Of a stretch of 54,097 nucleotides of DNA, positions 1-54,097 are shown piece after piece. The stretch is taken from assembly GCA_031272965.1 (NCBI GenBank), contig JAISSS010000056.1, positions 1 through 54,097 on the forward strand, in the 5' to 3' direction. This DNA is from Bacteroidales bacterium (GTDB taxonomy: Bacteria; Bacteroidota; Bacteroidia; Bacteroidales; Prolixibacteraceae). Under the pieces are notes generated by a model. That model searched no databases. It was not told where the DNA came from and saw only the letters and a list, made by a program, of their open reading frames with translations. Each line of letters starts with the position of its first letter. The stretch's first letter is position 1. The position numbers and the translations under genes are program-made.

Positions 1-46
1 TTAGTTTAATATTCTGCAAATATAAGAAAACTCATCGATTGGACGG

Positions 47-79
47 ATTGGCGGGGCTGTGAATCCCGCCAATATTTTT
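47..79 (+). terminator. Intrinsic terminator of an upstream gene outside the window
   Basis: A 9-bp perfect stem (ATTGGCGGG at 47-55, CCCGCCAAT at 65-73) with a 9-nt loop is followed by a short T-rich tail (ATTTTTA). It reads on the plus strand and would end transcription of a gene lying left of the window, before the promoter of the MscS gene. Confidence 0.6.
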
Positions 80-84
80 ATTCG

Positions 85-118
85 TTTGTGTGTAATTGAA
101 AATTTTATGCTATCTTTG
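85..118 (+). promoter_or_regulatory. Bacteroidetes-type promoter of the MscS gene
   Basis: TATCTTTG at 111-118 matches the TAnnTTTG -7 element of the Bacteroidetes primary sigma factor. TTTG at 85-88 can serve as the -33 element (22-nt spacer). Transcription would begin near 125, about 23 nt before the ATG at 148. Confidence 0.65.
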
Positions 119-147
119 CAATTCATATTTAAATCTATGTGCTGACT

Positions 148-1962
148 ATGAGAGATTATTGGTTGATATTGGCAATAGTTCTGCTATCGTGGCAAACGGC
201 CGTTGGCCAGGAAGAGGCTGTTACTGCAACGTCCGACGACTCTGCATTCGTCGATAATAGCGCCGCCGTGGAGTTGATGCGGCATGTACAGGAAGTTAAC
301 ATCAGTTCCAATGCGCGGGAAGCCGTGCTGACCGAGCAGTTACGACAGACTGCTGACAGCCGGCAACGCTTGGAACTGCACCGCCGCCTGCAGCAGTTTC
401 TTGTAGCCGATTCCCTGCGCAAGGACGTTATGAGCCGCCAAATCGATTCGCTGAAAAGAACGTCAACAGGCGCACCGGTTATGCTGGACGAAGATACCGT
501 CTTGATGATATACACCCGATGGGGGGCCTTCACACCTGCTGAACGGGCAGAAAGAAGCTCCGAAAAACTCCGGCAGGTCGCCACAGTGTTCATCCCCGAA
601 GTAGATTCACTCTTCATCATCGACAGCGGCTCTACCCACGACATCATGTTTAACGAGACCACGCTGACAAGTATTTCCGACCTCGACGCCATGTGGATGA
701 ACGAAAGTCGCTATGACCTTGCCGCCCGCTACAAACCGCTGTTCCTTGCTGCTATCAATCGCTATCGCGCCGACATGACCGTCTCAAATATTGTCAGACA
801 AATAAGCCTTAGCATACTGCTTATCTTCTGTCTCTGTATTGCTATTTATGGGGTTAATTGCCTGTTTTTCAGAGTGATAGATAAAAAAATAGTTGCTTTA
901 AAGGGGCGAATTTTGAGGGGAATCCGTATCCGTAATCTGGAAATTATTGACGCCGACAAGCAAGTGCAGTCGGTGCTGTTCCTCTCAAAAGCGATTAGAT
1001 ATATAATATATTTTCTACTGCTTTACATCACTTTGCCGCTGTTATTCAGCATCTACCCGATGACCGAGCGGCTGGCCGACACCCTGTTCCGCTGGATTTG
1101 GACGCCTGCGAAGGCTATCATTAAGAGTTTCATCACGTTTATTCCCAACTTGCTGAAAATCCTGCTCATTGTTATTATTATACGCTACATTCTCCGGTGG
1201 ATAAAGTATCTTATGACCGGAATAGAATCGGGGCGCCTCAACATACCCGGCTTCTATCCTGATTGGGCTCATGCCACTTATAATATCATCCGGCTGTTCC
1301 TGATTGCATTCTCATTGGTGATGATTTTTCCGCTCTTGCCCAGTTCCGATTCCAAGACATTTCAGGGGATTTCGGTGTTCATGGGGGTCATTTTTTCGCT
1401 CGGCTCTACCACTGTTATCGGCAATATGATGGCCGGTCTGGTGATTACTTATATGCGTTCATTTAAAATCGGCGACCGGATACGTGTTGGCGACGTTTTT
1501 GGCGATGTCATAGAGAAAACGCCATTTGTAATCCGCGTAAAGACCATCAAGATGGAGGTTATCACAGTGCCTAATTTGACGGTGCTGTCATCGAATGTCA
1601 TCAATTACAGCACTTCTACCGGCATTGATGACGACGGGGTTATTCTATATACTACTATTACGATGGGCTATGAAGTGCCGCGTGAGACGGTGATTTCGCT
1701 GCTTATTCAGGCCGCATTGAAGACCAAAGATATCCTGCCGCAGCCGACGCCATTTGTCCTGCAAACAGGATTGGGCGATTATTCGGCGTCCTACCAAATA
1801 AATGCCTATACAAAGCACCCTGAACGACAGGCTGTTATCTACTCGGAACTGCACCTGAACATTCAAGACCTGTTCCTTGCTGCCGGCATTGAGATGATAA
1901 TTCCGCACTATCGTGCTGTGCGTGACGGTAACCCATCCACGCTGCCAAAACAGAGCGCATAA
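148..1962 (+). CDS. MscS-family mechanosensitive ion channel
   Basis: Likely a small-conductance mechanosensitive channel that opens under membrane tension and releases solutes on osmotic downshock. The 604-residue protein begins with a signal-like hydrophobic segment (1-21) and a roughly 190-residue, mostly helical periplasmic region. Membrane segments follow at about 217-241, 283-303, 331-351, 379-397 and 409-435. The last is the Gly/Ala-rich MscS pore helix, and the beta domain after it carries the typical string FKIGDRIRVGDVFGDV. It is longer than E. coli MscS (about 286 residues), so it belongs to the larger MscK/YbdG-like group. A GTG lies in frame at 139, but the ATG at 148 fits the signal peptide and promoter better. 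It appears to be a single-gene transcript. Confidence 0.88.
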   Translation: MRDYWLILAIVLLSWQTAVGQEEAVTATSDDSAFVDNSAAVELMRHVQEVNISSNAREAVLTEQLRQTADSRQRLELHRRLQQFLVADSLRKDVMSRQIDSLKRTSTGAPVMLDEDTVLMIYTRWGAFTPAERAERSSEKLRQVATVFIPEVDSLFIIDSGSTHDIMFNETTLTSISDLDAMWMNESRYDLAARYKPLFLAAINRYRADMTVSNIVRQISLSILLIFCLCIAIYGVNCLFFRVIDKKIVALKGRILRGIRIRNLEIIDADKQVQSVLFLSKAIRYIIYFLLLYITLPLLFSIYPMTERLADTLFRWIWTPAKAIIKSFITFIPNLLKILLIVIIIRYILRWIKYLMTGIESGRLNIPGFYPDWAHATYNIIRLFLIAFSLVMIFPLLPSSDSKTFQGISVFMGVIFSLGSTTVIGNMMAGLVITYMRSFKIGDRIRVGDVFGDVIEKTPFVIRVKTIKMEVITVPNLTVLSSNVINYSTSTGIDDDGVILYTTITMGYEVPRETVISLLIQAALKTKDILPQPTPFVLQTGLGDYSASYQINAYTKHPERQAVIYSELHLNIQDLFLAAGIEMIIPHYRAVRDGNPSTLPKQSA

Positions 1963-1972
1963 CAAAAAGAAC

Positions 1973-2006
1973 GGTACACGGTGGCACGGTACACGGTGGC
2001 ACGGTA
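1973..2006. repeat. Short tandem repeat, 15-bp unit
   Basis: GGTACACGGTGGCAC occurs at 1973-1987 and again without mismatch at 1988-2002, followed by a partial third unit (GGTA). It starts 10 nt after the MscS stop codon. No function is apparent; slippage could change the copy number. Confidence 0.7.
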
Positions 2007-2022
2007 TCCACATGCGCCACAT

Positions 2023-2122
2023 CCCGTCATTGCGGGCTTGACCCGCAATCCCCCGATGTTGTCCTGAACCTTGATTTTCGTCTGATTTTTGAGAATACCA
2101 TGATTATTTGGGTACCCGCGAG
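2023..2122. repeat. Degenerate dispersed repeats (palindromic and AT-rich modules)
   Basis: The stretch holds the hairpin ATTGCGGG-CTTGA-CCCGCAAT (2029-2049), then a module beginning CCTGAACCTTGATTTT and running to TACCATGATTA, then a second palindrome (TGGGTACC...GCGCCCA) near 2109-2131. The middle module resembles the one at about 15966-16020 (shared TACCATGATT and similar flanks), so this is an eroded interspersed element and not a gene. Confidence 0.55.
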
Positions 2123-2184
2123 GTGCGCCCATGTCGCAGTAACTACACTATACTCTAATAACTACACTCTTATTTTTATGCAAC

Positions 2185-2214
2185 TGTTCCAAAAAACGTT
2201 CCTCTTTTGGAACA
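2185..2214. repeat. Left inverted repeat of a probable invertible segment (IRL)
   Basis: A 30-bp site whose outer 10 bp form a perfect dyad (TGTTCCAAAA / TTTTGGAACA) around the core AACGTTCCTC. Its core (CAAAAAACGTTCCT) recurs in reverse complement at 2402-2430; aligned end to end the two sites agree at about 26 of 30 positions. Dyad symmetry around a short core is typical of serine-recombinase crossover sites, and the core resembles the AAACGTTCGT-like sites recalled for Bacteroides Mpi. Confidence 0.8.
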
Positions 2215-2224
2215 ATATCTGCCA

Positions 2225-2232
2225 CAAAAGTA
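2225..2232 (-). promoter_or_regulatory. -7 element of the promoter inside the invertible segment
   Basis: On the minus strand these bases read TACTTTTG, an exact TAnnTTTG match, placing the start of transcription near 2218, just at the left inverted repeat. No strong TTTG -33 element is seen at the usual distance. After inversion the element would lie at about 2383-2390 on the plus strand. Confidence 0.65.
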
Positions 2233-2280
2233 GGCAAAATTTTGACGCCGCACTGTTAAAACCGGATATTTTTTGTACTG

Positions 2281-2306
2281 TCCTTATAAGTTATTGATTA
2301 TAAGGA
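2281..2306. repeat. 9-bp dyad in the middle of the invertible segment
   Basis: TCCTTATAA (2281-2289) and TTATAAGGA (2298-2306) form a perfect inverted repeat with an 8-nt spacer near the centre of the segment. It could bind a symmetric regulator or accessory factor; there is no direct evidence for either. Confidence 0.5.
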
Positions 2307-2401
2307 TATTATCATGTTTGTAATTATTTAATATTATGACAGGTATAAAATCAACATGCAAAAACAGTTAACATAAGTTCTCTAAAAATGCGCAAAATGT
2401 A

Positions 2402-2430
2402 TGTCCAAAAAAGGAACGTTTTTTGAGACA
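2402..2430. repeat. Right inverted repeat of the probable invertible segment (IRR)
   Basis: Its reverse complement carries the same core as the left site (CAAAAAACGTTCCT) and similar flanks (TGTCTC... and ...TTTTGGACA). It lies 93 bp before the start codon at 2524. Confidence 0.8.
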
Positions 2431-2523
2431 CGGGAGAATGGGAGTTTCAGGCAAGGCCTTTGAAATGTAATTTCCTGTGTAACAGTATTTTATTAATTTG
2501 ATGATTATTTAATTCTTAGAGAA

Positions 2524-3852
2524 ATGAGAAGACACATTTTGTTTCAAAGTATGCTGACCCTATTGTTGGCGCTTGGAGTGACTGCCTGTGAAAATAACAG
2601 CGAATCTGCAGTGAGCGTTACCGGCGTAACGCTGGATAAGACGGCGCTGTCGCTCTCAGTGGGGGCGTCCGAAACCTTAGCGTCCACCGTTGCTCCGGCA
2701 GACGCCACCAACAAAGCCCTCAGCTGGGCCAGCAGCAATCCCGCAGTGGCCACAGTTGACGCCGCAGGGCAGGTAACGGCCCTGACATCCGGCACCACAG
2801 CCGTTGTTGTAACCACAGCCGACGGCGGCTATACGGCAACCTGCACCGTAACGGTCGGCGCGTCTGTTACCGGCGTAATGCTGGATAAGACGGCGCTGTC
2901 GCTCACTGTGGGGGCGTCCGAAACCTTAGTGGCCACCATCGCACCGGTGGATGCGGTCAATCAGGCCCTCAGCTGGGCCAGCAGTAATACTGCTGTAGCC
3001 ATAGTTGACTCCGACGGGCTTGTAACGGCAATCGCGGTCGGCGCGGCCGACATCACCGTAACAACGGCGGATGGCACCAAAACGGCGACCTGCGCTGTAA
3101 CAGTAACGCCCCTGCCCCCCGGAACCTATACTGCAAATGGCGTCTCTTTTGACATGGTTGCCGTTGACGGCGGAACTTTCAGCATGGGCGCCCCTTATGA
3201 TACTCCTGTTCACAGTGTAACATTGAGCAGTTTCAGCATCGGCAAAACGGAAGTAACGCAGGCGTTGTGGCTTGCCGTAATGGGGGCGCACAACTCAACA
3301 CAGAATTACGGCAGTGGTAAAAACTATCCTGAATATTATGTATCATGGAATGATATTGTCGGTACCGGCAATACAACGGGTTATACTGTTAATGGTGTTG
3401 CTTACAAGACGGACGGGTTCTGCTATAAGTTGAGCCAGCTTGTTGGCAGGCAGTTCTTCCTGCCAACGGAAGCCCAGTGGGAATATGCAGCCCGCGGCGG
3501 TAACAAGTCAAACGGCTATACCTACAGCGGCAGCAACACTATAGATGATGTAGCTTGGTATGTCAGCACCAGCAGTTCCACAGCTCACACTGTCGGTACT
3601 AAACAAGCGAATGAACTTGGCATATATGACATGAGTGGCAATGTGTGGGAGTGGTGCAGTGACTGGTATGGTACTTACAGCAGTAGTTCTCAGACGAACC
3701 CTACAGGCGCTTCTTCCGGCTATGACCGCGTACTTCGCGGCGGCAGTTGGGACAGCGGTACGACTTACTGCCGGGTGGCGGGCCGCTATCAACACGACCC
3801 CGCCGATCGCGGCGACCTCGACGGCTTCCGCTTGGCCTCTGATGCGGAATAA
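2524..3852 (+). CDS. Surface lipoprotein with two Big2 domains and a SUMF1/FGE-like domain
   Basis: The 442-residue protein has a lipoprotein signal with lipobox cysteine C22 (GVTAC). Two bacterial Ig-like group 2 domains follow at about 33-112 and 116-195, then a SUMF1/formylglycine-generating-enzyme-type fold at about 205-440. Signatures of the last domain are GGTFSMG, WEYAARGG, YDMSGNVWEW (from 368), RVLRGGSW and GFRLA. Of the two cysteines used by true FGE, only the one equivalent to the second is present (C416); the other position is Ser (S411). It may therefore be a binding or scaffold module, not a sulfatase-maturing enzyme. The Ig-like domains suggest cell-surface display. The gene stands alone behind the invertible segment and is probably phase variable. 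The two Big2 units are also near-identical in parts at DNA level. Confidence 0.85.
   Translation: MRRHILFQSMLTLLLALGVTACENNSESAVSVTGVTLDKTALSLSVGASETLASTVAPADATNKALSWASSNPAVATVDAAGQVTALTSGTTAVVVTTADGGYTATCTVTVGASVTGVMLDKTALSLTVGASETLVATIAPVDAVNQALSWASSNTAVAIVDSDGLVTAIAVGAADITVTTADGTKTATCAVTVTPLPPGTYTANGVSFDMVAVDGGTFSMGAPYDTPVHSVTLSSFSIGKTEVTQALWLAVMGAHNSTQNYGSGKNYPEYYVSWNDIVGTGNTTGYTVNGVAYKTDGFCYKLSQLVGRQFFLPTEAQWEYAARGGNKSNGYTYSGSNTIDDVAWYVSTSSSTAHTVGTKQANELGIYDMSGNVWEWCSDWYGTYSSSSQTNPTGASSGYDRVLRGGSWDSGTTYCRVAGRYQHDPADRGDLDGFRLASDAE
2617..2929 (+). repeat. Internal direct DNA repeat within the Big2 region
   Basis: A 64-bp block at 2617-2680 recurs at 2866-2929 with three mismatches, a period of 249 bp, which is one 83-residue Big2 domain. 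A second conserved patch (CTCAGCTGGGCCAGCAG) recurs at the same spacing. Such similarity at DNA level indicates recent duplication or ongoing homogenisation. Confidence 0.8.
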
Positions 3853-3876
3853 TTTGCTGGTGGGGGCTAACAATAG

Positions 3877-3916
3877 AAAAAGGCAACACTCTTATATTCA
3901 GGTTGTTGCCTTTTTT
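3877..3916. terminator. Bidirectional intrinsic terminator
   Basis: AAAAAAGGCAAC (3877-3887/3888) pairs with GTTGCCTTTTTT (3905-3916) around a loop of about 17 nt. With A-runs on the left and T-runs on the right it can end both the plus-strand lipoprotein transcript and the convergent minus-strand GH106 transcript. Confidence 0.75.
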
Positions 3917-3933
3917 GGTGCGACCTTACCGTG

Positions 3934-6900
3934 TTACTGCATTGCAATGACGGTTACAGGTCCCAGCAGGCCGGACGTTGTTAGCGGGGCGTCCGCACGG
4001 GGGCCCTGATTTAGCGTCAGCCCGCGCTCGGCTTCGGGCAGATTGCGGTCGCCGATAATGCGGTTCTCCCACGTGTTGACAACCTCAATTTCGAGGGTGT
4101 TGGCGCCGCTCTTCAGATACGGCTGGATGGCCACGCGATATGGCGGCGTCCATGCGCCTCCGGCATATTCGCCGTTAATTTTCACTTTTGCCATTACGCC
4201 GACCTTGCCGAGGTCGAGATATGCCCTGCCGGTGGACGTCCGGTCATACTCAAATGTGGTTTTATAGACGGCTGTGCCCGAATAATATTTGATTCGCGGG
4301 TCGGCGCTTGTCGTCCAGTCGCTCAGGGCATTGAGCGTAATCGGCGCCTCCGGCCCGCGATGAATTGCATCCGATTCAAATTGCACTGTCCATGGCGCCG
4401 TGATTTCAGTAAGCAGTTCCGGTTCAGGGAAATTTTCAGGTACACCTGCAACAGCAATTTGGGAAGATGCGGGCTGCAACAAATCTGCTTCTTCTCCGTC
4501 TTTTGCCTCGACTGTCAGGGGCTTGCCGTCGATTTTATAATTAACCTGCAACGTTTTCTTGACGCCGAACTTGGGGTCGCCGAGCGCCTTGGTGATTTCA
4601 TCAACTTTGACCGATGTATTTCCCGCCTCGACAATCTTCCGCAGAATGTCGGTGGCATCAACGGTAAATTGCTTTTCGTCCAGCTTACCGTAACGCGCCT
4701 GCTCTATCACTATGGCTGGCTGCTGTAGTGGCGGCTGCACGGTTACTGTTTCCTGCGAATGGGGCTTCCGGAACACAATAAATGCGCTTCCCGACGGCTC
4801 TAACTGTAGCGGCACAGATATGACTTGCGGATATTGAACAAATGATGGTAATAAGCGATGCTCGCCGGACACCGCATCCCAAAATTCAGGCTGCTTGCCG
4901 CTCACGCGAAATTCGGCAGGGAACTGAATCCGCGAATCACTCTGATTTGTAATGAAATATATGTCAACATCGCCGCTTCTGCGGTGAGAATACAGCACGG
5001 GGGCGCTGTTTCCGGCCCTGAAATCAGGCGCCAGATTTATTTCCTTGAAAATTGTGTTCAGGTTAACGCCTGAGCGGATTTTATCTTTCATTTTGGAGGC
5101 TATGTCCTGCACCTGTTTATCGGCAGCCGGATAGTTCTCCATGCTGGGCGAGCGTTTCGGTGGATTGCCGATGATGATGGCGCCCGCCTCGGCAAATTCG
5201 AGGATTTTCCGAGCCACCTCCGGTCGCATGGTCTCCTGCGGGGGCAACACGAGGACGCGGTATTGCGTACCGTGGGCGAGCGTCAATTTGCCGTCTTTAA
5301 CCGTAGTATTGTTCAGCAATACTTCGGCATTGATGTGGTCATAGTGATACCCGTTGGGAGTAATGGGGTCAGTTATTCCGCACATTTTCGGCGCATCTTC
5401 ACCGATAAAATAAGCTACATCCGAGACGTCAAGGCCCTGCTGTAGCATGAATCCGCAACGGCGCACGTAGTCGGTGAACAGGTCAAGCTGTGAGAACCAT
5501 GTATTTTTGCGGTTAAACTGTATGTTATACCACGCATCGACGCCCGGATATACATTATCGGCCTGCTGTTGAATGTAAACGTGCAGAATGTAGGCATTGA
5601 TGCCGGTAGAGAAAGCCCAGTCGCCGCGCTGCTTCAGGTTGCCGGGGTAATAGCTGTAATGCGGCCCCGCGCCGGTGAAGGCTTCCGCCCAGGCTTTTGG
5701 CTTGCCGTAAGTATGGGCACACGAGGTGGCGCAGCGGTTCTCCGGCTCGCCAATACCGCTCATGAAACCTACCCAAAATTCTCCGCCGACCTCGTCCGTT
5801 TGGCCTCCATATTGCAGGAACTCGCCTGCGAAGCCCCATGAACCGTAGTTTTCGAGCCACGTAGTCAGCCCGTCCGCATGAGATTTCTCGCGCATGGCAC
5901 GGACATATTCGTGAGCTATGCGGTCAGCAACCAGCCGACGGACGTCCCACAGGAAGCGGTCGGACAGTTCGGGGCTGCCCACAGGATAGCCAAAGTAGGC
6001 AGGGAACCATGGCGCAGGGTCATATCCATAACGTTCTTTAAATATCTCAATAAAATTATCAGTGATATTCTGTCCGCCTTTTTCATAACTGTCTAAGACG
6101 TTGATTTTAAATGTTTTACGGTCTTTTGCCGGAATGTGTTTCATCACCTCGCCAATATAGTTGTCGTGGTGATATTCTGTCAGCTTACCGCTGAGTTTAT
6201 CGACTTCGAGGCCTGCTGCGCCTTTGGGGACGGGCGAATTTTGGACTCCGGTCGGTAACATCCCTGTACGCAACACAACCCACTCTCCTTCGGGAACATC
6301 CCAGGTAAGAGTGCCGTCGGCGGCAAGATTTTTGCTAATATCCAGTACTTCTTCCGGCTTTATCGACATTGAGGCGTCAGAAGTTTGCGCATCCCACATG
6401 AAAGCGTCCCATGGCGGGGCCAGGCTGTTGAACATTTTTGCGAGCGTCTTTTCCGCATAGCGTTCAACTACGGGCGCACGGGTGAGCGTGAAGCCGGTCA
6501 GTCCGCCTTCCGAATTTGTGTTGCGGAACACAAGGCGGTATTCAGTGGCGGTTACTTCGGGGAACGATACTGCGACCGGCGAATTTGGCGTGAAGCCGCG
6601 GCTAAGCGTGTTGTCGGTGCGGTCAATGCCGAATCGTTTCACCGTTGAATATCCGGTGCCGGTTTTCACCTGAAGTTCGGCTTCCGTGCGGATGAGGCCA
6701 TATATGGGCAGGACTAATCCTTGTGCCGAAGCGGGTTTTGGTAACGAAAGCGTAATAAAGGCGTCGCCTTCATTTTGAGGCAGCCTGTATTGTTTACTGT
6801 CGGTCAGCGTAATATTTTTTGAAATGGAAACTTTTGCGCCCGGCATTTCAAACAAGTTGGCCGTAGCTTCCGCATTGACCTTGAAAGCCAGGACTTTTAC

Positions 6901-7440
6901 GTCCTGAAAATCTTCCGGCTTTCCTTGATAGAACTCGTCGCCCCAGCTAAGCCCTTTGATGCTCGGAATGTCGGCGGCAGTTATCGCGAGTTTTTCGGAG
7001 AACTTTGTCGGGCCGGAGATATGCCGCTGTACTGCGGTGAGGTAGCGCATCGACTGGTCGGGCTTAATCCATGGCCCTCCTGACTGGCTCCATCCGGGGC
7101 AGTTGAACATGCCAATCTCGATGTCGAGTTTTGAGGCGGTTTTCATGGCGGTATGAATAAGCCCCCACCATTGGTCAGACATGAACACGAGGTCGTCGCC
7201 GCCGCCGGTCAACCCGATATATGCGCGTGTGATGCCCGCCTTCTTCATCGCTTCAAGGTCGGCTATTATGCCCTCTTTTGTGATGGTCTTGTCTATCCAG
7301 TACCAATAGCAGCCGACTCGCTGGTCGGCAGGCGGATTCTCAAAGCCCTCATCCAAACTGATTTCCCCGCTCTGTGAACGGTCTTTCACACACGATACTG
7401 CTATAAGTGCCAGTATCAAAACTGTATTTAAATACCTCAT
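3934..7440 (-). CDS. GH106-type alpha-L-rhamnosidase, lipoprotein
   Basis: A 1168-residue protein resembling glycoside hydrolase family 106, whose characterised members remove terminal alpha-L-rhamnose from plant and bacterial glycans. A lipoprotein signal with cysteine C17 (LIAVSC) predicts outer-membrane or periplasmic anchoring. The N-terminal catalytic half has family-like strings such as FENPPADQRVGCYWYW and FNCPGWSQSGGPWI. The C-terminal part (about 1020-1168) looks like a beta-sandwich of the galactose-binding type found in GH2-like enzymes, ending in GLLGPVTVI. Length is normal for the family. It has its own promoter just after the GH78-like gene and ends at a shared terminator. Catalytic glutamates were not assigned. 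Confidence 0.85.
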   Translation of the reverse strand: MRYLNTVLILALIAVSCVKDRSQSGEISLDEGFENPPADQRVGCYWYWIDKTITKEGIIADLEAMKKAGITRAYIGLTGGGDDLVFMSDQWWGLIHTAMKTASKLDIEIGMFNCPGWSQSGGPWIKPDQSMRYLTAVQRHISGPTKFSEKLAITAADIPSIKGLSWGDEFYQGKPEDFQDVKVLAFKVNAEATANLFEMPGAKVSISKNITLTDSKQYRLPQNEGDAFITLSLPKPASAQGLVLPIYGLIRTEAELQVKTGTGYSTVKRFGIDRTDNTLSRGFTPNSPVAVSFPEVTATEYRLVFRNTNSEGGLTGFTLTRAPVVERYAEKTLAKMFNSLAPPWDAFMWDAQTSDASMSIKPEEVLDISKNLAADGTLTWDVPEGEWVVLRTGMLPTGVQNSPVPKGAAGLEVDKLSGKLTEYHHDNYIGEVMKHIPAKDRKTFKINVLDSYEKGGQNITDNFIEIFKERYGYDPAPWFPAYFGYPVGSPELSDRFLWDVRRLVADRIAHEYVRAMREKSHADGLTTWLENYGSWGFAGEFLQYGGQTDEVGGEFWVGFMSGIGEPENRCATSCAHTYGKPKAWAEAFTGAGPHYSYYPGNLKQRGDWAFSTGINAYILHVYIQQQADNVYPGVDAWYNIQFNRKNTWFSQLDLFTDYVRRCGFMLQQGLDVSDVAYFIGEDAPKMCGITDPITPNGYHYDHINAEVLLNNTTVKDGKLTLAHGTQYRVLVLPPQETMRPEVARKILEFAEAGAIIIGNPPKRSPSMENYPAADKQVQDIASKMKDKIRSGVNLNTIFKEINLAPDFRAGNSAPVLYSHRRSGDVDIYFITNQSDSRIQFPAEFRVSGKQPEFWDAVSGEHRLLPSFVQYPQVISVPLQLEPSGSAFIVFRKPHSQETVTVQPPLQQPAIVIEQARYGKLDEKQFTVDATDILRKIVEAGNTSVKVDEITKALGDPKFGVKKTLQVNYKIDGKPLTVEAKDGEEADLLQPASSQIAVAGVPENFPEPELLTEITAPWTVQFESDAIHRGPEAPITLNALSDWTTSADPRIKYYSGTAVYKTTFEYDRTSTGRAYLDLGKVGVMAKVKINGEYAGGAWTPPYRVAIQPYLKSGANTLEIEVVNTWENRIIGDRNLPEAERGLTLNQGPRADAPLTTSGLLGPVTVIAMQ

Positions 7441-7466
7441 ATATACTATATTAATGAAATGTGGCG

Positions 7467-7497
7467 CAAAATTACGCTAAATAAATTACTTTGCAAA
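7467..7497 (-). promoter_or_regulatory. Promoter of the GH106 gene
   Basis: Read on the minus strand, TTTG (7497-7494), a 19-nt spacer and TAATTTTG (7474-7467) match both elements of the Bacteroidetes consensus. The -33 box lies in the last codons of the GH78-like gene. The predicted leader is about 20 nt. Confidence 0.7.
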
Positions 7498-9126
7498 AAT
7501 TTCGGGATAATTTCTGATAAAATATACAGGTGTACATGCCCATGCGTGGCAATAGCTGTTTATGGGCGCAAAGTTGTAGGGCGACAGCAAGTCGTTGTCA
7601 GGGTCATATACTTCCCAGAATGTGTCAGCGCCTTTGTGTACCATTCCTCCCCAATATTGTAGCAGATACTCTCTTGCCTCTGTATGCAGGCCGCAGGCTA
7701 TGAGCGCTTCGATGAAGAAATGCGTTCCATAAGGGGTGCCGGGGTAAACGGCTTCCGGCATGGAGAGGACTGTTTTCAGCGCTTTCTGAGCCTCTTTCTT
7801 GCTGAGTACTCCGCCCAGCGTCATCCATGCCTGCGACAGATATGAAATTTGCCGGTCAGGGCCGCTGACGAACACGCCGCGTTTGGCGTCAAACATGTTT
7901 TTTCTGGCCGCCCCTGCCAGTTTTGCGGTGAACGCGGGCAGGGTAGCCACGTCTTTTTGTCGTCCCAGCAGCTGTGCAAGCTCGCAGGCATCCTTGAAGG
8001 TTTTCACGAAACAGCCCTGAATGGCCGCTTTCGTGTCGAAGCCTGACCGCCAGTCAAAGAATATCCATATCGGCTTGCCGTTATACATGAAAGTGTCTCC
8101 GATGAATGTTTTTGCCACTTCCGTCTGTTGCAGGGCTACCGGCCACAAGTCGAGGGCGGTCTCACGGTCGCCGGTATTTTTCAGATAGTCGAGCAGAGCG
8201 GTATTGAACAGCAGGGCATAATCGAGGATTTGCGTTCCGGTTTGCGGGTGGATGTCTGGAATGTCGAATGCGCAGGCATGCAGCAGCCCGTCCGGGGCCG
8301 CGACGGCGGCCAGCAGATACAGGCATCGTTTTGTCAACGTGTGGTTCTTGAACGAGCAGGCATTTGCAAGCGCCTCAAGGTAGAGGTCGCCAAGCCAGAG
8401 GCGCCGGTCGCGCTTGGGGCCGTCTTCATAGACAGTCTGCATACATTCACGCAGGGTCGCCACACCGATGCGGTCGATGTCCTTAATCAGCGGCGGTGTG
8501 GCGGCGGGCAGCGGTTCCGGCTCGCCGACAGCGGATGTCTGTGCGCGAATGTTCATCTCAGAAATCCGGAAATCAAACGATGACGACCCCAGCACTTCTA
8601 TTTTGAGGTAGCGAAATGAAACCCGCCGCGACAGAGAGAACGAGCTGGGGATATAATCCACCGTAACCGTTTCATCCTGCAACCATGCACGGCTCAAGCC
8701 GCCGGGGTACGGGTCAAAAGGAATGGCTAATTCGGCCGGAGTTTCGGCAAAAGTGAGCTTCAGCCGGACGGGAGCATCCGACACGCTGGTAGTGGTGAGT
8801 GCAAACGTACAGGAAAAATAGCCGGTGAGATGCTCTCCGAAGTCCAATACTGTACCTGACTGCGTTTTCAGGGATGTGTCGAAGAACGCCGCGGCTGCGC
8901 CCGCCTCCACCGCCTTCCAGCCCTGATATGCCGCCGTATCACTAACGATGGCTACCTTCCTGACCGGATATTTTACCGTTTCCTGCATCACCGACATAGC
9001 AGCGGCGGCCTTTTGCAGCCACAAGTTTCGTTGCTGCGGGGAGAACACATCTCCTGTCTGCGCATACCCCACCAGGGCAACACTGCCAAGCGTCGCCGTA
9101 ACAGCAATCTGTGCGAACAGATTCAT
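7486..9126 (-). CDS. Short GH78-like alpha-L-rhamnosidase
   Basis: This 546-residue exported protein has a signal peptide (about 1-22), an N-terminal beta-sandwich region and an (alpha/alpha)6 region from about residue 215 with the GH78 signature DGPKRDRRLWLGDL near 234. Near the C-terminus, FWEVYDP contains E505, the position where the family places its general base. GH78 enzymes hydrolyse terminal alpha-L-rhamnosides, but most exceed 850 residues; this one has lost the usual accessory domains or forms a compact subfamily. The stop codon of rprY is only 27 bp upstream and no clear promoter is seen between them, so it may be the last gene of an rprX-rprY-GH78 transcript. A different rhamnosidase lies immediately downstream. 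Confidence 0.75.
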   Translation of the reverse strand: MNLFAQIAVTATLGSVALVGYAQTGDVFSPQQRNLWLQKAAAAMSVMQETVKYPVRKVAIVSDTAAYQGWKAVEAGAAAAFFDTSLKTQSGTVLDFGEHLTGYFSCTFALTTTSVSDAPVRLKLTFAETPAELAIPFDPYPGGLSRAWLQDETVTVDYIPSSFSLSRRVSFRYLKIEVLGSSSFDFRISEMNIRAQTSAVGEPEPLPAATPPLIKDIDRIGVATLRECMQTVYEDGPKRDRRLWLGDLYLEALANACSFKNHTLTKRCLYLLAAVAAPDGLLHACAFDIPDIHPQTGTQILDYALLFNTALLDYLKNTGDRETALDLWPVALQQTEVAKTFIGDTFMYNGKPIWIFFDWRSGFDTKAAIQGCFVKTFKDACELAQLLGRQKDVATLPAFTAKLAGAARKNMFDAKRGVFVSGPDRQISYLSQAWMTLGGVLSKKEAQKALKTVLSMPEAVYPGTPYGTHFFIEALIACGLHTEAREYLLQYWGGMVHKGADTFWEVYDPDNDLLSPYNFAPINSYCHAWACTPVYFIRNYPEIFAK

Positions 9127-9153
9127 GATGTCGGAATTAATTTAATAATAAAA

Positions 9154-9867
9154 TCAGCTTTCTAAGATGTCAACGATGAGCTTGTATCCTTTTCCGTGAA
9201 CGTTGATAATTTCTACTGACGGTTCATTTTTCAGGTGTTTGCGCAGTTTCGTGATATATACGTCCATGCTGCGGGCATTGAAGTAATTGTCGTCCACCCA
9301 GATTGTTTTCAGGGCAAAGTTCCGCTCCAGTACGCGGTTAGCGTTATTGCACAGCAGGCGCAGCAGTTCCGATTCTTTGGTGGTCAGTTTCAGGGGCGAG
9401 CACCCTTCCTGCGTCAGCGTCTGCTTTCTGGGGTCGAACAGATACACGCCGAGCCGGTAAACGGTCTGCTCGTAAGCCTTGCTGGCCTGGTCGGTACGGC
9501 GCAGGATTGCCTCAATGCGAAACACTAACTCTTCCATGCTGAACGGCTTGGTGATGTAGTCGTCAGCGCCCGATTTGAACCCCTCAAGGATGTCCTCTTT
9601 TAAGTTCTTGGCGGTCAGGAAGATGATGGGAATCTCCTTGTCAACCATGCGGATTTCTTTGGCCAGACTGATGCCGTCTTTTTTGGGCATCATAATGTCT
9701 AAGATGCACAGACTGTATAGCCCTGGCGATTTCTTAAAGCCGTTATAAGCGACTTCACCATCGCCATAAAGGTCTGCATCATAGCCCTTTACGGCTAAAT
9801 ACTCTTTTAATAACATGCCGAGGTTCTCATCGTCCTCAGCTAACAGCAGTTTTACTTTTTTCTCCAT
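9154..9867 (-). CDS. rprY: OmpR-family response regulator RprY
   Basis: DNA-binding response regulator, partner of the upstream kinase. The receiver domain (1-120) has the acidic pair D12/D13, the phospho-acceptor D57 in ILDIMMPKKDG, and the conserved Lys in DDYITKPF. The C-terminal winged helix (about 140-232) is of the OmpR/PhoB type. The run NLKEDILEGFKSGADDYITK is very close to Bacteroides RprY, hence the symbol. Its start overlaps the rprX end by 32 bp, which suggests translational coupling. RprXY in Bacteroidetes was first linked to tetracycline-resistance regulation and later to stress responses; here it sits ahead of a rhamnosidase gene. Confidence 0.9.
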   Translation of the reverse strand: MEKKVKLLLAEDDENLGMLLKEYLAVKGYDADLYGDGEVAYNGFKKSPGLYSLCILDIMMPKKDGISLAKEIRMVDKEIPIIFLTAKNLKEDILEGFKSGADDYITKPFSMEELVFRIEAILRRTDQASKAYEQTVYRLGVYLFDPRKQTLTQEGCSPLKLTTKESELLRLLCNNANRVLERNFALKTIWVDDNYFNARSMDVYITKLRKHLKNEPSVEIINVHGKGYKLIVDILES

Positions 9868-11407
9868 TTTGACTTACGTTAATATTAATCAGAGGAAATG
9901 AGACAATGAACTTGGTGCCTTTATTGATGACACTTTCTGCCTTTATTTTTCCCTGGTGAGTTTCAACTATTTTTTTGACATAATGCAATCCTAATCCAAA
10001 CCCCTTTACGTTGTGGACATTTCCGGTAGGTACGCGGAAGAACTGGTCGAATATCTGCTCCAGATGTTCTTTCGGAATACCTATTCCGTTGTCTTTGACC
10101 GACAGTATGAAGCAGTCGTCCCGGTTCTCGGTGGTAACGACAATTTCGGGCTTCTCGCGGCTGTATTTTACGGCATTATCCAGCAGATTGAACACCATAT
10201 TGGTAAGGTGTACCTCGTCGCCGTTAATGAGGTCGCTATCGGCGTGGAGTTCGGCAGAAAGGCTCCCGTTTTTGTTCTTCACACGCAGGCCGAAATTGCT
10301 CACGGCCGTTTGCACAATTTCGTGGAAGTGCAGCTCGCGGAACTTCATTTTCAGACGCCCTTCGCTGAACACCGCCCGTTGCAGCACCTGCTCCACCAAA
10401 TGACTAAGCCGCTTGCTCTCGTCGAGGATAGTGCCTGACAGTCGCTTGACCGCTGTCGGCGATTCGGCCATCTGCTCGTCGTGAAGCATTTGACTGGCTA
10501 ATGAGATGGTCGATATTGGTGTCTTCAATTCGTGGGTCATGTTATTTATAAAATCGTTCTTTATTGCCGACAGCTTCTTCTGTTTTAATATTATGTGGAT
10601 AGTATATGCGAATATCGCGATAAGCATGGCCGTGAGGATGATTATTGGCACTACCATAAAGCCGGTTTCGTTGAGCAGATAGCTGTCGCGGCGCGGGAAA
10701 TATACACGCAGGTAATGCCCTTTGGGTTGCGGGTCATTGGGGAACAGCAGTCGCGTGTATTCTTTGCGGTTTTCGGGGTGATAGTTGGCACCGCCTATCT
10801 CGAATTTTTCGTTGCCCTGTGAGAAAGATTTTACGGCATAGCGAAAATCAAGGTCAATATTGTTGTTCTGAAATTCCGTATGCAGGATGTTCTGCAGTTT
10901 CAGCGAATCGATGCGCTTCTGAATAGGACGCCGCGAGAGCTCATCCCGTGCCCATATCTGGACGAGCAGGTTATATGCTTTTTGCTGTCTGATATTCCCC
11001 AGATTGCGCAGGTCCCTGTCCCTGTCATACATGCGGTCGAATGCGGAATGGTCGTCCGGTCGTCCTCTTTCGGTAGAGTCGAGCGGGATATGTGGCAGTG
11101 GGGGCGGCGCTTCCTGAATGGTCAACTCCCGATAGCGGGAAGAAACGTTGAGCCGCGCATCGGAATACTGCTCCTGTATATCGTACAGTCTGGCGTAGCC
11201 GAAGTCGGCATCCGGCATGGAAAGTAGCGCCATCTCGTCATAATCCAGCCGGTCAATGACGCCCCTGAGCGTCTGCTCAACTTTTTGGTCAAACTGCTGC
11301 TCCCTGATGAAATATGCCTTCATCAGGGATACGGTTTGTACAACAATCAGGCCGGCCATTACCACTGCCATCGTAACTATTAATGTACTAATTACTTTTC
11401 GGTTCAT
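9836..11407 (-). CDS. rprX: Sensor histidine kinase RprX
   Basis: Membrane histidine kinase of 523 residues. Transmembrane helices at about 6-29 and 251-274 flank a periplasmic sensor of some 220 residues. The HisKA domain has H292 in NNMTHELKTPIS; the ATPase domain carries the N box (FNLLDNAVKYS), G1 box (DNGIGIP) and G2 box (GFGLGLHYV). Upstream in-frame codons exist to 11437, but the ATG at 11407 starts the hydrophobic helix, and the -7 element lies only 6 bases before it. That makes 11407 the earliest usable start and implies a nearly leaderless message. It overlaps rprY by 32 bp. Confidence 0.9.
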   Translation of the reverse strand: MNRKVISTLIVTMAVVMAGLIVVQTVSLMKAYFIREQQFDQKVEQTLRGVIDRLDYDEMALLSMPDADFGYARLYDIQEQYSDARLNVSSRYRELTIQEAPPPLPHIPLDSTERGRPDDHSAFDRMYDRDRDLRNLGNIRQQKAYNLLVQIWARDELSRRPIQKRIDSLKLQNILHTEFQNNNIDLDFRYAVKSFSQGNEKFEIGGANYHPENRKEYTRLLFPNDPQPKGHYLRVYFPRRDSYLLNETGFMVVPIIILTAMLIAIFAYTIHIILKQKKLSAIKNDFINNMTHELKTPISTISLASQMLHDEQMAESPTAVKRLSGTILDESKRLSHLVEQVLQRAVFSEGRLKMKFRELHFHEIVQTAVSNFGLRVKNKNGSLSAELHADSDLINGDEVHLTNMVFNLLDNAVKYSREKPEIVVTTENRDDCFILSVKDNGIGIPKEHLEQIFDQFFRVPTGNVHNVKGFGLGLHYVKKIVETHQGKIKAESVINKGTKFIVSFPLININVSQNGEKSKTAVS

Positions 11408-11413
11408 CGGGGG

Positions 11414-11421
11414 CAAAGATA
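11414..11421 (-). promoter_or_regulatory. -7 element of rprX
   Basis: The minus strand reads TATCTTTG, an exact match. The expected transcription start, about 7 nt downstream, coincides with the A or T of the rprX ATG at 11407, so the mRNA may have little or no leader. Confidence 0.6.
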
Positions 11422-11644
11422 ATACTTTAAGAAACACAATTTTAACACTTAACGTTTTTTAACAAAATATTTTTGTCAAAAAAATAAAAATAAGCCTCTG
11501 CATAATCCTTTTACGGCAAAAAAATGCGGTCATCACAGCTTCCTGAAATGCAGCAGATTCCACATTTTTGCAGGGGTAATGAATTTATTTATGGCCATTG
11601 TTAATTTTTACAAGCGAGATGGTCTGCTGTAACAAAAAAAATGC

Positions 11645-11652
11645 TTACTTTG
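11645..11652 (+). promoter_or_regulatory. Probable -7 element of the Crp/Fnr gene
   Basis: TTACTTTG matches TAnnTTTG at 7 of 8 positions and would give a leader of about 53 nt before the ATG at 11712. It lies in the 304-bp intergenic region divergent from rprX; the rest of that region is AT-rich and shows no other feature. Confidence 0.45.
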
Positions 11653-11711
11653 CGGCCGATTTTATAAACAGTTTAAATGACAGGGTAGCGAAAAACTGCC
11701 ACAGAATTTCC

Positions 11712-12413
11712 ATGCAAGGGGCAAATAACATCTTACGCGAACTTTTTGAGAACCCGAAATCGGTTTTCAGTGTACTTTCTCCTGCCGAACAGCACGACCT
11801 GCAGGGGGCATGGCAGATTGTACCGGTCAGGAAAGACGAATTTATTTATAAGGAAGGCGATTGTCCTGCCGGATTTATCTTTCTGATAACGGGGAAAGTG
11901 AAAATCTTTAAGACGGGTGCCAGCATGCGGGAACAGATAGTCCGAATGACCAGCGCTCTGGGCTATGTCGGTTATCGGGCGCTTCTGGCGGACGAGATTC
12001 ATAACGCCTCGGCAGTAGCGCTCGAGAACTCTGTCATTTGCAGGGTTCCGCCTGTTCATTTCTTCAACAGGCTGTTGAAGAACCCCGATTTTTCGTTCCG
12101 CCTGCTGCGCAAATTGGCCTCCGAGTTGGGCTTCTCCAATTCCCGCACTGTAACGCTCACCCAAAAACATATCAGAGGGCGATTAGCCGAATCACTGTTG
12201 CTGCTGAAAGAAAAATATGGCTTTGAACATGACGGGGCTTCCCTGAAAGCATACCTCTCACGCGAAGATATCGCCCGCCTCTCGAATATGACCACCGCCA
12301 ACGCCATCCGAACCCTCTCCTCATTCGTGGACGAAAAAGTTATTACCGTTGATGGCCGCATCATCAAAATCATCGACATCACCCGTCTCGAAAGCATCAG
12401 CACGTCAGGATAG
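11712..12413 (+). CDS. Crp/Fnr-family transcriptional regulator
   Basis: A 233-residue protein with an N-terminal cyclic-nucleotide-binding-type beta barrel (about 20-130) and a C-terminal winged helix-turn-helix (about 160-215, with the recognition region SREDIARLSNMTTANAIRTL). The barrel lacks the Cys cluster of oxygen-sensing FNR, so the effector is unknown; many Bacteroidetes members of this group respond to redox, nitric oxide or small molecules. The reading frame is open from 11598, but the ATG at 11712 gives the usual N-terminus (FENPKSVFSVLSPAEQ) and lies after the likely promoter. It is convergent with the tricorn gene and separated by a shared terminator. Confidence 0.85.
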   Translation: MQGANNILRELFENPKSVFSVLSPAEQHDLQGAWQIVPVRKDEFIYKEGDCPAGFIFLITGKVKIFKTGASMREQIVRMTSALGYVGYRALLADEIHNASAVALENSVICRVPPVHFFNRLLKNPDFSFRLLRKLASELGFSNSRTVTLTQKHIRGRLAESLLLLKEKYGFEHDGASLKAYLSREDIARLSNMTTANAIRTLSSFVDEKVITVDGRIIKIIDITRLESISTSG

Positions 12414-12468
12414 TTCGCGGACATAGTTATGCCCGCAACATACTGATGCAATATATCTATAGCATAAC

Positions 12469-12505
12469 AAACAGGGCTGTACGGGAGACCATACAGCCCT
12501 GTTTT
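12469..12505. terminator. Bidirectional intrinsic terminator
   Basis: AAACAGGGCTGTA (12469-12481) and TACAGCCCTGTTT (12492-12504) form a 13-bp perfect stem with a 10-nt loop, between the stop codons of two convergent genes. T-runs flank the stem in both reading directions. Confidence 0.85.
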
Positions 12506-12511
12506 CAGGCC

Positions 12512-15500
12512 CTATTTGCTCTTGTCCGGCGCTTTTGGCACAGGCGGAAGCCCTTTATACTGTGACAGTTGCGACTTGGCTACTTCTATAGCCTTGTCTA
12601 ACTGGGTGTCATGGCCGAGATATTCCTCGTGCGGGTCGTTGTCAATGACGATGTCAGGGTCAACGCCATAGCCTTCGATAATCCATTCGCTTTTTTCGGC
12701 CGAGTAGGTGGCATATTCGGGTTTACGCAGGTCGGCGCCGTCCATGAACGGCAGCGAGCCGCTGATTCCGATGACGCCGCCCCAGCTGCGTGTGCCGATG
12801 ACCGTACCGAGTTTATATTGCTTAAATCCCCACGGAAACAGGTCTCCGTCAGAAGCAGAGAAGCGGTCCATCAGCAGGATTTTAGGCCCCATCATCATGG
12901 CTTCGGGCTTCGGGTCGGGATGCGTTTGGTTGCGCGATACGGTAGCCCGTTGTGCCTCGCGCCGTAGCCGTTCCAGAATCATGGGCGATACGTTGCCGCC
13001 ACCATTGCCGCGGTCATCGATAATCAGCGCTTTCTTGTTGAGCTGCGGATAGAAATGCTGCGCGAACTCGTTCAGCCCTTCGGCGCTCATGTCGGGGATA
13101 TGCAGGTACCCCACTGCGCCGTCTGTAGCTTCGGCCACTTTGCGGGTGTTGGCTTCCACCCAGTTGTAGTAATACAGCGCCGATTCGGATGCTACAGGGC
13201 GTACAAGCACTGTGCGGGCGCCTGTCTCCGAGGGTTTACTGTTGATGCCGATAACGGTTTCGATGCCGGATTTTCCGACCAAAAGTTCATAAATATCATT
13301 GACAGACTTAGCACTTACCCCGTCAACGGATGTGATAAAGTCGCCTTCGTGGATGTTCATTCCCGGTTCGGTGAGTGGCGAGCGCAGCTTTTCGCTCCAG
13401 TTGGCGCCTTTAAGGATGCGGTCGATGCGGAAGAAGCCTGACGCATCGCGGCTCACTTTGGCGCCCAGCAATCCCAGCGGGATTCGTTCCGGCTGCGGAC
13501 GCTGGCCACTTGACACGTAGGCATGACCAACGCTCAGCTCGCCGATGAGCTCGCCGATGACGTATGTGAGGTCGTCGCGGTGCCGGACGTATGGCACCAA
13601 GACGGCATATTTGTCGTGCATGGCTTTCCAGTTGACGCCGTGCATGTTCTCCACATAGAAGAAGTCGCGCATTTGCCGCCAGCTTTCGTCGTATATCTGC
13701 TTCCATTCCTGCGCATAATCAACCCACGTTTTCATGCGGGACAGGTCAATGGGGGTGCTGAAACTGACATTGCCGGACGGCAGTCCGATGACATACCACT
13801 GTCCGCGCTCTGCCGCCAGCATCTTTTTGTTGTCTGCCGCCAGCATATAATTGAAATGGCCGAGTGTGGTCTCTTTCTGCTCTTTCAGGTCGTACCGCTT
13901 GGCCGTACCGCCGTCGCTGTAGAACACTGCCCCGTCCACGCAGGCTAAGTTGCCGTAGTTAGAGGCTCCGACAGGCAGCGAGATGATGCGCTCGCCGATG
14001 CCGTCAAGGTCAATAGCTGTCTGCTTTTCGCTCTTCGGGGCATCGTCTGTATTTTTTGTTTTTTTGTCCTTTGCAGTGGGAGCATCCGCTTTTGCGGGCT
14101 GTTTTTCAACGGTTACAGAATCGTTGCGGTAGGCGAATGGCGATGGCGTGTCTTTGGCGAGCAGAGCCATGTAAACCCGTTCCATGCGGGTATAGGCATG
14201 GTTCCATTCCGTGCTGCTGTATATCGGGTTGAAGTCGCGCTCTGAGGTGAACAGCAGATATTTGCCGTCGGCGGAGAACGCGGGGCTGCCGGAATAATAC
14301 CAGCTATCGGTAACATCGCTCACAGCTTTCGTCTCTAAATTATAGAGCGAAATCACGGCGAAGCGGTTGTCTGTTTCGCGGCTGAATGTCAGCCAGCGGC
14401 TGTCGGGCGACCAGCTAAATTCGCGGATGACGCCATATTCCGAGCGGCAGGCCTCGGTGATTTTGCCTGTTTCAGTATCCACATAATGGAGGCGGTGTTT
14501 GCGGTCGTTCCATGCTATTTTGCGGCTGTCGGGCGACCATTTGAGGCCGAAGTAGTATGTATCGGCGCCTTTGGTGAGTTGTCGCGCCTCGCCCCCGCCG
14601 GAAGCATCGCGCACGTATATTTCAAATTCGCCGGAGGCATCCGACAGGTATGCAATTTGTCTGCCGTCGGGCGACCATTTAGCGCCGCGCTCGTGGACCC
14701 CCGGCGTACGGGTCATGTTTACAGTAACACCCTTTTCGGCGGGAACGCTGAACACCTCCCCGCGGGCGCTGAACACCACGCGCTTGCCGTCAGGCGACAC
14801 GCTGCCGTCAAAAACTGACTGCGCGGCGTCTTTCCACCCGTTGCGGGCATATATAAAGTCGCCTGGAACTTCTATCGGCACCTTCACCGGCTTGCGCTCT
14901 TTCACGTTCATCCGGTAGATGTAGCCCCCGTTCTCAAAAACTATTTGGTCGCCGCCAATTGAGGGAAACTTGACGTCAAATTCCTTGAAATCGGTAACTT
15001 TTTCCTCCTTTTTGGTTTTATTGTTATACACGAACAGGTTCATAGTGTGGTCGCGGTCGGAGAGGAAGAATATCTCGTCGCCCGCCCACATCGGGAATAT
15101 GTCTTGTGCGCTGTTGTCAGTGATTATATCAATGGCGCCGGTTTTAAGGTCGAAGATGCGGACGTCATCGGCCATTCCGCCTTTATAGCGTTTCCATGTC
15201 CGGAATTCGCGGAATACGCGGTTGAAGGCTAACTTTGAGCCGTCAGGTGAATAGCTGCAAAAGCCGCCTTCCGACAGCGGGAGTTCCACCGACAGCCCTC
15301 CCTCTGCGGGAACGTTAAACAGCTGGCCTTTGAAGTCGTTGAAGGTCTGCTTGCGCGAGCGGTAGGTTATATTTTTGCCGTCAGGTGTCCAGGCCATCAC
15401 GATGTTGTTTGGCCCCATGCGGTCGGAAAGGACATCGCGTCCGAGCGTTGCGGTGTGGGTCAGGCGGCGGGGTTGACCACCGTCGGCAGGGATGACAAAC

Positions 15501-15766
15501 ACTTCGGTGTTGCCGTCATACTGGCCTGTAAAGGCTATTTGTTTGCCGTCGGGCGAGAACCGTGAGAACATTTCATAGCCGGGGTCGGAGGTGAGCTTGC
15601 GGGCTGTGCCGCCCGTAGCCGCCACTGTGTAGAGGTCGCCCGCATAGCTGAACACTATCCTGTCGCCTGAAATGGCAGGAAACCGCAGCAGTCGTGTCTC
15701 TTCGGCACGTGCCACCGAAAATGCCGCCGTCAAGCCGCATACTGATAAGAATAATTTCCGTAACAT
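12512..15766 (-). CDS. Tricorn-type S41 serine protease
   Basis: Large exported peptidase of 1084 residues, probably degrading peptides in the periplasm. After a signal peptide (1-21) come WD40-like beta-propeller repeats (about 25-560) with SPDGK/SPDSR loops, a Lys/Ala-rich linker (about 540-580), a PDZ-like domain (about 780-860) and the C-terminal S41 core. Catalytic residues can be placed as H748 (SVGHAYV), S972-D973 (SASDGD) and E1031 (IEGYGVDPD), matching the tricorn arrangement. In-frame codons extend upstream to 15922, but the ATG at 15766 starts the signal peptide, and the promoter element lies between the two. Single-gene transcript. Confidence 0.9.
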   Translation of the reverse strand: MLRKLFLSVCGLTAAFSVARAEETRLLRFPAISGDRIVFSYAGDLYTVAATGGTARKLTSDPGYEMFSRFSPDGKQIAFTGQYDGNTEVFVIPADGGQPRRLTHTATLGRDVLSDRMGPNNIVMAWTPDGKNITYRSRKQTFNDFKGQLFNVPAEGGLSVELPLSEGGFCSYSPDGSKLAFNRVFREFRTWKRYKGGMADDVRIFDLKTGAIDIITDNSAQDIFPMWAGDEIFFLSDRDHTMNLFVYNNKTKKEEKVTDFKEFDVKFPSIGGDQIVFENGGYIYRMNVKERKPVKVPIEVPGDFIYARNGWKDAAQSVFDGSVSPDGKRVVFSARGEVFSVPAEKGVTVNMTRTPGVHERGAKWSPDGRQIAYLSDASGEFEIYVRDASGGGEARQLTKGADTYYFGLKWSPDSRKIAWNDRKHRLHYVDTETGKITEACRSEYGVIREFSWSPDSRWLTFSRETDNRFAVISLYNLETKAVSDVTDSWYYSGSPAFSADGKYLLFTSERDFNPIYSSTEWNHAYTRMERVYMALLAKDTPSPFAYRNDSVTVEKQPAKADAPTAKDKKTKNTDDAPKSEKQTAIDLDGIGERIISLPVGASNYGNLACVDGAVFYSDGGTAKRYDLKEQKETTLGHFNYMLAADNKKMLAAERGQWYVIGLPSGNVSFSTPIDLSRMKTWVDYAQEWKQIYDESWRQMRDFFYVENMHGVNWKAMHDKYAVLVPYVRHRDDLTYVIGELIGELSVGHAYVSSGQRPQPERIPLGLLGAKVSRDASGFFRIDRILKGANWSEKLRSPLTEPGMNIHEGDFITSVDGVSAKSVNDIYELLVGKSGIETVIGINSKPSETGARTVLVRPVASESALYYYNWVEANTRKVAEATDGAVGYLHIPDMSAEGLNEFAQHFYPQLNKKALIIDDRGNGGGNVSPMILERLRREAQRATVSRNQTHPDPKPEAMMMGPKILLMDRFSASDGDLFPWGFKQYKLGTVIGTRSWGGVIGISGSLPFMDGADLRKPEYATYSAEKSEWIIEGYGVDPDIVIDNDPHEEYLGHDTQLDKAIEVAKSQLSQYKGLPPVPKAPDKSK

Positions 15767-15795
15767 ACAGATTGTCTTTTTTGATAAATCGGATG

Positions 15796-15803
15796 CAAAG
15801 TTA
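15796..15803 (-). promoter_or_regulatory. -7 element of the tricorn gene
   Basis: TAACTTTG on the minus strand is an exact TAnnTTTG match, 30 nt upstream of the ATG at 15766. It supports the shorter start. Confidence 0.6.
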
Positions 15804-15856
15804 CTGTTTTTTCGTCTTTGAACTGTGATTTTATTATGATTTATTTGACTGACATG

Positions 15857-16095
15857 ATTTTTTGGCACACAGATAACACAGGTTAGACGGATTTTCGCAG
15901 ATTTCTTTACCACAAAGGGCACAAAGAAAGAATCCTGTTAATTTTTTAATCTTGTAAAATCAATGTTCAGACTGCCTGTCTGAGTTGTGATTCGTATGCT
16001 TATGATTACCATGATTTTGAGACCGCGTACTGCTGAAACACCTACATTACCCCTGTCGGGGCTCAGTGTCCGCCCCCGTCATTGCGAATGAGATA
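15857..16095. repeat. Composite of eroded dispersed repeats
   Basis: This non-coding stretch is a mosaic of short modules seen in intergenic DNA of many Bacteroidetes: CACAGATAACACAGG..., ACCACAAAGGGCACAAAG, AATCCTGTTAATTTTTTAA, a TGTTCAGACTGCCTGTCTGA module, TACCATGATTTTGAGAC, the hairpin CCCCTGTCGGGG, and CGTCATTGCG. Part of it resembles the repeat at 2023-2122. It leads straight into the AT-rich remnant at 16088. Confidence 0.55.
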
Positions 16096-16384
16096 CCGTA
16101 TGTGGGGATATTTCATCGGCGATGTCTATGATTATGAAAAATATGCAGCTAAAAGTGCTGGAAATACGAAATGGGCGACCATGCCTGATAATTGTACATC
16201 AAAGTGGTTCAAACCTGCTATTTTCTTTGAGCTATATAATACCAATAATCTGACAAAAGCACATATATACAAGTGTTTAATATCGGACGTAACATATGTA
16301 GCCAAGTTGAAGCAGAAAATGTTATCGCTGTATCCTTCCAAGAAGACTACTGTTGAAGAAGTCTTTATAAAATATAATTTTTAA
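16088..16384 (+). CDS. Hypothetical protein, possible gene fragment
   Basis: An open frame of 98 residues from ATG 16088 (another ATG at 16100) to TAA 16384. The product is rich in Tyr, Lys and Asn, with hydrophobic runs typical of a folded protein (KPAIFFELY, HIYKCLISDVTYVAKLKQKM); I do not recognise the family. Base composition is clearly more AT-rich than neighbouring genes. The start lies inside or directly after a repeat module and no promoter is seen, so this may be the 3' part of a gene cut by the repeat element or by transfer. Confidence 0.35.
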   Translation: MRYRMWGYFIGDVYDYEKYAAKSAGNTKWATMPDNCTSKWFKPAIFFELYNTNNLTKAHIYKCLISDVTYVAKLKQKMLSLYPSKKTTVEEVFIKYNF

Positions 16385-16403
16385 ACTTTATTTTATAATT
16401 AGT

Positions 16404-16490
16404 ATGAGAACCGCAATCATCTCTATCACCTTTGTCAGCATCTGCATAGCTTGCAATCCTTTTGCAGAACCGTATTCCGGTTCCGTATAA
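16404..16490 (+). CDS. Tiny lipoprotein or truncated lipoprotein remnant
   Basis: A 28-codon frame with a convincing lipoprotein signal: a basic start (MR), hydrophobic core (TAIISITFVSICIAC), then only 11 further residues before a TAA. It begins 20 nt after the preceding small frame. It could be an entericidin-like mini-lipoprotein, but an early stop in a once longer lipoprotein gene is at least as likely, since repeat-like sequence (GATTGCGGGGTGAG) follows. Confidence 0.3.
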   Translation: MRTAIISITFVSICIACNPFAEPYSGSV

Positions 16491-16577
16491 CAAGCTGCAA
16501 ATTTGTCTGGTGCGGACAGAATGGATTGCGGGGTGAGCCGACGGGATAGGCGTCTCTGCATGCACCGCCTGCGCAGG

Positions 16578-17894
16578 TTATCCGTTGAGCAGGTGGTCGC
16601 TAAGCGCCTGAAGGGTTGTCTGTTTTTGGGCGGTAGGCACTAATACGGAGATGTTGTAGCGGCTGCCGCCATAGGAAATCATGCGGATAGGGATGCCTTC
16701 CAACGCGGTGAACACTTTGGCGGCGAAGCCGCGCTCTTCGCCCTGAATGTCGCCTACGATACACACTATCGACATGTCGGAATCGACCTCGACCTCACCA
16801 TATTCTTTGAGTTCTTTGACGATTTCGTTGAGCTTGCGGGTGTTGTCGATGGTAAGCGAAACGGCCACTTCCGAGGTCGAAATCATGTCAATCGGGGTTT
16901 TGAATCTCTCGAAAATCTCGAAGAGGCTTTTCATGAATCCGTAAGCCATCAACATCCGGTAAGAGCGGATTTTTATGGCGGTGATGCCGTCTTTTGCGGC
17001 CACCGCTTTAATTCCGGCGCCGGTAGTTTCCGAGGTGATGAGGGTGCCGCTGTCGGCGGGGTTCATGGTGTTTTTAAGGCGGACGGGGATGTTATACACC
17101 TTTGCGGGCATGACGGTCTGCGGATGCAGGATTTTTGCGCCAAAATAGGCCAGCTCGGCTGCCTCACGAAACGAGAGGCGTTCCACTTTTCGGGTCTCTT
17201 TCACGTAGCGCGGGTCGTTGTTGCGGATTCCGTCGATATCTGTCCATATTTGTATTTCGCCGGCGCGGATTGCGGCGCCAATCAGCGATGCCGAGTAGTC
17301 GGAGCCTCCGCGTTGCAGGTTGTCGATGTTGCCCTCATGGTTACGGCAGATAAACCCCTGCGTGATATAATACGTGGCGTTGCCGGTCGCGGTCAGCGCT
17401 GATTTGAGCTTTTCGGAGATTGCAATCAGGTCGGCGGCCTGGTCTTTGTCGATGACCATAAAGTCGAGTGCGGGCAGCAGTTTGGCGTCGTGGCCATTTT
17501 CGAGCAGCAGTATGGTAAAGAGTCCGGTGGAAATCAGCTCTCCCTGTGCCACGACAATTTTTTCTTCGCGTTCGGAAAATTCGCCGGAAGTGAGCGCCCG
17601 CAGTGTGCCGAATGATTCTTCAATCACTGCCATGCCTTTGGCTTTTGATTCCGGCGTTTTGCAGAGTGATGTTACTACGTCGCGGTATTTGCCCTCTAAT
17701 TTGTTGATGTGCATCAGCGCGATGTCTTTGTTGCGCTTTTGAAGGTATCCCGCTATCTCGACCAGCGAGTTGGTAGTACCTGACATGGCCGACAATACGA
17801 CGATTTTTTTATGGCCGTCGGCAATCAGGTTCATCACTACGTTCATGTTTTCGGGGCTGCCTACAGAGGTGCCGCCAAATTTCAAAACATTCAT
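16578..17894 (-). CDS. lysC: Aspartate kinase
   Basis: Catalyses phosphorylation of aspartate, the first step to lysine, threonine, methionine and diaminopimelate. The kinase domain begins KFGGTSVGSPENM at residue 4 and runs to about 285, with TDIDGIRNNDPR inside; two ACT domains occupy about 300-438. There is no homoserine dehydrogenase domain, so this is the monofunctional form (438 residues, usual length). The frame is open to 17906, but the ATG at 17894 gives the canonical N-terminus. It follows clpX by 41-53 bp and may be read from the clp transcript. A 13-bp palindrome (CAAGTT-A-AACTTG, 17904-17916) lies at its start. Confidence 0.92.
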   Translation of the reverse strand: MNVLKFGGTSVGSPENMNVVMNLIADGHKKIVVLSAMSGTTNSLVEIAGYLQKRNKDIALMHINKLEGKYRDVVTSLCKTPESKAKGMAVIEESFGTLRALTSGEFSEREEKIVVAQGELISTGLFTILLLENGHDAKLLPALDFMVIDKDQAADLIAISEKLKSALTATGNATYYITQGFICRNHEGNIDNLQRGGSDYSASLIGAAIRAGEIQIWTDIDGIRNNDPRYVKETRKVERLSFREAAELAYFGAKILHPQTVMPAKVYNIPVRLKNTMNPADSGTLITSETTGAGIKAVAAKDGITAIKIRSYRMLMAYGFMKSLFEIFERFKTPIDMISTSEVAVSLTIDNTRKLNEIVKELKEYGEVEVDSDMSIVCIVGDIQGEERGFAAKVFTALEGIPIRMISYGGSRYNISVLVPTAQKQTTLQALSDHLLNG

Positions 17895-17947
17895 GTGCTT
17901 TTGCAAGTTAAACTTGAAATAATCAGTTGTTTATGAACTTATGTTTA

Positions 17948-19159
17948 TTATCCGGCTTTCAGGCGGATGGAATCTCTGTCGAGTTTGTCCATCGCATATT
18001 CCTTGGTGATACGCAGTTGGGACACGTTTTCGGAGGGGAACTCAAACATGGCGTCGGTCATGACGCTTTCGCAGATGCTGCGCAGTCCGCGAGCTCCGAG
18101 GTTATATTCCAACGCCTTGTCCACGATAAATTGTAGCGCTTCTTCGTCGAAGGTGAGCTCTATGCCGTCTAATTCGAAGAGTTTTATATACTGTTTTATC
18201 AGCGAATTTTTCGGTTCGGTGAGTATGCTTCGCAGGGCGGCGCGGTCGAGCGGTTCGAGGTATGCCAATACCGGAAGGCGGCCTATGATTTCGGGAATCA
18301 GCCCATAACTTTTCAGGTCTTGCGGGGCGACATACTGTATCATGTTGTCGCGGTCGAGCTGTTGAATGCGGCGTTGGGCGCCATAGCCTACCACTTTGGT
18401 GTTCAGGCGGTTAGCGATTTTCTTCTCTATGCCGTCGAAAGCGCCGCCGCAGATGAACAGTATATTTTTGGTGTCCACCTGAATCATTTTCTGTTCGGGG
18501 TGCTTCCGTCCGCCCTGTGGGGGGACGGAAACTACGGCGCCTTCGAGTAGCTTGAGCAGGCCTTGCTGAACGCCTTCGCCGGACACGTCGCGGGTAATAG
18601 AGGGGTTGTCGCCTTTGCGGGCGATTTTGTCGAGCTCGTCAATAAAGACTATTCCTTTTTCGGCGGCCTCTACGTCATAGTCGGCGGCTTGTAGCAGGCG
18701 CGAGAGCAGGCTTTCCACATCTTCGCCCACATATCCTGCTTCGGTCAGCACTGTGGCGTCAACGATTGCAAACGGCACATTGAGCATCCTGGCAATAGTC
18801 CGCGCCAGCAGCGTCTTTCCCGTGCCGGTCTGTCCCACTAAGATGATGTTCGACTTCTCAATTTCGGTGCCGTCAGTGACGTCCTTATGTATCAGCCGTT
18901 TATAGTGGTTATATACGGCCACTGAAAGCACTTTTTTAGCGTGGTGCTGTCCGATAACATATTCGTCAAGGAACTGTTTTATTTCCACCGGCTTTTTCAG
19001 CTTGATATGTGCAGGATAGCTGCCGCTCTTTTTTTCCGTGGCATTTGTTATTATATCATAGGCCTGCCGGATGCAATCCTCGCAGATATACGCCTCAGTA
19101 CCGGATAGGAGTACTGAAATCTCTTTCTGTGTGCGGCCACAAAATGAACACCTGTCCAT
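17948..19159 (-). CDS. clpX: ATP-dependent Clp protease ATP-binding subunit ClpX
   Basis: AAA+ unfoldase that delivers substrates to ClpP. The N-terminal zinc-binding domain has C4, C7, C26 and C29. The AAA+ core has Walker A GQTGTGKT, Walker [11 protein letters not shown] and a sensor-2 region (GARGLRSI). The 403-residue length is normal. It lies 26 bp downstream of clpP, giving the common order tig-clpP-clpX. Confidence 0.97.
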
Positions 19160-19185
19160 GGTTTTAATTTTCTGTGCGATGGTAT

Positions 19186-19857
19186 TTAATTTTTTGTTAA
19201 GACTTCATCAATAATTCCATAGACTTTAGCCTCTTCGGAGGTCATCCAGTAGTCGCGGTCGGAATCCCGTTCCACTTCTTCTATGGATTTGCCGGAATGG
19301 TGGGCGATGATTTGGTACAGTTCGCCCTTGAGTTTGGATATTTCACGGAAAGTGATTTCTATGTCGGAGGCGGGGCCTTGTACGCCGCCGGAGGGCTGGT
19401 GAATCATCACGCGGGAGTGGGGCAGGGCCGAGCGTTTGCCATTGGCGCCTGCGCAGAGCAGCACGGCCGCCATCGATGCGGCTATGCCCGTGCAGATGGT
19501 GTGCACTTCGGGCTTGATGTATTGCATGGTGTCGTAGATACCCAGCCCCGCATATACGGCGCCGCCAGGCGAGTTGAGATATATCTGAATGTCTTTACCG
19601 GGGTCGGATGATTCCAGAAACAGCAACTGCGCCTGAATGATGTTGGCAACATAGTCGTCTATTGGTGTCCCCAGAAAGATGATGCGGTCCATCATCAGGC
19701 GGGAAAAGACATCCATTGCAACCACATTCATTTGCCGCTCCTCAATGATGTTGGGGGTCAGGCTGTCAGTGATAGCCGACGTATAGCGATGCAGGTTCAT
19801 GCTGCTGATGCCGCGATGTCCTGTCGCATATTTCTTAAATTCGTCGTTATTGAACAT
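19186..19857 (-). CDS. clpP: ATP-dependent Clp protease proteolytic subunit ClpP
   Basis: Serine peptidase subunit of the ClpXP complex. The catalytic triad reads S128 (GIAASMAA), H153 (VMIHQPSGG) and D202 (DSDRDYW). The first 30 residues are longer than in E. coli ClpP and may include a propeptide. It follows tig by 30 bp in the same operon. Confidence 0.97.
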
Positions 19858-19887
19858 GTTTTCGTGTCTATTTATATTGATGACCGG

Positions 19888-21237
19888 CTATTCGGTCATT
19901 AGCCGGTTAAATTCGTCTTCGCTAAGATGTTCCTCTTTCAAGGTAACGCTTTCGCGGATGAGGGCGAAAATCTTGTCGTCGCATACGCGGTTGGTGAAGC
20001 GGCGGACGTCTTCATCATTTTGCAGCAGGCGGTCGGCATGGCGGGCCACGGTCTCGTCGGAAACGTTAATCATTCCGTAATAGCTTCGCAGCTGCTGGCG
20101 GGTATATTCGCGGGCAAAAGTAACTGTCTCGTCCTCTGTTATCTCTATATTATGAGTTTTCTGTACCTGATTGCGAATCAGCTGCCAGCGCAGGTCGGAG
20201 AGGAACGCCGGAAATTCGGCCTCAATCTGCTCGTCAGTCATAGCTTTGTCGCCGGTTTTCAGCCATCGTTTCAGCAGCTCTTCGGGCAGTTCCATCGGGG
20301 TGTTATTGATGTAATACTTTCTGGCGTCCATAGCGAACTTGTAGCGGCTTGAATTTGCGAAGCTGCCTGCGATTTGGTTGCGGATAGCCGCGGTGAAGTC
20401 GGCGGCGGTTTTCACGTCCGTGTCAGCGCCGAATATGGTGGTGAAGAGTTCTTCGTTAAGCTCTGCGGGTTGCCGGTGCAGTATTTCGGTAATGGTAGCG
20501 GAGAAATTGGCGTCGGCTTTTGCGGCCTCTTCGCGTGGCAGGTTAAACATGTGATGTATTTCTGCTTCATCAAAGGTCTTTGCAGGATTGAGCTGTAGTG
20601 TATCGCCGATATGTTTGCCGACGAGTTCGGTTTTTATGTTATCATCCTTCAGATAGGACAGCCCAAAGAGAACGTTGTCGGTGGAGATACCGTCCGATTT
20701 GGGGGCGCCTTCGGCGTCAAGCTCGACGAATGTTGCCCGCACGAGGTCGTTAGCGCTGATTTCCTCGGCAGGAACGTTCTTGCCTAACTCGGTCAGATAG
20801 CTGTCCACCTGTCTGTTAACTGTTTCCTCGGACACGTTCACGTGGTAGAAGGGCAGTTCAACGGAAGTGTCAATCTTCACTGTGATAGACGGCGACAGTG
20901 CTACATCGAAGACGAACACGTAGTCGTCCTGCTTGCCCCACTCAATTACAGGCTGGCTCTCGGCTTGCATGGGCTCGCCGAGTACGCTCATCTGTTCGGC
21001 CTTAAAATATTGGGATAAGTTATTAGACAGCAATTTATTGACCTCTTCGGCGGTGGCGGCGGGGCGATACAGTTTGTTGACGATGGCGGCAGGGACTTTT
21101 CCCCGTCTGAACCCCGGCATCTGTACTTTCTTCCGGTAGTCGTTCATCGATTTCTCAACCGAGGATTCATAATCGGACTTCTCGATTTTCACAGTAACTA
21201 CAGCGCTCACGCCATTCACTTCTTTTGTAATATCCAT
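19888..21237 (-). CDS. tig: Trigger factor
   Basis: Ribosome-associated chaperone that meets nascent chains at the exit tunnel. The N-terminal domain carries the ribosome-binding loop GFRRGKVP near residue 45. The middle region (about 150-240) occupies the place of the peptidyl-prolyl isomerase domain and is divergent, as in other Bacteroidetes. A helical C-terminal domain follows (to 449). It starts 26 bp after tRNA-Leu and heads tig-clpP-clpX. Confidence 0.9.
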   Translation of the reverse strand: MDITKEVNGVSAVVTVKIEKSDYESSVEKSMNDYRKKVQMPGFRRGKVPAAIVNKLYRPAATAEEVNKLLSNNLSQYFKAEQMSVLGEPMQAESQPVIEWGKQDDYVFVFDVALSPSITVKIDTSVELPFYHVNVSEETVNRQVDSYLTELGKNVPAEEISANDLVRATFVELDAEGAPKSDGISTDNVLFGLSYLKDDNIKTELVGKHIGDTLQLNPAKTFDEAEIHHMFNLPREEAAKADANFSATITEILHRQPAELNEELFTTIFGADTDVKTAADFTAAIRNQIAGSFANSSRYKFAMDARKYYINNTPMELPEELLKRWLKTGDKAMTDEQIEAEFPAFLSDLRWQLIRNQVQKTHNIEITEDETVTFAREYTRQQLRSYYGMINVSDETVARHADRLLQNDEDVRRFTNRVCDDKIFALIRESVTLKEEHLSEDEFNRLMTE

Positions 21238-21263
21238 ATTATCAACATTTTACTTTTAAAGAG

Positions 21264-21345
21264 TACGGACGGAGGGACTCGAACCCTCAAGCCGTGAGGC
21301 ACCAGATCCTAAGTCTGGCGCGGGTACCAATTTCGCCACGTCCGC
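21264..21345 (-). tRNA. tRNA-Leu (anticodon UAG)
   Basis: The minus strand folds as an 82-nt class II tRNA: acceptor stem GCGGACG/CGTCCGT (first pair G-U), anticodon stem CCAGA/TCTGG with loop CTTAGGA (anticodon TAG, reading CUN), long variable arm, T arm GAGGGTTCGAGTCCCTC, and discriminator A73. CCA is not encoded. It precedes tig by 26 bp and probably shares its promoter. Confidence 0.96.
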
Positions 21346-21367
21346 ATAAACGCCTTTTCAGGCGGCG

Positions 21368-21375
21368 CAAAGATA
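21368..21375 (-). promoter_or_regulatory. -7 element upstream of tRNA-Leu and tig
   Basis: TATCTTTG on the minus strand, exact match, with TTG at a plausible -33 distance. A small hairpin (CGCC-TTTTCA-GGCG) lies between it and the tRNA 5' end. It probably drives the tRNA together with tig-clpP-clpX. Confidence 0.6.
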
Positions 21376-21437
21376 GCTATTTTTCCAATATGCAATGAAT
21401 TTATGCGCTTTTTTTTGGTGAAATGTAAAGTAATACG

Positions 21438-22058
21438 CTATAAACTGCCGTCATGCTCATACACAATGACAATAATACTGCGGGGGCCATGCATCCCTTT
21501 CACTAAGGTCTTTTCGATGTCGGCAGTACGGCTGGGGCCGGTGATATTGCTGATTAGTGATGGCAAATTATCACCATATTTTTGACGCATGTTCTTTATG
21601 GCGTCATCTAAATATGCTACTGTCTGTTCTTTGGCGGCAATAACCACATGAATTTCGGGGAACACGTGCAGCCTGCGGCCTGACGCCCCCGCCGAGCTAA
21701 TCATTACCGAACCGGTGTGGGCCACGAGAAACTCACACGGGGTAATACCTACATGCGGGTCGTCGAGGTCGTTAGACAGGGCTACGTGTGCGGAGAGCAG
21801 CTGCCGCAGCTTCGGGTCGAGGCATACCGTAGTCCCCCAGCTTTCGTTACGGCTCAACTGCCCCACGAGTTGCGCGGCAGTTTCGGATGTGGCGGTCAGG
21901 AATACCCGTCCGCCAAGCGGCTCTAAATTAGCCTTGAACGTTTCAAACTTGTCGGCTATCGGGGTGGCATAAATGTCGGCGCTGAAATCGGGGGTGGCTA
22001 ACGGCGCCGCGCTGGCGGCAGCCTTCAGCCGGTTGAGGATATTTTCGCGGGCGCTCAT
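21438..22058 (-). CDS. LUD-domain protein (LutC/YkgG family)
   Basis: A 206-residue protein of the LutC-type LUD family, whose members take part in lactate oxidation complexes (LutABC) or unknown roles. Recognisable parts are the N-terminal helix (ARENILNRLKAA) and the C-terminal GPSRTADIEKTLVKGMHGP motif typical of the family. LutA and LutB are not nearby. It follows ftsH by 5 bp, a neighbour relation common in Bacteroidales, so it belongs to the rsfS-ftsH-LUD transcript. Its exact role is unknown. Confidence 0.85.
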   Translation of the reverse strand: MSARENILNRLKAAASAAPLATPDFSADIYATPIADKFETFKANLEPLGGRVFLTATSETAAQLVGQLSRNESWGTTVCLDPKLRQLLSAHVALSNDLDDPHVGITPCEFLVAHTGSVMISSAGASGRRLHVFPEIHVVIAAKEQTVAYLDDAIKNMRQKYGDNLPSLISNITGPSRTADIEKTLVKGMHGPRSIIVIVYEHDGSL

Positions 22059-22063
22059 GGCGG

Positions 22064-24010
22064 TTAATTATTGCTGTCGTCGTGGTTCTCCGGTGTTTCC
22101 CACGGACGTTTCCCGAAAATTTCTTCGAGGTCTTCGCCGAAAATCACTTCCCTGTCGAGCAGGCGCTCGGCTAATTGCCGGTGTCCGTCGGCGTTTTCTT
22201 TCAGTATATGCAAGGCCCGCTGATACTGCTCTTCGATGAGGCGTTTTGATTCGGCGTCAATAATTTCGGCCGTTTTTTCGCTGTAGGGCTTGCCGAATGT
22301 GTAATCGCTCTGGCCGGAGGAATCGTAGAAGCTGAGGTTGCCTATTTTATCGCTCATGCCGAAGATACTAATCATGGCGTAGGCGGTCTTTGTAACTTTT
22401 TCGAGGTCGTTTTGGGCGCCCGAAGAGATGGTGCTGAACACTAACTGCTCGGCAGCACGTCCGCCGAGTGTGGAGCATATTTCGTCGAGCAGCTGTTCTT
22501 TGGTGGTCAGTGAGCGCTCTTCCGGCAGGTACCATGCTGCGCCGAGGGCTTTGCCGCGTGGCACGATGGTTACTTTCACTAACGGGTGGGCATATTGCAG
22601 CTTCCAGCTGATAGTGGCGTGGCCGGCCTCGTGGTATGCTATGCGCTGTTTCTCGTCTTTTGAGATGATTTTATTTTTCTTCTCCAGGCCGCCGACGATT
22701 CTGTCAACGGCGTCCAGGAAGTCCTGCTTTTGCACATCCTGGTGGTCGTTTCGGGCGGCAATGAGGGCGGCCTCGTTGCAGACGTTGGCGATGTCGGCGC
22801 CGGAGAATCCGGGCGTCTGTCTGGCGAGGAAAGCCACATTAACCTCTGCGGCGAGCTTCAGCGGGCGCAGATGCACCTCAAAGATTTCTTTCCGCTCGTT
22901 GAGGTCGGGCAGTTCCACATGTATCTGGCGGTCGAAGCGACCGGCCCGCATGAGGGCGCGGTCGAGGATGTCGGCGCGGTTGGTCGCGGCCAGTATTATG
23001 ACCCGCGAATTGGTATCGAAGCCGTCCATCTCGGTGAGCAGCTGGTTGAGGGTGTTCTCACGCTCGTCGTTGGCGCCGAAGTTGGGGTTGCGTCCGCGGG
23101 CGCGTCCTATGGCGTCTATCTCATCGATGAACACTATACATGGCGATTTCTCTTTGGCCTGTTTGAAGAGGTCTCTCACCCGCGAGGCGCCTACCCCTAC
23201 AAACATCTCCACGAAGTCGGAGCCGGACATTGAGAAGAACGGCACGTTGGCCTCGCCGGCGACGGCTTTTGCCAGCAGGGTTTTCCCTGTTCCCGGAGGG
23301 CCCACCAACAAGGCGCCTTTGGGAATTTTCCCGCCAAGTTTTGTGTATTTTTCGGGATTCTTCAGGAACTCTACAATTTCTTCCACTTCCTGCTTGGCTT
23401 CCGACAGGCCTGCAACGTCATTAAACGTGATGTTTACATGCGAATCGCGGTCGAAAATCTTGGCCTGTGATTTGCCCACACTGAAGATGTTGCCTGCGCC
23501 ACCGTTGCGGCTCATACGCTTGAATATCCACCACCAGAACAGTATTATGAGCAGCAGAGGCAATATGAATTGCGCAAATTGCCCCCATATCGTGCTCTCG
23601 TCTTTCTTTTCGGGATATATCTTGTCTGAGTCGGCGAACTCTGCCTGAGCATCTTTGAGGTCCTGCAAAAAAGTCTCCACAGAGCCAATCTTGAAGTAGA
23701 ACTGCGGCCCGTTTTCGTCAGGCGCCCCGTTCCACAACCCTGAAGGGAACTGCGTGGCGTAGTCTGCATAGCGGTCTTTCTTGAGGTATATCTCGACCAT
23801 ATTATCGCCGATAATATCCATACGTTTGATATCGTGGCGCTCCAGCATGGTGTTTTTCACCTCTCTCCAATCGGTACGGACGGGACGGCTTCCGCCAAAC
23901 AGCGTAAATCCTATCAGTCCGAGCAGAACTAATATATATATCCATGTGGGGTTAAAGCGCTGGCCTCGTTCCACAGGCTTCGGTGGCTTCTGATTACTGT
24001 TGTCTGTCAT
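22064..24010 (-). CDS. ftsH: ATP-dependent zinc metalloprotease FtsH
   Basis: Membrane-bound AAA+ protease that degrades unassembled membrane proteins and regulatory proteins. Two transmembrane helices (about 23-40 and 146-164) flank a periplasmic domain. Walker A is GPPGTGKT (237-244), Walker [10 protein letters not shown], and the second region of homology is [12 protein letters not shown]. The zinc site is HEAGH (460-464). The 648-residue length is usual. It lies 7 bp after rsfS. Confidence 0.97.
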
Positions 24011-24017
24011 ACTAAAG

Positions 24018-24422
24018 TTAAATGTTAATCCTGGCTAACGGAGCGTCAGCCCAAAGGTTCTCAAGGTCATAGAAGCTACGCGCCTCGTGGTGGAACACAT
24101 GTACCATCACATCGGCATAATCAAGCAACACCCATCTCGAATTTTTGTACCCGTCTTTATGCCATGCCGTCTCTCCGGCCAGCTCGCTGACGGTATCCTC
24201 TACCGAGTGGGCAATAGCGTCAACATGCGTGGTAGAATTGCCATGACAAATGACGAAACAGGCACATTCGCTGTGATTGATTTTATCCAAATCTATCGTA
24301 ACGACATTCAAGCCTTTTTTGCGGGCAATACCCTCCAAAATCGCATTCAACAGCTGTTGGGAGGTCATCTCTATCCCACTCTTGGCGTCCACTTCTATCA
24401 GACTTTCTTTTGCTACTTCCAA
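24018..24422 (-). CDS. rsfS: Ribosome silencing factor RsfS
   Basis: Binds ribosomal protein uL14 and blocks subunit joining under nutrient limitation. Family marks are CFVICHGNSTTHVDAIA, the string WVLLDYADVMVHVFH, and the C-terminal FYDLENLW. The frame opens with TTG at 24422; the ATG at 24368 (MTSQQLLNAI) gives a 116-residue protein nearer the family norm and is an equally good start. First gene of rsfS-ftsH-LUD. Confidence 0.92.
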   Translation of the reverse strand: MEVAKESLIEVDAKSGIEMTSQQLLNAILEGIARKKGLNVVTIDLDKINHSECACFVICHGNSTTHVDAIAHSVEDTVSELAGETAWHKDGYKNSRWVLLDYADVMVHVFHHEARSFYDLENLWADAPLARINI

Positions 24423-24444
24423 ATTTTATTATTTAATTCAGCCG

Positions 24445-24452
24445 CAAAGATA
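24445..24452 (-). promoter_or_regulatory. -7 element of the rsfS-ftsH operon
   Basis: TATCTTTG on the minus strand, exact match, predicting transcription from about 24438. Confidence 0.6.
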
Positions 24453-24587
24453 ATCAATTATTGACTACCATAATATCTTTCAGTATGCTATTAATGATTT
24501 TTTAATCTTACCGGACGAATGAAGATGTGTATTTGCCAGCAAATTGTTTATATAGAAAATTAATGATTAACTTTAAAAAAGAAACTT

Positions 24588-25202
24588 ATGATATTTGGTT
24601 ATATTCGTGTCAGTACCGACAAGCAGACGGTGAGTAATCAGCGGTTTGAAATCAACGGCTTTTGCAGCAGGAATGTGCTGGTGGTTGACAGGTGGATTGA
24701 GGAGACCATTTCCGGCACAAAGAAGGTGCATGAGCGGAAGCTCGGTCAACTCATACAGAACATGCAGCGGGGAGACATCCTGATATGCTCGGAACTGTCG
24801 CGATTAGGGCGGAATTTGCTTATGATTATGGGCATCCTCAATGAATGTATGAATCGCGACATTCAGGTATGGACGATAAAAGACAACTACCGGTTGGGCA
24901 GCGACATCAGTTCAAAGGTGCTGGCTTTCGCCTTCGGACTGGCCGCCGAAATAGAGCGTAATCTGATTTCGCAGCGCACAAAAGAGGCTCTTGCCCGCAA
25001 GCGGGCGGAAGGCACAACACTGGGGCGTCCCAAAGGCAGCAAATCGCAGGTGAAAAAACTCACCGGACGGGAGGCCGAAATACAACGACTGATGGAGAAA
25101 AACATCTCCCAATCGGACATCGCCCGCATTATGGGCGTCCATCGGATGACCGTCGCCGCCTACTTGAAAAGCCTGCAGTGTAACCGGCAAATTATTCCAT
25201 GA
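24588..25202 (+). CDS. Mpi-like serine DNA invertase
   Basis: Small serine recombinase (204 residues) that cuts and rejoins DNA at paired short sites. The resolvase domain starts MIFGYIRVSTDKQT with nucleophile S9 and contains SELSRLGRN and the long-helix region KVLAFAFGLAAEIERNLISQ. A C-terminal helix-turn-helix (about 165-198, SQSDIARIMGVHRMT) binds DNA. The sequence is very close to the master invertase Mpi of Bacteroides fragilis, which flips many dispersed promoters in trans. No inverted repeats are seen next to this gene, fitting a trans-acting role; the candidate target is the segment at 2185-2430. The gene stands alone between rsfS (divergent) and a convergent gene whose stop is 15 bp away. 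Confidence 0.9.
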   Translation: MIFGYIRVSTDKQTVSNQRFEINGFCSRNVLVVDRWIEETISGTKKVHERKLGQLIQNMQRGDILICSELSRLGRNLLMIMGILNECMNRDIQVWTIKDNYRLGSDISSKVLAFAFGLAAEIERNLISQRTKEALARKRAEGTTLGRPKGSKSQVKKLTGREAEIQRLMEKNISQSDIARIMGVHRMTVAAYLKSLQCNRQIIP

Positions 25203-25217
25203 TGTCTGCGGATAGCT

Positions 25218-27245
25218 TTACTTTTCCAGCCATTTCTCTAATTCCGAATTAAGCTGTGCAGGATATTTGGGGCTTGGGGCTGCGGAATTGACGATTTTCC
25301 CATCACGGCCGATGATGAAATATGAAGGGAACATATTGACCTTCAGATGCCTTTCAATCATTGCCTGCTGTGCGCCAGGCAAGCGGTAATGTACAATATT
25401 GTTGCCCAGAAGGTTCATTTCCTTGATGACGCTTTCCCATGTTGTTCCGGGCGAGTTATTGGCAAGATACATGAAAATCACATCTTTATCCTTAAAATGT
25501 TCCTCTATGTTGCCCATCAGTTTCATGTTCTCGCGGCAGGGGCCGCACCATGTTCCCCAGAAGTCGAGGTAAATAACTTTGCCAAGATAAGGTTCTGTCA
25601 ATTTTTTCAGAAGCTCTTCGGCGTCCTCTATTCCGGCAAGACTGTCCGTATTTTTCAGGCTGCTTTCTTCTGCCAGTGTCCTGTTTTCGAGTTCCTGATA
25701 GTATTTATTCGTGGCCAGCAACGGCTCGCGATACAGGGGATTGGTTATCCGCCTGTCAAATTCCGCCTTCTCTTCCCTGAAGAACAGCGGTACACGGTTG
25801 CTTTCAAACATGTCTGCATACTGCCGGGCTGTCCACATCTCTTTCAGATGCGGTTCCTGTATCAGAGAATCGGCCGCGGCAAGTTCGAGTTTGAAGAACA
25901 TGTTTCTGACGTAGTTGTCATTAACTTTCCTGAACTCTTTGTTATTCGAGAGTTCCACTGCTACCGCAAGCATTTTTTCGTAAGTCTTTTTCTTTTTCAG
26001 CGTATCTGCTGCCTCAGAGACAAACTGTTCCATCAGTTTTCTATATCGAACAACCGCATCGCGAATTTCCGGCGTTATAATATTTTCTTCCTCCATTACG
26101 TCGCCTATCGTGTCAGTACCGTAACTGACCGACTTCTGACCGGACGAACAGGTAATGAAATTGTCAAAGAAATCCATAAAATCGTCGAAAAGGGTATAAA
26201 GTTCAGGCTTATACAGAGGGATTTCCGATTTTATATAGTTCATATATTCGGTATCAAAAGGCTGCCAGCGTTTGTTGTGCCGGCGACTTACACACAGTAA
26301 ACTATAGGCAAACCTATACCTCTCCGTTTCGGTTTCCAGCAGCCTGAATTTTTCCGACACCATGTGAGTTGCCATATAGTTGTCAAGGTGAGCCAGACGT
26401 TGGGCATAAATATTTTTGCAATAATCGAGATATTCTATATCGGTTCTTTCTGTTTTTTGTTCGGGAGAATCTGAAGACAGGGGCACCGAAATCTTTGCTT
26501 CAGTGTATTGCAGCAGTTCGTTATTCAGGCGGGCATTATCGCCCATAAATATAATCTGCTTATCCCGCAGGATATATGCGTAGTAGTCCTCTTTCATGTA
26601 ATCCCAAATCAAATCGTTCACGTCGGCAAACACAAAGATGGTATCGTTTGGAGAGAAAACAACTTTCCTGCCAAGTCGTCTAATATCGACATGCAGCTGC
26701 TGGGTATTGACAAGCGGGAATGTGATAGCAAACCGTCCGAGCGAATCGATGGTTGCCCGCGTGATGCCGTCGGATTCTTCCTTGCCAATTTCAATATAGT
26801 TTTTCCCGTAACGTTCCATGAAGTTGTCGGGGATTTTGTCGAAGTTTCGGTAATAGCCGATAAGCGTAGCCGAATCTCGCCGGAATTTCGGTTCGGGGAA
26901 GGGCGTCGCATCGGCGGTTTTGTAGTCAGGGATGAGCTTGCGCATCAACAGGAAGTCGCTTTTTAGGCGCCCGTTTTTTATGCTGATAACGCTGTCGTTT
27001 TTTTGTTTGACATTGAGGGTCAGAGTTTTGCCGTCTTTTTGCAGAACGATTTTGGAAGTTTTGCCTTTCGTTTGACCTGCTGCATACTCCCAGAATGCAC
27101 AGTCGTGAATGGCGAACTGCTCAAAGAAGCCATACTCCCAATTGCCGGTGTCCATGTTAATCCAGTTGCCGGTCAGTGTGGCAGGAATCTGCGCCTGCAC
27201 AGTCATGGATAATGCTAATAAGCCAAGTAAAGCAATGTTTCTCAT
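25218..27245 (-). CDS. TlpA-like thioredoxin-fold protein with a large N-terminal region
   Basis: An exported 675-residue protein (signal peptide about 1-19). The first 530 residues are charged and helical with a beta-rich start, a form common in Bacteroidetes DUF4369-like/TlpA proteins but not closely recognised. The C-terminal 140 residues form a TlpA/ResA-type thioredoxin domain with active site WCGPC (566-570) and the cis-Pro string MFPSYFIIG. It probably reduces or isomerises disulfides in the periplasm; the partner is unknown. Monocistronic; no exact -7 match was found (TACTTTTA near 27270 is closest). Confidence 0.8.
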   Translation of the reverse strand: MRNIALLGLLALSMTVQAQIPATLTGNWINMDTGNWEYGFFEQFAIHDCAFWEYAAGQTKGKTSKIVLQKDGKTLTLNVKQKNDSVISIKNGRLKSDFLLMRKLIPDYKTADATPFPEPKFRRDSATLIGYYRNFDKIPDNFMERYGKNYIEIGKEESDGITRATIDSLGRFAITFPLVNTQQLHVDIRRLGRKVVFSPNDTIFVFADVNDLIWDYMKEDYYAYILRDKQIIFMGDNARLNNELLQYTEAKISVPLSSDSPEQKTERTDIEYLDYCKNIYAQRLAHLDNYMATHMVSEKFRLLETETERYRFAYSLLCVSRRHNKRWQPFDTEYMNYIKSEIPLYKPELYTLFDDFMDFFDNFITCSSGQKSVSYGTDTIGDVMEEENIITPEIRDAVVRYRKLMEQFVSEAADTLKKKKTYEKMLAVAVELSNNKEFRKVNDNYVRNMFFKLELAAADSLIQEPHLKEMWTARQYADMFESNRVPLFFREEKAEFDRRITNPLYREPLLATNKYYQELENRTLAEESSLKNTDSLAGIEDAEELLKKLTEPYLGKVIYLDFWGTWCGPCRENMKLMGNIEEHFKDKDVIFMYLANNSPGTTWESVIKEMNLLGNNIVHYRLPGAQQAMIERHLKVNMFPSYFIIGRDGKIVNSAAPSPKYPAQLNSELEKWLEK

Positions 27246-27367
27246 TACGAATGAATTTATTTGATAAAAGTAGATGTTTTTCTTGTAACCTCCACCTTTT
27301 TTTAATAGGACTTACTGACTTTTTGTTTTTTCTTAACATGATAAGTAAAATATACCACAAAATAGGT

Positions 27368-27399
27368 ATTGATGCGTATTCGGGAACCCTCTATTTTTG
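27368..27399 (+). promoter_or_regulatory. Promoter of the siroheme reductase gene
   Basis: TTG (27368-27370), a 21-nt spacer and TATTTTTG (27392-27399) fit the Bacteroidetes consensus. The predicted transcript starts near 27406, which rules out the in-frame TTG at 27369 and supports the ATG at 27423 with a leader of about 17 nt. Confidence 0.65.
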
Positions 27400-27422
27400 C
27401 ATCCGTTATTCAAAAGAAAATA

Positions 27423-29759
27423 ATGTACAAATTACCAGACAGTTTACGGCAGGAATTAGACGACTTTGCCGTACAGACAGAGCAGTTTCTGCGCGGCGAT
27501 ATAGAGCCGGTAAAATTTAAGGCCATTCGGGTACCGATGGGCATTTACGAGCAGCGCGAGAACGGGCGGTTTATGTGCCGCATCCGGTGTGCGGCGGGGA
27601 TGCTTACGCCTGCGCAACTGCGTGAGACAGTGCGCATTGCTATGGAAGAGAACACGTTCCCCATTCATCTGACCACGCGGCAGGAAGTGCAGCTCCATAA
27701 CCTGACGCTCGACAACATCAACCGCATTGCCGACCGGCTGTACGGGCTTGGGCTGACCTCCCGCGGCGGCGGCGGAAATACCGTTCGCAACATAGTGGCC
27801 TCTGACGACGCGGGAATCGCCCCTGACGAGGTGTTCGACGTTACCCCCTATGCTATTGCGCTGACTAACAGGCTGATAGCCGAGCCGGATTCGTGGACGC
27901 TGCCCCGCAAATATAAAATAGCGCTGTCGGGCAATGACGCCGACAATGCCGCCGCACTCTTCAACGACCTCGGATTAGTGGCCACCCTCCGCAACGGAGA
28001 AAAGGGCTTCCGCGTTTATATCGGCGGGGGCCTTGGCAGCAGCCCGTCCGCAGGCTGGGAATATTCAGATTTCGTTCCCGCCTCCGACGTGCTTTATGTA
28101 GCCGCCGCTGTTAAGAAAATCTTTTCTGAAAACGGTAACCGCCGTAACAAGCATCAGGCGCGGTTGCGGTATGTGTTCTACAAGCTCGGCCAGGATGAGG
28201 TATTCCGCCTGTTTCGGGAGGCTTTTGACGCACTGAAGCGACAGGGTGGTTATGAGCTTGACCTCAGTACCGTTGAATACAGCCCTGCTGTGAGCATTTC
28301 TGCGGCAGTTGACGGCGCCGCTATCAATGATGTGGGTTTCCGCAAATGGCGGCAACGTTATGTGCGGCGGCAGCGGCAGGACGGGGTTTTTGCGGTGGAA
28401 ATACCGGTAGAGCATGGCGTGGCGTCCCCCGAATTGCTGCTTGACCTGGCCAGCTTCCTCGAACCGCTCGGTAACGACACATTCCGCTTTACGGTGAGCC
28501 AGAACATCCTGTTGCGCAACATTCCTGAAGCCGCGCTGTATGACCTCTATTTAATGCTCATCGCCATCCATCCGGATGTTGACCGTCCCCGCATACTTCT
28601 CGCGCCGGTGGCCTGTGCGGGCGCTGACACCTGCCGACTGGGGATTTGCCGTGCACGGGGGGCGTCGGCGGCGCTGAAAAAAGCCCTGCGGCAATTGCCT
28701 GCCGACACGCTTGACAGCCTGTCAGACTTGCGCATCAACTTTTCAGGCTGTCCCAATTCCTGCGGGCGGCATCAGTCGGCCAACCTCGGCTTCTGCGGGA
28801 AGGCGGCACGAAATTCCCGTCTCTATCCGGCATATTACGTGTTTGCGGGCGGTAATGGCGGCGTAGGAACTGCCAAAATGGGCGAGCGACATGGCGAAAT
28901 CAGCGCCCGCGACCTGCCCGTATTCACCGTCGCTCTGCTACAGTCATGGCTCGATAACCGTGCCAAATACCCCGACTTCAACGACTTTGTCAGCCAAAAC
29001 CCTGACGAAATAACCCGCCTGCAAGGGCTGTTTCCCGTGCCCTCATTCGATGACGACAAGAACTACTATTTCGACTGGACAGGGCAGGAACTGTTCTCGT
29101 TGTCGGGCAAAGGTCAGGCCGAATGTTCGGCGGGCATGTTCGACATGATAGACTTCGACCGCGATTCGTTCCTCGCCATACGGAAGGGGCTGGATGCGTC
29201 CGCCGACGAGGCTAAGTTGCTGGCAGATATGGTGTTTCATGCCTCGCGCATGTTGCTGGTAACGCGCGGAATAGAGCCGAAAAACCGCAACGATGTGTTC
29301 GGTTCTTTCATTGAGGCGTTCATTGGCGAGGGCTATGTTGACGGCAAATTTGAAGCTGTGGTGAGCCGTGTCAGGCAGGGCGTTTCGCTTGCGGGCAGCC
29401 GCGCTCTCGTTGAGGAGTTGGGTGATGCGGTCATTGCGCTGTACGACAGCATGGACGATTCATTACAGTTTACCGGCATAGCAAAGAAGGTGCCAGTTGC
29501 TGAGGCGACAGCAACTGAGGCTACGTCGCCTGCGGCACATACGCGCTTCAAAGACCTGCGTGGCGTAATCTGTCCGATGAACTTCGTAAAAACCAAGCTC
29601 GAATTAGCCACGATGCAGTCGGGCGATACGCTGGAGATATTCCTTGACGACGGCCAGCCCATTCAGAATGTCCCCGGCTCGGTACGTAACGAGGGGCACA
29701 CCGTGCTCGAAGAGAGCCGCGTTGGCCCGCATTGGCGGGTAGTGATACGCAAAGCATAA
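27423..29759 (+). CDS. Nitrite/sulfite reductase hemoprotein with C-terminal TusA domain
   Basis: A 778-residue fusion. Residues 1 to about 530 form a siroheme/4Fe-4S nitrite/sulfite reductase: two ferredoxin-like half domains and the four cluster ligands C398 and C404 (CAGADTC) with C443 and C447 (CPNSC). A helical segment (about 560-680, possibly HEPN-like) follows, then a TusA/SirA-type domain with its sulfur-accepting cysteine C717 in RGVICPMNF. Siroheme reductases carry out six-electron reduction of sulfite or nitrite; TusA domains carry persulfide sulfur. The fusion suggests that the sulfide formed, or the substrate, is passed on a protein cysteine; this is inference. No electron-donor subunit is adjacent. 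It converges on nifA. Confidence 0.88.
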   Translation: MYKLPDSLRQELDDFAVQTEQFLRGDIEPVKFKAIRVPMGIYEQRENGRFMCRIRCAAGMLTPAQLRETVRIAMEENTFPIHLTTRQEVQLHNLTLDNINRIADRLYGLGLTSRGGGGNTVRNIVASDDAGIAPDEVFDVTPYAIALTNRLIAEPDSWTLPRKYKIALSGNDADNAAALFNDLGLVATLRNGEKGFRVYIGGGLGSSPSAGWEYSDFVPASDVLYVAAAVKKIFSENGNRRNKHQARLRYVFYKLGQDEVFRLFREAFDALKRQGGYELDLSTVEYSPAVSISAAVDGAAINDVGFRKWRQRYVRRQRQDGVFAVEIPVEHGVASPELLLDLASFLEPLGNDTFRFTVSQNILLRNIPEAALYDLYLMLIAIHPDVDRPRILLAPVACAGADTCRLGICRARGASAALKKALRQLPADTLDSLSDLRINFSGCPNSCGRHQSANLGFCGKAARNSRLYPAYYVFAGGNGGVGTAKMGERHGEISARDLPVFTVALLQSWLDNRAKYPDFNDFVSQNPDEITRLQGLFPVPSFDDDKNYYFDWTGQELFSLSGKGQAECSAGMFDMIDFDRDSFLAIRKGLDASADEAKLLADMVFHASRMLLVTRGIEPKNRNDVFGSFIEAFIGEGYVDGKFEAVVSRVRQGVSLAGSRALVEELGDAVIALYDSMDDSLQFTGIAKKVPVAEATATEATSPAAHTRFKDLRGVICPMNFVKTKLELATMQSGDTLEIFLDDGQPIQNVPGSVRNEGHTVLEESRVGPHWRVVIRKA

Positions 29760-29765
29760 TTCGGC

Positions 29766-29802
29766 GGCGCTTCCGGCACGGTTAGCTGTCGCCGGAGGCG
29801 CC
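29766..29802. terminator. GC-rich hairpin at a convergent gene junction
   Basis: GGCGCTTCCGGC (29766-29777) pairs with GCCGGAGGCGCC (29791-29802), 12 bp with one G-T pair and a 13-nt loop that contains the nifA stop codon. There is no T-run, so termination would be weak or factor-dependent, but the position between two convergent genes fits a shared 3' end. Confidence 0.45.
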
Positions 29803-31356
29803 CACGAGGGCTTTATAGCTCTTAACATTAATATCATATTTGGCGATGCGCAGCCCCATAACGCGCTCGGTAACTCCCAGCTGCTGGGCGGCATGGGTCA
29901 GGTTGCCGTTGTTGGCAATCAGGGCGTCAATAATCATCTGCTTTTCGGCTTTGCCGAGCACCATTTCAAGCGTTCCTTTATGCACTGTGGCTGACGACAC
30001 GGCAGTTTGCAGTGAGGGCGGCAGATTGTAGGAATGAATTACCTCGTCGGTGGTCATAATCATGGCTCTTTCGATGACGTTCTCCAGCTCACGGATGTTG
30101 CCCGGCCATGAGTAGAGCATCAGCAGGTCAAGGGCGCCGCCGGTGATGCGTTTCACGTGCATGTTGTTCTGCTTGTTGATTTTCGCGATGAAGTGGTCGG
30201 TCAATATTGTGATGTCGGTTTTCCTTTCGCGCAGGGCGGGAACATATATCGGGAACACATTTATGCGGTAGTAGAAGTCCTCCCGGAAGGCACCGTTTTT
30301 CATCATCTCTTCGAGGTTGCGGTTCGTTGCCGTGATAATTCGCACATCGACGGTGATAGTTTTGCTGCCGCCGACACGTTCAAACTGCCGCTGCTGTATA
30401 ACGCGGAGCAGTTTCACCTGTATCGATGGCGGCACGTCGCCGATTTCGTCGAGGAATATGGTGCCGCCGTTAGCCAGTTCAAAGCGACCGGTATGTGCGC
30501 TGTCGGCGCCGGTAAATGAGCCTTTTTCGTGCCCGAACAGTTCGCTCTCTATCAGCGTTTCGGGCAGCGCCGAGCAGTTGACTTTTACGAAGGGCTTCGT
30601 GGCACGGGGGCTGGCCTTATGAATAGCCTCGGCTATCAGCTCTTTGCCCACACCGCTTTCGCCGCGAATCATCACCGTACTGTTGGTCGGCGCCACCCGT
30701 TCCATGAGCTGGTAGAGGTCGTGCATAAGCGACGAGTTGCCAATGATGTTGTCGGGTTTTACCGGCTTCTCCGAGCGCAGACGGCTGTTCTCGCGCCGCA
30801 GCTCTTCGAGTTCCTCAATATGTTTCCGATGTATGGAAACATTCTTGCCGATAAGGGTTCCGATAATGCCGAGAAACTGGATGTCGTAAGCAAAATCGAT
30901 GTCATTATGGTGCTCCTTGTGGATACTCAGCGTTCCTACCGGCTCGTTCTTTATGATAACGGGAACACACAGGAACGCCATTGTCAGGTCGTCAGCGCCT
31001 GTTTTCTTCACCCCCGTTTTATTGAGGAACCGTTTCTCCTTTGAGATGTCGGGAATGACCACCGGCTCGCCGGTCTCCACGACGTTGCCAATAACCCCTT
31101 CCCCGACTTTATATGTGCCTTTACGTTTCTCGTCATCGGTAAGTCCGTGCGAGGCGCTGACCATTATTTTCCCCTGATTGTGGTCAACGATGGTCATCAT
31201 ACTGTATTTTGCGCCGAAAAAACGGCACACCTCTTCCATCAGCGCTTCCAGATTGTCATACAGATTATCGCTGTGGCTTATCAGGTTACTGATGTTCACC
31301 AGAAACTCCATGTCAGTTTCCAGATAGCAGTTTCTCCTCCTTCTTTCACAAAACAT
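29782..31356 (-). CDS. nifA: Nif-specific sigma-54-dependent activator NifA
   Basis: Enhancer-binding protein expected to turn on nitrogen-fixation promoters with RpoN. It has a GAF domain (about 35-175), a short coiled linker (about 178-198), an AAA+ domain (about 203-435: Walker A GESGVGKE 232-239, sigma-54 contact loop GSFTGA 279-284, Walker [10 protein letters not shown]) and a Fis-type helix-turn-helix ([17 protein letters not shown]). The contact loop has Ser in place of the usual Ala (GAFTGA). The Cys-rich interdomain linker of oxygen-sensitive rhizobial NifA is missing, so oxygen or nitrogen control must act otherwise. The start may be ATG 31356 or ATG 31311 (MEFLVNISN). nifV lies 111 bp upstream on the same strand, but nifA has its own promoter. 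Confidence 0.88.
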
Positions 31357-31392
31357 AGTTACAACTTCTTATTACCTTTATCAATTCGATTA

Positions 31393-31400
31393 CAAAGATA
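31393..31400 (-). promoter_or_regulatory. -7 element of nifA
   Basis: TATCTTTG on the minus strand, exact match. The start of transcription would be near 31386, 30 nt before the first ATG. So nifA appears to be served by the housekeeping sigma factor, unlike the ferredoxin-nifV pair. Confidence 0.6.
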
Positions 31401-31467
31401 ATAGTTTTGTGTCAGTTCATAACGAAAATGACCTGAAAACAGTCTCGACAGATTGAAAAATTAACTA

Positions 31468-32577
31468 TTATTTTTCATTTTGTTCGAGAAGCAGCACATC
31501 ATCGGCCGAGAGTTCTGTTTTATTGGTCAGGGCTATATGGCGGATTTTTTGCAGCAGGGTATTAATTTTCCGGTCATCCGCAGCGCGGTTATGCAGTTGC
31601 AGCAGGTTGACAAGTGCGGCTTTGCCGGAATGTTTGCCGAAGACGGTTTCGGAGGCGGCCCTGCCTACGGTCTGGCCGTCGTATGGCTGAAATGCCAGCG
31701 TTGAAGCGATGGTTCCGTGTGCGTGGATGCCCGATTCATGGCTGCATGCCCAGCGTCCGCTCACCGGCTTCATCTCCGGCACCGGACGTCCCGATACCTG
31801 CGACACATAGCGGCACAGGTCATGCAGACTGTTAACGGCATATTTCCTGACGCCGAAGCGCTGCTGCAGAAATACGATGATTTCTTCAAGTGCAGCATTG
31901 CCGGAGCGCTCACCAAGCCCGTTGACGGTGGCGCTCAGCGCGGTGGCGCCCGTCTGCCAGGCTGTTATTGCGTTGGCAGTTGCCATCCCGAAATCGTTGT
32001 GCGCGTGGAAGTCAAGCTGCAATTCGGGATGCCGTTGCCGTATTCCTGTAATAAGTTCTGCCGTTTGCAGCGGAGCGAGCACTCCCACAGTGTCGGCGAT
32101 GCGGACACGCCGGACTTGGCATTGAGAGACAATAGTAAAGAAGTTGTTAAGACTGTCGGGTGAGGCTCGTCCTGCATCCTGTGCCCCCACGCTTACGTAT
32201 GGGAAATGCCGTCGCGCCTGTTCAACGGTTTGAGGAAGGGTTTCGGCAATCCATTGTTGACTTTTGTTCATAACTGCGAGCTGTATTTCGGAAACAGGGA
32301 ACGCAATATGCACTCCTTCGGCTTCGGTCTGCGCCGCCGCTTCAATGTCGTCAGCACGGGCACGGCACCATACCGACACGCGGGCACACAGCCGCAACCG
32401 TGCAATACGGCGGATTACGGCACATTCATCGGCGCCCATTGCCGGAATACCTGCTTCGATTTCGTCAATGCCCAGCTCGTCAAGCCGTTGGGCGACCGCG
32501 ACTTTCTCCGCGGCAGAGAACGCCACCCCCGGCGCCTGCTCGCCGTCGCGAAGTGTCGAATCAATCAGCCATATCAT
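31468..32577 (-). CDS. nifV: Homocitrate synthase NifV
   Basis: Condenses acetyl-CoA with 2-oxoglutarate to homocitrate, the organic ligand of the nitrogenase iron-molybdenum cofactor. The TIM-barrel starts with DSTLRDGEQAPGVAFS (6-21). The metal ligands lie in DFHAHNDFGMATANA, and NGLGERSGNAALEE follows; FGKHSGKAAL marks the C-terminal region. The 369-residue length fits NifV and is shorter than 2-isopropylmalate synthase, and the regulatory domain of LeuA is absent. The ferredoxin gene overlaps it by 4 bp (ATGA), so the two are translationally coupled. Confidence 0.88.
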   Translation of the reverse strand: MIWLIDSTLRDGEQAPGVAFSAAEKVAVAQRLDELGIDEIEAGIPAMGADECAVIRRIARLRLCARVSVWCRARADDIEAAAQTEAEGVHIAFPVSEIQLAVMNKSQQWIAETLPQTVEQARRHFPYVSVGAQDAGRASPDSLNNFFTIVSQCQVRRVRIADTVGVLAPLQTAELITGIRQRHPELQLDFHAHNDFGMATANAITAWQTGATALSATVNGLGERSGNAALEEIIVFLQQRFGVRKYAVNSLHDLCRYVSQVSGRPVPEMKPVSGRWACSHESGIHAHGTIASTLAFQPYDGQTVGRAASETVFGKHSGKAALVNLLQLHNRAADDRKINTLLQKIRHIALTNKTELSADDVLLLEQNEK

Positions 32578-32876
32578 GCAATAAGATATTCCTCAACGGC
32601 CTTGCCTTCTTCGAGGGCGTCAAGGATTTCTTCCAGCTTGTCTGTGGTTACACCGCCATACCAATAGTTGTTGGGCTGAATGACCACTATCGGCCCCTGA
32701 CTGCATACGCTCATACAAGCCGTGGTGGTTACTACAGCATCAATACCCCTGTCGGCACATTCCTCTGTGAGGTACTGCAGGAACGACACCGCGCCCTGCT
32801 TGTTGCAAAAGCCCTGTGCATCCCCCGCAACGCGGTAGGAATTGCACACTAAAATCGTATAATCCGGTTTCTTCAT
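32574..32876 (-). CDS. Thioredoxin-like 2Fe-2S ferredoxin, nif type
   Basis: A 100-residue ferredoxin of the Clostridium pasteurianum 2Fe-2S type (thioredoxin fold). The cluster ligands line up as C11, C24, C54 and C58, followed by the typical SQGPIVVIQP strand and WYGGVT. Such proteins are often encoded within nif clusters and interact with the MoFe protein; a redox role with nitrogenase is likely but inferred. It is the first gene of a ferredoxin-nifV pair and lies 33 bp downstream of a sigma-54-like promoter. Confidence 0.88.
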   Translation of the reverse strand: MKKPDYTILVCNSYRVAGDAQGFCNKQGAVSFLQYLTEECADRGIDAVVTTTACMSVCSQGPIVVIQPNNYWYGGVTTDKLEEILDALEEGKAVEEYLIA

Positions 32877-32908
32877 GTGAGATAGATTTTTGTTACCGGA
32901 TTCGCTTT

Positions 32909-32924
32909 CTCAAAATGTGTGCCA
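32909..32924 (-). promoter_or_regulatory. Candidate sigma-54 (-24/-12) promoter of ferredoxin-nifV
   Basis: On the minus strand 32924-32909 reads TGGCAC-ACATT-TTGAG. It matches the TGGCAC-N5-TTGCA consensus except that the -12 GC is GA. The start of transcription would be near 32898, some 20 nt before the ferredoxin ATG. No housekeeping -7 element is seen here, and nifA is encoded two genes away. Confidence 0.55.
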
Positions 32925-32942
32925 TTTTGCCGATAATGTAAA

Positions 32943-32979
32943 ATAAATATTTGTAAAACACTGTGATACAAATATTTAT
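32943..32979. promoter_or_regulatory. 13-bp perfect dyad upstream of the sigma-54 promoter
   Basis: ATAAATATTTGTA (32943-32955) and TACAAATATTTAT (32967-32979) are exact inverted repeats with an 11-nt spacer. The dyad lies 19-55 bp upstream of the -24 box. It holds TGT and ACA, but 13 nt apart and not the 10 of the classical NifA site, so it is either a variant activator site or the operator of another regulator. Confidence 0.5.
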
Positions 32980-33042
32980 AATCGCAACATTCTCAATGAC
33001 TGCTGAAATATCTTTCATAAATGTAGGAAAATGAGGCTCTTT

Positions 33043-33058
33043 CTTACAAAAATGTAAG
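33043..33058. promoter_or_regulatory. 16-bp palindrome CTTACA-N4-TGTAAG
   Basis: A perfect dyad with an AAAA spacer, about 120 bp upstream of the -24 box, a distance typical for enhancer sites. It could be bound by NifA, a Crp/Fnr-type protein or something else; no family can be named. Confidence 0.4.
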
Positions 33059-33102
33059 TTTCTGAAAAATAAAATATTCGTATAATATCCTGATTTCGCT
33101 AT

Positions 33103-33266
33103 ATGTGCCGTCAGGCACATTATGTTGGTAGAACCAAACGTTAGCGCTATCTCTGTGTGCCGTCAGGTACGCAATATGAGATTTTCCGCACATTCTGTCC
33201 CTACGCGGACGGTGGCAAGGTGAGGCATAATGTTTTCTACCAACATTTTGTCCCTGCCTGGACAGG
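33103..33266. repeat. Composite palindromic element, copy 1
   Basis: A series of small hairpins: GTGCCGTCAGGCAC (33105-33118), GTTGGTAGAAC, CGTCAGGTACGCAAT (to 33175), TGTCCCTACGCGGAC, TTTTCTACCAACAT and TGTCCCTGCCTGGACA. The same modules occur in the same order on the opposite strand at 42655-42796. The intergenic stretch 32877-33311 otherwise holds only the promoter and dyads of the ferredoxin gene. Confidence 0.65.
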
Positions 33267-33311
33267 TCTTTTCCGGTCAGCGCTCAGTTCGGGGAGAAGT
33301 TCTATCAGAAA

Positions 33312-33536
33312 ATGGTTACGTTTGTTGGCAATTTCAAGGGCGAAAGCTGCCCTGCTTCCACGCACGACGGCTTTTCTGTAACGTTCCGGTGCGTGGTTGA
33401 CGACGAGGTGTGGTCGTTGGAATACGACAATCTTCCTGTCGGCTATTGTCGGTTGCTTGCGGAGATGTGCTGCAAAATTCTTGAAGAGTTAAAGAAAGGC
33501 AACTTTAAGGAGTCGATGTATTTGCCATTACTGTAA
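33312..33536 (+). CDS. Small hypothetical protein, possible remnant
   Basis: A 74-residue frame with a protein-like sequence (GNFKGESCPASTHDG..., WSLEYDNLP, CRLLAEMCCKILEELKKGNF). The frame is open upstream to 33231 and reads sensibly from about 33276 (SAQFGEKFYQKM) without a start codon, reaching into the composite repeat. The repeat may have replaced the 5' end of a longer gene. Family not recognised. Confidence 0.35.
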   Translation: MVTFVGNFKGESCPASTHDGFSVTFRCVVDDEVWSLEYDNLPVGYCRLLAEMCCKILEELKKGNFKESMYLPLL

Positions 33537-33567
33537 GGATGGCGGCAGAAGCGGACATCTCCTGCGG

Positions 33568-35601
33568 TCAGTCTTTTTGCCATTTCCCGCCGGTGTAGTG
33601 GCCTTTGGCAGAGGTCCCGTCCGTATAATAGAATGTTCCGGAGCCGTTGAAGTTGCCATTTTCGTCATCGCTCCATGTGCCTTCATAGCGGCGTCCATCT
33701 TCCCACGTTATTGTGCCGTTCCCGTAATGCCTGTCGTCTTTATACCGGCCGCGTTCGGTGCGTTTGGAGGCTGCAAAATAGTTGACTCCCTGTCCGTGTC
33801 GGCCATTGTCGTTCCATTCGCCTTCATACCAGTCTCCGTCTGCCCATTCCATTCGTCCGCGTCCGGTGCGGCAATTATCTTTATATTGGCCGCGGTCGGT
33901 GCGTTTATGTGTGGCATTGTAGCAGATTGCCTGCCCGTTAAGGCCGCCGTCCGCCCAATTTCCGTCCGCCCAACTTCCATTTGAGTAGAAATATTTGCCT
34001 TTGCCATGCGGCTTTCCGTCTTTCGTTTCGCCGACATAATAGCCGTCGTCGAAATCGAGGCGTTGTGAAGCTGTGGATTTCGCTGGCGGCTTTGTTGTAG
34101 CGTTGGGGGCGGGGGCTTGGGGCGCCGTTTTTTGTTGCGCCGGACGCGGCCCCGTGGGACGGCGGCTGGCCGTGCTCTCTGCGGGCACGGTAATCTGCGG
34201 AATTTGCGCGGTAATCTCTTCGGTGAAATCGGTATTTCCCGGCAGGAAAATCGAAATTAGCAGCGTTACGGCAATCAGTGCCGCCGGTATCCACACCGTA
34301 ACTATGTAAGGATTTGTCTCATAGGCATTTATCCGTTCAAGACTGCGGATGCCACTGAATATTGTAAGAAATTTGGACACTAACCAGCCAGTCATAAGAG
34401 TAATGAGCATGATAATCAGGTTCATGTTCAGCACAAAAAGTACTGCCGGAAGCATGGCTGCCAAAGACAGAACAGTTGTGGCTATGTCACGTCCATAATA
34501 GCTTTGATAGGGATATTGTTTGTCCACATCAACTGATGTTCCATTAGCAGACTCGAAAGCGTTAGTCATTCTTCTCTCGTCCGCTTCTTTTTGATAGAAC
34601 TGTTGCTGGACAGATGATTTTGCACAGCAAAGAACCACAACATTAGTGTCTTTGAGCATCATGTAGAGGGTGAAAATGACAATGAATATGAGGCTGACAT
34701 GCAGATTGGGTGTCCGCAGGTGATATGAGTTTTTGATAATATCAATAATATTGCTGTCGGCCAGTCCAAATGCAATGAGTGTATGTATATTTTCGGCGGC
34801 CGGTACAGCGATAACTAAAAACATGAGGCAGCAGACAATGGCAACAAACCAGTTGGCTAATACCAGGCCGAACAGCAGTAACAGTTTGCCCTTGCGATAA
34901 CCGCCGGATTTTGTCTTCCATATTACGAATGACAGCAGAAACAGCATGGCCATGACCGCAAATGCCGCATACAGCAGCGAACCGCACAGCCGCAGCAGGC
35001 CGATTGCCGCCTTGTATGGCAGCTTGAAAAATGCTTTAAACCAGAACGAGTCAGAGGGACGGACGATTTTGACGAGCAATTCTTCCGTATTTTTGATGAA
35101 AGTAGTTATTCCCAATTTCCGCCATTTGGATGTGCTTTGGGTAACTTTTGCCATCTGCAAGGCCAACCCGAACATTCTGATTACAGCCGAATCGGGCGAT
35201 GCGGCATACCGTTGCTGGGCGTCCAAATAGTATTTGCCGGGGTAAAGCTGGTACTGTCCGGCTAAGAAATCGAAGTCTTTTCCGACCCGCATTTGTACTA
35301 ATGCCGGGGTTTGGGAAGCTATGACGAGCGCCCCCTGTGTGCGGAAATCCTTTATTTGGTCGGCGAGTTCCGCGAATATGCTGTCGGCATACTGAATGAC
35401 CCGTTTTTGAGGTATTGCATTGACAGTATAAACTATCGGCAGCAGGTTGTCCGGTCGCTTACAGTTGGTCAGTGCTTGTGCCGTTGTCGGGCTCAATAAT
35501 CCGGCATTATCGCGCACAGTGCCGCTGTAGTTTTCATATCCGCCGGTTCCGCTACAGGAAACAAGCAGCAGAATAATTGCTGCGGGTAACAGTTTGTGCA
35601 T
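33568..35601 (-). CDS. TPM-like domain, multi-spanning membrane protein with C-terminal MORN repeats
   Basis: A 677-residue protein with an unusual domain order. A lipoprotein-like signal (LLLVSC) is followed by a TPM/YgcG-like domain (about 25-125, beginning VRDNAGLLSPTTAQAL), at least five hydrophobic segments between about 190 and 440, a Pro/Ala/Thr-rich linker, and then about seven MORN-type repeats (from DDGYYVGETKDGKPHGKG to GKWQKD). MORN repeats elsewhere bind lipids or act as membrane scaffolds. The upstream in-frame ATG at 35622 is less likely than 35601, where the signal peptide begins. The stop of the paralogous MORN gene is 33 bp upstream, and the two share their entire MORN module. 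Function unknown. Confidence 0.75.
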   Translation of the reverse strand: MHKLLPAAIILLLVSCSGTGGYENYSGTVRDNAGLLSPTTAQALTNCKRPDNLLPIVYTVNAIPQKRVIQYADSIFAELADQIKDFRTQGALVIASQTPALVQMRVGKDFDFLAGQYQLYPGKYYLDAQQRYAASPDSAVIRMFGLALQMAKVTQSTSKWRKLGITTFIKNTEELLVKIVRPSDSFWFKAFFKLPYKAAIGLLRLCGSLLYAAFAVMAMLFLLSFVIWKTKSGGYRKGKLLLLFGLVLANWFVAIVCCLMFLVIAVPAAENIHTLIAFGLADSNIIDIIKNSYHLRTPNLHVSLIFIVIFTLYMMLKDTNVVVLCCAKSSVQQQFYQKEADERRMTNAFESANGTSVDVDKQYPYQSYYGRDIATTVLSLAAMLPAVLFVLNMNLIIMLITLMTGWLVSKFLTIFSGIRSLERINAYETNPYIVTVWIPAALIAVTLLISIFLPGNTDFTEEITAQIPQITVPAESTASRRPTGPRPAQQKTAPQAPAPNATTKPPAKSTASQRLDFDDGYYVGETKDGKPHGKGKYFYSNGSWADGNWADGGLNGQAICYNATHKRTDRGQYKDNCRTGRGRMEWADGDWYEGEWNDNGRHGQGVNYFAASKRTERGRYKDDRHYGNGTITWEDGRRYEGTWSDDENGNFNGSGTFYYTDGTSAKGHYTGGKWQKD

Positions 35602-35634
35602 GAAGTTGTTCTGCAATGTCATACTGTGCTGTGG

Positions 35635-36291
35635 TCAGTCTTTTTGCCATTTGCCGTTTATGTAGCGTCCTTTTACGGCTGTTCCGTCGGGAAAGTAGAG
35701 TGTGCCGATGCCGTTGAGTTTGCCCTGCTCGTCATCGCTCCAGGTACCTTCATATTTGTGGCCATCGTCCCAAGTCATTACCACGTGGCCGTAGCGTCTG
35801 TCGTCTTTATACTGGCCGCGGTCGGTGCGCTGGGTTTCATTGTTGTAGTATGTGCCTTGTCCATGGCGTCCGTGGTTGTTCCAGTCGCCTTCATACCAGT
35901 CGCCGTTTTCCCATTCCATGCGGCCGCGTCCCACGCGGGAGCCGTTATCGTATTCGCCTTTGTCGGTGCGCTTCTGGTCGGCATAATATTGGGTTGCCTG
36001 ACCGTATAGCCCGCCGTCAATGTAGTTTCCGTCAACCCAGTTCCCATCGTTGTAGAAATATGTGCCTTTGCCGTGCGGTTTGCCGTCTTTTGTTTCGCCG
36101 ATAAAAAAGCCATCGTCGAAATCATACCGTTGCGGGCCGTCAGGCACCTCGGTCGAATCAGAGGCCGGCGTTTCAGGCAGGTGTGTTGAGCCGTGCTGTG
36201 CCGGAGCAGACGTCGTGTTCCGGCGGGTTGAGGTGCCGTTGCAGGATGCAAGGAACAGTGTAATTGCTGCGAATAGTAGTTGTTTGTACAT
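35635..36291 (-). CDS. MORN-repeat lipoprotein
   Basis: A 218-residue lipoprotein (lipobox FLASC, C17) with a short Thr/Ser/Pro-rich linker and then MORN-type repeats from about residue 53 to the end. Its MORN region closely matches the C-terminal region of the next gene downstream, down to the shared ending GKWQKD. One is thus a domain duplicate of the other: one anchored by lipid, one in a membrane protein. They probably form one transcript. No exact -7 promoter match is present (TTTCTTTG near 36342 is 7 of 8). Function unknown; wall, envelope or membrane scaffolding is a guess. Confidence 0.8.
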   Translation of the reverse strand: MYKQLLFAAITLFLASCNGTSTRRNTTSAPAQHGSTHLPETPASDSTEVPDGPQRYDFDDGFFIGETKDGKPHGKGTYFYNDGNWVDGNYIDGGLYGQATQYYADQKRTDKGEYDNGSRVGRGRMEWENGDWYEGDWNNHGRHGQGTYYNNETQRTDRGQYKDDRRYGHVVMTWDDGHKYEGTWSDDEQGKLNGIGTLYFPDGTAVKGRYINGKWQKD

Positions 36292-36436
36292 ACCGTTAAA
36301 TCCAAGTTAGTTTCAGTTTTTCGAATATTTCTTTCCTGCCGCAAAGAAAGGTAAAAAAATGATATGTTTCACCTTTCAGGCAAGAAAAAGGCTCTTTTTT
36401 AAATAATTATGACAGGAGAGCGCCTGTGAGCTATTT

Positions 36437-37258
36437 TTATGAACTCAGTTTGCAGGCTATCCAATGGTTTTGTTCTATGTGGAGTTCTTTTTGCAGGGAC
36501 AGTTGGGTGGCACGGGCGATGACGTCGGGCAGGTCGTCGGCATAGAATCCGCTGACGAGTATCAGTCCTTCCTGGGTGAGGCAGGCGGCGTATGCGGGCA
36601 GGTCGGCGATGATGACGTTCTTCTGGATGTTGGCTATTATCAGGTCGAACCGGCGCTGTTTTGGGAGCATGGAGGCGTCGCCCTGTACAACGTGCATGTT
36701 GTGGATGTTGTTCAGGCGGGCGTTTTCGGTGGCGCTTTTCACAGCTCTTTCGTCGTTGTCGATAGCGGTAATATTGGAGGCGCCGAGCCGTGAGGCCAAC
36801 ATGCCGAGTATGCCGGTTCCGCAGCCCATGTCGAGTACGTTTTTATCGCGCAGGTCAAGCATGAGCAGCAGCTCGGCCATCAGCAATGTGGTCTCGTGAT
36901 GTCCGGTGCCGAAAGCCATGTTCGGTTCAATCACGAGTTCGTGGCGGGCTTTGGGAAAGTGGGTATGGAACGGGGCGCGAATCACAAGAGAGTTACCAAT
37001 AGCGACGGGTGTGAAGTAGTTCTTTTCCCATTGCTCATTCCAGTTGATATTTGGCGGCTGTTCGGAGCGGTATTCGACTTTAAATTGTGCATTCCGGATG
37101 ATTTCCTGCAGTTCTGTTTCGTCAATAACGGCGGTGGTGTAGGCATACAGGGCGCTGTCGTCTTCCTCAAAGGCGTCGAAGTTGAGCAGGGCGAGCCATG
37201 CGGTCAGTATTTCGCGGTTTTCGGGGGTGTCGGGTGCTGTTGTAAAGATATAAGTCAT
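36437..37258 (-). CDS. prmA: Ribosomal protein L11 methyltransferase
   Basis: SAM-dependent methyltransferase modifying lysines and the N-terminus of L11. The SAM-binding motif is DMGCGTGILGMLASRLGA, preceded by the PrmA-specific EPNMAFGTGHHETT and followed by FDLIIANIQKN. It is 273 residues with a shortened N-terminal substrate-recognition domain, as usual in Bacteroidetes. It lies 26 bp after the djlA-like gene and is probably the last gene of a four-gene transcript. Confidence 0.92.
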   Translation of the reverse strand: MTYIFTTAPDTPENREILTAWLALLNFDAFEEDDSALYAYTTAVIDETELQEIIRNAQFKVEYRSEQPPNINWNEQWEKNYFTPVAIGNSLVIRAPFHTHFPKARHELVIEPNMAFGTGHHETTLLMAELLLMLDLRDKNVLDMGCGTGILGMLASRLGASNITAIDNDERAVKSATENARLNNIHNMHVVQGDASMLPKQRRFDLIIANIQKNVIIADLPAYAACLTQEGLILVSGFYADDLPDVIARATQLSLQKELHIEQNHWIACKLSS

Positions 37259-37284
37259 TGTATATTAGGGTATTAATAATACTG

Positions 37285-38007
37285 TTATTGAAAGTTTCGT
37301 TCTTTTTTGATGGTTTCGTAGGCCTCGTTAACGCGCTGGAATTTTTCTTTGGCGGCGCTCTGTATTTCCTCGCCGAGGTAGCTGACTTTGTCGGGGTGGA
37401 ATTTCATTGCCATAGTCCGGTAGGCGCGTTTTATGTCGTCAATGGATGCGGACGGGCTGATTCCCAGAATTTTGTATGCCGAATCGGTGTTTTTGACGTA
37501 CATGTTCAGGATAGCGGCGGTGTCGTCCGGCGATAAGCCTATTGTTGCGGCCATGAACATCAGCAGTTGCTGTTCGTTCTCGCTTATGCTGTTGTCGGCG
37601 ACGGCGATTCCGTAGAGGAAATGTACTAATTGCAGGCGTGCTTCGTAGTCCATGTTGGCATGGATTTGGCGGCACACGTCGGCGACGGGGATATTTTGTT
37701 TGAGCAGGTCGCGCAACATCCGTAATGCTTCGGTGGCGGTGGCGTCGCCGAACCAGCGTCGGAAGCAAGTTTTAACGTAGTCTAATTCCGACTTCATAAC
37801 TTTGCCGTCAGCTTTCATTACTGCGGCCACCAGCACGAGCAGGCTTGCCACATAATTGCCGGTAACAGCGCTGTTGGCGGCGCCGCCGAGCTGTTTCAGC
37901 TTCTGTGGCGACAGCATGTTTCCGAGGGCGAAGCCAATAATCATGCCGATAGGGCCGAAGAACGCCAGGCCGAGACCGGCGCCAATCCATTTTGCTAATT
38001 TTTCCAT
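37285..38007 (-). CDS. DjlA-like TerB/J-domain protein
   Basis: A 240-residue membrane-anchored co-chaperone. A glycine-rich hydrophobic N-terminus (8-29) is followed by a TerB-like helical domain (about 50-165) and a C-terminal J domain (about 172-238) with the HPD motif in AMKFHPDKVS that stimulates DnaK. Its start codon lies 13 bp inside the end of coaE, indicating coupling. Confidence 0.88.
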   Translation of the reverse strand: MEKLAKWIGAGLGLAFFGPIGMIIGFALGNMLSPQKLKQLGGAANSAVTGNYVASLLVLVAAVMKADGKVMKSELDYVKTCFRRWFGDATATEALRMLRDLLKQNIPVADVCRQIHANMDYEARLQLVHFLYGIAVADNSISENEQQLLMFMAATIGLSPDDTAAILNMYVKNTDSAYKILGISPSASIDDIKRAYRTMAMKFHPDKVSYLGEEIQSAAKEKFQRVNEAYETIKKERNFQ

Positions 38008-38582
38008 GTCGTGAGGGTGTTATGCAGTTCGAGCAGTTCGGGGATGAGCAGATGGCGCTCGTCGTTGCGGATGACAAAGTCGGCCAATTCTGACTTTTGT
38101 TCGTCTGGCCATTGATTTTCTATTCTGCGCAGGACTTCTTCGCGGGATATTCCATCGCGTTGCATCACGCGGCTGATGCGCAGTTCTTCGGGGGCGGTAA
38201 CGAGGATGTTGCAGTCCATAACTTCATTGAAGCCCGATTCGAAGAGTATTGCGGCTTCGTGCAGCACGTATGGGGCCTCCTGCTCGTCCGCCCATTGCAG
38301 GAACTGCCGTTTCACCTCCGGATGGAGTATTTTGTTCAGCATTGCGAGCAGTTCGGGGGCCTGGAACACCGCGTCGGCGATTTTCCTGCTGTTAAGTCTG
38401 CGGTCGGGCAGGAACGCCTCGTTACCGAACAATGCGATGAGGCGGGGACGCGCCACCGTCTCGGCAACGCGACGCGCTTCCCTGTCGGCATAGAACACGG
38501 GGATTCCAAGAGTTTCAAAGAACTTGCAAATGAGGCTCTTCCCGCTGCCTATTCCGCCTGTAATACCTGTTTTTAGCATCAA
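37995..38582 (-). CDS. coaE: Dephospho-CoA kinase
   Basis: Catalyses the last step of coenzyme A synthesis. The P-loop is GGIGSGKS; further family strings are FYADREARR and HEAAILFESG. At 195 residues it has normal length. The start may be the first or second of two ATGs (38582, 38579). It begins 3 bp after the FAD protein stop and overlaps the djlA-like gene by 13 bp. Confidence 0.93.
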   Translation of the reverse strand: MMLKTGITGGIGSGKSLICKFFETLGIPVFYADREARRVAETVARPRLIALFGNEAFLPDRRLNSRKIADAVFQAPELLAMLNKILHPEVKRQFLQWADEQEAPYVLHEAAILFESGFNEVMDCNILVTAPEELRISRVMQRDGISREEVLRRIENQWPDEQKSELADFVIRNDERHLLIPELLELHNTLTTWKN

Positions 38583-38585
38583 TAA

Positions 38586-41567
38586 TTAACGTTTGTCTAT
38601 TTCAAATTTTAAATGTTCTTTCAATACACCGTTAGCGTGGCGGTAGTAGTGCCCCCGCAGGTCGGCGGCATAGTCTTCCATGATTTTGCGTCCCAATCCG
38701 TTCCTGTCGCCGACCTTGAGCAGTGCGCGGGCGAGGAATATCTCTTTGAGGGAGGCGTTTCGGGTGGATGTATCGGTCTGGTCGGGGACAACCATTTCCA
38801 GCGCTGTTTCGATGTCGGTCATGGCGTGTCCCTGCATGTCCGGTTGTTGCAGCAGCCCGTATAATATCGGGGCGGCCTTGTCGCTGCCGATTGATTCGCA
38901 GGCCACTGCTATTGCGCGGAAGTGGGAGAACGTGTTTTGAGGGGTCAGCATTTCGGCCAGCCGAATGATGGAGGGCAGCGCTTCTTCCTTTTTGCAGTAG
39001 CCCAGCGCGATAATGAGGCTGTCTAAATAGCTCATGCTATGGCCGAACTGCCCCATGCCGCGGAAATTCCAGCCGGCATCCCACTTGTCGAAAGCATCGA
39101 TGGCTTTTTTCAGCGTCTCCCAGCCAATGGGATTTTTCATGAATCCGAGGATGCGGGCATAGACTAATTTATCTTCTTCTTTTGTGGCAGCGCGGTATCG
39201 CTCTTCCAGCAGCGGCATTGCTCTTTCGGGTTGCCACAGCAGTAATTCGAGGCCGTCAAGGTTGTTTACCACATCAAAGGAGGCTTTCCGCAGCTGCTCG
39301 TCGGTGGGCGGGAAATTGTCTTTGGCATCAAGCAGTTCCGGGGTCAGCGAGCCGATTTGCACCAATTCTTCCTGTAGAGGACGCAGGTTTATGTGGCGGA
39401 TAAGCTGGCCGTTCTGGTTGGCTTGTGCGGCGGCGAATCCCACAGCATAGCCCTGATTCTGCAGGCACGGCTGCATGCGGATGACCGGCATGGCGTCGCG
39501 GTCGGCGCTGGCGCCAAGTCCGGTAACGATGATGCCTTCCAAGCCCTGTGGCAGCAGCGCCCGAAATGGCACGTATGCCTTCACGCCCATGCCGCTGTGG
39601 GCGGGCGGCTTCATCGAAAAGAACGGATGTTCGGTAAAACCGTGCGTGTCAAACGAACTGTAATGTATGGAAATCACGTCCGGATAGGTGCGGTGGTTAT
39701 ACACGTCCAGCACTTGCACGGTGAAGTCGCCCACAATACGCCGCCTCTCACGGGTCTGCGGAATCTTGCCGAGGTCGAACTGGTCGGCATATTTTTTCTT
39801 TGCCTGAACGAAGGTGCGCCACACGTCAATGGCGTCGGTGTCGTCAATGAACGTCCAGTCGGTATTATTATAGAAGTCATTGGGCTTTCGCGGGGGGAGT
39901 CCGGCGCCCTGTACGGCCACAGTAGAGCCGTCGGTATAGCTGTATCCGGCGCCCGCTACGACAGCGATGTCGGCGCTGCCGGTGGAATCGACCACCGTAT
40001 GTGCCAGCACGACGCCGCGTCTAAAGGGGGTTGCAACGACCACACCTTTCACCTGATTGCCGTCCACGAAGGCGCCGCATCCCAATACCCCATACCAAAT
40101 CTCGCCGCCGGCTTTTCGGATTTCGCGGCGGAACCATTCGGTTTTCCAGTCGAAGTTCCATTCTACATCGTTCTTTTTTTGGCGGGAGTTGTCGCCGCCG
40201 ATTGCACGGACGCCCGCATCGACTTCGCGGGAGAAGCCTTCGCGGTATCCCCAGAAGTAGCGTCCTATGAGGCCGGCGGTCATCATTCCGCCGAGGTCGT
40301 GCAGGTATTCTAACAGCAGAGTTTTTGCGCCTTTACGGGCCGCGCCGATGCCCACCGGAGCGCCCGCCGTACCGCCCCCAACGACCACTACGTCATAGAT
40401 GCCCAATACAGGTAGGGCCGTGTCGCCCGCGCTGACTGTGTCCAAGTTCAGCGATGCGCGGATGCCGTCAAGCTGTTCCCGCACGTCGCCCGCATAATCG
40501 CTGCCGACGCGGAGCCCTTTCACAGTAATACTGCCAAAACAGGTCCGCTTTTTCGCCCGCACGGCAGCCTCCTCACCGATGCGGTCGCCTACAGCAATCA
40601 TGGCGCCCGGCTGTAAATACTGCGCCGCGGTGTCGCCCGTCAGTGCGGCAAGGCCTGACAATACATATAAATTATTGACCTTGCGCGGCATAAATGCCTC
40701 AATATCAATCTTATCAGGAGTGATATACTGATTTATTGTCCGTATTCCTGCAATATGTTCATGCGGCACAAATGCCGGGCGTTCTGACGATTCCACTTGC
40801 GCCGCATCCCATGTTTTGTCGCGTATGGCCTGCTCGGTCTGCGACCATGTTGTCATGTCGTCTTTCCAGCTGTCGAAATATTCGGTTTCCCAGACAGGGT
40901 AATTCTTTTTGTCTATTGTCAGCTCGTTGGGCAGCCGTTTTGCGCCGTCCACGTTGCTGTTGCCCACCGAAATCCACGTGAAACGGGTCGGTTCCTGACG
41001 TGTACGGAAGGTGGCATTGGTGAGATGCGTTACTGTCCCGTAAGGTGTTGCATCGATGACGGTTTTGGCTTTTACGGCCTGTCGCCCGGAGCGGTTAACC
41101 ATCACCACGCCTGTGATTTCCTGTCGCCCGTCCACCAGAATGTCGGTAACTATTGACGAATACAGGAACATCACCTTATTCTGCAGTAGCGCCTCGTCGA
41201 GAGTTTTTTTGATGTGCATGGGGGTGGCAAAGCCATCATCGCCGAACAGCGTGTGTTCGAGGGGATGAAATTCGGGCTGCCCCGAAGGACGCCACAGTTG
41301 AAACGTGGCACACAAGTCCTCGCCCAGATAGGGTTCGGCGCTGAGCAGTAACACCTTTGCGCCCGTCTGTGCTGCTTTGGCCGCCGCGGCAACTCCCGCT
41401 GTCGAGCCTCCCACAACGACCACATCCACATCGAAAATTAGCGGCAGGCTGCGTTTCGACTGCCGCACATATTCCTGACCCTTCGGATATGTCCATCCAC
41501 TAAGCCCGCCAAGCGACAGTATGGCCGCCCCCGCAGATGTGCCGCATATAAAATCTCTCCTTTTCAT
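38586..41567 (-). CDS. Exported protein with two FAD-dependent oxidoreductase domains
   Basis: A 993-residue protein. The N-terminus MKRRDFICGTSAGAA is a probable Tat signal, which suits export of a flavoprotein folded in the cytoplasm. There are two separate FAD-binding starts: VVVVGGSTAGVAAAAKAA (about 49-66) and DVVVVGGGTAGAP (392-404), each heading an FAD_oxidored-type domain. So the gene carries an internal duplication. The second copy contains LGGMMTAGLIGRYFWGYREG, typical of the family that includes so-called xanthan-lyase-like oxidoreductases. The last 200 residues look like helical repeats. Substrate unknown; in Bacteroidetes such proteins often sit with glycan-degradation genes, but here it heads a coaE-djlA-prmA transcript. 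Confidence 0.82.
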   Translation of the reverse strand: MKRRDFICGTSAGAAILSLGGLSGWTYPKGQEYVRQSKRSLPLIFDVDVVVVGGSTAGVAAAAKAAQTGAKVLLLSAEPYLGEDLCATFQLWRPSGQPEFHPLEHTLFGDDGFATPMHIKKTLDEALLQNKVMFLYSSIVTDILVDGRQEITGVVMVNRSGRQAVKAKTVIDATPYGTVTHLTNATFRTRQEPTRFTWISVGNSNVDGAKRLPNELTIDKKNYPVWETEYFDSWKDDMTTWSQTEQAIRDKTWDAAQVESSERPAFVPHEHIAGIRTINQYITPDKIDIEAFMPRKVNNLYVLSGLAALTGDTAAQYLQPGAMIAVGDRIGEEAAVRAKKRTCFGSITVKGLRVGSDYAGDVREQLDGIRASLNLDTVSAGDTALPVLGIYDVVVVGGGTAGAPVGIGAARKGAKTLLLEYLHDLGGMMTAGLIGRYFWGYREGFSREVDAGVRAIGGDNSRQKKNDVEWNFDWKTEWFRREIRKAGGEIWYGVLGCGAFVDGNQVKGVVVATPFRRGVVLAHTVVDSTGSADIAVVAGAGYSYTDGSTVAVQGAGLPPRKPNDFYNNTDWTFIDDTDAIDVWRTFVQAKKKYADQFDLGKIPQTRERRRIVGDFTVQVLDVYNHRTYPDVISIHYSSFDTHGFTEHPFFSMKPPAHSGMGVKAYVPFRALLPQGLEGIIVTGLGASADRDAMPVIRMQPCLQNQGYAVGFAAAQANQNGQLIRHINLRPLQEELVQIGSLTPELLDAKDNFPPTDEQLRKASFDVVNNLDGLELLLWQPERAMPLLEERYRAATKEEDKLVYARILGFMKNPIGWETLKKAIDAFDKWDAGWNFRGMGQFGHSMSYLDSLIIALGYCKKEEALPSIIRLAEMLTPQNTFSHFRAIAVACESIGSDKAAPILYGLLQQPDMQGHAMTDIETALEMVVPDQTDTSTRNASLKEIFLARALLKVGDRNGLGRKIMEDYAADLRGHYYRHANGVLKEHLKFEIDKR

Positions 41568-41688
41568 GCTGTATTTTTTTATTTTCTCTTTACTTTACCG
41601 CTTCCGCGAAACATCCTGCAAAGTAACTGAAAAAAATGAAATAACCGATGAAAGTGGGAAAATAATACTCAGGTATTACTTTTTTTGT

Positions 41689-41696
41689 TACCTTTG
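41689..41696 (+). promoter_or_regulatory. -7 element of the GH16 gene
   Basis: TACCTTTG, exact match, predicting a leader of about 45 nt to the ATG at 41750. The 182-bp divergent region to the FAD gene also holds TTACTTTG on the minus strand near 41630 (7 of 8), the likely promoter of that gene. Confidence 0.55.
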
Positions 41697-41749
41697 CAAA
41701 TTAATTATACTTACTTCAACAGAAAGCAAATATTTACTGTTCTGAAATT

Positions 41750-42634
41750 ATGTTCTTTAAAAGTAGAATTTTTAGCAGAGTTTTAATAGCGCTGTTTCTT
41801 CTCGATGCGGGATGCGCATCCGAGAAATCGGTTTTACGAGCCACCTCCGAGCCTGAAGAAAAAAATACAGACGACGTCAAAGAGGCTGCTGTCGGCGACG
41901 AGTGGAAACTCGTGTGGGAAGATAACTTCGATGGCGAGAGCCTCGACCCCAAAAAATGGCGCAGAATTGGCGACACGCGAAATTCGCGGTGGGTTTCCGA
42001 CTGGAACCGCTATATGTGCGACCACGACACGCTGTTCGGACTGAGCAACGGCAAACTCATCCTTCGCGGGATGAAGAACACGTTCATCGCTGACGATGCG
42101 CGTCCTTACTTAGTTGGCGGCGTTGAGACAAACACGTTGCAGGGCTTTCAGCAGGGACGCCTTGAGATACGCGCCTATTTAGGCTGCGCACAGGGGGCAT
42201 GGCCCGCTTTCTGGCTGATGCCTTTCAGCGGTACAAATGCTCCGGGATGGCCTGTCGGCGGCGAGATAGACATCATGGAACACCTCAATTCAGAGGATAT
42301 AATCTATCAAAGCCTCCACTCAAACTATATCGACAGGCTGAAACTGCGCGAACCTGTTCCTAATGCCCACGTGCCTTTCGACCGCAACCGCTACAACACT
42401 TTCGGCGTAGAGCTGTATCACGACAGTCTGCGCTTCCTCGTCAACGGTGCAGTAACCCGCACCTATCCCCGTATTGAGACAACCGAAGAAGGACAGTTCC
42501 CCTTCGACGACTACCCCTTCTTCCTGATGCTCGACATGCAGCTCGGCGGCTCTTGGGTGGGCGAAATCAAACCCGAAGATTTGCCGGTGGAAATGTATAT
42601 TGACTGGGTTAAATTTTATAAAAAAGAAAAATAA
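41750..42634 (+). CDS. GH16-family endoglycanase, lipoprotein
   Basis: A 294-residue lipoprotein (C22 in LLDAGC) with one GH16 domain from about residue 52. The active-site motif is GEIDIMEHL with nucleophile E172, D174 and acid/base E177; substrate-cleft residues include AWPAFWLMP. GH16 enzymes cut beta-1,3/1,4-glucans, agar, carrageenan or related polymers; the subfamily cannot be read here with confidence. Residues 24-48 form an acidic linker. Surface or periplasmic. Monocistronic; a repeat element follows. Confidence 0.88.
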   Translation: MFFKSRIFSRVLIALFLLDAGCASEKSVLRATSEPEEKNTDDVKEAAVGDEWKLVWEDNFDGESLDPKKWRRIGDTRNSRWVSDWNRYMCDHDTLFGLSNGKLILRGMKNTFIADDARPYLVGGVETNTLQGFQQGRLEIRAYLGCAQGAWPAFWLMPFSGTNAPGWPVGGEIDIMEHLNSEDIIYQSLHSNYIDRLKLREPVPNAHVPFDRNRYNTFGVELYHDSLRFLVNGAVTRTYPRIETTEEGQFPFDDYPFFLMLDMQLGGSWVGEIKPEDLPVEMYIDWVKFYKKEK

Positions 42635-42654
42635 TTATCCCGATATCTTAATGG

Positions 42655-42796
42655 CCTGCTAAGGACACAATGTTGGAAGAGAACTGTCCCGTCAGGAACG
42701 GAATGTAATGACAACACCCACATTGCGTACCTGACGATACGCAGGAATCGCGGAATCATTGTTCTACCAACAACATACTGTGCCTGACGGCACGTC
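42655..42796. repeat. Composite palindromic element, copy 2 (inverted relative to copy 1)
   Basis: Read on the minus strand, the modules GTGCCGTCAGGCAC, GTTGGTAGAAC, CGTCAGGTACGCAAT, a CATTCCGTTCCTGACGGGAC hairpin, TTCCAACATT and GTCC follow in the same order as at 33103-33266. ATTGCGTACCTGACG (42722-42736) is identical to its partner. The whole stretch 42635-43067 has no convincing gene: besides the repeat, there is a Lys/Arg-rich open frame from 42900 that does not look translated. Confidence 0.65.
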
Positions 42797-43067
42797 TTTT
42801 GCCACATGGGTGTATTATACGAGTAATTAAAAAAAGGAGTAAGTATGGGATATTGAAAAATTCACTACTTTTATACTGACATTTGAAACAATAAGTGCCA
42901 TGCGAAAAAGGAATAACATACGCGAAATCCCGTCTGTTTTCGGCTACAGACCGGAACAGAACTGCCGGACAAAACCGCTGACCGGCATCGGCTACCTGCT
43001 TTTTTCGGAGAGCAGTCTCTCTGTGTCCCGACAGACTGTTTTGCGGTCATATAAGCACAAAGTCAGC

Positions 43068-43859
43068 ATGAATAAAGGACTTTCACCATCTTCATTAACG
43101 AAGCTCATTTATATATACGGCCCGTCATTGATAAAATTTAACAGAAAAATAATATGCGGCATTGTGTTTGTATTTCTTTTACAGCTACCTGCCTGTGAAA
43201 TCATTCCCAACGGAGAATCAACGAATCTGTATTTCAAGGCTTGGCGCATGAATACTACTTATTTGTATTATTTAAAAATTCACGAGCATATCCTTGATGC
43301 CCGCAGTTACTGGAGTTTGGATGGCACTGATTCGATTCAGGGAATAACATTCGGTAAATTTGGATTTTCTGTGATAACCTCCGACAGTGTCTATTTCAAC
43401 AGTGCGCCGTATTATTATAGCGCTGAACCGCCGTACAACGAGAGAATACCTGTCCTTGAAGCTCAATTGGACAAAAGTTTTCATACCAAATCTGATATGG
43501 TGCGTATTAATTACCTTGTTAATGGCGTCAGCAATTTTGTGATAACTGCCGACAAAACTCTGTTTGGTATCCCTGCCGGACAATCCTTAAACAGGCATAT
43601 CATAATCCATCAGTTTGACCCTGACTTTATTGCCAGCAGCATATCGAAAACTCTGATTTCGGGATTTTACGACAAGAAGCCCGTAAAAATTGACGAGTGG
43701 CTAAGTCTGAAACCGCTTGGCAGTTACGACATGACTTTTTATTTCGATTCGTTGCCGGACGAGCTGCCTCAGGAAGTATGCTTTACCGTAACGCTGACCA
43801 CTGACGAGGGCGAGGTGTGCAGCTATACCAGCGTCCCGCTGTTATTAAAAAAGGACTGA
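43068..43859 (+). CDS. Hypothetical lipoprotein
   Basis: A lipoprotein of about 263 residues from ATG 43068 (lipobox LQLPAC), or 243 residues from a TTG at 43128, which would give a signal peptide of more normal length (IKFNRKIICGIVFVFLL). The frame is open to ATG 42900, but that part is basic and unlike a protein. The mature part is beta-rich with Tyr- and Ser-rich strings (SVYFNSAPYYYSAEPPY). I do not recognise the family. It lies 2 bp before a DUF4249 gene and a TonB receptor, so it probably serves the same outer-membrane uptake system, as a surface-exposed partner. Confidence 0.65.
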   Translation: MNKGLSPSSLTKLIYIYGPSLIKFNRKIICGIVFVFLLQLPACEIIPNGESTNLYFKAWRMNTTYLYYLKIHEHILDARSYWSLDGTDSIQGITFGKFGFSVITSDSVYFNSAPYYYSAEPPYNERIPVLEAQLDKSFHTKSDMVRINYLVNGVSNFVITADKTLFGIPAGQSLNRHIIIHQFDPDFIASSISKTLISGFYDKKPVKIDEWLSLKPLGSYDMTFYFDSLPDELPQEVCFTVTLTTDEGEVCSYTSVPLLLKKD

Positions 43860-43861
43860 GT

Positions 43862-44714
43862 ATGAGGAAAAGAATACATTTATTGAGCTGTTTATTTTTG
43901 GTGGCGTCGTGTGCAAGCGACATTCCCTTTACGGGGCTGGAGCGCGGGGCGGTGCCGGTGGTAAACGGGCTGTTGACACCCGACACGGTGCAGGTGTTGA
44001 GCCTCACCCGCAGCTCGTCATCAGAGCAGGGGTGGGCGTTTGCCGAGATTGCGGAGGCCGATGCAGTACTCTTTGAAGACAGCGTTGAAGTGGGGCGGTA
44101 TGTGCGTGAGAGCTATGAGCGCTGGGTGCTGCATTTTACGCCGACCGCTGGAAAGCGTTACCGGCTTGCTGTACTGCTGCCTGACGGCACGACGGTGTCG
44201 GCTGAAACCCGTATGCCGGAAGAGTTCCCTGTTGACGGGCTGAGCGATGACGAATATCACCGCGGCTTTCGGCAGGGGCAATCCCTATGGCCATGCTGGT
44301 TCTTTGCCTTGCAGTCGGATTCCGTGTTCTTCTGGTTTACCGACAACAGCAGAGTGCGGTTAGTAGAGAACATCGGTACAAATCATCCGGCAGTGGACGC
44401 TTTCAACCTGTTTGGCAGCATGACGGAAGTGTCGAAAGACCTGATGTTTGCGGCCCACCGATTCTGTGGAGTTTGTTATTGAGACCGGCGCACTGTTACA
44501 TGCGGCGTTTTATTTCCGGTCGGCGTCGGAAGAATATGACCGCTATATGAAGACGTCGTGCCGGAAAATGCAGCTGTATCACAGCGAAAGCGACCCTGTT
44601 CAGTGGTTTGACGAGACGGTAGTATATTCCAATATTAATGGCGGCGTCGGGATTTTTGCCGCTTATAATGACGTGATTTTTTACAGCAATGGCGACATTC
44701 CCGTTCCCGAATAG
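43862..44714 (+). pseudogene. DUF4249-type lipoprotein gene with a frameshift
   Basis: The first frame (43862 to the stop at 44480-44482) encodes a lipoprotein (VASC) with typical DUF4249 features: early PVVNGLLTPD, then LHFTPTAGKRYRLAV. It stops after 206 residues. The family's C-terminal part continues in the next frame (from about 44448 to TAG 44714: DSVEFVIETGALLHAAF, YSNINGGVGIFAAY). One extra base, perhaps in the T-run at 44447-44449 (ATGTTTGCGG), explains the break. The full product would have about 283 residues. DUF4249 lipoproteins pair with TonB receptors and presumably act as surface ligand-binding partners. The end overlaps the TonB gene by 26 bp. Sequencing error, a real mutation or programmed shifting cannot be told apart here. 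Confidence 0.8.
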
Positions 44715-46791
44715 TTTGGCAGCCATATTGTTAATGGCGCTTCCGCTGACCGGACTGGCGCAGCGGGTTGATACCACAAAGGTGTATCATATTGACAGTG
44801 TGGAGATTTCCGGAGAACGGCGGCTTCGGCAGAACAATGTCTATCATTATGACATCCGGCAGTTGCGGGGCATAGTGTCGCCGCTTGGTGAGGCGGACGT
44901 TCTGCGCTACATATCCACGTTGCCGGGGGTATCCCAGGGGATGGAAGGCAGCCTCAGCGCCTTTGTCCGCGGCGGCAGCAGCGGCCATAACCGCTATGAG
45001 CTTGACGGTGTGCCGGTTTATGGAACTACCCATCTGTTCGGCTTCCTGTCGGTGTTTCATCCCGACATTGTGAAGGATGTGAGTTTCCGCATGGGAGGGT
45101 TTCCGGCGTCGTCAGGCAATACGTTAGCATCACTGACGGAGATTAACACTCCCGACTGGCCGCAAAAGAGTGGCAGTTTTTCGCTGTCGCCCTTCCTTAT
45201 TGGCGGCAGTCTGCAAAGCAACACCAATACCTATCAGCGCAGCATAGTGATGGCGGTGCGGTGGGCGCCTTTGCGGGCGATATATAAAGGCATCCGCAAG
45301 GCTGTAAATTCTCCCGAAGACGAGCGGAACAACTACGACGACTTTAAGCCGGATATAACTGACTTTTTTGTGAAACTTAACATGGGCGACAGCCTCAACC
45401 GCTATGCTCTGAGCTTCTATTCCAGCAACGATTATCTGCGTCTGCGCTTCGATGTCAATGCTTTCGCGCTGAATTGGGGAAACAGGATTGCCCGTTTCGG
45501 ATGGAACCATATTCAGTCGGCCACAACTGCATGGAACACAATTATTTACTACAATAATTTCTATTCAGGTCAAAATATGGAGACATGGACAATGGCGAAG
45601 AAAGATTCCGAGTTGCGGCTAAAATCGTCGTTAAATGAGTTCTCTGCGAAAACGGAAGTGAATATCCGTCGCGAGCTGTCGTCTGTGAAAATAGGGGTTG
45701 AGGAGACATACCGGCATTTCCGGCCATTAAGTCAGCGGCATATCACCAACGGCGATGCCGTGGTACAGGATAATGCGGCGGGCGCCAACGTGCTGTCGGC
45801 TTATGGGGAGCTGCGCGGGCAGTATGAGCAGATGCAGTTTATCGGCGGACTGCGCGAGAATCTGTATATTACACGGGGCAGCCGTCCGGCATTGCTCACC
45901 GACATTCATCTGACGCTTACTCGGCGGCTGGCGCCGATGTTCGGGGTATCGGCAAGCTATGACCGGCTGTCGCAGTTTCATCACGTGCTGGAGGGCTTGC
46001 CTGTGGGGTGGTCGCTCGACCTGTTAGTTCCGGCCGGCGACGGGCACCGCCCCTCGGTAGCCAATCAGCTGTACGGGGGCGCATTTATGAACCTGGATAA
46101 ACTAAGTCTGTCGGGTGGTGTGTATTTCAAGTATTTAAAGCATCTGCAAAGTTATATTAATCCGACCTATTTCTTCGATAAAAACACTGACTGGGCGGAA
46201 GAAATCGCTGAAGGTACAGGACGCAGTTACGGGCTGGAATTTCGTGCCGAAAAGTCTGGAGACCGCTTTACGGGGGCGGTGTCATACACGCTGTCGAAGA
46301 CTGACCGGCATTTCAATGAAATCAATGGTGGGCGGCGTTTCCCGTTCAAGTTTGACCGGCGGCACATCCTGTATGTGTCAACGGGTTACCTTATACGGCG
46401 GACAGCCCGTAATGAGCGGCGGTGGGATGCGGCCGTCTCGCTTAGCTCAGGGCATCGCATGACGCTGCGGGAAGCGTGGTATCAGGGAACGCCGCCGCCA
46501 TTCTGGGAAAGCATCCCTTCCGGCGCCGCCTCTCCTCACGAGGCAGAGAACGCCTGGACGCGACAGCTGATGACAGACGTTAACGGCTATGCCATGCCTG
46601 CATATTTCCGCACCGACCTGTCGTATGTCATCCGAAAGCCCCGCCGCAGGCATGAACGGCAGTTCTCCTTCGGCTTTTACAACCTGCTGAACCGCAAGAA
46701 TGTGTATCTCATCTATCGTGAAGATGCACAGTGGCGGCAACTGTCGCTGCTGCCAATTATTCCCACATTCCGGTGGAGTATCCGGTTTTAG
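44689..46791 (+). CDS. TonB-dependent outer-membrane receptor
   Basis: A 700-residue outer-membrane beta barrel for active uptake of a ligand. A signal peptide (about 1-24) is followed by a plug domain (about 40-150: LRQLRGIVSPLGEADVL..., LPGVSQGMEGS, FVRGGSSGHNRYELDGVPVYG). The barrel ends with the aromatic terminus FRWSIRF typical of outer-membrane proteins. The usual N-terminal carboxypeptidase-like domain of SusC-type receptors is missing, as in other DUF4249-linked receptors. Substrate unknown. Its start overlaps the DUF4249 gene. Confidence 0.88.
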   Translation: MATFPFPNSLAAILLMALPLTGLAQRVDTTKVYHIDSVEISGERRLRQNNVYHYDIRQLRGIVSPLGEADVLRYISTLPGVSQGMEGSLSAFVRGGSSGHNRYELDGVPVYGTTHLFGFLSVFHPDIVKDVSFRMGGFPASSGNTLASLTEINTPDWPQKSGSFSLSPFLIGGSLQSNTNTYQRSIVMAVRWAPLRAIYKGIRKAVNSPEDERNNYDDFKPDITDFFVKLNMGDSLNRYALSFYSSNDYLRLRFDVNAFALNWGNRIARFGWNHIQSATTAWNTIIYYNNFYSGQNMETWTMAKKDSELRLKSSLNEFSAKTEVNIRRELSSVKIGVEETYRHFRPLSQRHITNGDAVVQDNAAGANVLSAYGELRGQYEQMQFIGGLRENLYITRGSRPALLTDIHLTLTRRLAPMFGVSASYDRLSQFHHVLEGLPVGWSLDLLVPAGDGHRPSVANQLYGGAFMNLDKLSLSGGVYFKYLKHLQSYINPTYFFDKNTDWAEEIAEGTGRSYGLEFRAEKSGDRFTGAVSYTLSKTDRHFNEINGGRRFPFKFDRRHILYVSTGYLIRRTARNERRWDAAVSLSSGHRMTLREAWYQGTPPPFWESIPSGAASPHEAENAWTRQLMTDVNGYAMPAYFRTDLSYVIRKPRRRHERQFSFGFYNLLNRKNVYLIYREDAQWRQLSLLPIIPTFRWSIRF

Positions 46792-46876
46792 CGGTGGAAC
46801 ATTTATCCGCCTCCTGTCCAAAGGCGAGAGGAGTTATACCGCATTTGAACAGTGAACCATAGAACAGCTCAATCCC

Positions 46877-48151
46877 TCAATCTAATGTACGTATCACTTC
46901 TTTGCCGAATGATTTGTTGACTAATTTGCGATTTCGGGGGCGATATGTACCTTCGTTCATTTCGCGCAGAGTTACGTTGCAGAACAGCCGGAACATGCGC
47001 TGTTCCTGTGTTTCGTCTTTATAGAACGTCGTCCATGCGTATTCGTAGAGTTCCTGCAGGCGGTCAGCGCTGAAATGTTTGGGATGGAACACCACCTGTC
47101 CGGCGTTATAATGGTTCCAGTCGAAGTCGAAAATTCTGCCCTGTCTGAGCAGGTCGTCGTAGCCTTTTGTATGCGGGAAGGGGGTCATCACGGTAAATTC
47201 GGCTAAGTCGAGGTCTATTTCGAGCAGGAAGTCGATGAGGCGCCGGATGTCGTCTTCGGTTTGGTTATCAAGTCCCAGCAGTATTGTTCCCTCGACGCCG
47301 ATTCCGTTGTCGTGATAGCGCTTAACGCGCTCGCGGATGTAGTCGGAGGTGTCATATACTGCCTGATATACGTACCATGCTCCGGCTTGTGCGGCCATGT
47401 CGAGCACCTGCGGGTCGTCTTCGATGGTGTGTGAAATCCACTTTTTTTTGAAGGGGCGCATTTCTTTGAAGAGCTGCATTTCCCATTCTTTGTTTTGTGC
47501 CAAGGAATTGTCAACGACGAACAGGCGGTTATTGTCGATTGAGGCGAGTTCTTCCACCACCTTATCGAGCGGGCGGGGGCGGAATGTGCGTCCGCCGAGG
47601 TATGCCACTGCGCAGGGATAGCAGCTGAAGCGGCATCCCCGTGAGGCGTGGAAGAGGTCCACCATTTGGACGCCCTTGTGGTTGTAGAGGTCGCGCTTGT
47701 AGAGGTCGCGGCGGGCCGGCCCCACTGATTCTATTGGCGGCTGTTGAGCCATGAAATTATATACTTTTTTCAGTGCGCCATGTTGCCAGTCGTCGAGCAG
47801 TTGTTCCATTCTGTTTTCCGCCTCGCCTAAGAATATCGCGTCGGCATGTTCCATGGTTTCTTCGGCATGCAGCATGGTGGAGATACCGCCAAAAATCACC
47901 TGTTTGCCGCGCTCGCGGTAGCGGTCGGCGATTTCCCATCCGCGTTTCACCTGTGTTGACAGCATCATGGAGATTGCCACAAGGTCGCACTCGTCAGCGA
48001 AGTTAATAGCTTCCACGTTCTCGTCGGTGAAATCCACGTCCACGTATGCAGGCAATGTGGCGGCGAATACGGCGGGGCCGTGCGGCGGCAAATTAAATGT
48101 AGTTTGCCCCTTCAGTTTCTCCCACCCGGGATAAATCAATTTGAGTTTCAT
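46877..48151 (-). CDS. Radical SAM protein with cobalamin-binding-like N-terminal domain
   Basis: A 424-residue enzyme. Residues 1-125 form a Rossmann-like domain as in B12-dependent radical SAM proteins, but the DxHxxG cobalamin motif is absent. The radical SAM domain carries the 4Fe-4S ligands C173, C177 and C180 (RGCRFSCYPC), a GGRTFRPRP string and the long strand GVEGTILLGLDNQTEDD. The reaction is unknown; relatives act in lipid, hopanoid and secondary-metabolite modification. Its first 59 bp overlap the upstream FAD oxidoreductase gene, so the two are co-translated. Confidence 0.85.
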   Translation of the reverse strand: MKLKLIYPGWEKLKGQTTFNLPPHGPAVFAATLPAYVDVDFTDENVEAINFADECDLVAISMMLSTQVKRGWEIADRYRERGKQVIFGGISTMLHAEETMEHADAIFLGEAENRMEQLLDDWQHGALKKVYNFMAQQPPIESVGPARRDLYKRDLYNHKGVQMVDLFHASRGCRFSCYPCAVAYLGGRTFRPRPLDKVVEELASIDNNRLFVVDNSLAQNKEWEMQLFKEMRPFKKKWISHTIEDDPQVLDMAAQAGAWYVYQAVYDTSDYIRERVKRYHDNGIGVEGTILLGLDNQTEDDIRRLIDFLLEIDLDLAEFTVMTPFPHTKGYDDLLRQGRIFDFDWNHYNAGQVVFHPKHFSADRLQELYEYAWTTFYKDETQEQRMFRLFCNVTLREMNEGTYRPRNRKLVNKSFGKEVIRTLD

Positions 48152-49649
48152 TCGTTATGCTGTTTATTTTTTCTATCAGACTGTTCATCCCCAGCAGTTC
48201 CGAGCAGGTGTGGATGGCCGTGAGCGGGACGCCCAGTATTCCGTGCAGGTTGACGTTCTGGCCGCTAAGCAGCAGGTTGTTCAGCTTGGTGCGTACCGGA
48301 ATATGCGAGAGCGCAATATTTTCGCAGTCTTTTTTCACCCCATACAGAGAGCCGTCTTTCTGGTTCATATAATCGCGGATGGTGAGCGGCGAGGCGCTGT
48401 AAACGCTTTGGATACAGCGTCCTGCGCCCGGGAATATACGCTCTAATTTGTCGAGTATTGCCGCTTCACAACGGCGTTTAAAGGCCTCATATTCGGTGCC
48501 CCGTTTGCCCACAGTGGTGTTCTCCCACTGCTTTACCGCCTCAAAAGTCATGGTGCAGGTGATAAACATGGTGGTGGCATAGACGTCCTCCGCGGTTTCC
48601 GGCGGGGTGAGAATCATCAGACCGGTCGGCCACAGGTCATCCACCGGTCGGGCATGTTGCCATGCAGAGGCATAGCTGTCCAAATAATAGCAGGCGTGAT
48701 TAATGAACGGGAATGTTTCCGGTTTCATGATAATATGCAGAGTGAACGCCGAGTATGTTGAGGGGATTGAATCAATGCGTTGCCAGTATGAGCGTTGCAG
48801 CTTACTGCGGTCGAGCAGGTTGAACATCACTGACGGGTGGATAGTAGAGATATACAGGTCGGCTTTGCGGCGCAGGCCGTCGGCCGTCTCTATGTATGCG
48901 ATACTTTTCTGCTCTATTTCGATGCGGGTAACGCCGCAGTCGGTATGAATCTTTCCGCCATGTGCACAGATGACGCCTGCCAGTGCGTCGGCTAATTGCT
49001 TGCTGCCGCCGATGAACTGGGACGCGCCTTCGATGAGGAACTTGTTGATGAGGGCATGTATATATACCGGCGTATGGTATCTGTCGCCCGCATACAGCGG
49101 GTTGGTGAACGCCAGCAATGCCCGCAGCCTTTCGTCTTCGGTGAACGAATCGATGAACGCCCCCGCGCTTTGCCGGTACAGCTCCGCGGGGTTATAACTG
49201 CTGTCGGGCAGTTCGAGGTTATACAGTTTTATACTGTTGCATATTTTGTACAGTGTTTGCATATAGCGGGCTATGCCGTCGCGCTCGGTCGGAAATTCCT
49301 GCTGCAGGTACGCCATATAGGCATCGTATCCTCTGGGGAAGCAGTATTTACGGTTGTCCTCGCCCACATACAGCATCTCAAAGCAGTCGTTATCTTCCGG
49401 TAAAATCTTCAGGCTGTCCATAATGCCCAGCCATGAGCACAACCGGTTCAGCACGGCGCCTTGCCGGAACGCTCCGACAAGGTGCATACCCGTATCGAAA
49501 GCTACGCCCTCCCGCCGGAACTGATGTAACCCGCCGCCTGTCTTCCGCCGCCGTTCAAAGAGTTCCACGTGGTAGCCTTCCTTGCTAAGAATGGCGCCAC
49601 AAAAAAGCCCGCCAAGTCCCGCACCTATGATATATACTGTCTGTTTCAT
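48093..49649 (-). CDS. CrtI/retinol-saturase-like FAD oxidoreductase
   Basis: A 518-residue flavoprotein. The N-terminal dinucleotide-binding motif is YIIGAGLGGLFCGAILSKEG (about 5-24) with the acidic ribose ligand in ELFERR. The GGG/GMH region (TGGGLHQF, DTGMHLVG) and the C-terminal GQNVNLHGILGVPLTA are those of phytoene-desaturase/retinol-saturase-type enzymes. It probably desaturates or saturates an isoprenoid or other polyene lipid. The frame extends to 49661, but the ATG at 49649 gives the standard start. The last 20 residues overlap the radical SAM gene. No other carotenoid genes are in the window. Confidence 0.82.
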   Translation of the reverse strand: MKQTVYIIGAGLGGLFCGAILSKEGYHVELFERRRKTGGGLHQFRREGVAFDTGMHLVGAFRQGAVLNRLCSWLGIMDSLKILPEDNDCFEMLYVGEDNRKYCFPRGYDAYMAYLQQEFPTERDGIARYMQTLYKICNSIKLYNLELPDSSYNPAELYRQSAGAFIDSFTEDERLRALLAFTNPLYAGDRYHTPVYIHALINKFLIEGASQFIGGSKQLADALAGVICAHGGKIHTDCGVTRIEIEQKSIAYIETADGLRRKADLYISTIHPSVMFNLLDRSKLQRSYWQRIDSIPSTYSAFTLHIIMKPETFPFINHACYYLDSYASAWQHARPVDDLWPTGLMILTPPETAEDVYATTMFITCTMTFEAVKQWENTTVGKRGTEYEAFKRRCEAAILDKLERIFPGAGRCIQSVYSASPLTIRDYMNQKDGSLYGVKKDCENIALSHIPVRTKLNNLLLSGQNVNLHGILGVPLTAIHTCSELLGMNSLIEKINSITNETQIDLSRVGETEGANYI

Positions 49650-49763
49650 TATAAAATGCAAAGTTCGGTAAAATTTTGGAACTTACAATACTTTTGTTCG
49701 ATTTTTTTTCAAATTGCTGTATATGAGAATTTTTACGCAGCATTTTTTCGCTTCTAAAAACAA

Positions 49764-51146
49764 TTAGACAATCCTTTTCACTGTTGAGAAATAGCGGAAC
49801 GGCGGATAGCGGAACGGCAGGTCGAACAGGGTAGGGGATTTCACCACTGCACGGCGGTTAGTGAAGGCCAGAAAGCTGTCTTTGCCGTGATATTTGCCCA
49901 TTCCGCTGGCGCCTACGCCGCCAAAAGGCAGCCGATGATTCGCCACATGCAGTATGGTGTCGTTAATGCAGGCCCCGCCTGACGACACCTTGGCGAGCAC
50001 CTGGCCGGCAGTTTTGCTGTCGCCAAAATAATACAGCGCCAGCGGTTTGGGATTGCTGTTTATATGGCTGATAACTTCGGCGATGTCGCGGAAAGGTATG
50101 ACCGGCATTATAGGGCCGAATATTTCTGTCTGCATTGCGGGGGAATCAGGCGGTGTTCCGGCGAGCAGCGTCGGGGCGATATACCGCTCGTCAGACGCGG
50201 TTCGCCCCCCCATAATAATGGAGCCGTGCCGCAGCAGTGCTTGAAGCCGCTGCATGGCCCTGTCTGATACGATATGCGGAAAACAGGGGCTTTCCTGCGG
50301 GTTGTTACCAAACATACGCTCAATAGCCTTCCCGTATTTTTCGCAGAACACCGCCTCGTGGTCGGCATGAATAAACAGGTAGTCTGGGGCGACGCATGTC
50401 TGTCCCGCGTTCAGCGACTTCCCCCATGCTATGCGGCGGGCAGCCAAGTCGAGGTCGGCAGTCTTATCGACAATGCAGGGGCTTTTGCCGCCGAGTTCAA
50501 GTACTACCGGCGTGAGGTGTTCTGCGGCCGCCCGCATCACCACTTTCCCCATGTCAGGACTGCCGGTGAAGAAGATAATATCGAACTTTTGTTCAAATAA
50601 ATACTGATTCACTTCCCGATGCCCGTTTACGAGGCTGATATAGTTGGCGGGGAATGTTTCGGCTATCAATTCTTCCATAACGGCGGCAACTGTCGGCACG
50701 TATGGCGACGATTTCAGGATGGCGCAGCAGCCGGATGAAATGGCGCCGACTAAGGGGTTAAACAGCAGTTGGAACGGGTAGTTCCATGGCGCCACGATGA
50801 GGGCATTGCCCAATGGTTCGTGTATGACGGTGCTTTTAGAAGGCCACAGGCTGCGCGGCGAGGGCGTCCTTTGAGGCTTTGCCCATCGTGGCAGACGGCG
50901 GATATGCAGATTTATTTCCTGCAATACGAGGCTGATTTCCGTAAGCCACGATTCTTCCGGCGATTTGTGAAGGTCAGTCCACAGCGCGTCGGTAATGCGC
51001 CTCTCGAAGCGGCTGACCGCACTTTTCAGGTGGCGTAACTGCTCTTGCCGGAAGCGGATGTCGCGTGTCGCACCGCCCGCGAAAAAACTGCGCTGGCCAG
51101 CAATGATGCTGTCAATATGTTCTTTAAAAGACTGAGCCTGCTCCAT
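49764..51146 (-). CDS. NAD(P)-dependent aldehyde dehydrogenase
   Basis: Oxidises an aldehyde to its acid. A 460-residue class 3-like ALDH (short form, as in fatty-aldehyde and coniferyl-aldehyde dehydrogenases). The cofactor region is VAPWNYPFQL; the catalytic residues are E217 (LELGGKSPC) and C251 (NAGQTCVAPDY). The C-terminus NRRAVVKSPTLFDLPFRYPP is typical of the class. It begins 3 bp after ligA, so both share a transcript; the metabolic link is not obvious. Confidence 0.92.
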   Translation of the reverse strand: MEQAQSFKEHIDSIIAGQRSFFAGGATRDIRFRQEQLRHLKSAVSRFERRITDALWTDLHKSPEESWLTEISLVLQEINLHIRRLPRWAKPQRTPSPRSLWPSKSTVIHEPLGNALIVAPWNYPFQLLFNPLVGAISSGCCAILKSSPYVPTVAAVMEELIAETFPANYISLVNGHREVNQYLFEQKFDIIFFTGSPDMGKVVMRAAAEHLTPVVLELGGKSPCIVDKTADLDLAARRIAWGKSLNAGQTCVAPDYLFIHADHEAVFCEKYGKAIERMFGNNPQESPCFPHIVSDRAMQRLQALLRHGSIIMGGRTASDERYIAPTLLAGTPPDSPAMQTEIFGPIMPVIPFRDIAEVISHINSNPKPLALYYFGDSKTAGQVLAKVSSGGACINDTILHVANHRLPFGGVGASGMGKYHGKDSFLAFTNRRAVVKSPTLFDLPFRYPPFRYFSTVKRIV

Positions 51147-51149
51147 AAT

Positions 51150-53216
<2,067 letters not shown>

Positions 53217-54097
53217 TTACATTTTCACAAACTCCACCCGCCGGTTTTTAGCCCGTCCTTCGTCGGTCGAGTTGTCGGCGATGGGCGAGTTTTGACCTTT
53301 GCCAGCCGACGAGAGGCGCGAAGAGTCTATGCCGAGTTCGACGAGCTTGTCCAAGACGGCTTTCGAGCGGGCGTCGCTCAAAGTCTGGTTGGTGGCTGCC
53401 GAACCGGTGTTGTCGGTATGCCCTTCGACCGAGAATTTCAGGTCGGGATTTTCTTTCATCAGCGTGGCGATGCGGTTGATTTCGCTCATTGATTCGGGCT
53501 TAATCGTCGATTTGCCGACGTCGAACGTGATGCCGTAGGTGATGATTTTGCCGTCGGTCGTCAGGCGGTCGTAGAGCGGTTTTGCACCTTTAGCAATACG
53601 GAAGTTGGTGAAATACGAATGTCCTTCGCCGTTGCCAACCGAAAGATGAAACCAGCCCGGAGGCGTTACGACATTGGGAACATTCATGATACGCTGACCG
53701 TTGACGTAGATTTTCCAAGCACGTTTGTTGAACGATATAGCAATATGATGCCATTGGTCTAACGGAAAATCCACCGTCTCCTGACCATTACTATGTCCCG
53801 TGGAGGAATCCCATACCCACTGTTGACGGCCGTCCGCTCTGTCGCCAGAATAACTTGCAGCATAGGAGTATTTCATCGGGCGGTTACTTTTATCTCCTTC
53901 ACAAAACGTAAAAGTAACCCATTGACTGCTGTAGGTTCCTCCTTCTCTTTTTGTATACAGAAAGTCAAATTCAATCGTCCAGACATCGCCAAGGAAATTC
54001 TTGGGCGTTTTCATTAAAGGCATAATATCTGAACCACTTTTGTATAATTCAAGGGCTTTGATGCCGTTCACTGTGACCGTTTCGCAAGTGCCTTCGA
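53217..54097 (-). CDS. OmpA-family protein with LamG-like domain, 5' end outside the window
   Basis: The visible part (about 293 residues) is open to the window edge without a start codon; the GTG at 54071 is internal. The N-terminal visible half looks like a concanavalin/laminin-G-type beta sandwich (strings WTIEFDFLY, WHHIAISFNKRAWKIYVNGQ). The C-terminal 110 residues are an OmpA-type peptidoglycan-binding domain (FDVGKSTIKPES, FSVEGHTDNTGS, NQTLSDARSKAV, KNRRVEFVKM). Probably an envelope protein tying the outer membrane to peptidoglycan. It ends 72 bp before ligA. Confidence 0.85.
   Translation of the reverse strand, partial: EGTCETVTVNGIKALELYKSGSDIMPLMKTPKNFLGDVWTIEFDFLYTKREGGTYSSQWVTFTFCEGDKSNRPMKYSYAASYSGDRADGRQQWVWDSSTGHSNGQETVDFPLDQWHHIAISFNKRAWKIYVNGQRIMNVPNVVTPPGWFHLSVGNGEGHSYFTNFRIAKGAKPLYDRLTTDGKIITYGITFDVGKSTIKPESMSEINRIATLMKENPDLKFSVEGHTDNTGSAATNQTLSDARSKAVLDKLVELGIDSSRLSSAGKGQNSPIADNSTDEGRAKNRRVEFVKM

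Follow-up and report, generated by a model that had tools for sequence, protein, structure and literature searches.

A probable Mpi-type invertible promoter ahead of a predicted DGR-target lipoprotein gene in a Bacteroidales genome

A single lipoprotein gene of a Bacteroidales bacterium very probably combines an Mpi-type invertible promoter with a lectin-like face rewritten by a diversity-generating retroelement (DGR). The gene is located in the window, which is the whole stretch of DNA analysed (54,097 nucleotides) and the entire contig C142 of an assembly of 2.6 Mb, 155 contigs and 84% completeness. Invertible promoters and DGRs are each known in gut Bacteroidota, and their pairing on one gene was not encountered in the open-access literature searched. 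If true, the combination would separate the making of variants from the showing of them, in a bacterial counterpart of how receptor diversity is first generated and then displayed.

The element comprises two inverted sites and the segment enclosed by them. The left site (TGTTCCAAAAAACGTTCCTCTTTTGGAACA, forward strand) is located at 2185 to 2214 and has a 12-6-12 layout; the right one (TGTCTCAAAAAACGTTCCTTTTTTGGACAT read on the reverse strand) is located at 2401 to 2430 and is mismatched with the left at a few positions. Both contain the core CAAAAAACGTTCCT, exact at 2190 to 2203 (forward) and at 2412 to 2425 (reverse). The pair has 27-nt arms that are 89% complementary, and each site is in turn internally dyad-symmetric, the consensus being approximately TGTTCCAAAAAA-CGTTCC-TTTTTTGGAACA, with 12-bp dyad arms flanking an asymmetric 6-base centre. 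The putatively invertible segment extends from 2215 to 2400, and the interiors of its paralogues occur in both orientations. The lipoprotein gene starts at 2524, 93 bp beyond the right site. The observed inverted-repeat score was reached in none of the first-order Markov simulations, comprising 60 whole windows and 2000 intergenic regions, and the inverted sites are far beyond chance. An earlier note on this DNA had described two sites of about 30 bp, dyad-symmetric, inverted and with a shared core, and its coordinates and distances are correct. The sole other inverted repeat of like spacing in the window was identified at 33112 to 33256 and is much weaker (22 nt, 19 matches). A REP-like palindrome, CCGTCATTGCGGGCTTGACCCGCAATCC, is found at 2017 to 2059 and in dozens of other places of the genome, often adjoining switches.

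The promoter of the segment lies beside the left site on the reverse strand. Its -7 box (TACTTTTG) is located at 2225 to 2232, pointing left and away from the gene, and its upstream box (TTAACA) at 2254 to 2259, 21 nt from the former, a spacing that is identical in ten elements. This layout, TTAACA-N21-TAnnTTTG, is of the Bacteroidota type and is directed out through one site. Between 1900 and 2700 neither strand has any other exact TAnnTTTG. The earlier note had read this promoter correctly, and no fixed TAnnTTTG promoter was identified within 2430 to 2524. With no recognisable promoter facing it as assembled, the gene should be OFF, which agrees with what that note had proposed.

The switch would work as follows. 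In the assembled orientation the promoter points away and the lipoprotein gene would be silent. A small serine invertase, most likely the protein encoded at 24588 to 25202 or its paralogue on contig C49, would recombine the sites and flip the 246-bp segment. After the flip the -7 box would be placed at about 2383 to 2390 on the forward strand, and transcription would start approximately at the right site and reach the gene at 2524 after a leader of some 125 bases.

The window element belongs to a dispersed family. Across the 2.6 Mb of the assembly the 14-mer core is present in 15 copies and the control pattern, read backwards, in none. About ten similar elements were identified elsewhere in the genome, mostly ahead of surface-protein genes; a DNA search and site scans placed related elements on contigs C153, C60, C150, C100, C35, C112, C12, C22, C21 (two) and C88. 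Facing site pairs are always inverted and span 206-279 bp end to end in the elements measured. The TTAACA-N21-TAnnTTTG promoter is shared by nine elements, in which 39-41 bp separate the end of the -7 box from the outer edge of the nearer site; given this constant placement, the promoter is always aimed out through that site. A further region, on C98, also carries the promoter, and the 10 occurrences of the motif in the 359 kb of strand-bases searched equal the number of these regions.

The genes downstream are diverse: SusC/RagA outer-membrane proteins for the C12 and C112 elements, BACON or F5/F8-type proteins for those on C35 and C88, and a PEGA protein with a Big2 lipoprotein after it for that on C100. 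Pairs of lipoprotein-like and SusC-like genes, read from the sequences, are found downstream of the C22 element. No capsule locus was identified among the element loci examined. The C22 region (L045, 5573-9728) contains two divergent paralogous operons, each lipoprotein-like plus SusC-like, sharing three Mpi-type sites (7014+, 7227- and 8164+) with one promoter between the first two, an arrangement that looks like an either/or switch.

When 393 genomes of the order were searched at the DNA level, no orthologous locus was found, only this genome matching, and the genus comprises one genome. Among 60 genomes of the family the exact site core was identified in three others, in one or two copies, and the viral contigs searched contain no exact site. 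In another genome of the order (G135:C203, L219 7797-8046) there is a 33-nt inverted repeat pair with 29 matches, 184 bp apart, which contains GGTTCTTGGAACC and lies 3' of a protein-kinase/FGE fusion gene and 5' of an unknown gene; it is a possible inverton.

The orientation of the segments can be read against their surroundings, all of this evidence consisting of comparisons between paralogues within one genome. Seven complete elements and the truncated C150 one share a short outer flank, TATTTTTATGCAAC at 2171 to 2184 (forward strand) in the window and approximately ATTTTTATGCAAC in the family, which shows conservation on the gene-distal side and none on the gene side. It is perhaps an accessory binding site for recombination, and it is usable as a fixed orientation reference. 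Judged by this flank and the gene, the promoter is directed away from the gene in C142, C153, C60, C100 and C12; in C35 and C112 it faces the gene. The clearest pair is formed by the C12 and C112 elements, both with the same outer flank and both preceding SusC genes: their interiors are identical at 157 of 190 positions (83%) solely when one of them is reversed (score 243 reversed, 35 direct). Contig ends in C150 and C21 had been considered as a sign of mixed orientation and were dropped, as they do not coincide with site edges.

The dispersal of about ten copies, with inverted repeats at their ends, could also suggest a non-autonomous transposon family (MITE), the sites being its terminal repeats and the promoters incidental. 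Here, however, homology extends beyond both sites into the flanks, the interiors are reversed relative to those conserved flanks, and the copies front surface-protein genes and hold the promoter in a constant position. A MITE or other dispersed repeat is extremely improbable and was rejected.

One paralogue apparently no longer switches. On contig C98 (L050, 1-1100, reverse strand) a paralogue of the window lipoprotein gene has a promoter facing it. The flanks align with those of the window at 65 of 77 positions upstream and 122 of 155 downstream, and the promoter region is identical to the reversed C100 interior at 107 of 111 positions. As a sign of past inversion this comparison ranks second, after that of C12 with C112. 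The region looks like a switch frozen with its promoter toward the gene, and as such demonstrates that copies do freeze. The window element might likewise be a relic of a family that once inverted, this copy being now fixed OFF or flipping negligibly. We consider this improbable: both window sites keep the exact core alongside an intact promoter, outer flank and reading frame, whereas the C98 copy has lost its left (upstream) site and its right one is decayed. Present-day flipping at the window locus is what we infer from these paralogues. Overall, one promoter cassette fronts many different surface-protein genes, in copies of both orientations, one of them frozen gene-facing.

The candidate recombinase is encoded in the window itself. 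The gene at 24588 to 25202 (forward strand) encodes a serine DNA invertase of the Mpi family (PF00239), scoring 329 bits with NCBIfam NF009949, whose cut-off is 272. A second gene of this family is found on C49 (L181, around 5640-6065), with 317 bits against the same cut-off of 272. These are the two resolvase-family genes found in the assembly, both above the NCBIfam Mpi cut-off, and no other non-Xer site-specific recombinase was found in it. The closest relatives of the invertase include many from Bacteroidales MAGs, and the host is presumably of gut origin. Against the proposed switch stand the few mismatches of the right site and the fact that no site adjoins either Mpi-family gene; moreover, a scan of the surroundings of 80 related mpi genes for promoter-bearing inverted repeats identified, by the criteria used, no comparable element.

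The 12-6-12 layout of the sites resembles that of tyrosine-recombinase sites. Together with the incompleteness of the assembly, this gives some room for inversion by such an enzyme, either Xer or one missing from the 84% recovered, instead of by an Mpi-family protein. This alternative appears quite improbable: the two tyrosine recombinases found look by eye, in size and sequence, like XerC and XerD only, two Mpi-family genes are present, and the core AAACGTTCCT shares nine of ten positions with ARACGTTCGTN, the core reported for Mpi sites of B. fragilis (PMC8375218). One or both Mpi-family proteins probably act on these sites. The likeness in size and layout to the promoters flipped by Bacteroides Mpi, which the earlier note had drawn as an analogy, is raised by this core to a strong inference. 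The central proposal of that note, an invertible promoter, holds on the family of elements, the fixed place of the promoter, the two orientations among paralogues, the gene-facing promoter of the C98 paralogue, the lack of a fixed TAnnTTTG promoter in 2430 to 2524 and the invertase gene in the window. The reading of the element as an Mpi-type invertible promoter, with the gene OFF in the assembled orientation, is therefore well supported.

The lipoprotein gene (2524 to 3852, forward strand) encodes a predicted lipoprotein with two Big_2 domains and an FGE-sulfatase domain of C-type-lectin fold (PF03781), and its product is presumably surface-exposed. The closest solved structure is TvpA, the DGR variable protein of Treponema denticola (2y3c, 1.8e-32); true FGEs are more distant (1.7e-20). 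A catalytic FGE (SUMF1) enzyme was rejected, as the alignment to 6muj places Ser at the position of the first active-site cysteine. The C-terminal end, RGGSWDSGTTYCRVAGRYQHDPADRGDLDGFRLAS, resembles a DGR variable region. The earlier note, which described a Big2/SUMF1-like lipoprotein, had not recognised the status of DGR target, the most unusual aspect of the gene.

The corresponding DGR is found on contig C27. There, the only reverse transcriptase identified (603-1643) overlaps an HRDC-domain gene (164-643) and is followed nine bases later by a template repeat (1652-1773, in-frame translation GSNRVNRGGSWNNNATNSRVANRNNNTPDNRNNNIGFRLA), which is a 122-base match to positions 3718 to 3839 of the window (forward strand). 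Template and window repeat differ at 30 positions, comprising 23 of the 34 template adenines and 7 of the 88 other bases (Fisher p=6e-11). Contig C32 contains a further variable repeat, with changes at 18 of 40 adenines and 2 of 92 other bases (p=2e-9); it is located at a contig end (L179, reverse strand, last 320 bases), lacks its upstream region in the assembly, and its adenine specificity is cleaner than that of the window repeat. The same adenine bias, between an RT-adjacent template and its repeat, is found in 11 loci with a homologous reverse transcriptase from other genomes of the order, where a nearby FGE-type gene carries the variable repeat at its end. By this pattern of differences the window gene is a DGR target. 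Independently of the switch, the C27 DGR would copy mutated template sequence into 3718 to 3839, and an on/off switch would act on a single gene together with targeted hypermutation by a DGR elsewhere in the genome.

The rewriting could also be historical, the gene being a former target that is no longer rewritten and the promoter switch alone being live, a reading compatible with the main explanation of the switch. Its basis is that 7 of the 30 mismatches between template and variable repeat are not at A, more than the 2 of 20 in the C32 copy, so the window repeat was perhaps not rewritten recently; moreover, template and target lie on different contigs (C27 and C142). Against this count the adenine bias, which is still extreme, an unbroken reading frame, the apparent completeness of reverse transcriptase, HRDC gene and template, and the precedent of the HRDC-type DGR of T. 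denticola, for which targets at a distance are the norm (PMC4891356). We regard a purely historical DGR as rather unlikely, and the window gene is probably still subject to DGR activity at present.

The combination of switch and DGR may be of benefit. A tentative idea, which we hold to be possible and somewhat short of likely, is silent diversification followed by display: the DGR would rewrite the binding face while the Mpi-type promoter silences the gene in many cells, and variants would build up unexpressed until revealed by a flip. This assumes that DGR copying proceeds without the need for transcription of the target.

Open-access text searches, which did not cover Macadangdang et al., returned no DGR target under an invertible promoter, and the earlier statement that control of this type of protein by inversion is undescribed stands within the open-access literature searched. 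Of the 18 scanned loci with related DGR reverse transcriptases, none has an invertible element by the criteria used. A nineteenth such locus, L222, has a weak repeat pair ahead of its target gene, with a TAACTTTG box in the right arm that faces the gene and an interior with a terminator-like hairpin. Given that box and hairpin it looks like a fixed promoter, and as a switch before a DGR target it was rejected. With 18 related loci devoid of an element and L222 fixed, the coupling of switch and DGR appears to be particular to this lineage.

Among known systems, the element is closest to the invertible promoters that Mpi controls in Bacteroides fragilis and relatives, as reported by Krinos 2001 and Coyne 2003 (cited via PMC8375218, PMC4747536 and PMC12632263). 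Both have a TAnnTTTG promoter between short inverted sites at a spacing of about 200 bp, many dispersed loci, an Mpi-family serine invertase in the genome and surface molecules as cargo, and the cores differ in one base, AAACGTTCCT here and ARACGTTCGTN in B. fragilis (PMC8375218). Unlike those of B. fragilis, the sites here are longer, palindromic and of 30 bp, and the cargo comprises SusC, BACON and Big2/FGE lipoproteins, one of these being a predicted DGR target. In related invertible promoters of B. intestinalis, transcription begins inside the proximal repeat (PMC8375218).

Phase-variable surface lipoproteins of Bacteroidota are also represented by the S-layer lipoproteins of Bacteroides thetaiotaomicron (PMC12548429), the abstract of which does not mention DGR targets. 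Bacteroides DGRs have been described as diversifying tip proteins of type V pili (Macadangdang et al., as cited in PMC12632263); host phylum and surface target are shared, the target being a pilus tip there and a Big2/FGE lipoprotein here.

The DGR most similar to the one on C27 is the HRDC-type DGR of T. denticola with its TvpA-like targets (PMC4891356; 2y3c). Both have an HRDC gene overlapping the reverse transcriptase gene, lipoprotein targets of FGE/C-type-lectin fold, remote targets and an adenine-specific variable repeat at the 3' end. The gene order here is HRDC-RT-template, whereas in T. denticola the accessory gene lies between template and reverse transcriptase. Unlike the treponemal ones, the target in the window has Big_2 stalk domains and is placed behind what is very probably an invertible promoter.
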